Shown: piece by piece, positions 1 to 47,606 of the stretch
Numbering within the stretch: the first letter of the stretch is position 1
How the letters are laid out: every line of letters begins with the position of its first letter
From: Candidatus Yaniella excrementigallinarum
GTDB lineage: Bacteria; Actinomycetota; Actinomycetes; Actinomycetales; Micrococcaceae
Length of the DNA: 47,606 nt
Direction: 5' to 3'
Assembly (NCBI GenBank): GCA_019113675.1
Contig: DXHA01000078.1
Span: 1-47,606, forward strand
Made by a program: the position numbers and the translations under genes
Notes under the pieces: model-generated
What the model was told of the DNA's origin: nothing
Seen by the model: the letters and a program-made list of their open reading frames with translations, nothing else
Database searches by the model: none

Positions 1-93
1 GGCAGTGTGTGGTGCGCCCCGTTACTCTTCGGTTCAGCGCCGGATCGTTTTAGACTTGGTGGCGCATTGAACCAGCATCAGCCGGAGGGAAAC

Positions 94-1113
94 ATGGACT
101 TTCAGCACCCAATCGTTGCCGCACCAATGGCCGGTGGCCCTTCGACCCCCGAATTAGCGGCGGCCGTGGCATCGACCGGTGCCCTTGGATTTTTGGCGGG
201 TGGCAATAAGACGGCGGCGCTTATCGCCCAACAGTATCGCTCGGTTGCGGATACCGGCAATATCGGGGTGAACCTATTTGTGCCCGATGTTGCCAATACC
301 GCAGTAGACCAGGCCCAATCGCGTAAGCAGCGCACCGAAAAGCTCACAGCATACCGGCAAAAGCTCTTGCCACTGGCCGCCCAGCTTGATGTTGAAATCC
401 CAAGCGTTGAACAAGCCGGTGAATCGGTCACCGACGACTGGGATGCCAAACTTGGGGTGGCCGGCCAATGGCCCATCGTATCCTTCACCTTCGGGCTACC
501 GGCCCCGGAAGTTTTTGACCGGCTGCATGCATCCGGTACTCAGGTGGGCGTAACGGTAACAACAGTGGCTGAAGCCAGCACCGCGGCGGCGCGCGGCGCC
601 GATTTTCTAGTAGTTCAAGGCCCAGAGGCCGGCGGGCACCGCTCAGTACACGATCCATTGGCCAATCCGGAAGATACACCGCTGCTCCAGCTGCTGGAAA
701 ACATTACCGTTGACGCCCCAGTCATTGCTGCCGGTGGGATTATGACGCCGGACGACGTTGAAACCGTGCTGAACCACGGTGCTGTTGCCGCAGCAGTTGG
801 TACAGCACTTTTACTCACCGATGAGGCCGGCAGTAACCCCCTACACCGGTACATGCTGCAACATGATCGATCGGGTACCACCGCGCTGACCCGTGCCTTT
901 TCGGGCCGGGTTTCACGCTCGCTGGTCAATGACTTACTTGCACTAGACGCGCCGGCCGCCTACCCGGAAGTCAACGCACTGACCAGTCCGATCAAACGCG
1001 CCGCCATTGAAGCCCGTGACCCACGTTTTACCCACCTATTTGCCGGCACCGGCTATCTTCAAGCACGCACCGGCCCGGCCGCCGATATTGTGCAGTGGCT
1101 GGCGGGTCGTTAG
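94..1113 (+). CDS. Nitronate monooxygenase (2-nitropropane dioxygenase family)
   Basis: FMN-dependent TIM-barrel enzyme expected to oxidise alkyl nitronates in the cytoplasm. The 339-residue protein opens with the family's barrel start (HPIVAAPMAGG) and has the flavin-site segment VQGPEAGGHR at about residues 174-183, with the His that usually acts as catalytic base. The phosphate-binding strand AAGGI follows near residue 214. I chose ATG 94 because GGAGGGA lies directly upstream; the frame is open back to the window start but that extension has no homology-like content. The stop overlaps a GTG of the downstream histidine kinase, so the two may be co-transcribed, although no functional link is evident. 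The family is recognised confidently; the physiological substrate is not known. Confidence 0.87.
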   Translation: MDFQHPIVAAPMAGGPSTPELAAAVASTGALGFLAGGNKTAALIAQQYRSVADTGNIGVNLFVPDVANTAVDQAQSRKQRTEKLTAYRQKLLPLAAQLDVEIPSVEQAGESVTDDWDAKLGVAGQWPIVSFTFGLPAPEVFDRLHASGTQVGVTVTTVAEASTAAARGADFLVVQGPEAGGHRSVHDPLANPEDTPLLQLLENITVDAPVIAAGGIMTPDDVETVLNHGAVAAAVGTALLLTDEAGSNPLHRYMLQHDRSGTTALTRAFSGRVSRSLVNDLLALDAPAAYPEVNALTSPIKRAAIEARDPRFTHLFAGTGYLQARTGPAADIVQWLAGR

Positions 1114-2369
1114 TGAAAGTCTTTGAACGAGCAACCCGGTTTTGGCACCAGCATCCGCGCATCACCGACGGGCTCATTATTGTACCGTTATTAGGGCTGA
1201 CCCTGCTGCTCTCGGTGGACTCCCTGACGGTAACCTCCTTCCCCGTTATCGTCCGCCATTGGCCGCAATGGGTGCTGCAGACCGTGATAATCACTATCCT
1301 CGTGTTGCACATGGCGCCATGGATTTTCCGGCGCACCAACCCGGTGGCTTCGGCAGCCGTCGTCGTCGTTGGTTCCCTGGTGCATTTATTCCTTGGCCCG
1401 GATATGGTGCCATCGATGATTATGGTGGTGCTCACCGTCCAGAATCTGGCGCATTTGGCCCCCATGTGGGCCTCAGTTTCTGGCTTCATTACTGCCCTGG
1501 TTGGGGCATTACTCTTTGCCGCCAAAATGGCTGCGGTGCCACATTTTTGGGCCGGTACTTACAGTCAGGGTGAACTATATGAAGGACCGGGGCTGAAATA
1601 TGCGCTGCCCATCAGCATCCCGGTCATCGCCCTGGTCGTGTTGTTCTGGGCGATTGGCAATGTGCAACGCACCCGGCGCATCCGCTTGGAAACCCTACAA
1701 ACCCGCGCCGAACAACTGCGCGTTGAAGCCCGGCAAGAACGCGAACTGGCCGCCGCCGATGAGCGCAATCGCATCGCTAGAGAGCTACACGATATTGTTG
1801 CCCACTCGTTGCAGGTGGTGATTTCGCAGGCGGATGGCGGACGATACGCGGCCAAGACCAACCCGGATATCGCCTCGAATACCTTAGAGACCATCGCCGA
1901 TACCGGCCGCGAGGCGCTCCAGCAGATGCGGCGACTGCTCGGGGTACTCCGCGATACCGACGCTGTCGAAACTATACCGCAGCCCGGTCTAGCCGATCTG
2001 CCCCAACTGATCGCCACCGTGCAACTATCCGGTTTGAATGTGACCCTGCACGAATCCGGCGAAACCGGGCGCCACATAGCCGAGGGTGCCGAACTGGTGT
2101 TGTATCGCATCGTCCAGGAGGCCCTGACAAACGTGTCCCGGCATGCGGGCAATAACGCCAGCGCAACGGTCACACTAACCTGGCGCGATACCGGTGTATC
2201 GGTGACCGTTGACGACGACGGCCAGGGCACCACCGAAACGGATCACGCCGGGCAGGGTCTGGTGGGCATGCGAGAACGCACCGCACTATATGATGGGTCA
2301 TTTTCCGCCGGGCCCAAAGCCTCCGGCGGGTTCCGAGTACACGCGCATTTACCCTATGAGAATGGATAA
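1113..2369 (+). CDS. Sensor histidine kinase, NarL/DesK-type (HisKA_3)
   Basis: Membrane sensor kinase of a two-component system. Several hydrophobic segments fill residues ~15-190, followed by a short coiled-coil and the HisKA_3 phosphoacceptor motif (RELHDIVAHSLQ, His near residue 226). The C-terminal HATPase domain shows the N box (EALTNVSRHA) and G boxes (DDDGQG, GQGLVGMRER). The start is ambiguous: GTG 1113 shares a base with the stop of the preceding gene, and GTG 1095 in the same frame would add six residues. The response regulator follows immediately, so these two form one pair. The signal sensed cannot be told from the sequence; paralogous kinases of this architecture often sense the cell envelope or antibiotics, which fits the ABC exporter 4 kb downstream only loosely. 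Confidence 0.88.
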   Translation: MKVFERATRFWHQHPRITDGLIIVPLLGLTLLLSVDSLTVTSFPVIVRHWPQWVLQTVIITILVLHMAPWIFRRTNPVASAAVVVVGSLVHLFLGPDMVPSMIMVVLTVQNLAHLAPMWASVSGFITALVGALLFAAKMAAVPHFWAGTYSQGELYEGPGLKYALPISIPVIALVVLFWAIGNVQRTRRIRLETLQTRAEQLRVEARQERELAAADERNRIARELHDIVAHSLQVVISQADGGRYAAKTNPDIASNTLETIADTGREALQQMRRLLGVLRDTDAVETIPQPGLADLPQLIATVQLSGLNVTLHESGETGRHIAEGAELVLYRIVQEALTNVSRHAGNNASATVTLTWRDTGVSVTVDDDGQGTTETDHAGQGLVGMRERTALYDGSFSAGPKASGGFRVHAHLPYENG

Positions 2370-2370
2370 C

Positions 2371-3033
2371 ATGACAATCAAAGTGGCTATCGTTGACGAC
2401 CAGCAGCTCATCCGATCCGGACTGTCCATGCTGATCAATTCGCGCGAGGATCTTACGGTCACCGGCGAGGCCTCCGACGGGCAGCAGGCTGTGAACTCGG
2501 CGCATATCCGCTCCGCCGACGTCGTCCTGATGGATGTTCGCATGCCGATCATGGATGGCATTGCTGCAACCAAGGCCCTGCTAGAGCACAACCCCGGAAT
2601 CAAAATCATTATGCTCACTACCTTTGATTTAGACCAGTACGCACTGGATGCCATCGACGCCGGGGCCAGCGGGTTTTTGCTCAAGGATGCCCCGCCCGAA
2701 CAATTATTAACCGCTATCGATTCGGTCTATCACGGAGACGCCGTGATCGCGCCGTCCACTACCAAACGCCTGCTGGAACACTTGGTGACCCCCAAACGTG
2801 CCACGCCGTCAGCGGAAAATGATGGCGATCTGGCGGCGCTGGCCACCCTAACCGCCCGCGAGCGCGAAGTGCTTGAAGCCATGGCGGCCGGACTGTCTAA
2901 CGCCGAAATTGCCGCCAAACTCTTCGTTTCGGCCACCACGGTGAAAACCCATGTGGGCAAAGTGCTCACCAAATTGGGGGCGCGGGATCGGGTGCAAGCC
3001 GTCGTGTTCGCCTACCGCACCGGAATTGTGTAG
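2371..3033 (+). CDS. NarL/FixJ-family response regulator
   Basis: DNA-binding partner of the preceding kinase, 220 residues. The receiver domain occupies residues 1-120: acidic pair DD at 9-10, phosphoacceptor Asp55 in LMDVRMP, and the Lys of LLKDAPP near 105. A LuxR-type helix-turn-helix follows (LTAREREVL, then SNAEIAAKLFVSATTVKTH). I chose ATG 2371 because the conserved beta-strand (KVAIVDDQ) begins at once; in-frame ATGs at 2356 and 2362 overlap the kinase's end and would add up to five residues. It lies one base after the kinase stop, so translation is probably coupled. Confidence 0.9.
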   Translation: MTIKVAIVDDQQLIRSGLSMLINSREDLTVTGEASDGQQAVNSAHIRSADVVLMDVRMPIMDGIAATKALLEHNPGIKIIMLTTFDLDQYALDAIDAGASGFLLKDAPPEQLLTAIDSVYHGDAVIAPSTTKRLLEHLVTPKRATPSAENDGDLAALATLTAREREVLEAMAAGLSNAEIAAKLFVSATTVKTHVGKVLTKLGARDRVQAVVFAYRTGIV

Positions 3034-3052
3034 TGCTGCGGCCCGGACGATA

Positions 3053-3307
3053 ATGGCGGGTATGGAACCACGCAGAGGCTTGAGCGAAAAAGATTTGGCA
3101 AACCCACGCCGTGCAAAACCCGCCACGGTAGGCATGACACTGTTACTGATAATCGGTGGTCTAGTGATGGGCTCATCGTTGGCGATTAACTTTTTCACCG
3201 GCTATTTTTCATTACCCACATTTGTGGTTGGTATCGTACTGATCGCCATCGCCGTGGTGTATTTAGTGTTCAATGCGTTCAAAGACGACGCCGAAACAGC
3301 GCCATAA
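3053..3307 (+). CDS. Small two-TM membrane protein
   Basis: An 84-residue protein with a basic, hydrophilic N-terminus (~25 residues) followed by two hydrophobic segments at about 27-47 and 54-76 and an acidic tail. It starts 20 bases after the response regulator, so it may belong to the same transcript. ATG 3053 or ATG 3062 could start it; neither has a clear Shine-Dalgarno. I do not recognise a named family. Actinobacterial genomes carry many such short membrane proteins next to regulators, so it could be an accessory to the sensor kinase, but this is only positional inference. Confidence 0.55.
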   Translation: MAGMEPRRGLSEKDLANPRRAKPATVGMTLLLIIGGLVMGSSLAINFFTGYFSLPTFVVGIVLIAIAVVYLVFNAFKDDAETAP

Positions 3308-3338
3308 TCCAAACAATACCTGATACGCTCCTTGCCGC

Positions 3339-3372
3339 TTAGACCGCAGCCAAACCTGTTAGACCGCAGCCA
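3339..3372. repeat. Two copies of a 14-bp direct repeat at the 3' end of the lactate permease gene
   Basis: TTAGACCGCAGCCA occurs at 3339-3352 and again at 3359-3372, 20 bp apart. The second copy contains the stop codon and last codons of the permease; the first is downstream of it. It looks like a small tandem duplication of the gene's end. Confidence 0.8.
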
Positions 3373-4810
3373 GCCCTGGCAGCAGAAAATACGCCAGAAT
3401 CCCCCAGCACATAGCGGTTACCGCCAGTACCGGAATCGTAACGGCCAGCAACCGGCCGCGAGTCACATGTGGTCCCTCGTCCTGCATCGACGGGCCCACG
3501 GCCAACTGATAGGCCAATTCAATACGCGCCGGCGAAGCGATTGTACCCCAACACCCGGCCGCGTTATTCAAGGCCATCGACCATTGCGGGTGAATATCCA
3601 ATTGCGTACCAACGGCAACCTGGGTGGGACCAAACATCGCGTTGGTGCCGGTTCCGGAAGCAGTCATATACCCGCCTAATGCCCCGATGACGGGCATCAA
3701 AAAGATATACCCGTCGCCTAAATCGGCCAGTGATTGGGCTAGTGTTTCGGCGATATGGCCGCCCTGCATAACGACGCCGAAACAAATATACAACGCGGTA
3801 GGCACCCCGGTGTTCAACCATAAACGCCAGGCATCCGGGGCTAGACCTGGAGTGGGACGCCGATACTGCGCCAAGGCCACTCCCACGCCGGTGAATGCGT
3901 AAAGTGCCGGGCTAGAAATCACTTCGGATAACCAACCGATTGGTAGCATGCCGGCCAGTAATTGTCCGGCAATGGTGCCCACCACCAACACCGCATACGG
4001 GATAATGGATCCGCCGGGACCGGGCCGCAGCTTACCTTTCCGCGTTACCAACAACCATCCCAGTGACACCAGCGCTGAAGCCACCGCACCGGCCACCGGG
4101 GTGCCAAGCAGCACGTTGGAGCTGAACACCAATACGGCCAATACCAGCCCGGACAATGCCCCGATACCCAGATAGCCCAGCCGTTTCGCACCGGTAACTT
4201 TTGCCGCTCTGGCGGCCACAAATGCGGCAACGGCACCGGAAATAATAAATGCCGGGAAGTTGGCGACGGCAGAGGCGATGCCCATACCAGTCAAACTCTG
4301 GCCTGCCAGTTCAGCGCCCAATAGGGTGCCGGGCCCCATCGAACCCCACGGCCCAATAGCGATGCCCATCAGGGTAATCAACGCGGCATGATAGGCGTTG
4401 AAGCCGAAGGCCAGGGTCAATGGCAACCCGATAATTAGTGACACACCGAAACCGGTTACCGCTTCCATAAACGGCACCACACCGTTGGCCATTAACAGGG
4501 CCGAGCCCAGTGAGGCGCCCCCGGCAGCCAGCCAGTCAGCCAACTGTTTTTGCGCCCCGGTACGATCCATGGTCCGCGCTAGCGTGACACCGCCGCCAAT
4601 GATGGCCAGCACTTTCAGCATCGTCACCAACGAGTCACCCACCGTACCGACCAGTTCATCCACGTTCGCATCCAGAACGCCCAGTCCAACGGCGATAGCG
4701 GTCGCAACCCCGGCAACCGGTGGCACCCATGCGGGCAGTCGCGTTAGTAGCAGCCCAATCACCACGACAACGGGTACGGCAGCCAGCACCACGGACACGA
4801 AAACACTCAC
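3359..4810 (-). CDS. L-lactate permease family transporter (LctP)
   Basis: Polytopic inner-membrane protein of 483 residues, close to the usual LctP length though shorter than the ~530-550 residue versions. The family signature is visible near residue 110 (NGVVPFMEAVTGFGVSLIIG), followed by the small-residue-rich GIAIGPWGSMGPGTLLG segment. About 12-13 hydrophobic segments can be counted. Known members import L-lactate or glycolate with protons. The annotated start is GTG 4810, very close to GGAAGG; the GTG four codons later (4798) has better spacing and is a possible alternative. It is divergently transcribed from the YeeE-TusA gene across a 187-bp spacer. No lactate dehydrogenase genes adjoin it, so the substrate is inferred from the family only. 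Confidence 0.85.
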   Translation of the reverse strand: MSVFVSVVLAAVPVVVVIGLLLTRLPAWVPPVAGVATAIAVGLGVLDANVDELVGTVGDSLVTMLKVLAIIGGGVTLARTMDRTGAQKQLADWLAAGGASLGSALLMANGVVPFMEAVTGFGVSLIIGLPLTLAFGFNAYHAALITLMGIAIGPWGSMGPGTLLGAELAGQSLTGMGIASAVANFPAFIISGAVAAFVAARAAKVTGAKRLGYLGIGALSGLVLAVLVFSSNVLLGTPVAGAVASALVSLGWLLVTRKGKLRPGPGGSIIPYAVLVVGTIAGQLLAGMLPIGWLSEVISSPALYAFTGVGVALAQYRRPTPGLAPDAWRLWLNTGVPTALYICFGVVMQGGHIAETLAQSLADLGDGYIFLMPVIGALGGYMTASGTGTNAMFGPTQVAVGTQLDIHPQWSMALNNAAGCWGTIASPARIELAYQLAVGPSMQDEGPHVTRGRLLAVTIPVLAVTAMCWGILAYFLLPGLAAV

Positions 4811-4997
4811 CTTCCACCAACGGGGTCAGCCCACTATCATACGCCTGCACCTGCGGCACGTGAATGACAAGAAACGGCCCATGAACCAGGTTTTATGACG
4901 TTTAGTTAAGATTTTTGTCGAAACTTTTGGCGCGATTTTTGCCCCCTCCTAGGCTTTTAGCAACTCAAATCCCGTGGTCACCGAAAGGCAGGTACCC
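4811..4997. promoter_or_regulatory. Divergent promoter region, lactate permease / YeeE-TusA
   Basis: 187-bp spacer between divergent genes. It includes an AT-rich stretch (about 4895-4940) and the GAAAGGCAGG ribosome-binding site before ATG 4998. No convincing operator or paired -35/-10 was identified. Confidence 0.4.
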
Positions 4998-6407
4998 ATG
5001 ATTCTTACCGGTTTAGTAGTCGGTGCCGTACTGGGCGTTGTGATGCAGCGCGGCAGATTTTGCGTCACCGGCATGATTCGTGACATTTTCATGCAGCGCT
5101 CCTGGCGCACATTTGTTGCGCTGCTTATCGTCATCTCTATCCACGCGGTCGGGCTTGCCGCGCTGACCTCCACCGGCGTCATTTCCCCGGAATACAGTAC
5201 GTTTGCACCCGGCGCCGTCGTCGTCGGTGGTTTTCTGTTCGGGTTGGGCATTATCTTGGCCGGTGGTTGTGCTTCTGGCACCTGGTACCGCTCCGCCGAG
5301 GGCCTGGTGGGTTCCTGGATCGCGCTGGCAATGTACGCACTGTCGGCTGCAATGATGAAAACCGGGGCGCTGGCCGGCTTCAACGACTGGATGAAATCCT
5401 GGGACACCGGCCTGACCACGCTACCCGAGGCATTTGGTATCTCGGCTTGGTGGTTCGCCATTGCAATCAGTGTGCTCACCATCATTCTGGTACGCCATTT
5501 TCAGGCTCAGAACGCCAAAGCGCCGCAAGTGGCACGACTAGGCAACCGGCCGGCGTGGAAACGTCCGTTGTCGCTGTATACCGCGGGCGCACTGGTGGGG
5601 CTGCTGGGCGTAATTGCTTGGCCACTATCGGCAGCCAGCGGACGCAATAGCGGTCTGGGCATTACCACCCCAACGGCCAATACGCTGCAATACTCGGTCA
5701 CCGGCGAAAATAGCTACATCGACTGGGGTGTCATGCTTGTGTTGGGCCTGCTGGTTGGCGCGTTCATTGCCGCCAAAGTTACCGGTGAGTTCCGCATTCG
5801 GGTGCCCGATGCCACCACGGCAGTACGCTCCGTGGCCGGCGGTATGCTCATGGGTGTCGGCGCGTCACTGGCCGGTGGTTGCACGGTGGGCAACGGCATG
5901 GTGGAAACCAGTCTGTTTAGTTTTCAGGGTTGGGTTGCCCTAGTATTCATCGCCGTTGGTATTGGCGTCGGAGCTAAATTCTGGCTCAAACCCGCAAAAC
6001 CCGCAAAAACCACCCAAGCTACCAACCGCACTAGTGCCCCCGCCACTCCGGGCAATCCTGCTGCAAGCTTTGTCGGAGTACAGGCGGTCAATATGCCCAG
6101 TCTCGATACGACGACGGCCCGCGATCTTGGTGATGGCTATTTCGCGTTAGATTCACTGGGCGCGGTGTGCCCCTTCCCGCTACTTGAGGCGAAGGACGCC
6201 ATAGCCGAATTAGCCCCCGGACAACACTTGGTCATCGACTTTGATTGCACCCAAGGCACCGAGACCATCCCGCAATGGGCCGTAGACGACGGCCACGAGG
6301 TCACCGATTTTCACGAAACCGGTGAGGCCTCCTGGCAAATCACCATCCAGAAGGGCGAACCCGTCAAAACGTCGTCGGCACGATCGTCGTCATCAATCTC
6401 ATCCTGA
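4998..6407 (+). CDS. YeeE/YedE-family sulfur transporter fused to a TusA domain
   Basis: A 469-residue fusion. Residues 1-~335 are a polytopic YeeE/YedE (TsuA-like) permease with the family's conserved cysteines in RGRFCVTG (Cys22), GGCASGTWYR and GGCTVGNG. After a Pro/Ala/Thr-rich linker, residues ~379-455 form a TusA/SirA-like domain with the sulfur-carrying Cys-Pro motif (VCPFPLLEAK, Cys near 391). TsuA-type proteins import thiosulfate and pass sulfur to a separate TusA-like protein (TsuB); here both are one polypeptide. The start is set by GAAAGGCAGG upstream of ATG 4998. The C-terminal Ser-rich tail is not part of the domain. Substrate (thiosulfate or another sulfur species) is inferred from the family. 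The window contains other sulfur-linked genes, but none beside it. Confidence 0.85.
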   Translation: MILTGLVVGAVLGVVMQRGRFCVTGMIRDIFMQRSWRTFVALLIVISIHAVGLAALTSTGVISPEYSTFAPGAVVVGGFLFGLGIILAGGCASGTWYRSAEGLVGSWIALAMYALSAAMMKTGALAGFNDWMKSWDTGLTTLPEAFGISAWWFAIAISVLTIILVRHFQAQNAKAPQVARLGNRPAWKRPLSLYTAGALVGLLGVIAWPLSAASGRNSGLGITTPTANTLQYSVTGENSYIDWGVMLVLGLLVGAFIAAKVTGEFRIRVPDATTAVRSVAGGMLMGVGASLAGGCTVGNGMVETSLFSFQGWVALVFIAVGIGVGAKFWLKPAKPAKTTQATNRTSAPATPGNPAASFVGVQAVNMPSLDTTTARDLGDGYFALDSLGAVCPFPLLEAKDAIAELAPGQHLVIDFDCTQGTETIPQWAVDDGHEVTDFHETGEASWQITIQKGEPVKTSSARSSSSISS

Positions 6408-6448
6408 AGAACGAGATTTTTTCCTAATAGATCGTACCGCTTGCGGAT

Positions 6449-6481
6449 GTTTCCAGGGTTGTCAGCGGGCACCCTGGAAAC
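6449..6481 (+). promoter_or_regulatory. Perfect 11-bp inverted repeat abutting the start codon of the ABC ATPase
   Basis: GTTTCCAGGGT (6449-6459) and ACCCTGGAAAC (6471-6481) are exact inverted copies around an 11-nt loop, and the ATG follows at 6482 with no gap. The only Shine-Dalgarno-like bases (TGGAAA) lie within the downstream arm. It could be a repressor operator near a leaderless or short-leader start, or an RNA hairpin that hides the ribosome-binding site. Confidence 0.65.
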
Positions 6482-7222
6482 ATGACGATTAATACGCAAC
6501 CGGCTGCCGTAGCAGCCCAAAGCATAACCAAAACATTCGGCGCCGCCGATACGAAAGTCGCAGCACTCAATGAGGTTTCTGTGGCGTTTCGGCCCGGCGA
6601 CTTCACCGCCATTATGGGGCCATCAGGGTCCGGCAAGTCTACGCTTATGCACTGCCTGGCCGGCCTCGATACGGTCGATTCGGGCCAGGTGGCCGTCAAT
6701 TCCACGGTGATCACCGGCATGAGCGATCGTGAATTGACGGTGCTACGACGCAGCCACATCGGGTTCATTTTCCAGGCGTTCAACCTGGTGCCAACTTTGA
6801 ATGCGCGCGAAAATATTGTGCTTCCGCTGGATTTGGCCGGCAAAAAAGTCGATCAGGACTGGTTCAATCAGATCGTTAAGACGCTGGGCCTAACCGAACG
6901 GTTGACCCATAAGCCCCACCAGCTTTCAGGTGGGCAACAACAACGTGTCGCCGTGGCACGTGCACTGTTGACCCGCCCCGCCGTCGTCTTTGCCGATGAA
7001 CCCACGGGCGCACTGGATTCAACCACCGGCGCCGAGGTGTTGGAACTGTTGGCTACCAGCGCCCGCGAGATGGGTCAGACCATCATCATGGTCACCCACG
7101 ATCCGCATGCCGCCAGCTACGCCGATAAGGTCATTTTGCTCAAAGACGGCGCAATCGAGGGTGAACTCGACAACCCAACGGCTGACGCAGTACTGGCCGC
7201 CCTGGCGGAGTTGGGTGAATAA
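6482..7222 (+). CDS. ABC transporter ATP-binding protein (MacB/LolD-type)
   Basis: Cytoplasmic ATPase of 246 residues with all motifs: Walker A GPSGSGKST (46-54), Q-loop in GFIFQAFNL, signature LSGGQQQR, Walker B VVFADEP and the switch His in MVTHD. This subfamily powers exporters and extractors with FtsX-like permeases, and the gene directly after it encodes such a permease two bases downstream. The start codon immediately follows a perfect inverted repeat (6449-6481), suggesting tight control. The likely role is export of a drug, peptide or lipid, or envelope maintenance; the substrate is unknown. Confidence 0.9.
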   Translation: MTINTQPAAVAAQSITKTFGAADTKVAALNEVSVAFRPGDFTAIMGPSGSGKSTLMHCLAGLDTVDSGQVAVNSTVITGMSDRELTVLRRSHIGFIFQAFNLVPTLNARENIVLPLDLAGKKVDQDWFNQIVKTLGLTERLTHKPHQLSGGQQQRVAVARALLTRPAVVFADEPTGALDSTTGAEVLELLATSAREMGQTIIMVTHDPHAASYADKVILLKDGAIEGELDNPTADAVLAALAELGE

Positions 7223-7224
7223 CC

Positions 7225-9783
7225 ATGTGGAAACTTGCTACCAGTCAACTGCGTTTACAACCGCGCCGCTACGTTGCCGTGCTGCTGGCGATCGTGCTGG
7301 GCACCATGTTCCTGGCAGGTTCGCTACTGGTGACCTCGTCTGCCAAAGAAACCACTAAGCAGATGCTAGGTTCCACCTACGCCAACGCCGACCTGCTCAT
7401 TTCGGCGGATAATGACGTCTTATGGGATGAGGATACGGCCTTTTACGATCTGGCCGGTACGATGGATCAGCCCGGTAGTCTGGAAGATCTCTCCGGGGTT
7501 CAGGAAGTCTACCCGCTGGCCAGTGCCGCCACCGCCATGGCGCTACCGGAGGACTCAGAACAACAGGGTACCTATAACTCCGACGCCGATTATGTTTCCG
7601 CGACCAACCGCCCGGATGATGCCTCGCTGATTGCTGCTCCGATGGTTGACGGCGAGTTGCCGCAGAACGATGATGAGGTCACCATCGATGCTGAAGCCGC
7701 CAAGCGCCATGATGTGTCGGTGGGAGATTCTGTGACCTTTCGCGATCTCAGCGATGAATCCGAACAACAGTACAGCGTCTCGGGGGTCATCGATACCTCC
7801 ATGGATCCAACGACTGCCGGGGTAATTACCGCCTACACAACCGCCGATACGCTCAAGGCACTAGCCGGCGATTCGCCGACCTACACGATGGCGTTACTGC
7901 GGGTGGACGGCGATATTGATCAGGTCCGAGATGCCGTACAAAATGCCCTGGATGCTGCGGGTATTCCGGCGACCGTGAACACCCCGGATGTCCAAATTTC
8001 CGACGAACTTGTGGATTCCTTGGGCTTTGACGCCATCGGTGTCGTCTTGGGTGGTTTTTCTGCGATCGCCTTATTAGTGATGATGTTGGTCATCAATAAT
8101 ACGTTCTCGGTTTTGGTTGCCCAGCGCACCAGACAATACGCCCTGCAGCGAGTGTTGGGTGCCACCCGGGGCCAGATCCGTAAGGCTGTATTGGCCGAAT
8201 CGGTACTGATTGGGCTCATCGGGTCCGTCGTCGGTATTTTGGCGGCCGTCGGTCTGATGTTTGGGCTGCTAGCGCTTGCCCGAAATTGGATGGCCGGGGC
8301 CACCTTTGGTATGGATGCCTCGATTATTTGGGTGCTGGTTGCCGGGGTGGTAATTACCGTGGTTGCCTCGTGGTTGCCGGCCTCGCACGCGATGCGTGTT
8401 TCGCCGCTGGAGGCAATGCGTCCGGTTCCTGCTGTCACGCTGGGTTCCAAAGCCGGTAAATTCCGTTTGATTTTGGGGGCCGTGCTGTTCGTGGCCGGTA
8501 CCACCGGGCTGGTTCTATGGGCGCTCAACGGGCAGATCCTGCCGGCAATTTTGGCTGGTGCCGTGTCGTTTATTGGTGTTTTGGCACTAGGTGTGTTATT
8601 CGTTCCCGGTACAGTTTACGGGTTGGGTTGGTTGTCGCGGTCTACCGGTATCCCCGGCAAGATAGCGCAACTCAATGCTGTGCGGAATCGTTCGCGCACC
8701 GCGGCAACCGCCACCGCACTGGTGGTGGGGACCGCCCTTGTGGCCATGATTTTGACCGGTGGTCGTACCGCGCAGCACAACACTGATGAACTGTTGGCCA
8801 ATAATTATCCGGTTGATATCTACGCGCAGCTGACACAAGTCGATGCATCGGATACCGCCGAGGTTGCCAGCGTGACTGATGAGTTGGCCGATACTGCTGG
8901 TATTTCCAATGCTGCCCCGTTATATCCGGTAGCTACGCTCGATGAGCCATGGTCGGATACCGATCAGGTCATGAGTGCTGATGTGCAGCAGGTGGCCGAT
9001 GTCTCTGCTGGTATCGACGACGCCGATGCCCAGGCCCTGAAGGAGCCCGGTACGGTGTTGGTGCCCAATACTTATGAGGGCGATACATTGACGGTTTCCA
9101 CCGAGGACGGCGAGCAGGATCTCGATGTTGTCCGGTCGCAGTTGTCATCGGTTACTCCGTTGGTATCAGAAGCAACTGCTGAAGAACTTGGTGGCGATGT
9201 TACCGGTCCGGCTACTGTGTGGCTCAAGGTGGATAATCAGGACATGTCGCAGAATGATCTTCAGGAACTGATCACCACTATGGCTGCTAGTTCGGAAGTT
9301 TCGGCTGGAGACATAAGCTCACCATTAATGACGCGCACTGTATACCAGCAGGCCATTGATGTGGTGATGCTGACTGTCATTGGGTTGCTGGGTATTTCGG
9401 TGTTGATTGCGTTCGTTGGTGTTGCCAATACCCTGGCATTATCAGCAATGGAACGTACCCGTGAGAACGCTTTGATGCGAGCGCTGGGGCTAACAAAACG
9501 CGGTTTGCGTGCGATGTTGTCGTGGGAGGCCGTGTTAATTTCGGCGGTAGGTGCCATTCTGGGAAGCCTGTTAGGCATGTTCTATGGATGGGCTGGTTCG
9601 GTAGCGATCTTTTCGGAGATTGGCGAGAGCCAGGGCTCAACTGGGCCGGTGCATGTCACGTGGCCGTGGCTTGAGGTTCTCGGGGTTATCGCCGTGGCAG
9701 TAATTGCCGGGCTAGTTGCCTCGGTCGCTCCGTCACGTCGGGCAGCCAAGATGTCTCCGGTTGAGGGCCTGACCAGCGAGTGA
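7225..9783 (+). CDS. FtsX-like ABC transporter permease (two FtsX modules)
   Basis: An 852-residue membrane permease. One N-terminal TM helix (~15-37) precedes a large extracytoplasmic region, then a first FtsX module with three TM segments (~265-390), a second extracytoplasmic region (~500-690), and a second FtsX module at the C-terminus (~700-850). The conserved FtsX features 'RTRQYALQRVLGATRGQIR' and 'RTRENALMRALGLTKRGLR' appear at the starts of the two modules and show internal repetition. This is the usual arrangement for Gram-positive MacB-like permeases partnered with one ATPase. It is co-transcribed with the ATPase and is followed by a strong terminator. Substrate unknown. Confidence 0.9.
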   Translation: MWKLATSQLRLQPRRYVAVLLAIVLGTMFLAGSLLVTSSAKETTKQMLGSTYANADLLISADNDVLWDEDTAFYDLAGTMDQPGSLEDLSGVQEVYPLASAATAMALPEDSEQQGTYNSDADYVSATNRPDDASLIAAPMVDGELPQNDDEVTIDAEAAKRHDVSVGDSVTFRDLSDESEQQYSVSGVIDTSMDPTTAGVITAYTTADTLKALAGDSPTYTMALLRVDGDIDQVRDAVQNALDAAGIPATVNTPDVQISDELVDSLGFDAIGVVLGGFSAIALLVMMLVINNTFSVLVAQRTRQYALQRVLGATRGQIRKAVLAESVLIGLIGSVVGILAAVGLMFGLLALARNWMAGATFGMDASIIWVLVAGVVITVVASWLPASHAMRVSPLEAMRPVPAVTLGSKAGKFRLILGAVLFVAGTTGLVLWALNGQILPAILAGAVSFIGVLALGVLFVPGTVYGLGWLSRSTGIPGKIAQLNAVRNRSRTAATATALVVGTALVAMILTGGRTAQHNTDELLANNYPVDIYAQLTQVDASDTAEVASVTDELADTAGISNAAPLYPVATLDEPWSDTDQVMSADVQQVADVSAGIDDADAQALKEPGTVLVPNTYEGDTLTVSTEDGEQDLDVVRSQLSSVTPLVSEATAEELGGDVTGPATVWLKVDNQDMSQNDLQELITTMAASSEVSAGDISSPLMTRTVYQQAIDVVMLTVIGLLGISVLIAFVGVANTLALSAMERTRENALMRALGLTKRGLRAMLSWEAVLISAVGAILGSLLGMFYGWAGSVAIFSEIGESQGSTGPVHVTWPWLEVLGVIAVAVIAGLVASVAPSRRAAKMSPVEGLTSE

Positions 9784-9790
9784 GGCTTCT

Positions 9791-9826
9791 GGAGGCGGTG
9801 GATGTAATGTCCACCGCCTCCGTTTT
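9791..9826. terminator. Rho-independent terminator between convergent genes
   Basis: GGAGGCGGTGGA (9791-9802) pairs perfectly with TCCACCGCCTCC (9810-9821) around a 7-nt loop and is followed by GTTTT. A 12-bp GC-rich stem and T-run after the permease is a textbook intrinsic terminator. It also lies just past the stop of the convergent HNH gene and may act there too, although the T-run is on the plus side. Confidence 0.9.
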
Positions 9827-11717
9827 AGGTATTCCAGTACAGGTTGCGAAGTAATGGCTGGTATGGATCTAGCCAGGGAGCCGGTTGAAAGTAGGTCAGC
9901 CCTTCAACACGTCGGATTCTCCATTTCCCAATGTGAACGGCTGCGTGGTGGGATGGGCAGAGGGTGGTCGCGTTTCTTTCACTAGTCAACCCGCCGGCCA
10001 ACCAATCTTTAATATGGTGGATATCGCAATATACTGCGGGCACACTACACCCTGGGGCTTGGCAACCGCGGTCTCTGGCGAGGATGGCTCGCCGCTGTGC
10101 CGTGGTGAATAACCGCTGAGTGCGTTTCTGGTTCAGCACGGTGTCTGGACCATTCCAGATTTGGCCAACCAATTCGCTATCGCAACATAGGATGTCAGCA
10201 TCCTGCGGATGCATGGGTCCAATATTGACTGCTGTAGATTGAAAGGTCGTCCACGCTACCGGGTTTACCGGACCGGAGAAATCAACGTCATCTGGCGGGT
10301 GTTCGGGAGTATCTGGGTTGGGTCGTTTTATCACCGGCGCTAAGATCCCTGCTGGACCGGGTGGCCGTTGAGCGTCCGATGGCATTGGTGGCGCACCCAG
10401 GGTAAGATGTGCCGTTTGTATATCTTGGACAATAATAAGTTGTGCCGAGGCACCGTGGGATTTCTTAATGCCTATGTCTTTGGGGTCCATGCGTAACAAG
10501 GTATTGAACATGCCTATCAGCATTGCCCCAAGTTTTTGCCCAGCAGTTAGTTGCTCGATCGACGAGAGTTCTTCGTCGGTATACGGCCTGCCACCAACGT
10601 CTTCACCCAGTACTTGATCCCTGTCCGTTGGTAAGGGGATCTCATTGAAATTGCCAGGATGATTATCGGATGCGGCTGTACCGCCGTTGTCATCATTCTC
10701 TTTATAGTCACGTAGGAAATCAGCAAGATCTTGCGGGATGTCTGGTGGGGTTCCGTCAAAGTTCAGCATGTGGAGCCCAAAGTTTTTAAATGTTGCGTAC
10801 ACAGCGGGAGTCGCATCCATCCAGATCCTGCCACCTCCGGTGGGAAAATCTTTGGTTTTTATCGCGTTATCCGGCTGTTTACGTAGCGCCTCTGATGGAG
10901 AGGGCCCATCAGCATTCATTTCATATGCCACACGGTCCATCCAGTGCTTTTTCGCTTTGCCCAATTCTTCTGGGCTCGCTGCTTCACCGGCTTCAACCAG
11001 GGTGGGTTCAAAAGCAACCAAGACAGCATCTTTAAAATCTCTGGATTCGCCAACTTCAGTAGCGTATTTGGTGAGATCATTGTCTAAAGCGATGATCCGA
11101 TCCACGTTCTCACCCGGGATGCGGCCTTCGACAAAGGCTTCAGCGATTGAAGGGAATTTTGGTTGCGAAGCATGCAGTTCAGGGTCGCTACCTGGCGTAT
11201 GGGTTAGCGCCGAGGCACGATCGATATATTTTCCCGCTTTCGACGCTGACCATTGCATGGTCTGGCGCAAGTATTGTTTCGTATCACCAAAAGGCTTTTC
11301 ATCAGCTGGTGTCCCAAAGTATTTGGACTGTGACCGCATTGATGCTTCTACAAAACTGGTAAAGTGCGTCAGCGCGGATTCCGTGGAACGCTCTGCCTGT
11401 TTGAAAAGCAACCCCAGGGCCTGCAACGTGTCATAGTAATTCTCTGGCGGTGTCGGTGCGTCATGCGTCCGCTCACCGGCTGTATCAGGCGAAATAACCA
11501 CTGACTCCAGACCATTCCAGTCTGCGCCGCCGGCAGTTGTAAATGTAGGTACTTCGTTATAAGTAGCCGGATCAGAGATCCTCTGTGCAGCTTGCTTAAT
11601 TAACAGCACTCCAGCATGTAGTAACTCACCGACACTTGCCTCATCAATCTCATTTTCGTTTATGAGCGCAGTAGAGATTGGCGCACCGATATTCGGTAGT
11701 AGCGAGGTCAGTTTCAC
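9825..11717 (-). CDS. DUF222 / HNH endonuclease domain protein (13E12 repeat type)
   Basis: A 630-residue protein typical of actinobacteria: a long N-terminal DUF222 helical region and a C-terminal HNH nuclease-like domain at about residues 555-610, with CQAPGC, the DIHHI catalytic-type His pair, and LCPSHHAAVH. Such proteins occur in multiple copies in actinobacteria; their role is unsettled. The start at 11717 is supported by GGAGGACACC just upstream. Codon composition appears less GC-rich than the flanking permease. It lies beside a degraded AT-rich region, consistent with past mobility, but no terminal repeats were found around it. Confidence 0.88.
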   Translation of the reverse strand: MKLTSLLPNIGAPISTALINENEIDEASVGELLHAGVLLIKQAAQRISDPATYNEVPTFTTAGGADWNGLESVVISPDTAGERTHDAPTPPENYYDTLQALGLLFKQAERSTESALTHFTSFVEASMRSQSKYFGTPADEKPFGDTKQYLRQTMQWSASKAGKYIDRASALTHTPGSDPELHASQPKFPSIAEAFVEGRIPGENVDRIIALDNDLTKYATEVGESRDFKDAVLVAFEPTLVEAGEAASPEELGKAKKHWMDRVAYEMNADGPSPSEALRKQPDNAIKTKDFPTGGGRIWMDATPAVYATFKNFGLHMLNFDGTPPDIPQDLADFLRDYKENDDNGGTAASDNHPGNFNEIPLPTDRDQVLGEDVGGRPYTDEELSSIEQLTAGQKLGAMLIGMFNTLLRMDPKDIGIKKSHGASAQLIIVQDIQTAHLTLGAPPMPSDAQRPPGPAGILAPVIKRPNPDTPEHPPDDVDFSGPVNPVAWTTFQSTAVNIGPMHPQDADILCCDSELVGQIWNGPDTVLNQKRTQRLFTTAQRRAILARDRGCQAPGCSVPAVYCDIHHIKDWLAGGLTSERNATTLCPSHHAAVHIGKWRIRRVEGLTYFQPAPWLDPYQPLLRNLYWNT

Positions 11718-12423
11718 GGTGTCCTCCTGCGAGCGCTGAGAAAGAAATTAGGAGTAGTAGGAACCTAGAACATGAATGACAGGAGAACGGGAGTAGTGGG
11801 ATAAAAGTGGTTTCTTGGTTCTATTGTATCGCAGAACACCATACATAGCAAGCAGTTTTATATGTTGTTTTATATTTATTAATATGTCTACTATTATTTG
11901 TGTTGTTTTAACATACTTTCAGTCTTTGAATATGGTGTGTCGCACTTTTTGTGGATAACATTGCCAACGATTCAGATTTTCCACAGCCTTCACCAGCCCG
12001 TGTACTAGCTGCAAAGAAAGTGGGCTCACACTTGCCACGTATGGGATTTTTAGCCGACTACTTGATGAGAGGGGGGTACGGACCAACGATATATTTGGGC
12101 GCTAAAACAAATTTAACAGGCCGAACGTACTGGTTTTGCAACCGCGCGAAAACCATATTCGTACCGCAGAAGACGTCGCAGTAGTTGAGATTATTTCAGA
12201 TGGCCGGTTGAACCCGGTATGGCCCGGAGCCAGCCCACAAAAGCCTCGAGGCACTAGGCTATTCCAATACTGTACTGAAGTATTTGCCAACCCGAATAGC
12301 CCAACCGGCTGAACGGAACCTGCGCCGTCGTGACGAACCAGTCTGGGACTCGTTGGATCCCGGCCACGACATTATTATGCGTTCCATTAACCTGTTGGGC
12401 ACTCGGGTTGCTCTAGGGATGGA
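11718..12423. other. 706-bp AT-rich, apparently decayed region
   Basis: No intact gene was seen. The part from about 11820 to 11945 is markedly AT-rich. Two DnaA-box-like 9-mers sit at 11950-11958 (TGTGGATAA, an exact reverse complement of TTATCCACA) and 11977-11985 (TTTTCCACA, one mismatch), in opposite orientation. A broken reading frame at 12001-12312 weakly resembles a Uma2-type nuclease and is listed separately. The remainder shows nothing recognisable. Confidence 0.5.
12001..12312 (+). pseudogene. Possible Uma2-family (DUF820) nuclease remnant
   Basis: One frame reads as a protein-like stretch that is interrupted by TAA at 12103-12105. After the stop come PNVLVLQP and AEDVAVVEIIS, which resemble the PD...E.VS core of Uma2/PD-(D/E)XK-type proteins common in actinobacteria. 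No start, RBS or intact length is present, and the reading ends at TGA 12310. The call is weak: the resemblance rests on about 25 residues, and the stretch may simply be non-coding. Confidence 0.25.
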
Positions 12424-12443
12424 TTACTGGTCGATCCCTAGAG
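12411..12443 (-). terminator. Hairpin spanning the end of the phosphatase gene
   Basis: CTCTAGGGAT (12411-12420) and ATCCCTAGAG (12434-12443) are perfect 10-bp inverted arms around 13 nt that contain the phosphatase stop codon (12424-12426). It is a terminator-like stem, but no T-run follows on the minus strand, so intrinsic termination is unproven. Confidence 0.45.
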
Positions 12444-13908
12444 CCCGGCTGATGGTGAAGAAGACGTCGGTCTGATCGGTTAGCCCGCTGACATTTGCGG
12501 CGCCGGGCCCGTAGGCGGCGATGCGTAATTGCGCTCCGGTGTGGCCCTGGGAGTACGCTTCCGAATCCTCGGAAGTGGCATAGGCGACCGTCATCTCGCT
12601 GCCGTCAGCGGTGGTGAGTTTTCGTGATAGCCCCGGGTAGACGATCTCGGCGGCGTCGTCGTAGGAAATGTCTTCTTCCTCGGCCAGCTCAGTTATTTCG
12701 TCCTGCCCTACGTTGCCAACTATTTGTGAAGTGTGCGCATGGTCGGCGGTGACAAGCACCAGTGTTTCACCGTCTTCTTCAGCAAACTCCAAAGCCTGCT
12801 GCACGGCTTCATCAAGATCAACGGTTTCGCCAATTTGGCCACACACATTGGCCTCATGATTTTGTTTATCGATCGAGGCACCTTCAACTTGCAAAAAGAA
12901 GCCGTCCTCGTTGGTGCTGAGCAGGTCAATGGCATGTGAGGTTAGCTGCCCCAAATCTGGCATATCGGCTGTCCGCTCTGGGTTGTCCGCGCATTCGATG
13001 GGGTCGTCTAAGTACCCTTGTTGCTCCGCTTCATCGCCCTGCCACCGCACGGGCATATTCCCGTCGGCAAATAACCCCAGCACGGGGGCATCTTGATTGG
13101 CTTCGGTGACGGCTTCGAGCTCATCCAGGGTGGTAGGCAATTGGTAGCCGCGCTGCTGAGCCTGCTCGATCAACTTGGTGCCTTCCCAATCCCCAGCACG
13201 GGCCTGTTGTTCAAAGGACTCGGCTCCCCCGCCCAGGGTGACATCGGCGCGGGTGTCTAACAACTGTTCAGAAATGGAACCGGATCCGCCCTGATCTAGA
13301 GCGTCGTCGCCACATTCCTCCTCGTCATCGGGGCCGTAACACTTCCGCTGATCAACGTGTGCCCCCTGGACGGCGGGGGTCGCGTCCTGAATTTCTGAGG
13401 TCGTCACGTTGCCGGTGGCTAACCCGTTTTCTTTGGCCAATTCCAACAGTGTGGGCTGGGGTTCGCCGTGAATATCCACCGAGATCGCGCCGTTGGTGGT
13501 TTTCGTACCGGTTGCCCACGCAGTGCCCGACGCCGCTGAATCGGTCACATAATTGGGTTTACCGTCGTCGTCCAGGGCGTAGTGGGTATATTGGCCGGTT
13601 ACCGGTAGCGCATCGATGCCCTTGAACGTTCCGCCTGCACCCTCGGCATAGTTGCGCGCCACCGTGATTTCCGAATCCCCCATCCCATCGCCGATCAACA
13701 GGATGACGTTTTTGGCCTCAGATTCCGAAATCGCCTCTTCAAGGGCTTGCTGCTGATCGCCATCCACACGGCGAGCACCACCGTGTTCGCTCACGTCTCC
13801 GGTAGCTTCGCGTATGCCGGTTGCATCACCGGCGGCTTCGGCGCAACCCACCAATGCCAGGGCTGCCAAAAGTGTGCCGGTGCTTCTACCTAACCAGGCG
13901 CGTTTCAT
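12424..13908 (-). CDS. phoA: Alkaline phosphatase (PhoA family), lipoprotein
   Basis: A 494-residue secreted phosphomonoesterase. The N-terminus is a lipoprotein signal ending in the lipobox LVGC (Cys22), so the enzyme is probably anchored on the outer face of the membrane. The metal-binding [11 protein letters not shown] starts near residue 70, the nucleophile motif is TDSAAS (Ser124), and late metal ligands appear as VTADHAH and GHTGAQ. The start ATG 13908 follows GAAGGAAG; upstream in-frame codons add a non-signal-like extension. It is transcribed alone. Known members release phosphate from organic esters; phosphate control is likely but no PhoP box was confirmed upstream. Confidence 0.92.
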
Positions 13909-14048
13909 ACAACTTCCTTCTACTTGTTTGTGATGATGACACATGCCAAGTTAGGAAGGCAATATGAACCCGTTGCGAGTTTTAGCTTAAGTCCGGTGAA
14001 ACTCTAAGAAACCGCGGTTTTGGATGAATTACGCCACGTCTCGGTACG

Positions 14049-14459
14049 TTATGCCATGACTGTTTCCAAAACGTCCCGCACATTTTGGCTGATCGGTGTG
14101 GGTTGTTGGTCATTGGAAAACATCACCACAACCGCCTCAACGGTAACCGCCACTTTGCCGTTTTGGCTCAATTCATGTTGCATCTCAAAGGAAGTGTTGC
14201 CGATCCGTGACACCCAAATACGTATGACGACGTCGTCGGGGTACATCACGGGACGAAAGAATTCGGTGGAAGTCGTCCGCAACACCGCGCCAAATGGCTC
14301 ATCGGAACCGGCTTTGCGCTGAAATTGTTCCATGGCCCGAATACGTGCTTCTTCAACCAGAGTCATGATCCGGGCATTATTAACATGGCCCATCATGTCC
14401 TGATCCGACCAGCGCAGTTCGATGCTGAGTTCCAGAGCATTGGCAGGTGCCTGCGACAT
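14049..14459 (-). CDS. Hotdog-fold acyl-CoA thioesterase (YbgC/FcbC-like)
   Basis: A 136-residue protein with the 4HBT signature: WSDQDMMGHVNNARIM near residues 16-31, where the Asp or its neighbour is normally catalytic, followed by the long helix LVEEARIRAMEQF. Family members hydrolyse acyl-CoA thioesters in the cytosol. The start ATG 14459 has an excellent ribosome-binding site (AGGAGGAAGA). It lies 37 bases after the flavin monooxygenase stop on the same strand, so it is probably the last gene of the SAM-riboswitch operon. Its link to methionine or sulfur metabolism is not obvious. Confidence 0.85.
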   Translation of the reverse strand: MSQAPANALELSIELRWSDQDMMGHVNNARIMTLVEEARIRAMEQFQRKAGSDEPFGAVLRTTSTEFFRPVMYPDDVVIRIWVSRIGNTSFEMQHELSQNGKVAVTVEAVVVMFSNDQQPTPISQNVRDVLETVMA

Positions 14460-14496
14460 TCTTCCTCCTGTGGTTAAAAACGTGGTCGACACTACA

Positions 14497-15975
14497 TTAG
14501 TCCGACGACGACGTCGCACCGGACAGGTTGACGCCCAAGACATCTGCCTTGCTGCGCTCGGTGGCCGCCGCACTGTAATCGGAAAATGCGCCACGATACT
14601 GTGCTGCCGGATGCGAAGCAGGAAGCCGATCAGCCCCGGTAAAGCGGCTTCGAAGCGTGACACCGTTTTGTAGTTGCAGGTCTTCGGCACTGCGGGCCAT
14701 ACCGCGGCGGCGCAGTTCGGGAATGATGTGGTCAATGAATTCCACATAGCTACCCGGCAGGGTGGCATTAATGACGTTGACCCCGTCAATACCGGCGTCC
14801 TGCCAGGCTTCCAGTTCATCCACAATTTGTTCCGGAGTACCGGTAATCCGCGTTGCCTGGGCTCGGAAGCGTGCCAGGTCACGGACGGTCATGGTGCCGT
14901 CGGGAGTCATTTTCTGTAATTCAGCCAGATGACCGCGGGCCCCCTCGGTCCTCAGCTCACCGATGGGCGTATCCAGGGGTAAATAACCCATATCGATGCC
15001 CAGGCTACCGCCAGTATGGGCGATCAGCGCGTGGTCATCTAAGGATTCGTCGAGCTCAGCTGCTTTAGCTGCAGCTTCCGCCTCGGTGGAACCAATGACA
15101 AAAGATAATCCTTGAATAAACTTCACATCTTGTCCCCGACGCCCGAATGCTACGGCACGACGACGTACATCTGCGGCGTGTTCTTGTGCTTGTTTGCGCT
15201 GGGGTGCCATGGAAAATGTTGCTTCGGCATGTTGTGCGGCCACATCTCTACCTCTGGGTGACGAGCCAGCCTGGAAGAGCAGCGGGGTCCGCTGCGGGGA
15301 GGGGGAAGATAAATGCGGGCCTTCCACCTGATAGTTTGCGCTGCTGTGATGAATTTTTGCGACCTTTGCCGGATCGGCATGCAATCCTATGCCGCGATCA
15401 TGCTCTAAGGTTTTATCAGCTAACAGTGCGTCGTCGTCCCAGGAACCTTCCCAGAGTTTGTAGCACACCTCAAGGTATTCTTCAGCCCGATCATAGCGGT
15501 CACCATGTTGTGCCAGCCCGGTACCACCGTAATTTCGGTGAGCGTTTTCAAGGGCGGAGGTAACCACGTTCCAGCCGACCCGTCCCCCGCTCAGATGGTC
15601 TAGGGTACTGAGCTGGCGGGCAAAGGTATACGGGTGAGTTTGGATAACCGACGAGGTGAGTGCCAACCCAATGCGCTGAGTGGTGGCCGCCAGTGCCGAT
15701 AGTAATACCAGTGGGTCATTGGCCGGGATTTGTAGGCCGCGGCGCAGATGGGAGGCCCAACCGCCTTCGTGATCGCCGTATACCCCGACCACATCGGCAA
15801 AAAACGCGATATCGAATCCCCCGTTTTCCAGGGTTTGTACCAGGTCAACCCAGTGTTGCAATTCGTTGAACCGGTGTTGTTGGGCCTCATCGTTACGCCA
15901 TACGCCACCCAGAATATGACTGGTGGTGTTCATCATGAAGGCCGATAAGATCAGTGGACGGCGAGGCTGTGACAC
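14497..15975 (-). CDS. NtaA/SnaA/DszA-family flavin-dependent monooxygenase
   Basis: A 492-residue bacterial-luciferase-like monooxygenase that uses FMNH2 from a separate reductase. Family features are the NELQHWVDLVQTLENGGFD start, FFADVVGVYG, and STLDHLSGGRVGWNVVTS near residues 130-147. Known members oxidise sulfur or nitrogen heterocycles and related compounds (dibenzothiophene sulfone, nitrilotriacetate, pristinamycin). GTG 15975 follows AGGAG. It starts 24 bases after the second metQ stop, so it appears to be part of the SAM-riboswitch-controlled methionine-uptake operon. This suggests oxidation of an organosulfur compound to release sulfur or methionine-related products. Another member of the same family lies at 36642-37943 behind a TPP riboswitch. 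Confidence 0.87.
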   Translation of the reverse strand: MSQPRRPLILSAFMMNTTSHILGGVWRNDEAQQHRFNELQHWVDLVQTLENGGFDIAFFADVVGVYGDHEGGWASHLRRGLQIPANDPLVLLSALAATTQRIGLALTSSVIQTHPYTFARQLSTLDHLSGGRVGWNVVTSALENAHRNYGGTGLAQHGDRYDRAEEYLEVCYKLWEGSWDDDALLADKTLEHDRGIGLHADPAKVAKIHHSSANYQVEGPHLSSPSPQRTPLLFQAGSSPRGRDVAAQHAEATFSMAPQRKQAQEHAADVRRRAVAFGRRGQDVKFIQGLSFVIGSTEAEAAAKAAELDESLDDHALIAHTGGSLGIDMGYLPLDTPIGELRTEGARGHLAELQKMTPDGTMTVRDLARFRAQATRITGTPEQIVDELEAWQDAGIDGVNVINATLPGSYVEFIDHIIPELRRRGMARSAEDLQLQNGVTLRSRFTGADRLPASHPAAQYRGAFSDYSAAATERSKADVLGVNLSGATSSSD

Positions 15976-15999
15976 GGTGTGCTCCTGTTATTATGCGGT

Positions 16000-16896
16000 T
16001 TATTCTGCGACAAAGGTTTCCCAGGGTTCGTCAATATTGTCGATTGTGTATTCATCGGTAAACTCCACGGACCCTTCCAAATACTCATCGAACCAAGCTT
16101 CAACCTCCTCGGACTGGTAGGCCTCCTGTAGGGCACGAGTTTTTTCGGTATCTTGCTGGCCCGGTTGTACCCCCACCACAATCGAGTAGGGCAAGGTGTC
16201 TTCAAGTTCCGGCTCCAGTTCCAGTGTCACCTCATCGAGGTCATAGTCGGCTTCAACTACCAAACGGGTAAAGGAGAAGCCGGCATCCACATCCGGTAGG
16301 GTTTGGGCAGTAGATTGCTGGTCGACTTCAACGAACTCAAAATCGTGCGGATTCGCCGTGATATCTGCCTGGGATAATTCGGTGACCGGCACCGATTCGT
16401 CAACTTCAAGCAGCCCGGCATCCGCAAGGATTTTGATGCCACGACCGTTATTGGCGGTATCTACCGGTAAGGATATTTGTGCGCCGTCGGGCAGGTCTTC
16501 AAGACTGTCATGTTTGAGGGAAAAGATACCGGACGGCGCGTAGTAAACCGAAAAGGCTGGGGCAACATCGGTGTCGTTATCGGCGTTGAACTGACGCAAA
16601 TAGGCGGCGTTTTGGAAGTAGTTGGCGTCGTATTCACCTTCCGAGACCACATTATTGGGTTGAATAATATCGGTGACGTAGGTGGTATCCAGTGTCCAGC
16701 CATCCTCGGCCAATACATCTTTTACGATTTCAGTAGGTTCTTGATATGGCGCGGATTCGGTGACGATGATGCTGATGGTTTTATCCTCGTCATCGGCACC
16801 GGCCAAACCGCAGCCGGTCATAACAAGGCCAACGCTAGCTGATAGGGCAAAGCCGCGTCGGTAACGAATTTGGTGGGTGTTGAGCATGTTGTTCAT
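16000..16896 (-). CDS. metQ: MetQ-like substrate-binding lipoprotein, copy 2
   Basis: NlpA/MetQ-family extracellular binding protein that delivers methionine (or an analogue) to the MetNI transporter. The signal peptide ends in the lipobox MTGC (Cys near 29). The mature part contains TISIIVTESAPYQEP, QPNNVVSEGEYDANYFQ and the LPVDTANNGRG ligand-loop segment. It is a close paralogue of the upstream gene, with a 62-bp stretch identical in both (16751-16812 and 17671-17732). Start: ATG 16896 gives a usual lipoprotein signal; ATGs at 16911 and 16920 (overlapping the previous stop as TAATG) and 16887 are also in frame. The RBS is weak at all of them, suggesting translational coupling. Ligand specificity may differ from copy 1. 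Confidence 0.88.
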   Translation of the reverse strand: MNNMLNTHQIRYRRGFALSASVGLVMTGCGLAGADDEDKTISIIVTESAPYQEPTEIVKDVLAEDGWTLDTTYVTDIIQPNNVVSEGEYDANYFQNAAYLRQFNADNDTDVAPAFSVYYAPSGIFSLKHDSLEDLPDGAQISLPVDTANNGRGIKILADAGLLEVDESVPVTELSQADITANPHDFEFVEVDQQSTAQTLPDVDAGFSFTRLVVEADYDLDEVTLELEPELEDTLPYSIVVGVQPGQQDTEKTRALQEAYQSEEVEAWFDEYLEGSVEFTDEYTIDNIDEPWETFVAE

Positions 16897-16919
16897 CTTT
16901 CTGCGGAGCATTCGAGGCA

Positions 16920-17831
16920 TTATTCTGCGGTAAATGTTTCCCAAACCTCTGGGGCATTATCGGTAGTGACCTCATCGTTGTATTCCAAGACGCCGTCCAA
17001 ATAATCTTCCATCCACTCTTGGACTTCCGGCGATTGGTAAGCCTCTTGTAAAGCCTGGGTTTTTGCACTGTCTTGGTCGCCTGGCTGGACGGCTACCACA
17101 TTGGTATACGGGTGGCGAACGTCCTCGTCCTCCTCTAATGCCAGCGCGGTTTCGTGCACGTCGTGGCCGGCTTCTGCCACCAGACGGGAAAATACAAAAC
17201 CGGCGTCTACATCGGACAAGGTGTGCGCTGTAGATTGTTGGTCAACTTCAACGAACTCAAAATTATGCGGATTTTCGACGATATCGGACTGCGACAGGGA
17301 CGTCACGGGGATCGATTCATCAATTTCCAATAACCCGTGTTCGGCCAAAAGTTTGATGCCTCGGCCATTATTTGCAGTATCCACGGGCAACGCGATTTCT
17401 GCACCATCGGGCAGGTCGTCAAGCGAGTCGTAGTTGAGGGAAAAGATACCGGATTGTTGATAATAACTGGAAAATGCCGGTTCGACATCGGTGTCGTTAT
17501 CTGCATTGAACTGACGCAAATAGGCTAGGTGCTGGAAGAAGTTTGCATCGTATTCGCCCTGTGAAACAACCTGGTTGGGCTGGACGATATCGGTGACATA
17601 GGTGGGTTGTAACTCCCAGCCTTCTTCGGCCAGTAGTTCTTTGGCGATTTCGGTGGGCTCTTGGAATGGTGCGGATTCGGTGACGATGATGCTGATGGTT
17701 TTATCCTCGTCATCGGCACCGGCCAAACCGCAACTGGTCAGAGCCAGGGCCATTAGGACACTGGCACCTGCGGTGAGTTTACGACGACGTTGCAGGATGG
17801 CACGCTGAATTCGGGCAAGAAAAAATGTCAA
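16920..17831 (-). CDS. metQ: MetQ-like substrate-binding lipoprotein, copy 1
   Basis: 303-residue binding protein with a basic N-region, hydrophobic core and lipobox LTSC (Cys near 34). It has the same NlpA/MetQ landmarks as its neighbour, including QPNQVVSQGEYDANFFQ and LPVDTANNGRG. Start: TTG 17831 is the only plausible start that keeps the full signal peptide; GAGG lies a few bases upstream. It follows metI by 54 bases. Two binding proteins with one permease and ATPase imply that one transporter serves two ligands or two affinity ranges, for example L- and D-methionine or methionine sulfoxide; this is inference. Confidence 0.88.
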   Translation of the reverse strand: MTFFLARIQRAILQRRRKLTAGASVLMALALTSCGLAGADDEDKTISIIVTESAPFQEPTEIAKELLAEEGWELQPTYVTDIVQPNQVVSQGEYDANFFQHLAYLRQFNADNDTDVEPAFSSYYQQSGIFSLNYDSLDDLPDGAEIALPVDTANNGRGIKLLAEHGLLEIDESIPVTSLSQSDIVENPHNFEFVEVDQQSTAHTLSDVDAGFVFSRLVAEAGHDVHETALALEEDEDVRHPYTNVVAVQPGDQDSAKTQALQEAYQSPEVQEWMEDYLDGVLEYNDEVTTDNAPEVWETFTAE

Positions 17832-17885
17832 GGGAAACCTCAGGGATGAGAAATTTGTAATTGCGGTGTGGTGATTGCCGAGGCC

Positions 17886-18548
17886 TTAGATGCGTTTATC
17901 AGTAACGCGTACGAGTCGGTTACCGCCCCACTGGACCAGGCTCACCAGTAGCACCATGAGGACCACGGCCACGAGCATGACGGCGGTCTCATATCGGTAG
18001 TAGCCGTAGCGGATAGCGAAGTCGCCGATGCCACCACCACCAACGAGTCCCACCATGGCCGAATACGAAATGAAACTAACCGTGGTAACCGTCAGTGAAC
18101 CGATGATGCCGGGCCGGGCATCTACTAATAAGACATTGCGGATAATTTGGCCGCGGGTTGCTCCCATGGCCCGGGATGCTTCCACAGCACCGGTGCCCAG
18201 CTGAGTAATGTTCTGTTCAACCAGACGGGCAAAGTATGGGATGGCGTTGATGGTCAACGGCACAATGGCTGCAGCGGTACCAACAGTGGTGCCAACCAGC
18301 AGGCGGGTCAGCGGGATGATGGCGATCAGCAGGATGAGAAATGGAAATGAGCGCAACATGTTGACCAGCCCGCTGACCACGGCGTGGAGTCGCGGTTGTG
18401 GCGCAATGGATCCGGGGGCGTGGACGAATAGCCAGACTCCAAGCGGGGTGCCCAATAGGACGGCCACGGGGATGGCCACACCAATCATGGCGAAGGTTTC
18501 CAGCATTGCCTGAACGAGTTCGGGGCGCAGTTCAATGATGCGATCCAT
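17886..18548 (-). CDS. metI: Methionine ABC transporter permease MetI
   Basis: A 220-residue inner-membrane permease with five predicted TM segments. It carries the EAA loop for ATPase contact (EASRAMGATRGQIIRNVLL) and the family sequence GLVGGGGIGDFAIRYGY near the C-terminus, both characteristic of MetI. Its ATG overlaps the metN stop in the arrangement TAATG, so translation is coupled. It forms the transporter with MetN and the two MetQ-like lipoproteins encoded downstream. Confidence 0.93.
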   Translation of the reverse strand: MDRIIELRPELVQAMLETFAMIGVAIPVAVLLGTPLGVWLFVHAPGSIAPQPRLHAVVSGLVNMLRSFPFLILLIAIIPLTRLLVGTTVGTAAAIVPLTINAIPYFARLVEQNITQLGTGAVEASRAMGATRGQIIRNVLLVDARPGIIGSLTVTTVSFISYSAMVGLVGGGGIGDFAIRYGYYRYETAVMLVAVVLMVLLVSLVQWGGNRLVRVTDKRI

Positions 18549-19387
18549 TAGGCTTGACCTCCCGAAATAAGTGCGGGTTCGCGCGGGATCTGCGTTGCAG
18601 GCTGTGCCTGGGGTGCCGGCTGCCCGCGGTCAACGTGGATTCCATCTGAGGTGAGGTACCGCCCGATCGCCGTCGTCGGAGTGAAGTCCTTATCGTGCAG
18701 GCGGCTGGCGGCAAAACGTTCTACAATGCGCCCGGATTCCATGACGGCCACGTGATCGGTGAGTGCTTTGATGACTTCCATTTCGTGGGTCACCACCACC
18801 ACGGTGATGCCTAGTTCCCGGTTAATATCGGCCAAGTATTGCAGCAGGGTGGCCGTGGTGAACGGGTCCAAGGCCGAGCTGGGTTCATCACATAACAGCA
18901 CGCGCGGACGAGTGGCCAAGGCACGGGCGATAGCCACGCGTTGTTGTTGTCCACCGGATAGTTGTGCCGGATAGGCTTTGGCCTTATCGGCGATATCGAC
19001 AATTTCGAGGGCTTCAGCGGCGCGGGCGCGTCGCTGGGCAGCATTCTTGACACCTGAGAATTTTAGAGATAACTCCACATTTTTCTCAACGGTGTGGTTA
19101 TTTACCAGGTTGAAACCCTGAAAGATCATGCCAATTTGGTGGCGGGCTTGGCGCAGTTGTTCATCGGATAACTGCATCAGATCGGTACCAGCAATGCGCA
19201 CTTCACCGCTGCTGGGGCGCTCCAATAGGTTCATGTTGCGCAACAGGGTGGATTTGCCGGCCCCGGAAAATCCGATAATGCCCTGGATACTGCCGGTGGG
19301 AATATCCAGACTGACGTCGTCAACCGCGGTGATCGGTTCTTTACCTTTAGCACTAAAGGTAGTGGACACATGACGTAAAGAAAGCAA
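18548..19387 (-). CDS. metN: Methionine ABC transporter ATP-binding protein MetN
   Basis: 279-residue ATPase: Walker A GFSGAGKST, Q-loop MIFQGFNL, signature LSGGQQQRVAIARALATRP, Walker B LLCDEPSSALDP and His-switch VVTHEMEV. The C-terminus past residue 240 is short and does not contain the complete ACT-like NIL domain that senses methionine in E. coli MetN. TTG 19387 has GGAG seven bases upstream and is the first gene after the SAM riboswitch. The riboswitch and gene order identify the operon as methionine uptake with good confidence. Confidence 0.93.
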   Translation of the reverse strand: MLSLRHVSTTFSAKGKEPITAVDDVSLDIPTGSIQGIIGFSGAGKSTLLRNMNLLERPSSGEVRIAGTDLMQLSDEQLRQARHQIGMIFQGFNLVNNHTVEKNVELSLKFSGVKNAAQRRARAAEALEIVDIADKAKAYPAQLSGGQQQRVAIARALATRPRVLLCDEPSSALDPFTTATLLQYLADINRELGITVVVVTHEMEVIKALTDHVAVMESGRIVERFAASRLHDKDFTPTTAIGRYLTSDGIHVDRGQPAPQAQPATQIPREPALISGGQA

Positions 19388-19407
19388 GAAATCACTCCAT
19401 TGCTCCT

Positions 19408-19480
19408 GGCCTTAGCACCGTCCGTGGGACACGGGGTTGCTGCGACTTCAACGAGCCAGATCTCTCAGTCGCTCTAAATG
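19408..19480 (-). promoter_or_regulatory. SAM riboswitch (S-box/SAM-I clan) upstream of metN
   Basis: On the minus strand the leader carries the S-box core: GCGACT pairs with AGTCGC to form P2, with the kink-turn-like GAGAGA opposite TGA, then the conserved GCAACC, and a downstream GGTGCTAAGGCC matching the P4/J4-1 consensus GGTGC.AA. The metN ribosome-binding site follows about 15 nt after the aptamer, so control may be translational. Its position before methionine-transport genes supports the call. I cannot distinguish the SAM-I from the SAM-I/IV subclass by eye. Confidence 0.82.
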
Positions 19481-19494
19481 GTTAGGTTTTCACA

Positions 19495-19524
19495 ATACTA
19501 AAGGCCCGCGACGTGCACCAGCAA
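19495..19524 (-). promoter_or_regulatory. Predicted promoter of the met operon
   Basis: On the minus strand TTGCTG (19519-19524) and TAGTAT (19495-19500) are separated by 18 bp, and transcription would begin close to the 5' edge of the SAM aptamer. The match to a housekeeping promoter is moderate. Confidence 0.45.
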
Positions 19525-19614
19525 AGGCAGTCATATTCGCGACGTCATAATACGTCACACAATTCTTATTTGGCGTTTATGGTTAAGGCAGCACACACAC
19601 TGAACGGAAGTCAC

Positions 19615-20505
19615 ATGGAAGTTGCCGAAGCCAAGGCGTTTTTGGTGCTGGCCGAAGAACTACACTTCGGCAGGGCCGCCCAGCGCCTCCAAATGGGTCA
19701 GCCGCCACTGTCTCGGCTGGTGCAAAAATTGGAGCGTTCACTGGGGGCCGAGCTGTTTCGTCGAACCTCGCGTCAGGTTGAACTCACGGTTGCCGGGCAG
19801 ACGCTCATTGAGCCTGCACGCGATTTGGTAGCGGCCGCAGATCGTGCCGTGGAGTCTGTGAAATCCACGATGACGGGGCAAATCGGCACCGTATCATTGG
19901 GGTTTGCTGGTGCCAGTTCCAATGCTGAAGTAGCCGCGCTGGCCCGTCAACTAGCGATCAAGGCCCCCCGGTTACGTTTTGAAGTGCAGTCCTCCCAATT
20001 CGCCGATGACTCACTGAAAAAGGTACTTGATAAGTCACTAAATTTGGCCATCGGGCTCTGGGACTTTTTACCCTCGGACTTGGACTCCTTACATTTGGGT
20101 GACGACGACGTCCTTATCGCCGTGCATAAAAATCACCCGCTGGCTGGCCAGGGCGCCGTCCACATGGCCCAGCTTGCCCAAGACGCCTGGATTAACCTGC
20201 CCGGCGGATCAAACTCTGCGTTGCAGAACCGTTTCCGTAACCTGTCATTGAACGCCGGGTTTATACCGCGGCGCAATCAGACGGTGCCGGATTCCTGGAC
20301 GGTGATGCTGCTGGTGGGTGTGGGCATGGGCGCGTCGTTGACGCTGTCATCCGTTGCCTCATCCGTACCCGCCGACGACGTGAAGTTCCTAACCATTGAA
20401 GACCCGGCCAATACTCCCCTACCGTTACGGTTGGTGTGGCGTCGCGATGCGATGAATCCGGTACTCCAAACTGTCATTGACACGGCGCAAGAGCTTTTTG
20501 GTTGA
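19615..20505 (+). CDS. LysR-family transcriptional regulator
   Basis: 296-residue DNA-binding regulator. The N-terminal winged HTH is standard (FLVLAEELHFGRAAQRLQMGQPPLSRLVQKLE), followed by a periplasmic-binding-like co-inducer domain from about residue 90. ATG 19615 is preceded by GGAAG and places the HTH at the usual distance; an upstream extension in frame lacks support. It is divergent from the met operon, which already has a riboswitch, so the LysR protein may regulate that operon, itself, or distant genes. The sequence of the effector domain does not reveal the ligand. Confidence 0.88.
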   Translation: MEVAEAKAFLVLAEELHFGRAAQRLQMGQPPLSRLVQKLERSLGAELFRRTSRQVELTVAGQTLIEPARDLVAAADRAVESVKSTMTGQIGTVSLGFAGASSNAEVAALARQLAIKAPRLRFEVQSSQFADDSLKKVLDKSLNLAIGLWDFLPSDLDSLHLGDDDVLIAVHKNHPLAGQGAVHMAQLAQDAWINLPGGSNSALQNRFRNLSLNAGFIPRRNQTVPDSWTVMLLVGVGMGASLTLSSVASSVPADDVKFLTIEDPANTPLPLRLVWRRDAMNPVLQTVIDTAQELFG

Positions 20506-20604
20506 GTCTTGTACTCGGTAAAGGGTCCAGCAAAGCTTCCTCAGATAAAGCAGCCTGGGCTAGAGTCCGATAATTATACTGTTCAAGCTTGAGTGGAGCA
20601 CACC

Positions 20605-21570
20605 GTGACCCAGGGATACTTTCCGCCACCACCGCCACCGGATGTCATACCGCCGTCCACCAAACCGAAGGTTCCCAAAGGTCTAGCCATAGCCTCACTG
20701 GTCACCGGAATCCTGGCACTGCTTCTCAGCCCCGTGCCAATTGGCAGTCTGGTCATCGGTACGGTTGCGGTGGTCTTGGGCGTCGTCGCGCTGCGGAAAC
20801 TACAATCCAAAGGGATGAGTATCACCGGCATCATTACCGGTGGCCTAGGCATTTTGATTTGCGTCGTCTCAACAGCTATCGGTGGGTTCACGATAGGCAA
20901 CGACGATGAGCCATCGTCTCCCAAAACGGAGAAAACTCAAACCAGTCCTTCGCCGTCTCGCACCACACCGGAAACCTCTGCTACTTCCACCCCATCGGAG
21001 ACACCGAGTGAAACAGAGGATCCCACGCCGACGCCGGAGCCGACCCCAACGCAAGAGACACCGACCCAAGATACGACGCCAACAGAAGAGGAAACCAGCC
21101 CAGAGCCAACCTCGGAGGCCCCAGAGGAAACTGCATCCGGATCCGTTAGCCAACAAAACGCGCTGGACCAGGCAGAAAGCTATCTCGATGTCTCAGCCTT
21201 TTCGCGCAGTGGGCTGATCGATCAACTGGAGTTTGAAGGCTATTCGAATGCGGATGCGACCTGGGCAGTTGATAGCCTCAGCGTTGATTGGAGTGAACAA
21301 GCCGTCAAATCGGCCGAAAGCTACCTCGATGCCTCAGCTTTTTCACATACCGGGTTGATCGAACAACTCGAGTTTGAGGGCTTTTCGAATGCTGATGCCA
21401 CCAATGCTGCCGATAGTGTGAGCGTCGACTGGAACGAACAGGCTGCCGAAATGGCGGAAGACTATCTGGACTTCTCATCGTTTTCGCGTTCAGAACTGAT
21501 CGAACAGCTAGTATTTGAGGGTTTCACCCAAGCCCAAGCCGAGTATGGAGTGAATCAGACCGGACTGTAG
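20605..21570 (+). CDS. DUF4190-like membrane protein with three C-terminal Ltp repeats
   Basis: 321-residue protein. After a proline-rich start come two TM segments (~residues 25-50 and 70-95) in a DUF4190-like arrangement, then a ~75-residue Thr/Pro/Glu/Ser-rich extracytoplasmic linker. Three tandem ~46-residue Ltp repeats follow (pattern A..YLD.SAFSR.GLI.QLEFEGFSNADA...D), the third incomplete at its end. Ltp repeats occur in surface lipoproteins, including the phage TP-J34 superinfection-exclusion protein, and widely in actinobacteria. I chose GTG 20605 because GGAG is six bases upstream; GTG 20593 is also in frame. There is no lipobox, so it is anchored by its TM helices. Function unknown. 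Confidence 0.8.
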   Translation: MTQGYFPPPPPPDVIPPSTKPKVPKGLAIASLVTGILALLLSPVPIGSLVIGTVAVVLGVVALRKLQSKGMSITGIITGGLGILICVVSTAIGGFTIGNDDEPSSPKTEKTQTSPSPSRTTPETSATSTPSETPSETEDPTPTPEPTPTQETPTQDTTPTEEETSPEPTSEAPEETASGSVSQQNALDQAESYLDVSAFSRSGLIDQLEFEGYSNADATWAVDSLSVDWSEQAVKSAESYLDASAFSHTGLIEQLEFEGFSNADATNAADSVSVDWNEQAAEMAEDYLDFSSFSRSELIEQLVFEGFTQAQAEYGVNQTGL

Positions 21571-21580
21571 CTCCAGTGCT

Positions 21581-21630
21581 CACTAGGTCTGCGGGTGAGG
21601 ATACTTCGAGCATGCGATCCTAGTGTTTTT
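21581..21630. terminator. Weak terminator-like inverted repeat between convergent genes
   Basis: CACTAGG (21581-21587) and CCTAGTG (21619-21625) form a 7-bp stem with a long 31-nt loop followed by TTTTT. It lies between the convergent Ltp-repeat and APC permease genes. The long loop makes it a tentative call. Confidence 0.3.
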
Positions 21631-23092
21631 CCACCCTTGCCGAGGTGATGCGTTGGCGTTCTCGTTCCTGCATCGCTCGGGCCAATCGTTCTTCAACGTC
21701 TTCTCCGGCACGAATGCCGCGCGGTAGACGGTAGTAGAAAAATGCCCCGGCAAACCACCAGGCAAGGAAAATTACCCACGGCTGCCAGCCCAGTTGCGCC
21801 GGCATACCAGGAAGGTATTGGGCCAAAAGTGCGATCGTCAGCACCACTGCGAACCAGCCGATAGCCTCACCGCCGCGACCGGAGCCACCAACCCGTAGCG
21901 GCCGGTCCATATTTGGTTCCCGGCGTCGTAGGATCAAAAACGATACTGCTACCAGCATGTAGGTAATCACGATCATGGGTGAACCGGATTCGACCATCCA
22001 GTCCAATAGTGCCGTACCGAAAAATGGTGCCACACATGAGATGATACCCAGCAGAAGCAGTGCGTTGACCGGTGTTTTATATTTCGGATGCAGTTTAGCC
22101 AACCACTTTGGCAGCATGCCAGTACGAGATAGCGCGTAAATCATTCGGGATGCGCCGATAAGCAGCGAGTTCCAGGTGGTCAGAATGCCCGCCAAACCGC
22201 CGGCGATCAAAAAGTTCGCTGCGATCTGCGAATTGAACATATTATAGACGGCGTCGGCGGTAGCCAAATGCGAGCCTGCCACCTGTTCACTCGACAGCCC
22301 CATTGCCGAGGTGAAAATAACCATCACATACCAAATGGTTGCCATGATGACGGAAATGACCACGAGCTTTCCGACCTGGCGGGCAGGAACCTTGGCCTCC
22401 TCGGCCGACTGCGGGATGACGTCGAAACCCACAAATAAGAACGGCACGGCGATCATGACCGCAAAGAATCCGCTGACCCCTGGGGTAAACATCGGTTCCA
22501 GATTGCGGGCTTCACCACCGGTAAAGGCTCCGGTGAGCAGCATCAGCCCAACCAACAGCAAAAACACCACCACGAAGGTTTGCACCATGCCGGCAATTTT
22601 GGTGCCACGAATATTGATCCAGGTCAATACGATCGCAGTGGCCACCCCGATTAATGCCCATGTCAGATTAACTTCGAATCCAGCCACGGTCCACAATGGC
22701 ACCTGATTAATTTGCGGCCAAATATATTCCACGGTGTTGGGGACAGCCACCGCCTCGAAAGCGATAATGGTAACGTAACCGCCAATAAAACCCCAGGACC
22801 CGATAAAGGCGCCATGCGGACCACGAGCGCGCAGAATAAAATTGTGTGCGCCACCGGCTTTGGGCATCGCCGAAGTAAGTTCAGCATAAACCAGGCCGAC
22901 GAATGCCATGATAATCCCGCCGACCACAAAGGCCAGTGCGGCGCCACCCGGGCCGGCATCCAAGAGCCAGCCTTTGGTTAACACCACCCAGCCGAAACCA
23001 ATCATGGCTCCAAAGCCAAGTGCTAAAACATCTTTATTTGAAAGAGTTCTTGCCAGTGATACCTTATCGGCATGCTCAATTGTCTTGGTCAT
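21620..23092 (-). CDS. APC-family amino acid/polyamine permease
   Basis: Polytopic transporter of 490 residues with about 12 TM segments. The start of TM1 (GFGAMIGFGWVVLTKGWL) matches the APC unwound-helix motif, and LVYAELTSAMPKAGGAHNFI is the conserved TM2-3 region. ATG 23092 begins two bases after the stop of the CoA-transferase gene, with GGAAGGG in that gene's end, so the pair is one operon. The substrate is probably an amino acid or a dicarboxylate precursor used with the adjacent CoA-transferase and acyl-CoA dehydrogenase; this part is inference. Confidence 0.88.
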   Translation of the reverse strand: MTKTIEHADKVSLARTLSNKDVLALGFGAMIGFGWVVLTKGWLLDAGPGGAALAFVVGGIIMAFVGLVYAELTSAMPKAGGAHNFILRARGPHGAFIGSWGFIGGYVTIIAFEAVAVPNTVEYIWPQINQVPLWTVAGFEVNLTWALIGVATAIVLTWINIRGTKIAGMVQTFVVVFLLLVGLMLLTGAFTGGEARNLEPMFTPGVSGFFAVMIAVPFLFVGFDVIPQSAEEAKVPARQVGKLVVISVIMATIWYVMVIFTSAMGLSSEQVAGSHLATADAVYNMFNSQIAANFLIAGGLAGILTTWNSLLIGASRMIYALSRTGMLPKWLAKLHPKYKTPVNALLLLGIISCVAPFFGTALLDWMVESGSPMIVITYMLVAVSFLILRRREPNMDRPLRVGGSGRGGEAIGWFAVVLTIALLAQYLPGMPAQLGWQPWVIFLAWWFAGAFFYYRLPRGIRAGEDVEERLARAMQERERQRITSARVEKH

Positions 23093-23094
23093 AG

Positions 23095-24279
23095 CTATGA
23101 AGCCCTTCCAGGATGTGATGCGGTATAAGTGTTGAGCCAATCCAGGATTTCCTGGGCGTCCTCATTGAGTTTGGGTGGTGCTTTGTCATAGGTGACTTGG
23201 CTGCGTGAATACTCCACCGGATGTTTGATCGTGGGGATCTGCTCATCCCCGGTAGATTGCACAGGATCAAGACCAATCTCGCTGGCAAATTCCACACCCT
23301 GGGCAATCGTGAACACCTCCGAACAGGGGATACCGGCTTCACGCAGTTCTTCAACCCACCGGCTTGCGGTGTTGTGCTGCAAATAATGCTCAAGTTCAGC
23401 GCGAAGTTGTTCGCGGTGCTGGTTGCGGGCCGGGTTAGTGGCATAGCGTTCGTCTTTGGCCAGGTGTTCAGCACCTAGGGCGGTGGCCAGCCGAACGAAT
23501 TGTCCATCATTGCCGACGGCGATAATAAGTGGCTGATCCGAGGCGGCAAAAGGCCCATACGGGGCAAGCGAGGGATGATCATTACCCATTCGGGTGGGGA
23601 CCACTCCCCCGGCAGCATAGGCTGAAGTTTGGTTAACGAGCCCTGATAAGGCCGAAGACATCAAGTTGACCGCAATGTGTTGGCCTTTACCGCTGTGCTC
23701 GCGTTCTTGCAGTGCCCCTAAAATTCCGACGGTGGCGTGTAGACCGGTGACCACATCAAAAATCGCCACGCCAGCTTTTTGGCCGGGTGACTCGGGTTCA
23801 CCGGTGATATCCATCAGCCCGGATGCCGCTTGAGCCAATAGGTCATAACCGGGCAAATGTGCACCACCGGTTGTACCGAAACCAGTAATCGAGGCGTGCA
23901 CCAGGTGTGGGTAGCGCTCAGCTACCGCATCCGGATCCATCCCGAATTTGGTGAGCCCGCCTGGTTTCCAGTTCTCGATGAATACATCGGCCTTGGCCAG
24001 TAGGTTGTGGGCGGTAGCCAGATCGTCGTCGTCTTTTAGATCCAGGGCGATGGCGTGTTTATTTCGGTTCACCGATAAAAAATAGGTGGCCATCTCATCG
24101 CGCACCGGTGGCTGCCATGCGCGGGTATCGTCACCACCGGGGGATTCAACTTTAATAACGGTGGCGCCCATATCAGCCAACAACATGGTGGCATAGGGGC
24201 CGGCTAAAACCCGGGAGAAATCTGCGACGACGACGCCGTCTAGCACTCCCTGTGAGGTAGCTCTCGTTTCAATGCTCAT
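23095..24279 (-). CDS. Class III (CaiB/BaiF) CoA-transferase
   Basis: 394-residue family III CoA-transferase. The N-terminal LDGVVVADFSRVLAGPYATMLLADMGATVIKVE is diagnostic, with the catalytic-type Asp in the GYDLLAQAASGLMDITGEP segment near residue 155-170. It transfers CoA between carboxylic acids. Directly opposite lies a glutaryl-CoA-dehydrogenase-like gene, the same pairing seen for succinyl-CoA:glutarate CoA-transferases, so glutarate activation is a reasonable guess. ATG 24279 is preceded by GAGGGC, close to the start. It is co-transcribed with the APC permease. Confidence 0.88.
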   Translation of the reverse strand: MSIETRATSQGVLDGVVVADFSRVLAGPYATMLLADMGATVIKVESPGGDDTRAWQPPVRDEMATYFLSVNRNKHAIALDLKDDDDLATAHNLLAKADVFIENWKPGGLTKFGMDPDAVAERYPHLVHASITGFGTTGGAHLPGYDLLAQAASGLMDITGEPESPGQKAGVAIFDVVTGLHATVGILGALQEREHSGKGQHIAVNLMSSALSGLVNQTSAYAAGGVVPTRMGNDHPSLAPYGPFAASDQPLIIAVGNDGQFVRLATALGAEHLAKDERYATNPARNQHREQLRAELEHYLQHNTASRWVEELREAGIPCSEVFTIAQGVEFASEIGLDPVQSTGDEQIPTIKHPVEYSRSQVTYDKAPPKLNEDAQEILDWLNTYTASHPGRAS

Positions 24280-24351
24280 GCCCTCTATAGTGAGCGTGCA
24301 CAAACTGGATATTCAACTTCTATGCTGGAACGACATTGATTACCGCCATTT

Positions 24352-24417
24352 TGGGCAATGATGACCGGGGGTTATTGCCCAGGTTTTGCAGGTTGGCTAA
24401 CGTGAAAATCGTCACGT
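24352..24417. promoter_or_regulatory. Two operator-like inverted repeats in the divergent CoA-transferase/dehydrogenase promoter
   Basis: TGGGCAAT (24352-24359) with ATTGCCCA (24374-24381) has perfect 8-bp arms and a 14-bp spacer. ACGTGA (24400-24405) with TCACGT (24412-24417) has perfect 6-bp arms and a 6-bp spacer. Both lie in the 172-bp divergent spacer and are good candidates for binding by a regulator that is not encoded next door. Confidence 0.5.
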
Positions 24418-24451
24418 ACTGCCAACTGCAACTACCCGATGGAGCGCACCC

Positions 24452-25669
24452 TTGTCGAAAACAGATCTCTTCAATATCGCCTCAATGCTGACCGAGCAGG
24501 AACTTGAAGTTCGCGATACCGTTGCGGATTTCGTTAACCGACGCGTGCGCCCCAACATTGCCAAGTGGTTCGACGATGCCTACCTGCCCACCGAATTGAT
24601 CCCCGAAATGGCCGAACTCGGGCTCTTCGGAATGCACATTGAAGGCTACGGTTGCGCTGGCCGTTCCGCCGTGGAATATGGCGTAGCGATGCAGGAAATG
24701 GAAGCCGGCGACTCGGGGTTGCGCACCGTGATTTCAGTGCAGGGCTCCCTAGCGATGACGGCCATTGCCAAAAACGGTTCCGAAGAACAAAAACAAACCT
24801 GGCTGCCACAAATGGCCAAAGGTGAAGTCATTGGTGCATTTGGTCTCACCGAACCGACCGCCGGATCTGATCCATCAGCTATGACCACACACGCCAAACT
24901 GGTCGATGGCGAATGGGTACTCAACGGAGCAAAACGTTGGATCGGATTGGCCAGCATCGCAAATATCACCATTATTTGGGCCAAAGTCTCAGTGGCTGAT
25001 GCCAAAGCTGCCGGGGTGCACCCGAAAAATGATGGCAAACCCGATGATGCCACGGTGGTACGAGGGTTCATTGTGCCAGCCGAGACCCTGGGGTTCCGGG
25101 CAGAGGCAATCGAGCAGAAACTTTCCATGCGAGCGTCACTACAGTGCGACGTCTACCTCGACGATGCGCATCTGCCAATTGATGCCATCCTGCCGCATAA
25201 CCCGGGCCTACGCGGACCATTTGCTTGTCTAAATGAAGCCCGCTACGGCATTGCCTGGGGCGCACTTGGTGCGGCTCGCGACTCAATTGAAGCTGCACTG
25301 GATTATGCGTCAACGCGCATGCAATTCGGCAAACCACTTACCGCTTACCAGCTGACCCAAAAGAAACTGGCCGATATGACCATAGCTTTGAATAAGGGCC
25401 AGCTGATGGCGCTGCAATTGGGTCGGGCCAACGACGCCGGAACCATGGATCTACACCAGATTTCAATGGCCAAGCTCGACAACGTTCGTGTGGCCATCGA
25501 TATCGCCCGAAAATGCCGCACTATTCTTGGTGGTAACGGAATCACCGGGGATTATTCACCGCTACGTCACGCGAACAACCTGGAATCAGTTCGCACCTAT
25601 GAGGGCACCGATGAAGTCCATACCCTGATCGTGGGGCAAAAACTCACCGGGGAAGCTGCCTTTAGTTAA
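24452..25669 (+). CDS. Acyl-CoA dehydrogenase, glutaryl-CoA dehydrogenase-like
   Basis: 405-residue FAD flavoenzyme. It shows GAFGLTEPTAGSDPS in the FAD-binding middle domain, RWIGLAS, and the C-terminal catalytic segment RTYEGTDEVHTL, where the Glu after YEG is the usual base for glutaryl-CoA dehydrogenase and close relatives. TTG 24452 is supported by GGAG seven bases upstream. Its divergent neighbour is a class III CoA-transferase followed by an APC permease, which together suggest uptake and activation of a dicarboxylate such as glutarate and oxidation of its CoA ester. GCDH would yield crotonyl-CoA; that assignment is inference. Confidence 0.88.
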   Translation: MSKTDLFNIASMLTEQELEVRDTVADFVNRRVRPNIAKWFDDAYLPTELIPEMAELGLFGMHIEGYGCAGRSAVEYGVAMQEMEAGDSGLRTVISVQGSLAMTAIAKNGSEEQKQTWLPQMAKGEVIGAFGLTEPTAGSDPSAMTTHAKLVDGEWVLNGAKRWIGLASIANITIIWAKVSVADAKAAGVHPKNDGKPDDATVVRGFIVPAETLGFRAEAIEQKLSMRASLQCDVYLDDAHLPIDAILPHNPGLRGPFACLNEARYGIAWGALGAARDSIEAALDYASTRMQFGKPLTAYQLTQKKLADMTIALNKGQLMALQLGRANDAGTMDLHQISMAKLDNVRVAIDIARKCRTILGGNGITGDYSPLRHANNLESVRTYEGTDEVHTLIVGQKLTGEAAFS

Positions 25670-25740
25670 AGCGACGTCGTCTCACACAATTGCTCAATTG
25701 ACCGATTAAATATCGCTGGAATGGGGCTTACCGGGGCACT

Positions 25741-26178
25741 TCATGCTGAGGTTTCATTGTTTCTGCAGTATTGCTCTCGTATTGCTTGTTGACGGTGCAC
25801 AGAGACAGCTGAGCTCAACGCTGCGATAATTGCCACAAACAAAAACAGCACTACGAGCCAGGGACCGTGCCAGTCAACCCGAGGCAGCACAACGATAGAA
25901 GTGAGGTACCCGATGACCCACAGCCACCAGATTGTCCTGGGTTTAGTCACAGATACTGGTTGTAAGGGTTCAGGTGTTCTGCGGTTTTGAAGTATGAGCC
26001 CTAGCGTTATGCTCACTAGCCCTGTGAAGAGTAACCATCCATAGTGCTCGTAAAATACGTCCGCAAACGTTGTGAGTAGTGCCGTGAAGCCAATAAACAC
26101 TAGCAGTGGCGAGATGTATCCCACCCACGGTCGACTTGTTCCAGTCGTTGCCAGGATGATTTTCCCCTCCCTCAGCAA
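25741..26178 (-). CDS. Small four-TM membrane protein
   Basis: A 145-residue protein with hydrophobic segments near residues 20-38, 47-63, 85-101 and 105-125 and a basic C-terminal tail. I do not recognise a family. Start: TTG 26178 gives the longest form; a strong AGGGAGGGG lies inside that start region, which suggests translation may actually begin a few codons later at a non-ATG codon or at the GTG within 'RPWVG'. It stands between the dehydrogenase and the TIR-domain gene and may belong to the accessory region. Confidence 0.5.
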   Translation of the reverse strand: MLREGKIILATTGTSRPWVGYISPLLVFIGFTALLTTFADVFYEHYGWLLFTGLVSITLGLILQNRRTPEPLQPVSVTKPRTIWWLWVIGYLTSIVVLPRVDWHGPWLVVLFLFVAIIAALSSAVSVHRQQAIREQYCRNNETSA

Positions 26179-26328
26179 TGTGTTACAAAATACAGCTTCT
26201 TACCCACTAGTCCAGTTGATCGCTGCAATTGCCTGCAACCCCCAATAGACGGTACGACTGTAAAATCCCAGAAACTGGGTATATCCGCTTAGACGCTTTT
26301 TTGGTTGTATCACGAGCTCATCAGCATC

Positions 26329-27267
26329 CTAGGTATCCAGCAGCACTCGATAGCTAAAGCGAACAAACGCTTCAACCCAAGTCGGGGATGTTTCCTCCCG
26401 TTGAACCTCGAGGATATCGACGAGACAAAGCGCTCCTTGCTTGTTCTGCAGGATGACCTGATCTCCCACATTCGCTGTGACGGTTCGACCGGGGCTTAGT
26501 TGCTCCCCTAGTGCTTGATGTTCAGTGGTTGTTGTGCGGTTGATTCCGACAGCATGAACATGGTCCCGGTACACATAGACAGAGTCGGCACCACACCCAG
26601 AAATGTCAATATCAAAGCCAAATTGTCCATACCCCAGGGAAAATATATTTCGAGGAGAGCGGTTGTATTTGAAACACACCTCAGCGTTTAGAGACGGATT
26701 ACTCCATGTGTTGGGATCCCGCAATTGATCAATCTCTTCAAGTCGTTTGACCCGCTGGCGAAGTGTGGCCATACTAACCATATGGTCGCGATTAGCTGAC
26801 AGGCCTTCGATCCACCGCCAAAGATCTTCGATTTGATAACTACCTGGGAAGTCCTGTGCCTCGTGGTTCACATTGAATGAGTGACCTTTTGGGTTAGAGT
26901 CTTGCATCCAAGAAGGACGTTTGAAAGCTGGATTGTCCTTATACAGGATCGAAAGCCAGGTTGGTGGTTTCTGCCAGTAGACATCTGAGAACCATCTTGT
27001 TTCAATACCGACGCCCGATTCTGGCATATTCTCAGCACGGTCAACGTAGTTTTCATCGGCCACAACCAGTACGTGACGACATTCTATTGCCGTACGCATA
27101 AACCCATTTAAATCGTTCCCGTAGTCTACGTCTACGTCGATTAACACATCATAGCCCACGGCTTTCAAACAAGACGCCAATAGTCGAACCCATTCTCGAT
27201 GCTCTGGGGTCGTCCATGCGTACGAGATAAACAAATCTGCTCCCATAGACCAATAATAGAACGACAT
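26329..27267 (-). CDS. TIR-domain protein with C-terminal beta-rich domain
   Basis: A 312-residue protein whose N-terminus (residues ~9-150) is a TIR/SEFIR-type domain: DLFISYAW, the helix EWVRLLASCLKAVGYDVLIDV, and RHVLVVADENYVDRA. Bacterial TIR domains commonly degrade NAD+ or make signalling nucleotides in anti-phage defence; I could not securely assign the catalytic Glu by eye. Residues ~160-210 form a short helical linker, and the last ~100 residues are a Val/Thr/Gly-rich, probably beta-type domain that I do not recognise and that could sense the trigger. ATG 27267 is the first Met; no strong RBS was seen. GC is lower than in surrounding housekeeping genes, consistent with horizontal transfer. 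Confidence 0.75.
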   Translation of the reverse strand: MSFYYWSMGADLFISYAWTTPEHREWVRLLASCLKAVGYDVLIDVDVDYGNDLNGFMRTAIECRHVLVVADENYVDRAENMPESGVGIETRWFSDVYWQKPPTWLSILYKDNPAFKRPSWMQDSNPKGHSFNVNHEAQDFPGSYQIEDLWRWIEGLSANRDHMVSMATLRQRVKRLEEIDQLRDPNTWSNPSLNAEVCFKYNRSPRNIFSLGYGQFGFDIDISGCGADSVYVYRDHVHAVGINRTTTTEHQALGEQLSPGRTVTANVGDQVILQNKQGALCLVDILEVQREETSPTWVEAFVRFSYRVLLDT

Positions 27268-27884
27268 GACACGTCGTTTTTATCTTCAGGACTGCTTGTC
27301 TGCGTGAGTTCAGGAGAAGTTGGCCTCCAACGCTGTAACTACCGTTACACTGGCTTGGACACATGGCATCTTATAATTCCTGAGCTAGAAATAGCTCAAA
27401 ACCGACGTAGTGCAAGAGCCGCTGGTTATCGCATCTGTGGCCGTCTTATCGTCAGCTTTCTCAAGCTATACTCTGTGACAAGACAACTCCCCAGTGTATA
27501 GAGCGTCTGGCAGCAATGCGGTAGTAGGTATGCCCAAACTCGGAGCAAAAGAATACAAGCAAGCCCAGGCCACGGTTGATAGGAGCCCCTGAAACCCAAG
27601 TTGCAGCACCCTTGGAAGTGTTGCGTCAAACCTTATATACAGCGCTAGGGCGCGGGTAGGGGCAATCTGGCAGAAGGTTAGAAAGACGTTCATCCTATTT
27701 AAAGAGCACAAGAGAGGTCTTGCGCTGATTGCCGTCCGTATCCAAGCAGGACTAATCAAATTGCGCAGGTTAACTAGGCGTGCGAGTTGTAGGCAGTTGT
27801 AGAATTAATTTAATAGACCGGGAAAGTATGCGAGTAGACAGAACTGCGGCTCCATAAAGTGTGGCCCCAAGGTGGCTTGGCGGG
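27268..27884. other. 617-bp low-GC spacer without a supported gene
   Basis: Reading frames exist on both strands (for example a membrane-protein-like one at 27466-27759 minus), but none has a good start with a ribosome-binding site or a recognisable domain. A perfect hairpin GAGCTAgaaaTAGCTC lies at 27382-27397. It may be eroded DNA of the accessory region. Confidence 0.4.
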
Positions 27885-28247
27885 ATGGTTGGACTGACAG
27901 CAGTTATAGGGTCCATCTTGCTGCTTCAGCAAATTAATAACTGTGGATCCGCCTTGGTTCCAGACTTGACGGTAGCGCAGTTTACCGACATATTATCCGA
28001 TATATATGGCACGGAAGCTCACTGTATTGAAGTCTTGGACGCAGTAACAAACCATCCATGGGTTATTACTTGTATTGGCAATGCTTTGATAGTTGCAGCG
28101 ATTATTGCGCGTCTCATCAGCAGGCAGCCAACCGGGGCTGAAGTCGTTCCAACAAAACATGTCCAGGTGCCTGAAAAGTTAGAGAAGTTATTACTCATGG
28201 TGAATTTGAGCACCAAAAAGCTCATGTTCTCTCGCAGAGTTTGTTAA
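27885..28247 (+). CDS. Hypothetical two-TM protein
   Basis: A 120-residue reading frame with an N-terminal TM segment (~residues 2-18), a ~50-residue stretch containing two Cys, a second TM segment (~68-85) and a basic C-terminal tail. ATG 27885 has AAGGTGG at the outer limit of useful spacing; GTG 27861 could extend it. I do not recognise it. The clear two-TM pattern argues that it codes, but composition is close to the low-GC spacer around it. It lies beside the TIR gene, where small membrane effectors are sometimes found; no link is shown. Confidence 0.4.
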   Translation: MVGLTAVIGSILLLQQINNCGSALVPDLTVAQFTDILSDIYGTEAHCIEVLDAVTNHPWVITCIGNALIVAAIIARLISRQPTGAEVVPTKHVQVPEKLEKLLLMVNLSTKKLMFSRRVC

Positions 28248-28523
28248 AAGGCCACGAGAACGGTCATGTTTGACAGGGAAGTTGGGCGATAGGTTGATCG
28301 CGCCCGAAACGTTGGTAAGCGGCCTGTCGGATTGTTTTCGACGCAGCTTCAATAACTACCTAGGATCTCCAGCAGCATGGATGGGCTAAGACACCCTAGA
28401 TTCATTGGGAGTTGATAAAGAGCGTAAAGTATTAGTCATCCGATTGATGAGATCGCAGTGGATTAGATAATGTCTTCCATAATGGGGCTGTCCTTAAATA
28501 TTCCGAAGTTCGCGGTCTAGAGC
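28248..28523. other. 276-bp spacer, nothing recognised
   Basis: Stop-rich in all frames examined, lower GC than flanking genes, and no repeat, terminator or RNA motif recognised. Confidence 0.4.
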
Positions 28524-28880
28524 TCAGTGGTTAAACTCGTTGGAATGCTCATTGAGGACCTCGTTTATGATCGAGACCCCAGCAGTGGCGAGCAGGACCG
28601 CAAAAATAATACTGACGGCGATGCCCACCGCCGTCCAGATAAGCGTTGCCCTGGCAAAGTTCGCCTTGGCGATAGACGTGTTGTCACCAAAAGCCAGCAC
28701 GAGTAGGTAAACGATGTTGACCAGCGGTATCATCGTCAAAAATACCGTCAGAACCCAGCTACCAAGGTCCTCATTTGACGGGTTCTGAGGGGCATAGCCG
28801 GAGGGTGGAAGATTATTCGGCGGCGGGGGTTGTTGCTGATACGGGTAGTTTGGTTGCTGGTATGGCTGATACTGATTCAT
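28524..28880 (-). CDS. Small Pro/Gln-rich two-TM protein
   Basis: 118-residue protein. The first ~40 residues are rich in Pro, Gln, Tyr and Asn (a cytosolic tail common in actinobacterial membrane proteins). Two TM segments follow: ~45-65, containing LTMIPLVNIVYLLVLAF, and ~80-105. The pattern resembles DUF4870/CD225-like small membrane proteins but is not a secure match. ATG 28880 is preceded by AGGAAAG at good spacing. Function unknown. Confidence 0.65.
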   Translation of the reverse strand: MNQYQPYQQPNYPYQQQPPPPNNLPPSGYAPQNPSNEDLGSWVLTVFLTMIPLVNIVYLLVLAFGDNTSIAKANFARATLIWTAVGIAVSIIFAVLLATAGVSIINEVLNEHSNEFNH

Positions 28881-28932
28881 GTTGGCTTTCCTCGTCGTAG
28901 ACGTTTCTCTGGTCGCTACCTAACCACAGTAA

Positions 28933-29126
28933 ACGATCATGCCCACCCAAGCTCGTGTAGCTGTTCATCACTTATACCGTAGTAATGTCCGATCTCATGC
29001 AGCAGCGTTATATACACCTGGGAACGGACCTGGTCTGCATTGTCACAGATGGCCAATATGGGCGCACGGTAGATCGCAATAACGTCTGGTAACTGCCCGT
29101 AACCGTATTCTGCACGAGCAAAACGA
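28933..29126 (-). pseudogene. Truncated duplicate of the metallopeptidase gene (3' part only)
   Basis: These 194 bp align without gaps to 31635-31828, the 3' half of the intact zincin-like gene, with seven mismatches by my count (~96% identity). The copy keeps the HEIGHYYG active-site codons and the stop but lacks the start and N-terminal ~50 codons. The alignment ends abruptly after AAAACGA at both sites. It is therefore a recent partial duplication. Confidence 0.88.
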
Positions 29127-29220
29127 GGCAGCTATCCAATATGTTCGTGATGATCAACTGCATCCACTACCGCGAAGATCTACGATAAGAGCGGTGCTAT
29201 TAACCAGAAAAGGAGACTGT

Positions 29221-30285
29221 ATGAGCGTTTGGGTCATTCGGGCCGGTGCTAGCGGAGAAAACGAAGACTGGAACCTGGCCACAGGCCGAGCTGGGGTTGG
29301 CTTCCCTGAGGTCGGTGATCTCACCGATTGCGCCACTCGTGATGATATTCGTGCCCTGGTCGACGCAGCATACCCCGCTGCGCCAAAGGGTAGAAAAGCA
29401 AACTTCACCGGCCAACTATGGGCGCTTCGCAACACCATTCACAATGGCGATCTGATCATTATGCCACTAAAACGAAGCGGCCAACTTGTTCTAGGCACGT
29501 GCACAAGTGGCTACAACTACGACGCTGACGAGCCTGATAAAGAACGCCGACACCATATTAAAGTTGACTGGTCTCAAGAACACATCTCTCGGGCAGTACT
29601 CAAAGATGACCTAGTTAATACGCTCAACAGTGCCTTGACCCTCTTTAGTCCGTCCAGAAACCACGCCGAACAACGGCTACGGGCAATCAAAGACACGGGA
29701 GGTGATCCTGGGACAGCAGGCATCACCGCCCCGCCACCGACACCTACATCACCAGCAGCATCCGCTGGTGAACCGGTAGCTGATGCTGAAATCCTTGATC
29801 CTGTTCCAGGGCCTACGGTCGAAGCACTCCGGGACCGTATCCGATCACATATCGTCGAAAACTTCACCGGCCACAAACTTACTGACTTAGTCGCAGAAAT
29901 CCTGACCACCCGAGGTTACGTCTGCGAAGTGTCACCACCAGGCCCAGACGGCGGTGTAGATATTCTTGCAGGCACCGGACCATTAGGACTGGATTCCCCA
30001 ACCGTCGTCGTAGAGGTAAAATCCGAACCCACAGCCATCGGCGCTCCGGTAGTCCGGGGACTGCAAGGCGCTATTTCCACTCACCAAGCAGACCAAGGGC
30101 TCCTCGTCGCTTGGGGCGGTGTAAGCAGGCAAGCCCAACGAGAATTCACGCACCAGCGAACCCGCATCCGCATCTGGACAGCCGAAGACATCCTCGATCA
30201 ACTCTTCGACGTCTACGAGCAACTCTCCGACGAACTCAAAAACAAACTCCCCTTACAGCGCACATGGATCCTGGAGGAGGATTAA
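29221..30285 (+). CDS. Mrr-family restriction endonuclease-like protein
   Basis: 354-residue protein with two parts. Residues 1-~110 form a domain beginning VWVIRAGASGENE and including QLWALRNTIHNGDLIIMPLK, a type often seen as the N-terminal module of actinobacterial Mrr-like enzymes. After a Pro/Ala/Thr linker, residues ~215-330 are the Mrr_cat PD-(D/E)XK nuclease: GPDGGVDI followed by VVVEVKS (catalytic Asp, Glu, Lys) and GLLVAWGG. Such proteins usually cut modified DNA (type IV restriction). ATG 29221 follows AGGAGA. No methyltransferase is adjacent, consistent with type IV. It lies inside the 194-bp direct repeats. Confidence 0.85.
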   Translation: MSVWVIRAGASGENEDWNLATGRAGVGFPEVGDLTDCATRDDIRALVDAAYPAAPKGRKANFTGQLWALRNTIHNGDLIIMPLKRSGQLVLGTCTSGYNYDADEPDKERRHHIKVDWSQEHISRAVLKDDLVNTLNSALTLFSPSRNHAEQRLRAIKDTGGDPGTAGITAPPPTPTSPAASAGEPVADAEILDPVPGPTVEALRDRIRSHIVENFTGHKLTDLVAEILTTRGYVCEVSPPGPDGGVDILAGTGPLGLDSPTVVVEVKSEPTAIGAPVVRGLQGAISTHQADQGLLVAWGGVSRQAQREFTHQRTRIRIWTAEDILDQLFDVYEQLSDELKNKLPLQRTWILEED

Positions 30286-30468
30286 CACGCCTCAGCAACA
30301 CTGCTATGACTGACTTGTGTACTGGCATAGCAGAGACTGTGGGATACGGTAACAAGGCAAAGAGCCGTCTTGTTGTGGATTGTGGCCCGGCGTTGCACCA
30401 ACCTCCTGGTGTTCCGCGGCAGCAGATTTGCCCAGTTAATACTCGCTGGAGCGTTCTGCACGAGCTCA

Positions 30469-31116
30469 TCAACTAGTGGGGCCGTCGGGGCGGCGTACCG
30501 GGTAGCGCAGGTGAAGTACTCGGTTCCCCCTGATGACCACATCCGGGTCCTCCAGCAGATGTTGCCGGTTTACTGGACCAAAATAACGTTTGCCGGACCC
30601 GAACACGACGGGCACGACATCCATAGCCACTTCGTCCACGAGCCCCAATTCAAGAACCTGACCGCCGACGTCGCCAGCAGCAACTGCCACCGTACGATCC
30701 CCAGCAAGTTCTTTCGCCTTCGCGATCGCGTCAGTGATTCTTTCGGAAAAATGATAGGACGCTTCCGGGTGCCAACCTGGTGGCTTAGCGCGGTGGGACA
30801 CCACGACCACATGCTCGCCAGAAGGCGGCTTACCCTCCCAACCGTTGGTCAAATCGAATAGGCGGCGTCCGATCACCATCGATCCGATGCTGTCCCACAT
30901 CGGCTGGACGTAATCATACGATGCCTGCGAGACGCCAAATCCATCGGGTTTCGGGTCGTATCCCGCGTCGACGGCCTCCTCAACACTGTCCATTTCGCCG
31001 GCTCTTAGCGCATGCTCCCCATTGAAGTACCATTCGAACAGTGGACCGGGATTATCATTTTCGTCGGCGATGAACCCGTCCACCGACACCACGTTATGCA
31101 TTACAACCTTGCTCAT
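30469..31116 (-). CDS. Dihydrofolate reductase-fold family protein (RibD C-terminal type)
   Basis: 215-residue reductase-like protein. It starts with VSVDGFIAD, carries GRRLFDLTNGW near residues 83-93 and ends with the conserved LVDEVAMDVVPVVFGSGKRYF segment, as in RibD_C/YyaP-YwjB-type DHFR-like proteins. These use NAD(P)H on mostly unknown substrates and are common beside accessory genes. ATG 31116 follows AGGAG with good spacing. It is preceded by the truncated arr gene; the two may once have formed a resistance or accessory cassette. Confidence 0.85.
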   Translation of the reverse strand: MSKVVMHNVVSVDGFIADENDNPGPLFEWYFNGEHALRAGEMDSVEEAVDAGYDPKPDGFGVSQASYDYVQPMWDSIGSMVIGRRLFDLTNGWEGKPPSGEHVVVVSHRAKPPGWHPEASYHFSERITDAIAKAKELAGDRTVAVAAGDVGGQVLELGLVDEVAMDVVPVVFGSGKRYFGPVNRQHLLEDPDVVIRGNRVLHLRYPVRRPDGPTS

Positions 31117-31124
31117 GTCATCTC

Positions 31125-31307
31125 CTAGAGTTTTGATCTCCACGAGTCGGTAAGGCGCGTCAGGTTAGCCAGATCGTGAAGTTCTTTGACGAAATTTGAT
31201 TTGTATCCAGGCACAAGGAGATCCTCGGGCTGAAGTTCGGCTTTTGTGCCGTGCAGATAGGTTCCGGTCTCAAACGTTTCAAATTCTTCTGGTTCTGAGT
31301 TTTTCAA
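31125..31307 (-). pseudogene. arr: Truncated arr (rifamycin ADP-ribosyltransferase), N-terminal fragment
   Basis: A 60-residue reading frame whose residues ~9-40 match the start of Arr enzymes (FETGTYLHGTKAELQPEDLL, then PGYKSNF), including the conserved HGTKA. Full-length Arr has about 140 residues and continues with an NAD-binding core that is missing here. After KSNF the sequence diverges into unrelated residues ending nine bases before the DHFR-fold gene. The start would be TTG 31307. It looks like a deletion joined the arr 5' end to the upstream part of the reductase gene. The product cannot be an active transferase. Confidence 0.65.
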
Positions 31308-31638
31308 GGTGTTCAGCCTTTTACTCAGGTTATGTATTTTTCTGCTTGGGAATATTCTCGGATTCTCGACATCAGATACGAATTTTTACTGGTCGTCACG
31401 GAGTACGAATTGCCAAATTGAGTGGCAATGCCTAAGCGTTCAGTGGCGTATCGCCGGCATTCTCGGCGATTGGCCGCTAATAATTTTGAACCTTTCGCAC
31501 CATGCTAGATCTAACGCCAGGCGAATACCACAGCACTAGCTTTTAGAATCAAGATTCTGTTGACTGTCAGCAGGTGCATTCAGCCCGCAGTGTGCCGATG
31601 TTTTGATTAGAACTTCAGCGGCGCTGAGAGCAAGACGA
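31308..31638. other. 331-bp spacer with short hairpins, no gene
   Basis: No supported coding frame. It has two small perfect hairpins, ATTGCCA...TGGCAAT (about 31410-31430) and AGAATCaaGATTCT (about 31546-31559). It should contain the promoter of the truncated arr/DHFR genes on the minus strand, but I could not define it. Confidence 0.4.
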
Positions 31639-31986
31639 TCATGCCCACCCAAGCTCGTGTAGCTGTTCATCGCTCATACCGTAGTAATGTCCGATCTCAT
31701 GCAGCAGCGTTATATACACCTGGGAACGGACCTGCTCTGCACTGTCACAGATGGCCAATATGGGCGCACAGTAGATCACAATAACGTCTGGCAACTGCCC
31801 GTAACCGTATTCTGCACGAGCAAAACGATCGTGCCCTTCGTATAGTCCCAGCAAGCCCAACGACCCGTCTTTGGGGCGGTCTTCAACCACGAAAGCGACA
31901 TTATCGAGCCCATCAACAGCCTCGGCGGGGAGCCCGTCGAACACTTCATTTGTGAGTTGTTCAAACTCGTCGAGGGTCATCTCCAT
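31639..31986 (-). CDS. Zincin-like metallopeptidase family protein (DUF1025 type)
   Basis: 115-residue protein with the zinc-binding HExxH motif in TLLHEIGHYYG near residues 95-105, preceded by VRSQVYITLLHE and followed by MSDEQLHELGW, as in the small metallopeptidase family PF06262 (DUF1025) of actinobacteria. No catalytic role is established for the family. ATG 31986 has AGGAGAG upstream. Its 3' half was duplicated at 28933-29126. Confidence 0.87.
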   Translation of the reverse strand: MEMTLDEFEQLTNEVFDGLPAEAVDGLDNVAFVVEDRPKDGSLGLLGLYEGHDRFARAEYGYGQLPDVIVIYCAPILAICDSAEQVRSQVYITLLHEIGHYYGMSDEQLHELGWA

Positions 31987-32144
31987 GGTCTCTCCTGGTA
32001 TCACAACGCATGGTACAGCCAGTGTAACGGCACGATAACCAGCCGAAAGGATAGACATCTAAGACATCGTCATCGGGTCGAATGTTGTAGGACACACTAG
32101 GACACGCTCACCGAAGTACACTGCATCCCAATAGAATTTGTAGC

Positions 32145-32813
32145 ATGATGCCAGCCAACGATCATGTGCCCTCAAAAGCACAGGACTCATTCGTAGGGTT
32201 AAAGCATGCATTATGTAATGCCGATTTCTCTACTGCACGCCGAATAACGTCTGAGCTGGCTACCGCTACTTCGGCCTCATTAGATGACGCCTTGGCACTT
32301 ATTGCTCATCATGCAAAAACAAAACCGCAAGCAGTTGAACTTCTTGTTGAGCTGCTCGATGCTTCCGGTACAGTCCGTCGTTTCGCCGGTGCCGCCCTGC
32401 TGGACCACACCGCGGTGGATGATGTCGGCCAAGATGCGCTGATCTCGATCGCTGATTCGATTGACACCTATAACGGTAGCAGCAAGGTTACCACTTGGGT
32501 CCACAGTATTGTGCGACGGCGAGTAGTGGATCATCTGCGTCGGCAACGTGCAACCGTTCCGTTAGATGACGGCGATATTTCCCCTGCTGCACGAATGAGC
32601 TCGATTATTGCTACTCGAGCCACCGTGCGTGACGCCCTGGAGTCACTCCCTGAGATCTATCAAACCCCCGTGGTGCTGCGGGATATTGAAGGTCATTCGT
32701 ATGCAGAAATTGCTGAGCTGTTGAATCGGGCCCAGGGTACGATCAAAGCCCAAATCGCCAGGGGTCGAGCCATGGTCGCCGCCCGCCTACGTAGCACAGG
32801 AGACGCCGAATGA
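32145..32813 (+). CDS. ECF-type RNA polymerase sigma factor
   Basis: 222-residue sigma factor. An unusual ~75-residue N-terminal extension precedes region 2 (ALLDHTAVDDVGQDALISIADSI, then SKVTTWVHSIVRRRVVDHLRRQ at residues ~117-138). Region 4 follows from ~160 (LESLPEIYQTPVVLRDIEGHSYAEIAELL and the recognition helix). ATG 32145 lies seven bases after a TAGAAT -10-like hexamer, so it may be leaderless; ATG 32148 is the alternative. The kinase gene overlaps its stop (ATGA), and no anti-sigma factor is present. Control by the linked Ser/Thr kinase, as known for some ECF groups, is plausible. Confidence 0.87.
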   Translation: MMPANDHVPSKAQDSFVGLKHALCNADFSTARRITSELATATSASLDDALALIAHHAKTKPQAVELLVELLDASGTVRRFAGAALLDHTAVDDVGQDALISIADSIDTYNGSSKVTTWVHSIVRRRVVDHLRRQRATVPLDDGDISPAARMSSIIATRATVRDALESLPEIYQTPVVLRDIEGHSYAEIAELLNRAQGTIKAQIARGRAMVAARLRSTGDAE

Positions 32814-34069
32814 GCGCTGGACGGTATCAGCTGGGCGAAGTTCTGGGAGTAGGGTCGTTTGCAACGGTTTACCGGGCAGCTGACCAACAGCTTGATGACA
32901 CCGTGGTGGTCAAAATGTTGGCCGAGAACCACAGCCTCAACCCAGAAATCCGTGAACGATTCATTGCCGAAGGTCGAAGTCTACGTCGTATCGCCTCCGA
33001 ACACGTGGTTACGGTTCACGACATCGGTGAGTCATCGCAACAGCAACCATTTCTCGTATTGGAATTAGCCGACCGTGGCACCTTGGCCCATCGTGTCCAA
33101 GTACTGCGAGCAGACGGCTGGCAACCCAGTATTGACGACGTATTAAGTTTGGCCCGTCCGCTAGCTGATGCGTTGAAGGCGGTACATGCTGCGCAATTAG
33201 TGCATCGGGATCTAAACCCCGGAAATATATTGCTGGCTGCCGAATCTGGTTCCACTGATCAACTTGGGTCGTCACCTCAGCTGATTCGCGCCGATGAACG
33301 CCTGTTATTGGCCGATTTAGGAATGTGCAAAGACCTGGCGTTAAACTCTGGGCTGACCGTATCAGGTGGGACGGCGGGATTTCGGCCGCCGGAACAAACC
33401 CAAGCAGGGGTGGTGGATACCCGCGCCGATATTTGGTCGGCCTCAGCACTTTTAGCCTGGATAACTGAGGGAACTCATTTACCTGAGGCGTTCCATAAGG
33501 CTCTACACCGTGGCATGCAGACTGATCCTGAAGCCCGGCAACAAACCGTGGCTCAATGGTTGGATGATATTGAAACTGCGCTTGCCCCAACACCGCCGGT
33601 AGTTCCCACAGCGTCTCATCTTGACGCTCAAGGAAATGTTGGTCCCGAACATGCTAGTTCCCAGGACACTGATGGACCGCTTCCCGATTTCATTCCAACG
33701 GCTTCAAATACTGGCACGGTGCGCACTTCAACGCTGCTATTGAGCGGATTGGCAGTGCTGACAGGCATCATTGGTCTGGTTGCTGGACTCTTTTTGAGTT
33801 CGGATCGGCACCCAGCAAAGATTGATGATGCTTCTATTGCCATCAGTGGTCCAGAAGAGGTCTCAGTCGGTGAACCCGTTACCTTTACGGCTGAGACCGA
33901 AGGCGTCGACAGTTGGATTTGGGCGCTGCCAACCGGAACCCACCTGGTCGATGATGTTGAAGCCACCATGACGCCCACCGAACAGGGGACCAATGAAATT
34001 ATCCTGCGAGCCCGCGCAGATGACGGCGAAGAACTTGAGGCGAGACACCATGTAACCGTGACTGAATAA
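32810..34069 (+). CDS. Membrane Ser/Thr protein kinase with extracytoplasmic PKD-like domain
   Basis: 419-residue Hanks-type kinase. The glycine loop is LGVGSFATVYRA (12-23), the ATP Lys is K35, the catalytic loop HRDLNPGN is at 132-139 and the metal site is DLG (169-171). The catalytic-loop Lys usual in HRDxKPxN is Asn here; the catalytic Asp134 is kept. The activation segment ends in PPE (193-195) and the C-lobe is short. A TM helix spans ~307-330 and is followed by ~85 residues resembling a PKD/Ig-like fold (VSVGEPVTFTAETEG...W...), probably extracytoplasmic. The ATG overlaps the sigma-factor stop, so the pair is translationally coupled and the kinase probably controls that sigma factor. 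Confidence 0.87.
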   Translation: MSAGRYQLGEVLGVGSFATVYRAADQQLDDTVVVKMLAENHSLNPEIRERFIAEGRSLRRIASEHVVTVHDIGESSQQQPFLVLELADRGTLAHRVQVLRADGWQPSIDDVLSLARPLADALKAVHAAQLVHRDLNPGNILLAAESGSTDQLGSSPQLIRADERLLLADLGMCKDLALNSGLTVSGGTAGFRPPEQTQAGVVDTRADIWSASALLAWITEGTHLPEAFHKALHRGMQTDPEARQQTVAQWLDDIETALAPTPPVVPTASHLDAQGNVGPEHASSQDTDGPLPDFIPTASNTGTVRTSTLLLSGLAVLTGIIGLVAGLFLSSDRHPAKIDDASIAISGPEEVSVGEPVTFTAETEGVDSWIWALPTGTHLVDDVEATMTPTEQGTNEIILRARADDGEELEARHHVTVTE

Positions 34070-34105
34070 GTTGCAAAAACTTTTTTGACAATCGATGCAA
34101 CTTTT
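34068..34105 (+). terminator. AT-rich inverted repeat after the kinase gene
   Basis: AAGTTGCA (34068-34075) and TGCAACTT (34096-34103) form an 8-bp stem with a 20-nt loop, followed by TTT. It may attenuate transcription between the kinase and the OmpA-domain gene. The stem is weak, so read-through is likely. Confidence 0.35.
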
Positions 34106-34165
34106 TAGCCACCGGTTCCGACTCATAGGCGAAACTACAAATTCGTTTGCTCACGGTAAGGAAAC

Positions 34166-35443
34166 ATGATGACCACTCACTCCACCTCACTACTTGGTAC
34201 CACACTGGGGCTCGGGTTGATCGGTGCTTTGGCTCTGACTGCCTGTGACACTGCCGAACGCGCCACCTTTCAGGACGGCGAAGTTAGCGAGACAGAGTCG
34301 TCTGAGAAAGAGACCCCCACCGATATTCGGCACGATGATGTGTTAATGGCCGAGGTCGACGCCCCGGTTGAATTTGAAGAATGCCTTGAAGCCGAAGATA
34401 TGGACGGGGCTACCGTTCAGTGGCTGGACGACGTGGTCGTTGAAGAGCACGTCATTGAAGGCGTTGAGGACCAAACCATCGAAGTTGATGGAGAAGAGGT
34501 AGAAGTCCCCGGGGCTCCCGATATTGAGGTCCCCGAAATTGTTGGACAGGCCGGCTGCATCATCGAATATCCCGCACCCGGGGGTTGCCTGCCCGCCGTC
34601 GAAATTTCCGATTCCTATATTCCCGGTTACCGCATCCCCGAACGTACACTTGAAGAAGTCGAGCTGCCAGACGGTACCGTGATCGAAGAGCAGACCCAGC
34701 CCGCGGTTGAATCAGAACCACAGCGCCAAGAGGGCAGCTACCAAGAGCAAGTGTGCCAAACCGAGCCGGAGGACGCAGACAATGACTACGTTGCCCAAGT
34801 GATCCGGCCCCACATTTTGCGGGGACACATCTTGGCTGGGCACTCTACTGCGACAACAGTGAATCGCTCGGATGAGCTCGTCGACAGTGGCGACTACGTG
34901 TCATTTGATGGTCTAAGTTCGTATCAAATACCAAGTATCTCAGTTGGTTCCGCCAATGTTGAGAGCCGGTATTTAGAGGCCTACCGTGTTGACGGCGCCG
35001 ACCATACTGAGTACGCCGAAGACGATGCGACCGTCTCATACACCACCGAAGGCGATGTGCTATTCGACAGTGACGAGCACACTCTACGTTCCGATGCCGC
35101 AGCAGAATTGCAAGCCATTGCCGATGATATCGAACGGCGCGACGATGACTACAAGATCACCGTCGAAGGTCATACCGACAACCTGACCACCGAAGAGTAT
35201 GCCGATAATGACGAGCTGTCTGAACAGCGCGCCGAATCGGTGGTTTCTTGGTTGCAGGACAACGCCAACGTTGCTGAAGATGATATTACGGCCAAGGGCA
35301 TGGGCGAAGACTACCCGCGGGCCAGCAATGATACCGATGAAGGCCGCCAAGAAAACCGTCGAGTGGTTATAACCGTCACTCCGGTCGATTACGAACCAGA
35401 AATAGACTTTGAGTTCGAAGGTTCTGAGACGGGAGACGAGTAA
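34166..35443 (+). CDS. OmpA-domain lipoprotein, highly acidic
   Basis: 425-residue surface protein with a lipoprotein signal ending in LTAC (Cys27). Residues ~30-285 are very rich in Glu and Asp, have scattered Cys (for example AGCIIEYPAPGGC) and no recognised domain. The C-terminal ~115 residues form an OmpA/MotB peptidoglycan-binding domain: VLFDSDEHTL, VEGHTDN (333-339), LSEQRAESVVSWL and NRRVVI. The start is ATG 34166 or 34169 after AAGGAAAC. OmpA domains in Gram-positives bind peptidoglycan. Its place after the sigma factor and membrane kinase suggests a role in sensing or stabilising the cell wall. Confidence 0.85.
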   Translation: MMTTHSTSLLGTTLGLGLIGALALTACDTAERATFQDGEVSETESSEKETPTDIRHDDVLMAEVDAPVEFEECLEAEDMDGATVQWLDDVVVEEHVIEGVEDQTIEVDGEEVEVPGAPDIEVPEIVGQAGCIIEYPAPGGCLPAVEISDSYIPGYRIPERTLEEVELPDGTVIEEQTQPAVESEPQRQEGSYQEQVCQTEPEDADNDYVAQVIRPHILRGHILAGHSTATTVNRSDELVDSGDYVSFDGLSSYQIPSISVGSANVESRYLEAYRVDGADHTEYAEDDATVSYTTEGDVLFDSDEHTLRSDAAAELQAIADDIERRDDDYKITVEGHTDNLTTEEYADNDELSEQRAESVVSWLQDNANVAEDDITAKGMGEDYPRASNDTDEGRQENRRVVITVTPVDYEPEIDFEFEGSETGDE

Positions 35444-35448
35444 GCACC

Positions 35449-35479
35449 TTGACGGGGATGGCTATGTTCTAGCTATAGT
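35449..35479 (+). promoter_or_regulatory. Predicted promoter of the first TPP-riboswitch transcript
   Basis: TTGACG (35449-35454) and TATAGT (35474-35479) are separated by 19 bp. Transcription would begin at about 35486, right at the 5' edge of the TPP aptamer. The spacing is slightly long. Confidence 0.5.
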
Positions 35480-35484
35480 AGGTA

Positions 35485-35565
35485 GCGGACACGGGGTGCG
35501 CCTTCTGGCGCTGAGAGAATACCCGTTGAACCTGATCTAGTTTGGACTAGCGAAGGGATGTTTGC
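35485..35565 (+). promoter_or_regulatory. TPP riboswitch (THI element) 1
   Basis: Conserved THI-box sequences are in order: ACGGGGTGCG, CTGAGAGAATACCC, TTGAACCTGATCTAGTT, and ACTAGCGAAGGGATG. P1 can form between GCGGACA (35485-35491) and TGTTTGC (35559-35565). It senses thiamine pyrophosphate. The next gene in the same direction, an SDR, begins about 300 bases later and is followed by a flavin monooxygenase, so both are probably thiamine-controlled. No thi gene is immediately downstream. Confidence 0.93.
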
Positions 35566-35864
35566 AGGTGTTTTTGCACGCCAAAACTTTCTTAACCGGT
35601 CTTATCGGACCACACCATCACCGCCACCTGGTATTTTTTGCGCCACCCTTTGGCAGTACTCAACGGTACGTTCAGCCATGGTGCAAAGCAGTAACGCACT
35701 GGAATCATCACGTATCTGCAAGTTATCAGCGTCTTAACTAAGCCTGCGGCTCTATCATGCCGTAGCAGGCAGCATCGCGATGTCACGATTTCATTTTCAC
35801 GGCACACCTAACTGTGTGCCCTCTACATGATCTGCCATGTGCAGTTACGAAAGTTAGGCCAGAA
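35566..35864 (+). other. 299-bp leader after TPP riboswitch 1
   Basis: A reading frame from ATG 35559 runs 58 codons but has no recognisable domain; ATG 35559 lies within the aptamer's P1. The rest is lower in GC. It could be a long expression platform or the remains of a lost thiamine-linked gene. No intrinsic terminator was found. Confidence 0.4.
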
Positions 35865-36629
35865 TTGGATATTTCTGAACAAGTTGTTCTCGTTACCGGT
35901 GGCGCCCGCGGGTTGGGCCGACACATCGTCGAATCGTTTGCTGGCCAAGGGGCCCGCATCGTCGTTAATTATCGCCAGAGTCAGCAGGCGGCCAAAGACC
36001 TCGCAGCCGTTTATGGACCGGAATATGCTCTGACCGTGCGCAGTGATGTGACCGACCCGGAGCAGGTCAGCGCCATGTTCCAAACTGCACATGATCACTT
36101 CGGTGCCCCGATCACCACGGTGGTAAATAATGCACTGGTTGATTTCTCTTTTAACGGTGACGCCCGCCTCGGGGCCGAAACCATTGGGTGGGAGAATTTC
36201 GATGGACAGTTCACCGGCAGTGTCCGCGGCGCATTAAATACTGTTCAAGCCGCAGTGCCTGGCATGCGTGAACGAGGCTTCGGGCGCGTCATCAACATCG
36301 GTACCAATCTATTCCAGGACCCGGTGGTCCCCTATCACGACTACACAGCTGCCAAAGCAGCCTTGTTATCGTTGACCCGCACCCTGGCAGCAGATCTGGG
36401 CCCACACCAGATTTCTGTGAATATGGTGTCCGGCGGCTTATTACAAACCACGGATGCCAGCGCCGCAACCCCCGATGAGGTCTTTGATTTCATTGCATCG
36501 TCTACCCCGCTGCGCAAAGCAACTACACCGGCGGAATTTGCCGATGCCATCCTGTTCTTTGCCTCACCGTGGGCCAGAGCTGTCACCGGCCAGAATTTGG
36601 TTGTTGATGGCGGTCTGGTGATGAATTAG
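35865..36629 (+). CDS. SDR-family oxidoreductase, TPP-riboswitch associated
   Basis: 254-residue short-chain dehydrogenase/reductase. It has the cofactor motif TGGARGLGRH (residues ~12-21), the NNA motif variant VVNNALV, and the catalytic YTAAK with Tyr and Lys in place; the C-terminus ends with DGGLVMN. Start: TTG 35865 fits the family length and has AGG upstream; GTG 35814 is in frame but adds residues without homology-like content. It lies downstream of a TPP riboswitch and immediately upstream of a flavin monooxygenase, suggesting the two act in sequence on a thiamine-related compound. The substrate is unknown. Confidence 0.82.
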   Translation: MDISEQVVLVTGGARGLGRHIVESFAGQGARIVVNYRQSQQAAKDLAAVYGPEYALTVRSDVTDPEQVSAMFQTAHDHFGAPITTVVNNALVDFSFNGDARLGAETIGWENFDGQFTGSVRGALNTVQAAVPGMRERGFGRVINIGTNLFQDPVVPYHDYTAAKAALLSLTRTLAADLGPHQISVNMVSGGLLQTTDASAATPDEVFDFIASSTPLRKATTPAEFADAILFFASPWARAVTGQNLVVDGGLVMN

Positions 36630-36641
36630 GTGGCGGCCAAG

Positions 36642-37943
36642 ATGAACACACGGCAATTACATTTCAACGCTTTTCTTTATGGTTGTGGCCATCATCAGGC
36701 TGCCTGGCGGCTTCCAGGTTCTTCGGTGGAACAGCTAGGGGAGATCACCTATTATGAACGTTTAGCGCAAACCGCTGAAGCAGGACTCTTTGACGCAATA
36801 TTTTTTGCCGATGGACAATCTGTGAGCAACCCGGCTGTCGGACCGCAGTGGAGTTTAGAACCGCTCACCGCCTTGGCCGCAATCGCCGGCAACACCAGTC
36901 GGATCGGACTTATTTGTACTGTATCCACGACGTTTCACACCCCGTTTCACGCCGCACGGATGTTGGCCTCACTGGACCACATCAGCCAGGGACGGATTGG
37001 TTGGAATGTGGTGACATCAATGTTCGATGCCGAGGCGCGAAACCATTCAATGGAGCAGATGCCCGCCAGCGCCCAACGCTATGTCCGAGCCGCCGAATTT
37101 ATTGATGTCGCTTTGGCCCTGTGGGATTCTTGGGACGACGATGCGGTGGTTGCACAGCGTAACGGAGACTTCGCCGATGCAGCAAAGATTCATCCGGTGG
37201 ATCATGCCGGGAAGCATTTTCAGGTAGCTGGCCCGCTGAACATACCGCGTGGCCCACAGGGCCGTCCGGTTTTATTCCAGGCTGGGGCCTCAGAATCGGG
37301 ACGTGACTTAGCGGCCCGGTATGCCGAGGGCATCTACGCTGTTGCCTACGACCTGGCCAGTGGACAACAATATTATGCCGACGTGAAACAACGCATTGCA
37401 TCCTACGGCCGGGACCCTGGCAGTGTGCCCATCATGCCAGGGCTCGTCACCTTTTTGGGCTCCACAGAGGCTGAGGCGCGAGCAAAACAGGCGGAAGTCG
37501 ATGCGTTGCTCCCCGTGAAGCACTCCTTGGCGCAATTGGGTACGTTTATTGGCCAGGACTGCAGTGATTGGGAACTTGATGCGCCCGTTCCTGATCTACC
37601 TCCGGCCACCGAGTTTTCGGGTCCGCAGGGTAGGTATGCCACCATATTGCGCATTGTGGAGTCAGAACGCCCCACGGTGCGCCAACTACTGGGCAGACTA
37701 GCTGCCGGCGGGGGCCACTGCACCATGGTGGGCACCCCGGAACACGTGGCCGACACGATCGAAGAATGGTTCACCTCAGGTGCCGCCGATGGTTTTAACC
37801 TGATGCCACCGTTGCTGCCCGATGCCCTGGAAGAGTTCATTGATCGGGTGGTGCCACTACTCCAGCGTCGTGGCCTGTACCGGACCGAATATTCTGCTAC
37901 CACGCTACGAGGACATCTGGGATTGGAGCGGCCTACCGGCTAA
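36642..37943 (+). CDS. NtaA/SnaA/DszA-family flavin monooxygenase, TPP-riboswitch associated
   Basis: 433-residue FMNH2-dependent luciferase-like monooxygenase. It starts LHFNAFLYGCGHHQAAWR, contains FDAIFFADGQ and ASLDHISQGRIGWNVVTSMF, and ends with a typical VPLLQRRG. Known relatives attack sulfur- or nitrogen-containing rings and side chains. ATG 36642 lies 12 bases after the SDR stop; GTG 36630 is an alternative in-frame start. With the SDR it forms a two-gene unit behind TPP riboswitch 1. A thiamine-regulated ring-oxidising enzyme next to thiamine salvage genes suggests processing of a thiazole- or pyrimidine-type precursor or breakdown product; this is inference. Confidence 0.85.
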   Translation: MNTRQLHFNAFLYGCGHHQAAWRLPGSSVEQLGEITYYERLAQTAEAGLFDAIFFADGQSVSNPAVGPQWSLEPLTALAAIAGNTSRIGLICTVSTTFHTPFHAARMLASLDHISQGRIGWNVVTSMFDAEARNHSMEQMPASAQRYVRAAEFIDVALALWDSWDDDAVVAQRNGDFADAAKIHPVDHAGKHFQVAGPLNIPRGPQGRPVLFQAGASESGRDLAARYAEGIYAVAYDLASGQQYYADVKQRIASYGRDPGSVPIMPGLVTFLGSTEAEARAKQAEVDALLPVKHSLAQLGTFIGQDCSDWELDAPVPDLPPATEFSGPQGRYATILRIVESERPTVRQLLGRLAAGGGHCTMVGTPEHVADTIEEWFTSGAADGFNLMPPLLPDALEEFIDRVVPLLQRRGLYRTEYSATTLRGHLGLERPTG

Positions 37944-37980
37944 TTTTTCTGCACCAAAAAAGTAGTCGCAGATGCTTTGC

Positions 37981-38058
37981 GGACACGGGGTGCGTTGGAT
38001 AAGCGCTGAGATACAACCCGTGGAACCTGCTCTAGTTTGTACTAGCGAAGGGATGTCC
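37981..38058 (+). promoter_or_regulatory. TPP riboswitch (THI element) 2 upstream of thiD
   Basis: Contains ACGGGGTGCG, GCTGAGATACAACCC, GTGGAACCTGCTCTAGTT and ACTAGCGAAGGGATG in the standard order. P1 forms between GGACA (37981-37985) and TGTCC (38054-38058). The ribosome-binding bases AAGGG lie inside the conserved 3' aptamer strand with thiD ATG at 38062, so ligand binding should hide them and block translation directly. Confidence 0.95.
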
Positions 38059-38061
38059 TCC

Positions 38062-38952
38062 ATGACTTCATTGAATTCTTCTTCCGTTCCTCGCGTTCTA
38101 TCGATCGCCGGAACTGATCCATCCGGTGGTGCTGGCACCGCCGCGGATCTGAAATCTATTACTGCAGCCGGGGGCTACGGTATGGCCGTGGTGACCTCAC
38201 TGGTTGCACAAAATACCCACGGGGTACGAGATATTCATGTTCCCCCTACCGAGTTTCTTACCGCCCAGCTACAAGCGGTCAGTGACGACGTGGTTATCGA
38301 TGCGCTCAAGACGGGCATGCTAGGCACCGTAGAGATTATCGAAACGGTTGCCGCCTGGCTCGATGATCAGCCACCAACCGTCTTGGTGGTCGACCCGGTA
38401 ATGGTGGCAACCAGCGGCGACCGGCTGGTGGATCAACAGGCTGAGCAAGCCATGATCGAATTTTGTGCTCGGGCGACCGTGGTGACGCCAAATATCGACG
38501 AGCTTGCGGTGCTGACCGGCAGCGAGCCGGCCCTCGATGAAGCCCAGGCCCTGAATCAGGCAGCTGCTTGGGCCAGCGATACCGGCGTTTCAGTTGTGGT
38601 CAAGACCGGTCATTTGTTCTCGCATTGGACAACGAATACGTGGGTCTCCCCCGATGGCACACGCCATCCGGTGTATGCAACTCGTCTACAAAGTACGAGC
38701 ACCCACGGCACCGGGTGTTCATTGTCTGCGGCACTAGCCACCCGCCTTGGCGCCGGCGATAGCCCTGGCACCGCGCTATCTTGGGCCACTCAGTGGCTCC
38801 ACGAAGCCATTAAACATGGCGAAGCCCTCCATGTCGGCTCAGGTCACGGCCCGGTAGATCATTCCTACCGGGCCCGACAACTACAAGGCTGGACCATTGA
38901 GGCGCCATCGGATGAAGCCGCCCAGCCGACCGCGGTCAAAGGAGGATCCTGA
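38062..38952 (+). CDS. thiD: Hydroxymethylpyrimidine/phosphomethylpyrimidine kinase ThiD
   Basis: 296-residue kinase that phosphorylates HMP and then HMP-P in thiamine pyrimidine synthesis or salvage. Ribokinase-fold landmarks are AGTDPSGGAG near the N-terminus, ALKTGML, VDPVMVATSG, TPNIDELAVL, and the anion-hole motif STHGTGCSLSAAL near residues 213-225. ATG 38062 has AAGGG nine bases upstream; ATG 38053 would overlap the aptamer. It is the first gene of the operon thiD-MFS-thiM-thiE under TPP riboswitch 2, and its stop overlaps the next start (TGATG). Confidence 0.94.
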   Translation: MTSLNSSSVPRVLSIAGTDPSGGAGTAADLKSITAAGGYGMAVVTSLVAQNTHGVRDIHVPPTEFLTAQLQAVSDDVVIDALKTGMLGTVEIIETVAAWLDDQPPTVLVVDPVMVATSGDRLVDQQAEQAMIEFCARATVVTPNIDELAVLTGSEPALDEAQALNQAAAWASDTGVSVVVKTGHLFSHWTTNTWVSPDGTRHPVYATRLQSTSTHGTGCSLSAALATRLGAGDSPGTALSWATQWLHEAIKHGEALHVGSGHGPVDHSYRARQLQGWTIEAPSDEAAQPTAVKGGS

Positions 38953-40322
38953 TGACTGCCTCGACCATCGACACATCGTCGGCGGCCACTAAACTCAGTG
39001 ACCTGCCGCCGGAAGGACGGGCAGCTCTGCGTGCCGGTGTGGTAGGTAATTGGATCGATAATATCCACGTATTTTTGCCCTTGACCGCACTGGCCCCGGC
39101 GATGCTTGTCTTGGCTGGCCCAGCCGTTACAGCATCTACCGCGGCCTTGGTGGTAGTCGCGATGCTCTTTGGTCGTCCACTTGGTGGATTAGTGTTTGGG
39201 CGACTGGCCGATCGTCTCGGGCGCACCCGCACCACACGTATCGCCGTCGGCGGCACCGCTGCTTGCGCCCTAGCCATCGCCGCTATGCCAACCTATGAGG
39301 TTCTTGGTGGCTGGACGATCGTGGGCATCTTAGTGTTACGGTTTCTCGGCGGCATATTCGTGGCCGGTCAGTATTCAGCAGCTATCCCCCTGGCCATGGA
39401 ATGGTCCACCCCGCGCCGTCGCGGCTTGATGAGCGGAATGATCCTGTCGATGGCACCGTGGGCACAAGCAAGCATCGCCTTTGCCGTTACCGGGCTGCTG
39501 ATCGTTATTGGCCCGGAAGCCTACGCCACTTGGGGTTGGCGAGTGCTATTCGTTATTGGTGCGCTACTATCTGTTGGCTTGCTGATTTATTATGGTCGCC
39601 AGGTCACTGATGCGCCGGTATTTCATCGGCAGACCAGAGCTGCAGCCCAAAAACCCGGTACGCGGCGACCAGGGCTGGCCGATGTGCTCACCGGGCGGTG
39701 GGCACCAACTTTTTGGCAGGTCTTTCTGCTCATGACGGGCTTATGGTTGCTCACGAATAGTACCGTGCTGTTACTAACTGAACGGTTAGGAACAGATACC
39801 GGATTTAGCGCCACCAACGTATCCTTGACCATGGGCATCGCCTCGGTAGCACAGGCAATCGCAATGGCTTGTGCCGGGCATCTATCCACATACTTGGGAC
39901 GACGCAATTTATTCCTGCTATGGGGGCTGGCCACCACGCTCTTTGCCCCGGTTATCTGGTGGTTTGCGGTGACCTCGTCAGCACTTGGCCAGGCAGTTGT
40001 TTTCGCCGCCCTACTGCAGGTGATCACCGTGGCGGCTTACGGCCCGGTTTCGGCGTATCTTTCCGAGCGGTTCCCCACCGAAATACGTTCGACCGGCTAT
40101 GGCATGGCCTATAGCTTCTCGCTGATACTACCGGCGCTGTATCCGTTTTATCTTCCCCTGGTAGAAACCATGCTTGGCCGCCACGGCTCGGTTATGGCAC
40201 TGGTTGGCTTAGGCGGAGTATTACTGGTGTTGGGGGCTATTCTCGGACCGAAACTATCACCACGAGACATCAGCCATGACATCGACGTCGTCGCGGCCAA
40301 TACCGCAGCGCATCCTGAATGA
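38952..40322 (+). CDS. MFS transporter in the thiamine operon (candidate precursor permease)
   Basis: 456-residue major facilitator of the metabolite:H+ symporter type, with 12 TM segments. Signature loops are visible: GRLADRLGRTRTTR between TM2 and TM3, TPRRRGLMSGM between TM4 and TM5, and the repeat ATYLGRR-like turn (HLSTYLGRRN) in the second half. It starts inside the thiD stop with GGAGG upstream and its stop overlaps thiM, so it is translated as part of the thiamine operon. Location and TPP control suggest import of HMP, thiazole or thiamine. This is a strong contextual prediction but not a family-level assignment. Confidence 0.87.
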   Translation: MTASTIDTSSAATKLSDLPPEGRAALRAGVVGNWIDNIHVFLPLTALAPAMLVLAGPAVTASTAALVVVAMLFGRPLGGLVFGRLADRLGRTRTTRIAVGGTAACALAIAAMPTYEVLGGWTIVGILVLRFLGGIFVAGQYSAAIPLAMEWSTPRRRGLMSGMILSMAPWAQASIAFAVTGLLIVIGPEAYATWGWRVLFVIGALLSVGLLIYYGRQVTDAPVFHRQTRAAAQKPGTRRPGLADVLTGRWAPTFWQVFLLMTGLWLLTNSTVLLLTERLGTDTGFSATNVSLTMGIASVAQAIAMACAGHLSTYLGRRNLFLLWGLATTLFAPVIWWFAVTSSALGQAVVFAALLQVITVAAYGPVSAYLSERFPTEIRSTGYGMAYSFSLILPALYPFYLPLVETMLGRHGSVMALVGLGGVLLVLGAILGPKLSPRDISHDIDVVAANTAAHPE

Positions 40323-41110
40323 GAGACCAACTCATGCCTACCTCCGATCCTGATATCCGGCACATTGCCGAGATTATTGACGCCGTGCGTGTGCGTGAGC
40401 CGCTAGTCCATTGCATCACCGCAACCGTGTCGATGGGGATCGTGGCTGACGGGCTCCTGGCAGCAGGTGCCCGTCCCATGATGACCGAAACTCTGCACGA
40501 AGCACCCGTGTTGACGACCATTGCCGATGCACTGTTAATTAACTTGGGCACCCTGAGCACCGATGCGCTGGAGGGTATCCCGGCTACGGTGGCCGCGGCA
40601 GTAGAAGCCGGACATCCGTGGGTGCTTGATCCCACTGCGATTGGGGTGGCCCCGGTCCGTACACCATTGGCCCGCGAGCTGCTGGAATCTCATCCCACGG
40701 TTGTGCGTGGTAATGCCTCCGAGGTGTTAGCCCTTGCCGGGTCGGGTTCCGGTGGCCGCGGGGCAGATTCCAGTGCCACACCGGATATGGCCTCTAACGC
40801 CGCCGAAGTAGTTGCCCACCACACCGGTGGTACCGTGACTGTGTCAGGCAGCCGTGATCTAATCTTCGACGGCGTCCACCAGACTCGTGTGGACCGGGGA
40901 ACACCTATGCTCACCCGGGTCACTGGCACCGGCTGCTTACACGCCGCATTAACGGCGGCCTGCGCCACGGCAACCCAGGACAGCTTCAAGGCTGCTCATG
41001 CGGCCACAACTTGGCTCAACGTGGCCGGCGAAATCGCAGCCCAACGAGCAGCGGGCCCCGGATCCTTCCGAATGCATTTACTTGATGCACTAGCTGAGGT
41101 TGGAAAATGA
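40319..41110 (+). CDS. thiM: Hydroxyethylthiazole kinase ThiM
   Basis: 263-residue kinase for salvage of 4-methyl-5-(2-hydroxyethyl)thiazole. It shows the family start RVREPLVHCITATVSMG, the ARPMM segment, LLINLGTLS, GHPWVLDPTAIG and the catalytic VTGTGCLHAALTAAC. ATG 40319 overlaps the transporter stop (ATGA); ATG 40334 is a possible shorter start. It supplies thiazole phosphate to ThiE encoded next, and its stop overlaps the thiE start. Confidence 0.93.
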   Translation: MRDQLMPTSDPDIRHIAEIIDAVRVREPLVHCITATVSMGIVADGLLAAGARPMMTETLHEAPVLTTIADALLINLGTLSTDALEGIPATVAAAVEAGHPWVLDPTAIGVAPVRTPLARELLESHPTVVRGNASEVLALAGSGSGGRGADSSATPDMASNAAEVVAHHTGGTVTVSGSRDLIFDGVHQTRVDRGTPMLTRVTGTGCLHAALTAACATATQDSFKAAHAATTWLNVAGEIAAQRAAGPGSFRMHLLDALAEVGK

Positions 41111-41751
41111 ACTTAGATTTGCGCTGCTACCTGGTCACCTCCGGTAGCGGGTACGACACCATCAACGCCGCAGCCGAAGCTGCCCGGGCCGGCGCCGGCA
41201 TCATTCAGGTGCGCGGCAAAGACCTATCCACCGCCGAACTATTTTCCTTGACCTGTGCTGTCGCCGACTCGGTGCACACCACAAACCCGCAAACCCGTGT
41301 GGTGGTTAACGATCGAGTCGACGTCGTATTGGCAGCACGAGATGCCGGTGTGCCCGTCCACGGTGTGCACCTGGGCCAAGATGATTTACCGGCCACCAAT
41401 GCGCGGGCAGTACTGGGCACGGAGGCAATCGTCGGTCTATCTGCTGGCAGCCTGGAACTTGTCCGCCAAGCCGATACACACCGTGAGGCGATCGACTATC
41501 TGGGTGTTGGACCATTTCGGCCCACGCCCACCAAAGGTACCGGACGCCAACCGTTGGGTCTGGCCAGCTACCCGCAGATTGTCGAAGCCACGCGGTTGCC
41601 CATCGTCGCTATTGGAGGCATCAGCCTGGACGACGTCGAAGAACTGGCCCGCACCGGTATTGCTGGTGTGGCTTTAGTGCGGGCAATCATGGATGCCGAA
41701 CAACCCGGTGACGTCGTGGCGGAGGTGTTAGCGCGAATGCAGCACACCTGA
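41107..41751 (+). CDS. thiE: Thiamine-phosphate synthase ThiE
   Basis: 214-residue TIM-barrel enzyme joining HMP-PP and thiazole phosphate to make thiamine phosphate. It contains GAGIIQVRGKDL, VNDRVDVVLAARDAGVPVHGVHLGQDDLP, DYLGVGPFRPTPTK and the phosphate-binding VAIGGI. Its ATG overlaps the thiM stop (ATGA). With ThiD and ThiM it completes a salvage route; no thiC, thiG or thiazole-synthesis genes are in the window. Confidence 0.94.
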   Translation: MNLDLRCYLVTSGSGYDTINAAAEAARAGAGIIQVRGKDLSTAELFSLTCAVADSVHTTNPQTRVVVNDRVDVVLAARDAGVPVHGVHLGQDDLPATNARAVLGTEAIVGLSAGSLELVRQADTHREAIDYLGVGPFRPTPTKGTGRQPLGLASYPQIVEATRLPIVAIGGISLDDVEELARTGIAGVALVRAIMDAEQPGDVVAEVLARMQHT

Positions 41752-41804
41752 CCGGAATTCGGTAGGCGGCTGCGACGCTGGCAGTTTGTGGCTGTGCCAA
41801 TTGG

Positions 41805-42752
41805 TCATCGATATTCATCGACGCTTAGTTCCGTTGCTGCTGTGGACTCCATTGCCTCTATGAAGCTCCAGGAATCTGGGCGAGACCCATCGATATCAGT
41901 GAAATCGTAGTGCTGAGCCAGTTCGAAGGAACTGACAGACTTGGTATTCCATCGTGCACGTTGCGGGTCAGCTGCTAACGCCACAATTCCTCGAGCCAGC
42001 ATGTGGGGTGTTTCGGAAATAACGAACTCATACGGCGGCAGCGCAGCTGTCTTGCCTCGATTCGCCTCGGCTGCGGCGCGCCAATTGTCTTCCGTAACGC
42101 CGAATGCATCAAGCATCATCTCTGACCGCAACCAACCTGGTGTTACTGAGACCGCAGTGCCATCGTAGTCGACAAGCTCATGGCCTTCAGCGTAGGCGAG
42201 CCGGTCCACGGCAGTTTTGGTCAGATCCAAGACGACGGTTCCGCGGAAATGGGTGGCATTATATTTTCGGGTTCCATCGGTCACCTCAACTACCAATCCA
42301 CCGTGTCGTCGCCTCAACAATTCTAGGGCGCAGTGGCTGGTTAGCAGATGCGTCATGAGGCCAGCTTCAATGAGCCGTTGGCCGTGGTCCCAATCGTATT
42401 CCCACAGTGGGATATCGAATTCAACGTAGGCTTCACCGCCGATGTCGTTGACCAGGATATCCAACTGACCATATTCGGCTTCTATGCGATCAACGAGACT
42501 TTGAACTTGTGACTTGATTCGGTGATCAACGACGACTGGGTGGGCTGTGCCACCGTGGTCGTTGATGAGCTCAGCAGTTTCTTCGATCGACTCCGGTCGC
42601 CCGTAGTCTGATGGCTTGGTACGTGTAGAGCGACCGGTGCAGTACACGATCGCTCCGGCACTTCCTAGTTCGCGAGCAATGGCCCGGCCAGCACCGCGCG
42701 TTGCGCCTGCTACCAGGGCTACTTTTCCTTGTAAAACGTGTTCCTGTTGCAT
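41805..42752 (-). CDS. SDR-family protein lacking the catalytic Tyr
   Basis: 315-residue short-chain dehydrogenase-like protein. The cofactor motif AGATRGAGRAIARELGSAGA is intact, and the characteristic TPGWLRSEMMLDAFGVTEDNW follows. At the active site the usual YxxxK reads LDLTK: the Tyr is Leu and the Lys is kept. In relatives I recall, this position is YDLVK. The substitution may abolish or alter catalysis. ATG 42752 begins the reading frame, with no strong RBS. It is divergent from a WYL-domain regulator that probably controls it. Substrate unknown. Confidence 0.85.
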   Translation of the reverse strand: MQQEHVLQGKVALVAGATRGAGRAIARELGSAGAIVYCTGRSTRTKPSDYGRPESIEETAELINDHGGTAHPVVVDHRIKSQVQSLVDRIEAEYGQLDILVNDIGGEAYVEFDIPLWEYDWDHGQRLIEAGLMTHLLTSHCALELLRRRHGGLVVEVTDGTRKYNATHFRGTVVLDLTKTAVDRLAYAEGHELVDYDGTAVSVTPGWLRSEMMLDAFGVTEDNWRAAAEANRGKTAALPPYEFVISETPHMLARGIVALAADPQRARWNTKSVSSFELAQHYDFTDIDGSRPDSWSFIEAMESTAATELSVDEYR

Positions 42753-42766
42753 AGTTTCTCACTTGA

Positions 42767-42824
42767 ACTGTTGGCTTTATCGTGTGTGCAACAGTCTTGC
42801 AGCTATTGCCGACATCCTATGTCG
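42767..42824. promoter_or_regulatory. Inverted repeats in the SDR/WYL-regulator divergent promoter
   Basis: ACTGTTG (42767-42773) with CAACAGT (42789-42795) has perfect 7-bp arms and 15 bp between. CGACAT (42810-42815) with ATGTCG (42819-42824) has 6-bp arms and 3 bp between. Both are in the 93-bp divergent spacer and are plausible operators for the WYL regulator. Confidence 0.45.
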
Positions 42825-42845
42825 TCAATCACCTAAGCTGTAGTT

Positions 42846-43796
42846 ATGCGTTCCGTGAGGCTATTGGGCATCATCCTTCAGCTTTCCCGTGTGCCCTCAA
42901 CTAGCGTCTCCGCGCTAGCTCAACGCTTCGATGTTTCCGAGCGAACGCTGCAACGTGACCTCAGCGCTATTGCTGATCTGGGCGTGCCAATTTGGACGCG
43001 GACAGGCCCTGCTGGTGGAGTTGGCATTGTCGAAGGGTGGCGCTCTCCGATCAACGGAATGACCGGCCCGGAGGTCCAAGCGCTGATGATCGGTTCGGCA
43101 GGATCGCACGAACTCGGGTTCGCTACTGCTTATGGCACAGCGCGAATAAAAATGCTCGAAGCAAGGGCTGTGGGTAACCATGCGAAATCAGCGGATGAGC
43201 GTTTCCTCAACAACAACGAACCGTGGTTTTCTACTGCTGAGCAACCACCTGCATTACCAGTCGTTGCTGAAGCAGTATGGGCCTCACGCAGACTCTTGAT
43301 CCACTATGCTCGGCACGATGCGCCACCCAAACAGCGGCTGGTGGATCCTCTGGGCCTGGTGCTCAAGACCGACCGATGGTACTTGGTAGCCGCCCACCGT
43401 CAGAAGCCACTGACATACCGCCTCTCACGTATTGTTGCCGTCGAACTGCAGGACGAAACTGCTGATCAACCAGAGGATTTCTCGCTCTCCGACTATTGGC
43501 GTGATTTTAGCTCAGCCTTCGAAACGTCACTGAACACATTGCCGGTGACTTTTTCGATCCCAGAATCTTCCCTCGATGCACTGCTTATTCACGTTCCCAG
43601 CACCGAAACGCAGATCGCACTCGCTTCAGCGAGGACAACAGATCAGCGTCTCTATATTGAAATGATGATGGAGAACCTCGAGATCGCAGCCTCACAGCTG
43701 ATCGCCGTACCTGGCGTGGAAGTCGACAGCCCTACGGCGTTGCGTCAAAAACTGCATGTCAGAGCCCAGAACATCGCACAACGGAATGCAGGATAA
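42846..43796 (+). CDS. WYL-domain transcriptional regulator (YafY-like)
   Basis: 316-residue regulator. An N-terminal DeoR/HTH_11-type helix-turn-helix (LLGIILQLSRV, then ALAQRFDVSERTLQRDLSAI) occupies residues 1-60. The WYL ligand-sensing domain spans ~140-215 and includes RLVDPLGLVLKTDRWYLVAAHR followed by TYRLSRI; a WCX-like C-terminal extension completes it. ATG 42846 is the first codon of the frame. It is divergent from the SDR-like gene, the usual arrangement for a regulator and its target. Confidence 0.9.
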   Translation: MRSVRLLGIILQLSRVPSTSVSALAQRFDVSERTLQRDLSAIADLGVPIWTRTGPAGGVGIVEGWRSPINGMTGPEVQALMIGSAGSHELGFATAYGTARIKMLEARAVGNHAKSADERFLNNNEPWFSTAEQPPALPVVAEAVWASRRLLIHYARHDAPPKQRLVDPLGLVLKTDRWYLVAAHRQKPLTYRLSRIVAVELQDETADQPEDFSLSDYWRDFSSAFETSLNTLPVTFSIPESSLDALLIHVPSTETQIALASARTTDQRLYIEMMMENLEIAASQLIAVPGVEVDSPTALRQKLHVRAQNIAQRNAG

Positions 43797-43919
43797 TCTA
43801 AATGATTTTTCAACGTCCACTGCACCACCTCGACTGCCTAACGACAGTCGCTATCTTTACAAGGCAGTACTACCTCAGAAGTTATCGTGTTGTTGCAGCT
43901 AAGCGCAGTTCGCCCTATC

Positions 43920-44645
43920 GCAATGTCATAGGGAATGGCTGCAACGGCCCGGTCCAGGGCTGCGATCACGTGCACCCGGGGGTTATTGCGTAAAACGTCT
44001 AGTTGGACCCACCCCAGTAACCACATCGGTCATGGTCAGCGTTCGGACGAATTCGCCTTTGAGCGTGGGACCGCAATGGGCCACGGTGTCGGTTTGGAAA
44101 AATCCTGGTTCGTCTTCGACCTCGTCACCGGCCTTGCGCACGGTAATCGAGGTGCGCAGTAAAGCACCGGGTTTGGTGGTGGAGATCCCTTTGACCGCCA
44201 GGCGGTCACGTTCAGCTTTCAGATACCGGTCAATGGTGGCAGCACTCATCGCAAGCAATTGAACACGAACCCCTGGATTGTAACCGGATCTGCCAAAGGC
44301 CAGCTCCTGGTGGGTCTCTAAGGCATCTAACCAGTCTTGCATCACCGGTTTCATGTATTTTCCCGAGGGCATGCCCATCAGCCGCCACACCCGAATCAAC
44401 TGCTTTTTGGCATTAGCCGAATACTTCGTGGGTTTATGTTTGCGTCGGTCGATCCGCACCACGTCTTTGACCCCGATGGTCTTGGAGGTCAAATACCGCC
44501 TGGCTGTGGACCGGCCCATCCCAGTGGAAACACAAAACTGGTCTAAAATCGCGGACTTCTCAGCCTTAGAACCAGTCCGGTAATCGGTGCGTAATCGCTT
44601 GGTGACCTCAACACGAGTGCTCATCGACACAATGTCCTTATCCAT
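43920..44645 (-). pseudogene. Truncated, frameshifted rve-type transposase (integrase core)
   Basis: The intact first part (44645 to about 44016) encodes an HTH region (DQFCVSTGMGRSTARRYL) and the start of a DDE integrase core (FFQTDTVAHCGPTLKGEFVRTLTMTDVVTG). The frame is then lost: removing one base from the C4 run at 44012-44015 (plus strand) restores TGWVQLDVLRNNPRVHVIAALDRAV, which is the continuation of the core. Similarity ends near 43925, before the second catalytic Asp and the Glu. The element is therefore both frameshifted and truncated at its 3' end. The family resembles IS481/ISNCY-like integrases; I cannot name the IS. Confidence 0.8.
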
Positions 44646-44727
44646 GAATTCACACTAGAGTTTCGCGCTCACGATCTGTGAGGCACGACATGAGCTATGC
44701 GCTCAATATGCATAAGGTACGTCGCTG

Positions 44728-44811
44728 CTTTGATTACACTAGTCAACACTGCTATTGTTTTGAGTAATAGTTCAGCCCGCCCAGACCCTGGTGTGGGCTG
44801 GATCTCTTTTT
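44728..44811 (+). ncRNA. Candidate AbiF-associated RNA upstream of the Abi_2 gene
   Basis: The spacer before the Abi_2 gene carries a hairpin with stem CTATT/AATAG (44752-44770). A strong GC hairpin from 44773 to 44800 follows: CAGCCC pairs with GGGCTG and an inner CCAG with CTGG around an ACC loop. A CTCTTTTT run then ends it like an intrinsic terminator at 44811. A conserved structured RNA upstream of abiF-type genes has been described and reported to act as an RNA antitoxin. Position, orientation and the terminator fit that RNA. The 5' boundary is a guess, and I could not check the covariance model. Confidence 0.55.
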
Positions 44812-44830
44812 GGCCAAAATGAGGTAGCTC

Positions 44831-45800
44831 TTGGTAGCTGTCAAGGAATACGAACCTATAAGCAACCTGCTTGACAAGCTGTCTGAACGTAAAATGCAAC
44901 TGGATAATAGAGCTTTCGCTGAGCAGTGGTTGAGCAATGTGGGCTACTATCGACTCAGCGCCTATTGGTACCCTTACCGTGAGTTCCTCAGCGAAGATCT
45001 TCCGATCCGTGGGGACAATTTTCTACCTGGCACAAAATTTGAAGACATCACCGCCCTCTACGAGTTCGATCGCAAGCTTCGAACCCTCGTGCACGATGGA
45101 ATAGAACGTATTGAAATTGGGCTTCGAACGCAGTTAAACGAATATCTAGGCGAAGCCGGCGGGGCTCTGGCTTATCAAAGCCCAGTCCATTTTCGCCCCC
45201 TACTTCGACCACACCGCATGGATCCGAACAGCCCGACGACGCATTGAGCGAGCTCAAAAAGATAACACCGCCATTCGCCATCATAATGATAACTACGGAG
45301 GACAGATACCCATTTGGGTACTCTCCGAAGTACTAGATTTTTCTGACATCTCAAAACTCTATGAAGGCCTGTTTACCACAGCGCAATACCGTATCGCGGA
45401 AAATTTTGGCATCCAGATTGAGCTGAGCAATCTTGCTAATAATCAACGAAGAAAAGCGAAAAAACACCACCCTCTTGTGCGCTGGTTTGAACACCTGACA
45501 ATCATTCGCAACACTTCCGCACATCACGCACGCCTGTGGAACCGCTCCTTCACCCCCGTCTCCACAACGGCACTACGCACTATGCGCGAGTTCCAAACCT
45601 TGCCAGCTATGCAAAGTGAGCAAGTCTATGGAGCGTTATGCGTGATGAATGTATTGCTTAGGAAACTCTCCCCTAATACGTCATGGCCGGCAAAAGTCCG
45701 TGAGCTGGTCGAAGGATCATTTGCGAAACTCGAACTCCGAGACCCCGCTGAACTAGGGTGTCCAGAAGGCTGGCAACAGCATCCTATCTGGAATGCGTAG
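44831..45800 (+). pseudogene. AbiF/AbiD-type (Abi_2) abortive-infection protein, frameshifted
   Basis: Frame 1 from TTG 44831 (GAGG six bases upstream) encodes the Abi_2 N-terminus: YEPISNLLDKLSERKMQL, then QWLSNVGYYRLSAYWYPYRE and YEFDRKLRTLVHDGIERIEIGLRT. It runs off frame at the C5 run 45196-45200; dropping one C gives HFRPYFDHTAWIRTARRR and an open frame to 45800. The C-terminal half includes WFEHLTIIRNTSAHHARLWNR with the HEPN RNase motif RNTSAH (45507-45524). If repaired the protein would have ~322 residues, the usual length. This family is linked to abortive infection and is thought to be ancestral to Cas13. The frameshift could be a true inactivation, a slippage switch or a sequencing error. 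Confidence 0.8.
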
Positions 45801-46128
45801 CTGCCAACAGCAAGCTATCGCCCATAAAAGCAGTCTTCTTAGTCACCGCCTACTCAACTCTTAAGCGGCTCTTCGAAATTTTGAGTGTAGATCAGTGTGG
45901 TGCGTGGGGTGTGTTGAAGGCATAAAAGTGTCGAGGGCTTTCGAAGATGGAAGTGCTGAACAACACATCTGAAGAAAGACCTCGACAAACAGCTCCGGGA
46001 AGACAAGCTGGACCGAGTTAACGGCACCGTAGTCATTTTAGTCTGTCGAAACCCGCGAACTTTTACTCTGTTTTGATCACCAGTTCTGCCATCGAGAAGA
46101 TTTGCGTGCCACACCTACAATGGTGGGT
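45801..46128. other. 328-bp spacer with IS-like remnant and promoter of the next gene
   Basis: It holds the ISL3-like end listed separately and a short open stretch (about 45970-46076) with no recognisable domain. A TACAAT hexamer at 46116-46121 precedes GTG 46129 by seven bases. Otherwise no gene is supported. Confidence 0.45.
45867..46010 (+). mobile_element. Possible ISL3-family end fragment
   Basis: GGCTCTTCGAAATTTTGAG begins at 45867; GGCTCTTC is the typical outer end of ISL3-family insertion sequences. The ~120 bp after it look like an IS leader, but no transposase domain and no second terminal repeat was found. The call is tentative and would be a decayed relic. Confidence 0.3.
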
Positions 46129-47256
46129 GTGACAGAAGCAGAGCCAGAACTCGATAACCCCGCAAGCCCAACGACCGTTAGCACGGATACATCTGCAGCC
46201 CGGCTCGCATCCCGTGCAATCTGGGTTTCTATTAGTTTTGCGGCGGTAGCGGCCGTAGTTGGACTGATCGCGTTTTCTGGCAACCTTATCCCGTTATCAG
46301 GCGGGTACTCGGTGGGCACGATAGCTGGCGTCACAACCGGCATTGCCGCCGGGGGCTCGGCGATGATTGGTCTGATCATCGCTACCCGACCACAGCTTGG
46401 CATTCTGGGGTGGATGCGAAAGCGGTTTTGGGGATGGTGGTTACTTGATCTGATCGGGTTGGTCATCATCCACGGGGCCATCGCCACCATGGCGATCCTG
46501 AGCATATTCCGGCTGTTCCAAGAGGCGTTTCAAGGCCTAGTCGTCGATTCAATTGCTGCCACCGTGATGCTGTGCCTGGTATGTGCGGTGGCGTCCTATT
46601 TTGGGTTCAGCTCCGCCTCGCGTGCGTCATCGGCATCAATATCTACCCTGCTGGCCTTGTTTATGAGTGCCGGTGTGCTGGTGTCGATGCTGTTGGCCGA
46701 GAACCCATATTGGTGGCACGCGTTTTTCTCTGAACTGGGCACCGGTGAAGCCGGGATGCTGTCATTTTGGACGTTCAACACCACGTTGACCGTGTCCGGG
46801 ATCGTGTTGATCACCCTGGCCAACTTCATCAGTCAAGATCTCTCCGGATGGGCCGCACACCGACTCCACCAGGGCAAGCGCCGCGCATTTGTGCAAGCGC
46901 TGAAACTGGGCATGGTAGTCATGGGGATCAGCCTGATCGGGGTGTCCTGGGTACCGATTAACGTTAACCATTCGATACACACCACATTTGTGCAACTACT
47001 GGCCATGACTTTTGGGCTCATGTTGCTCAGCGTGCCGATCTGGCTGCCCGGTGCCCCTGCGGCAATGTATGTGATCAGCTACCTGATGCTGGGGCTAGCC
47101 GTTTTGGCGGTGGCCCTGTGGGATCCGCTGAGCTACTATAATCTAACCGCCCTGGAGCTGGCGTTTGCTGGGATCATCTTCGCCTGGCTGGTGGTCCTGA
47201 TTCGCACCCTGGATGCCATGATTGCTGATGCCGTCCGGCCCCCCACAGCAGACTGA
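46129..47256 (+). CDS. Polytopic membrane protein of unknown function
   Basis: 375-residue protein with a ~35-residue hydrophilic N-terminus and about nine TM segments. No recognised transporter motif is present. Start choice: GTG 46129 lies seven bases after a TACAAT -10-like hexamer and would give a leaderless mRNA, common in actinobacteria. ATG 46120 and TTG 46102 are also in frame, but 46120 overlaps that hexamer. It is followed 56 bases later by a CHY zinc-finger gene on the same strand. Function unknown. Confidence 0.75.
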   Translation: MTEAEPELDNPASPTTVSTDTSAARLASRAIWVSISFAAVAAVVGLIAFSGNLIPLSGGYSVGTIAGVTTGIAAGGSAMIGLIIATRPQLGILGWMRKRFWGWWLLDLIGLVIIHGAIATMAILSIFRLFQEAFQGLVVDSIAATVMLCLVCAVASYFGFSSASRASSASISTLLALFMSAGVLVSMLLAENPYWWHAFFSELGTGEAGMLSFWTFNTTLTVSGIVLITLANFISQDLSGWAAHRLHQGKRRAFVQALKLGMVVMGISLIGVSWVPINVNHSIHTTFVQLLAMTFGLMLLSVPIWLPGAPAAMYVISYLMLGLAVLAVALWDPLSYYNLTALELAFAGIIFAWLVVLIRTLDAMIADAVRPPTAD

Positions 47257-47284
47257 GCCCAAGGAATCGTCGCTAACGGACTCA

Positions 47285-47310
47285 TAAAGGAGTGGCCTAA
47301 AGGAGTGGCC
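47285..47310 (+). repeat. Tandem 13-bp repeat duplicating the ribosome-binding site
   Basis: TAAAGGAGTGGCC occurs twice in direct tandem (47285-47297 and 47298-47310), giving two AAGGAG sequences before ATG 47313. Only the second has useful spacing. Confidence 0.85.
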
Positions 47311-47312
47311 AA

Positions 47313-47606
47313 ATGCAGCACCCGGTGTATGGCGTAGAGGTGGATGATCAGACGCGTTGTGCCCACTATCGGCAGGATTTTGACGTCGTCGCCATTAAAC
47401 ATTTTTGCTGCGGAACATACTATTGCTGCCATCTATGTCATGCCGAACTCGCCGACCACCCGGCCCAGGTTTGGCCCACGGAGCGTTTCGACGACGACGC
47501 GCTACTGTGCGGGGTCTGCGGCCACCAACTAAGTGTAACCAACTACCTGGCAACCGAAGGATGCCCGCAGTGTTTGGCCCAGTTTAATCCGGGCTGCAAA
47601 TTACAC
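47313..47606 (+). CDS. CHY zinc-finger protein, partial (runs off window)
   Basis: 98 codons to the window end with no stop. The Cys/His pattern matches the CHY zinc finger: TRCAHY, HFCCGTYYCCHLCH, LCGVCGHQL and CPQCLAQFNPGC. The few characterised proteins with this domain are eukaryotic ubiquitin ligases; the small bacterial proteins are uncharacterised zinc-binding proteins. The native protein is likely only slightly longer than what is seen. ATG 47313 has AGGAG eight bases upstream, inside a tandem repeat. Confidence 0.85.
   Translation, partial: MQHPVYGVEVDDQTRCAHYRQDFDVVAIKHFCCGTYYCCHLCHAELADHPAQVWPTERFDDDALLCGVCGHQLSVTNYLATEGCPQCLAQFNPGCKLH

Follow-up and report, generated by a model that had tools for sequence, protein, structure and literature searches.

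In many bacteria the thiazole of thiamine is made and ThiC is absent, and the source of the pyrimidine is often unclear. Surveys of the THI element list unassigned oxidoreductases, and TenA (thiaminase II), an enzyme whose chemistry is hydrolysis, is among the described systems closest to the locus considered here, as is CmoJ. In Bacillota, TenA is placed under TPP riboswitches (PMC12452182). CmoJ turns S-benzylcysteine sulfoxide into benzaldehyde-type aldehydes (PMC10863075).

A riboswitch-led SDR and monooxygenase pair in the window

The window, meaning the whole stretch of 47,606 nucleotides that was analysed, carries the following features:

35449-35479, plus strand: sigma-70-like promoter TTGACG-19-TATAGT (wider-spacer scan; like sites in congeners)
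35482-35575, plus strand: TPP riboswitch aptamer 1, a THI element of the short form without P3 (Rfam RF00059, 68.9 bits, E 1.4e-11)
35576-35864, plus strand: leader from aptamer 1 to the SDR gene, 289 nt, poorly conserved (congener alignment, terminator scans)
35865-36629, plus strand: SDR gene, NF006393/PRK08642 (PF13561/PF00106; NCBIfam NF006393, 435.6 bits)
36630-37943, plus strand: gene for an NtaA/DmoA-type (MoxC/YtnJ-like) FMN-dependent monooxygenase (PF00296; TIGR03860, 539.8 bits)
37976-38070, plus strand: TPP riboswitch aptamer 2 (RF00059, 68.7 bits)
38062-38952, plus strand: thiD, HMP/HMP-P kinase (PF08543; TIGR00097 over cut-off; presumed start, read from the sequence)
38952-40322, plus strand: MFS transporter gene in the thi operon (PF07690)
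40319-41110, plus strand: thiM, hydroxyethylthiazole kinase (PF02110; NF006830 over cut-off)
41107-41751, plus strand: thiE, thiamine-phosphate synthase (PF02581; NF000740 over cut-off)

The first-pass annotation had described a complete THI element followed on the same strand by an SDR and a flavin monooxygenase, with a second THI element and a thiamine salvage operon directly after them, and this arrangement is borne out. By Rfam, both aptamers span RF00059 model positions 1-105, lack the optional P3 stem and score above the gathering score of 54.3 bits, and the order 3' of the pair is TPP riboswitch 2 and thiD-MFS-thiM-thiE, each gene identified by profile matches. The promoter it had predicted was also recovered; it ends two bases 5' of the aptamer 1 match, and both congeners carrying the pair have a like promoter at the same position within one base (TTGACG-19-TATAGT and TTGACC-19-TATCAT). 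The standard promoter scan, with spacers of 16-18, listed none upstream of aptamer 1, the 19-nt spacer exceeding its range. A chance TPP match at this locus was rejected, as the TPP link recurs across relatives.

Homology places the SDR start at TTG 35865, which aligns with ATG in the congeners and thus gives the 289-nt leader; GTG 35814 is an alternative in-frame start. The ATG at 35558, in the tail of the aptamer, could open a leader ORF; this was rejected because the ORF is not kept in either congener (alignment by eye). A convincing terminator in the window's leader was likewise set aside, since the consensus scan found no plus-strand terminator there and a laxer scan flagged one weak 6-base stem; of the 39 direct Bacillota leaders scanned, 33 carry a terminator-like hairpin of the type expected. 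We infer that thiamine would repress the pair in the window.

The SDR scores over the NF006393 equivalog cut-off of 292 bits, as do those of loci L016, L005 and L178. Classical SDRs are marked by a glycine motif, Tyr-x3-Lys and a catalytic Ser, and Thr may stand in for this Ser. Across 63 SDR sequences (55 distinct loci and 8 second copies of a locus) the catalytic Tyr and Lys are kept in all and the glycine motif is kept, with one end gap, while Thr-Asn occupies the usual place of the Ser in 63/63, the window's included; the protein thus departs from the classical set by having Thr for Ser. The locus is under purifying selection, with dN/dS about 0.06-0.07 against G001 at a dS near saturation.

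The monooxygenase ORF abuts the SDR stop (an in-frame ATG also lies at 36642), and its earlier assignment to the DszA/NtaA type is supported by a score almost twice the curated TIGR03860 (NtaA/DmoA) cut-off of 279.7 bits; the enzyme is predicted to be FMNH2- and O2-dependent. Its nearest solved relative and best PDB match, yet far from identical, is MoxC/YtnJ (6ask/1yw1/1tvl; about 349 bits, E 3e-103, query 10-435), and we take MoxC/YtnJ of Bacillus subtilis to be CmoJ, the alkylcysteine sulfoxide C-S monooxygenase. The two proteins have an RNHS segment in common, the His of which is Phe in 52/52 homologues outside the window enzyme's clade, a comparison made without the later-found actinomycete clade members, and is not universal within the clade, locus L221 having Phe.

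Recurrence of the cassette and its TPP link

The search for the TPP-linked pair in other actinobacteria, suggested at the outset, led beyond the genus and into three phyla: 63 loci of the monooxygenase clade were found in Actinomycetota, Pseudomonadota and Bacillota, four of them on plasmids. An impression from 80 loci that the pair is confined, within Actinomycetota, to the window's genus proved wrong when other actinomycete loci were found. The TPP link is clear in 61 of the 63 loci, direct in 54 and inside a TPP-led thi operon in 7; of the other two, one lies in a thi operon with a TPP match just below the Rfam cut-off (53.3 bits) and one is weak (L223, 33.5 bits). This is the opposite of the outcome that the first-pass annotation had held to speak against it, namely a pair occurring mostly without TPP riboswitches in relatives.

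The link was present in 34/34 clade loci of a scan whose sole criterion was similarity of the monooxygenase, and in 24/24 orthologues from a set of 250 genomes in one Bacillota order (18 direct, 6 in operons of the order TPP-tenI-thiO-thiG-thiF-SDR-MO), 8 of these 24 being also in the 34-locus set. It holds for the window and its two congeners (all three) and for the plasmid loci examined (4/4); six further loci from the window's order have a clear match in 4, 53.3 bits in 1 and 33.5 bits in 1. Conversely, a TPP riboswitch lies beside none of the 46 homologues of lower similarity, one of which has a match of 29.7 bits, weak and distant, and beside none of the 20 congeneric paralogue loci. Loci L178, L185, L189 and L180 were first picked for their TPP match; all 30 loci of that search were then compared with the window proteins, which added two clade members, L183 and L179, initially without a TPP match, whose longer stretches are L221 and L223 and are included in the totals. 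The RNA model R1, of 11 base pairs and trained partly on clade loci, gave L221 too low a score; the window and some of the loci were also searched with Rfam itself.

The partner gene is an SDR in 59 of the clade loci, a zinc alcohol dehydrogenase in 2 (L221 and L223, where it takes the SDR's place and the TPP matches are below cut-off) and none in 2; L024 and L209 are clade members behind TPP with no partner gene, and loci L002 and L115 stop short of the SDR. The operons vary: L029 reads TPP-SDR-MO-thiM-thiD-thiE, L211 reads TPP-thiM-thiE-SDR-MO, and a thiazole-synthesis operon ends with the monooxygenase and its partner in seven genomes. One Planococcus copy (L031/G035) has an internal stop, and the copy on an Exiguobacterium plasmid is broken. 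Among 20 neighbour proteins searched by Pfam, no flavin reductase recurs beside the pair, though at L009 the monooxygenase is followed by a gene of the FAD-binding reductase type.

Thiamine branch served by the cassette

That the cassette is a thiamine-acquisition module we regard as nearly certain. The first-pass annotation had left open whether the precursor is of the thiazole or the pyrimidine type, and genome content favours the pyrimidine (HMP) branch: among 59 clade genomes, 33 have ThiG and lack ThiC, 13 have both, 13 have neither, and none has ThiC alone. With 13 genomes that have ThiC and 13 that are without ThiG, the cassette does not go with a single deficiency. In the 250-genome Bacillota-order set, ThiG without ThiC occurs in 15/24 genomes with the clade versus 32/226 without it (Fisher P 6e-7, which overstates independence because related genomes share ancestry), and among ThiG-bearing genomes alone the ThiC deficit in clade carriers has P 0.014. 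In the window's order only 3/7 clade genomes, seven being a lower bound, show this combination, versus 26/241 others. Gene absence is weak evidence in L005, L008 and L020, which are incomplete MAGs. TenA is also present in 45/57 clade genomes. The window's own genome has neither ThiC nor ThiG, and no match to TenA at E 1e-10. Staphylococcus xylosus is stated to need thiamine (PMC8617998), although its relative S. pseudoxylosus carries the pair together with ThiC and ThiG; prototrophy therefore need not follow from gene content. Altogether, we consider it likely that the cassette feeds the pyrimidine branch.

The same counts bear on other readings. The cassette might be an O2-dependent, ThiC-free pyrimidine source that has spread over three phyla, partly by plasmid, and lets thiazole makers dispense with ThiC, which we judge unlikely. 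The pair could also constitute a ThiC-independent, O2-dependent de novo route that makes HMP from a common metabolite and replaces ThiC. The 33 genomes with ThiG alone and the seven thiazole operons ending in the monooxygenase and its partner would suit such a route; however, simple replacement of ThiC is weakened by the 13 genomes in which ThiC and the clade occur together, two enzymes are few for constructing a pyrimidine, the 32/226 clade-free genomes show that HMP is obtainable otherwise, and the window's genome is also without ThiG, all of which makes the de novo route unlikely.

A role on the thiazole side, in which ThiM would receive hydroxyethylthiazole made from a thiazole that is oxidised or alkylated, is suggested by the position of thiM, which in the window, L029 and L211 shares the pair's operon or lies in a neighbouring one, and the monooxygenase family includes sulfur-compound oxygenases. 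It is nonetheless improbable, since 46/59 genomes have their own ThiG, loss hits ThiC and not ThiG (33 versus 0), and in seven genomes the gene lies within the thiazole-synthesis operon itself. Restoration of thiamine that has been oxidised, S-alkylated or blocked in some other way to the intact vitamin would fit TPP control, the many differing thi gene sets with which the pair is found and the ThiB-like substrate-binding gene that the window's own genome carries behind a TPP match of 54.0 bits, just below the cut-off, but would not lead one to expect retention of ThiG with loss of ThiC (15/24 versus 32/226), and is improbable to a like degree. Lastly, the idea that the SDR is a fatty-acid reductase (3-oxoacyl-ACP reductase) in an incidental neighbourhood, as the NF006393 name and plasmid annotations would have it, is already contradicted by the TPP link in three phyla and on four plasmids, by the several different thi operons and by the invariant Thr-Asn.

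Proposed chemistry and comparison with known systems

Supply of the pyrimidine branch could proceed as follows. Low TPP would permit expression of both genes through the riboswitch. The substrate would be a scavenged (4-amino-2-methylpyrimidin-5-yl)methyl compound, for example a thiol or amine conjugate from thiamine breakdown, and the monooxygenase, with O2 and FMNH2 from a general reductase, would cut the exocyclic C-S or C-N bond to give the 5-formylpyrimidine, the aldehyde being proposed by analogy with CmoJ and benzyl thioether sulfoxides. The SDR, or the zinc alcohol dehydrogenase in two relatives, would reduce this to HMP, which would be phosphorylated by ThiD and joined by ThiE to thiazole from ThiG or from ThiM salvage. 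The TPP link, gene order, conservation, genome co-occurrence and exchange of dehydrogenase type are established at the level of sequence; a portable, TPP-repressed cassette feeding the HMP branch by monooxygenase and dehydrogenase chemistry is, in our estimation, an even proposition. The chemistry proper, cleavage to an aldehyde and reduction to HMP, is more tentative, at slightly under even. Our estimate for it had been a little lower still until the exchange for an alcohol dehydrogenase came to light. Of the thiamine-repressed precursor conversion put forward earlier, the regulatory link is thus strongly upheld and the conversion stays conjectural.

Consistent with the earlier statement that no pathway with this pair is described, we found no description of it, and nothing under 'oarX', in the literature searched, which covers few subscription journals. 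A previous mention in a table of a THI-element survey is possible. The pair probably rescues the pyrimidine half of the vitamin, by a route that we did not find described. A widespread two-gene cassette that accompanies the ThiC gap is a direct candidate for the pyrimidine source. If the proposal is true, thiamine salvage would gain an oxidative chemistry, the database name 3-oxoacyl-ACP reductase, which misleads, would need correction, and the way in which thiamine needs are predicted from genomes would change.

By score, the SDR belongs to the same family as the NF006393/PRK08642 '3-oxoacyl-ACP reductase', but this name is generic and the context here points to thiamine and not to lipid metabolism. 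The monooxygenase belongs, also by score, to the NtaA/DmoA/DszA flavin monooxygenases (TIGR03860), whose members in the structure table act on chelators, alkanes, organosulfur compounds and others, whereas the window's clade is TPP-linked. CmoJ of Bacillus subtilis salvages cysteine, and the main text of the paper describing it contains 'thiamin' 0 times (PMC10863075), while the window gene is under TPP control and is paired with a dehydrogenase; the clade loci show a thi and TPP context in place of the cysteine-salvage context of CmoJ. Neither the SDR nor the monooxygenase matches TenA profiles, as a TenA-type hydrolase would. TenA recovers the pyrimidine half of thiamine, as is proposed for the pair, but does so hydrolytically, whereas the pair would depend on O2 and flavin.

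Riboswitches and genes of the window locus

Rfam and NCBIfam matches bore out the arrangement described in the first-pass annotation, namely a TPP riboswitch (RF00059), an SDR gene, a flavin monooxygenase gene, a second TPP riboswitch and a thi operon:

35482-35575, plus strand: TPP riboswitch 1 (Rfam, 68.9 bits; whole model matched, optional P3 stem missing)
35865-36629, plus strand: SDR, TTG start assigned by homology (NCBIfam NF006393, 435.6 bits, cut-off 292)
36630-37943, plus strand: flavin monooxygenase (TIGR03860, NtaA/DmoA, 539.8 bits, cut-off 279.7)
37976-38070, plus strand: TPP riboswitch 2 (Rfam, 68.7 bits; whole model matched, optional P3 stem missing)

Between the two riboswitches, the stop of the SDR gene directly abuts the start of the monooxygenase gene (together, the pair), and the second riboswitch is followed by thiD, an MFS transporter gene, thiM and thiE. 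A promoter-like TTGACG-19-TATAGT ends 2 bases 5' of the first aptamer match, and both congeners that carry the pair (loci L086 and L087) have a similar site at the equivalent position, to within one base. The remaining TPP matches of the genome lie 5' of a ThiB-like substrate-binding gene (54.0 bits, slightly below the cut-off) and 5' of a 225-aa ORF for which no NCBIfam match was found. The window also harbors an additional NtaA-type monooxygenase paralog (14497-15975, minus strand; ~39% identity to that of the pair) and a SAM riboswitch (19394-19484, minus strand); congener G001 has a SAM riboswitch adjacent to the TPP riboswitch of the pair and on the opposite strand (L086, 34-134, minus strand).

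Distribution of the TPP-led pair

The association of TPP riboswitch and pair is far more general than the first-pass annotation could know. Scanning one genome per species with the window monooxygenase alone as query returned at least 80 loci, and among the matches listed the SDR adjoins the monooxygenase in 33 of 80; these 33 and L024 (L005-L036, L038 and L047; n = 34 among the matches listed) are the scan loci of the clade formed by the window monooxygenase and its close orthologs. A covariance model derived from 24 TPP aptamers, part of them taken from these same loci, detected a riboswitch linked to the clade monooxygenase, among the matches listed, in 34/34 scan loci: directly 5' of the SDR-monooxygenase in 31, leading a thi operon that has the pair as its last genes in two (L016, L031), and directly 5' of a monooxygenase without SDR in one (L024). 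The same model found, among the matches listed, no TPP riboswitch at 45 of 46 non-clade homologs and a weak match (29.7 bits, 4 kb off) at the other; none of 20 congeneric paralog loci had a match. Rfam's own model confirmed all ten clade loci submitted. In L029 the order is TPP-SDR-monooxygenase-thiM-thiD-thiE, and in three Pseudomonadota the pair lies beside a TPP-led sodium:solute symporter gene, divergent in L006 (symporter at 3341-4822, minus strand) and L007 (3367-4812, minus strand) and convergent in L005 (7440-8891, minus strand). ThiV-type symporters are predicted HMP (thiamine pyrimidine) carriers. Two TPP riboswitches share one cassette in L017 (4525-4627 and 5659-5761), one 5' of the SDR and the other between SDR and monooxygenase.

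In a sample assembled independently of the window, 250 genomes of the Bacillota order of L016's host, orthologs above 700 bits were present in 24 genomes (8 of them also in the species-wide scan set), the next match down scoring 328 bits. A TPP riboswitch lies within the flank examined at 18 of the 24 loci, at two of which (L207, L208) a TPP-led tenI-thiG-thiF operon runs divergently to the pair; the other six orthologs belong to TPP-tenI-thiO-thiG-thiF-SDR-monooxygenase operons. A search of 248 genomes of the window's order with another monooxygenase as query, in which clade members were sought among 30 loci, added at least six to the window, L086 and L087. The riboswitch is directly 5' of the pair in L178, L185 and L189, and L211 reads TPP-thiM-thiE-SDR-monooxygenase. 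L221 and L223 lack the SDR and carry a zinc-type alcohol dehydrogenase (PF08240, PF00107; L221 4512-5522 and L223 3811-4842, both minus strand) directly 5' of the monooxygenase, in L221 within a thiO-thiG-thiF-dehydrogenase-monooxygenase operon headed by a TPP match that scores 53.3 bits against a cut-off of 54.3, and in L223 behind a weak match (33.5 bits). Four plasmid copies (Pseudochrobactrum, Rhodococcus, Mesobacillus and Exiguobacterium, the last with a broken monooxygenase), a count leaving out three further Pseudochrobactrum records, have the riboswitch 5' of the SDR in 4/4.

The 34 scan loci, 16 new loci from the 250-genome set, nine from the window's order (window, L086 and L087 included) and four plasmid copies total 63, of which 61 show a clear TPP link (54 direct, 7 via a thi operon), one a match slightly below the cut-off in a thi operon, and one a weak match. 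The monooxygenase's partner is the SDR in 59, the zinc alcohol dehydrogenase in two, and none in two (L024, L209), where the monooxygenase is immediately 3' of the riboswitch and no SDR was found in the DNA examined. In a quick-method tree of 121 monooxygenases, 62 clade rows, including both partnered by alcohol dehydrogenase, fell on one fully supported branch separate from 59 others; a separate tree gave the same grouping.

Another NtaA/DszA-type monooxygenase, which belongs to a distant branch, has no SDR and finds its top solved match in DszA, immediately follows a TPP riboswitch in three congeners (G006, G004 and G008); its copy in G003 is interrupted, and G001 shows a short remnant match (congener loci L107 1314-2748, L108 on the minus strand, L134, L131/L114 and L136). 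Our literature search, in the portions of the sources available, found no paper describing the SDR-monooxygenase pair, and "monooxygenase" and "oxidoreductase" do not occur in the main text of a riboswitch regulon survey (PMC3766115).

Leaders of the pair

Of the 39 direct Bacillota leaders examined, 33 (counting hairpin arms) have a strong hairpin with a T run between aptamer and SDR, and the 5' arm contains a CAACTTTCC-like sequence able to pair with the final helix of the aptamer; such hairpins are as expected of TPP-induced termination. Among the five Pseudomonadota leaders, three (L006, L007, L009) showed no terminator-like hairpin, nor did three actinomycete leaders (L178, L185, L189). 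The leader of L008, by eye, has a hairpin with seven T just 5' of the start, and those of L005, L086, L087 and the window have weak stems. From this pattern, repression by TPP is inferred for the window's pair.

Thiamine gene content and proposed chemistry

The pyrimidine of thiamine is made by ThiC and the thiazole by ThiG. In 59 clade genomes (34 + 16 + 9, plasmid hosts left out; G343 and G418 included), ThiG occurs without ThiC in 33, both in 13, neither in 13 and ThiC without ThiG in 0; in the 250-genome set, ThiG without ThiC is found in 15/24 genomes with the clade versus 32/226 without (Fisher P 6e-7), and ThiC is missing from 15/18 versus 32/65 ThiG-bearing genomes (P 0.014); in the window's order, ThiG without ThiC is found in 3/7 clade genomes versus 26/241 others, all values being indicative only, given the shared ancestry of the genomes and the presence of MAGs among them. 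A search of the window's genome gave no match for ThiC, ThiG or TenA; across the clade, 45 of the 57 genomes tested have TenA. Congener G008 carries a fusion of thiD with a TenA domain, preceded by a TPP riboswitch (L216, 2882-4507). The pair most likely serves to salvage the thiamine pyrimidine oxidatively; on the boldest reading, it may be a ThiC-free source of HMP.

The SDR retains Tyr and Lys but has the usual Ser replaced by Thr in 63/63 sequences (55 distinct loci), and its top solved match is (S)-1-phenylethanol dehydrogenase, with a score barely above many others. Replacement of the SDR by an unrelated alcohol dehydrogenase is what a role of the partner in a carbonyl/alcohol step would predict. 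Clade-specific monooxygenase residues relative to 52 others include His139, Leu112, Tyr236, Val238 and Gly361 in an alignment leaving out the later-found actinomycete members, and L221 has Phe at the His139 place. Between the window and G001, dN is 0.12-0.13 and dS 1.7-2.2. The solved structures nearest to the window monooxygenase are MoxC/YtnJ (E about 3e-103), and YtnJ is presumably CmoJ. CmoJ converts benzyl-type cysteine sulfoxides to aldehyde and sulfenic acid (PMC10863075). By analogy, a CmoJ-like reaction on a pyrimidinyl-methyl thioether would yield a 5-formylpyrimidine, whose conversion to HMP would be completed by the dehydrogenase partner, a (4-amino-2-methylpyrimidin-5-yl)methyl thioether being a close analog of a benzyl thioether.
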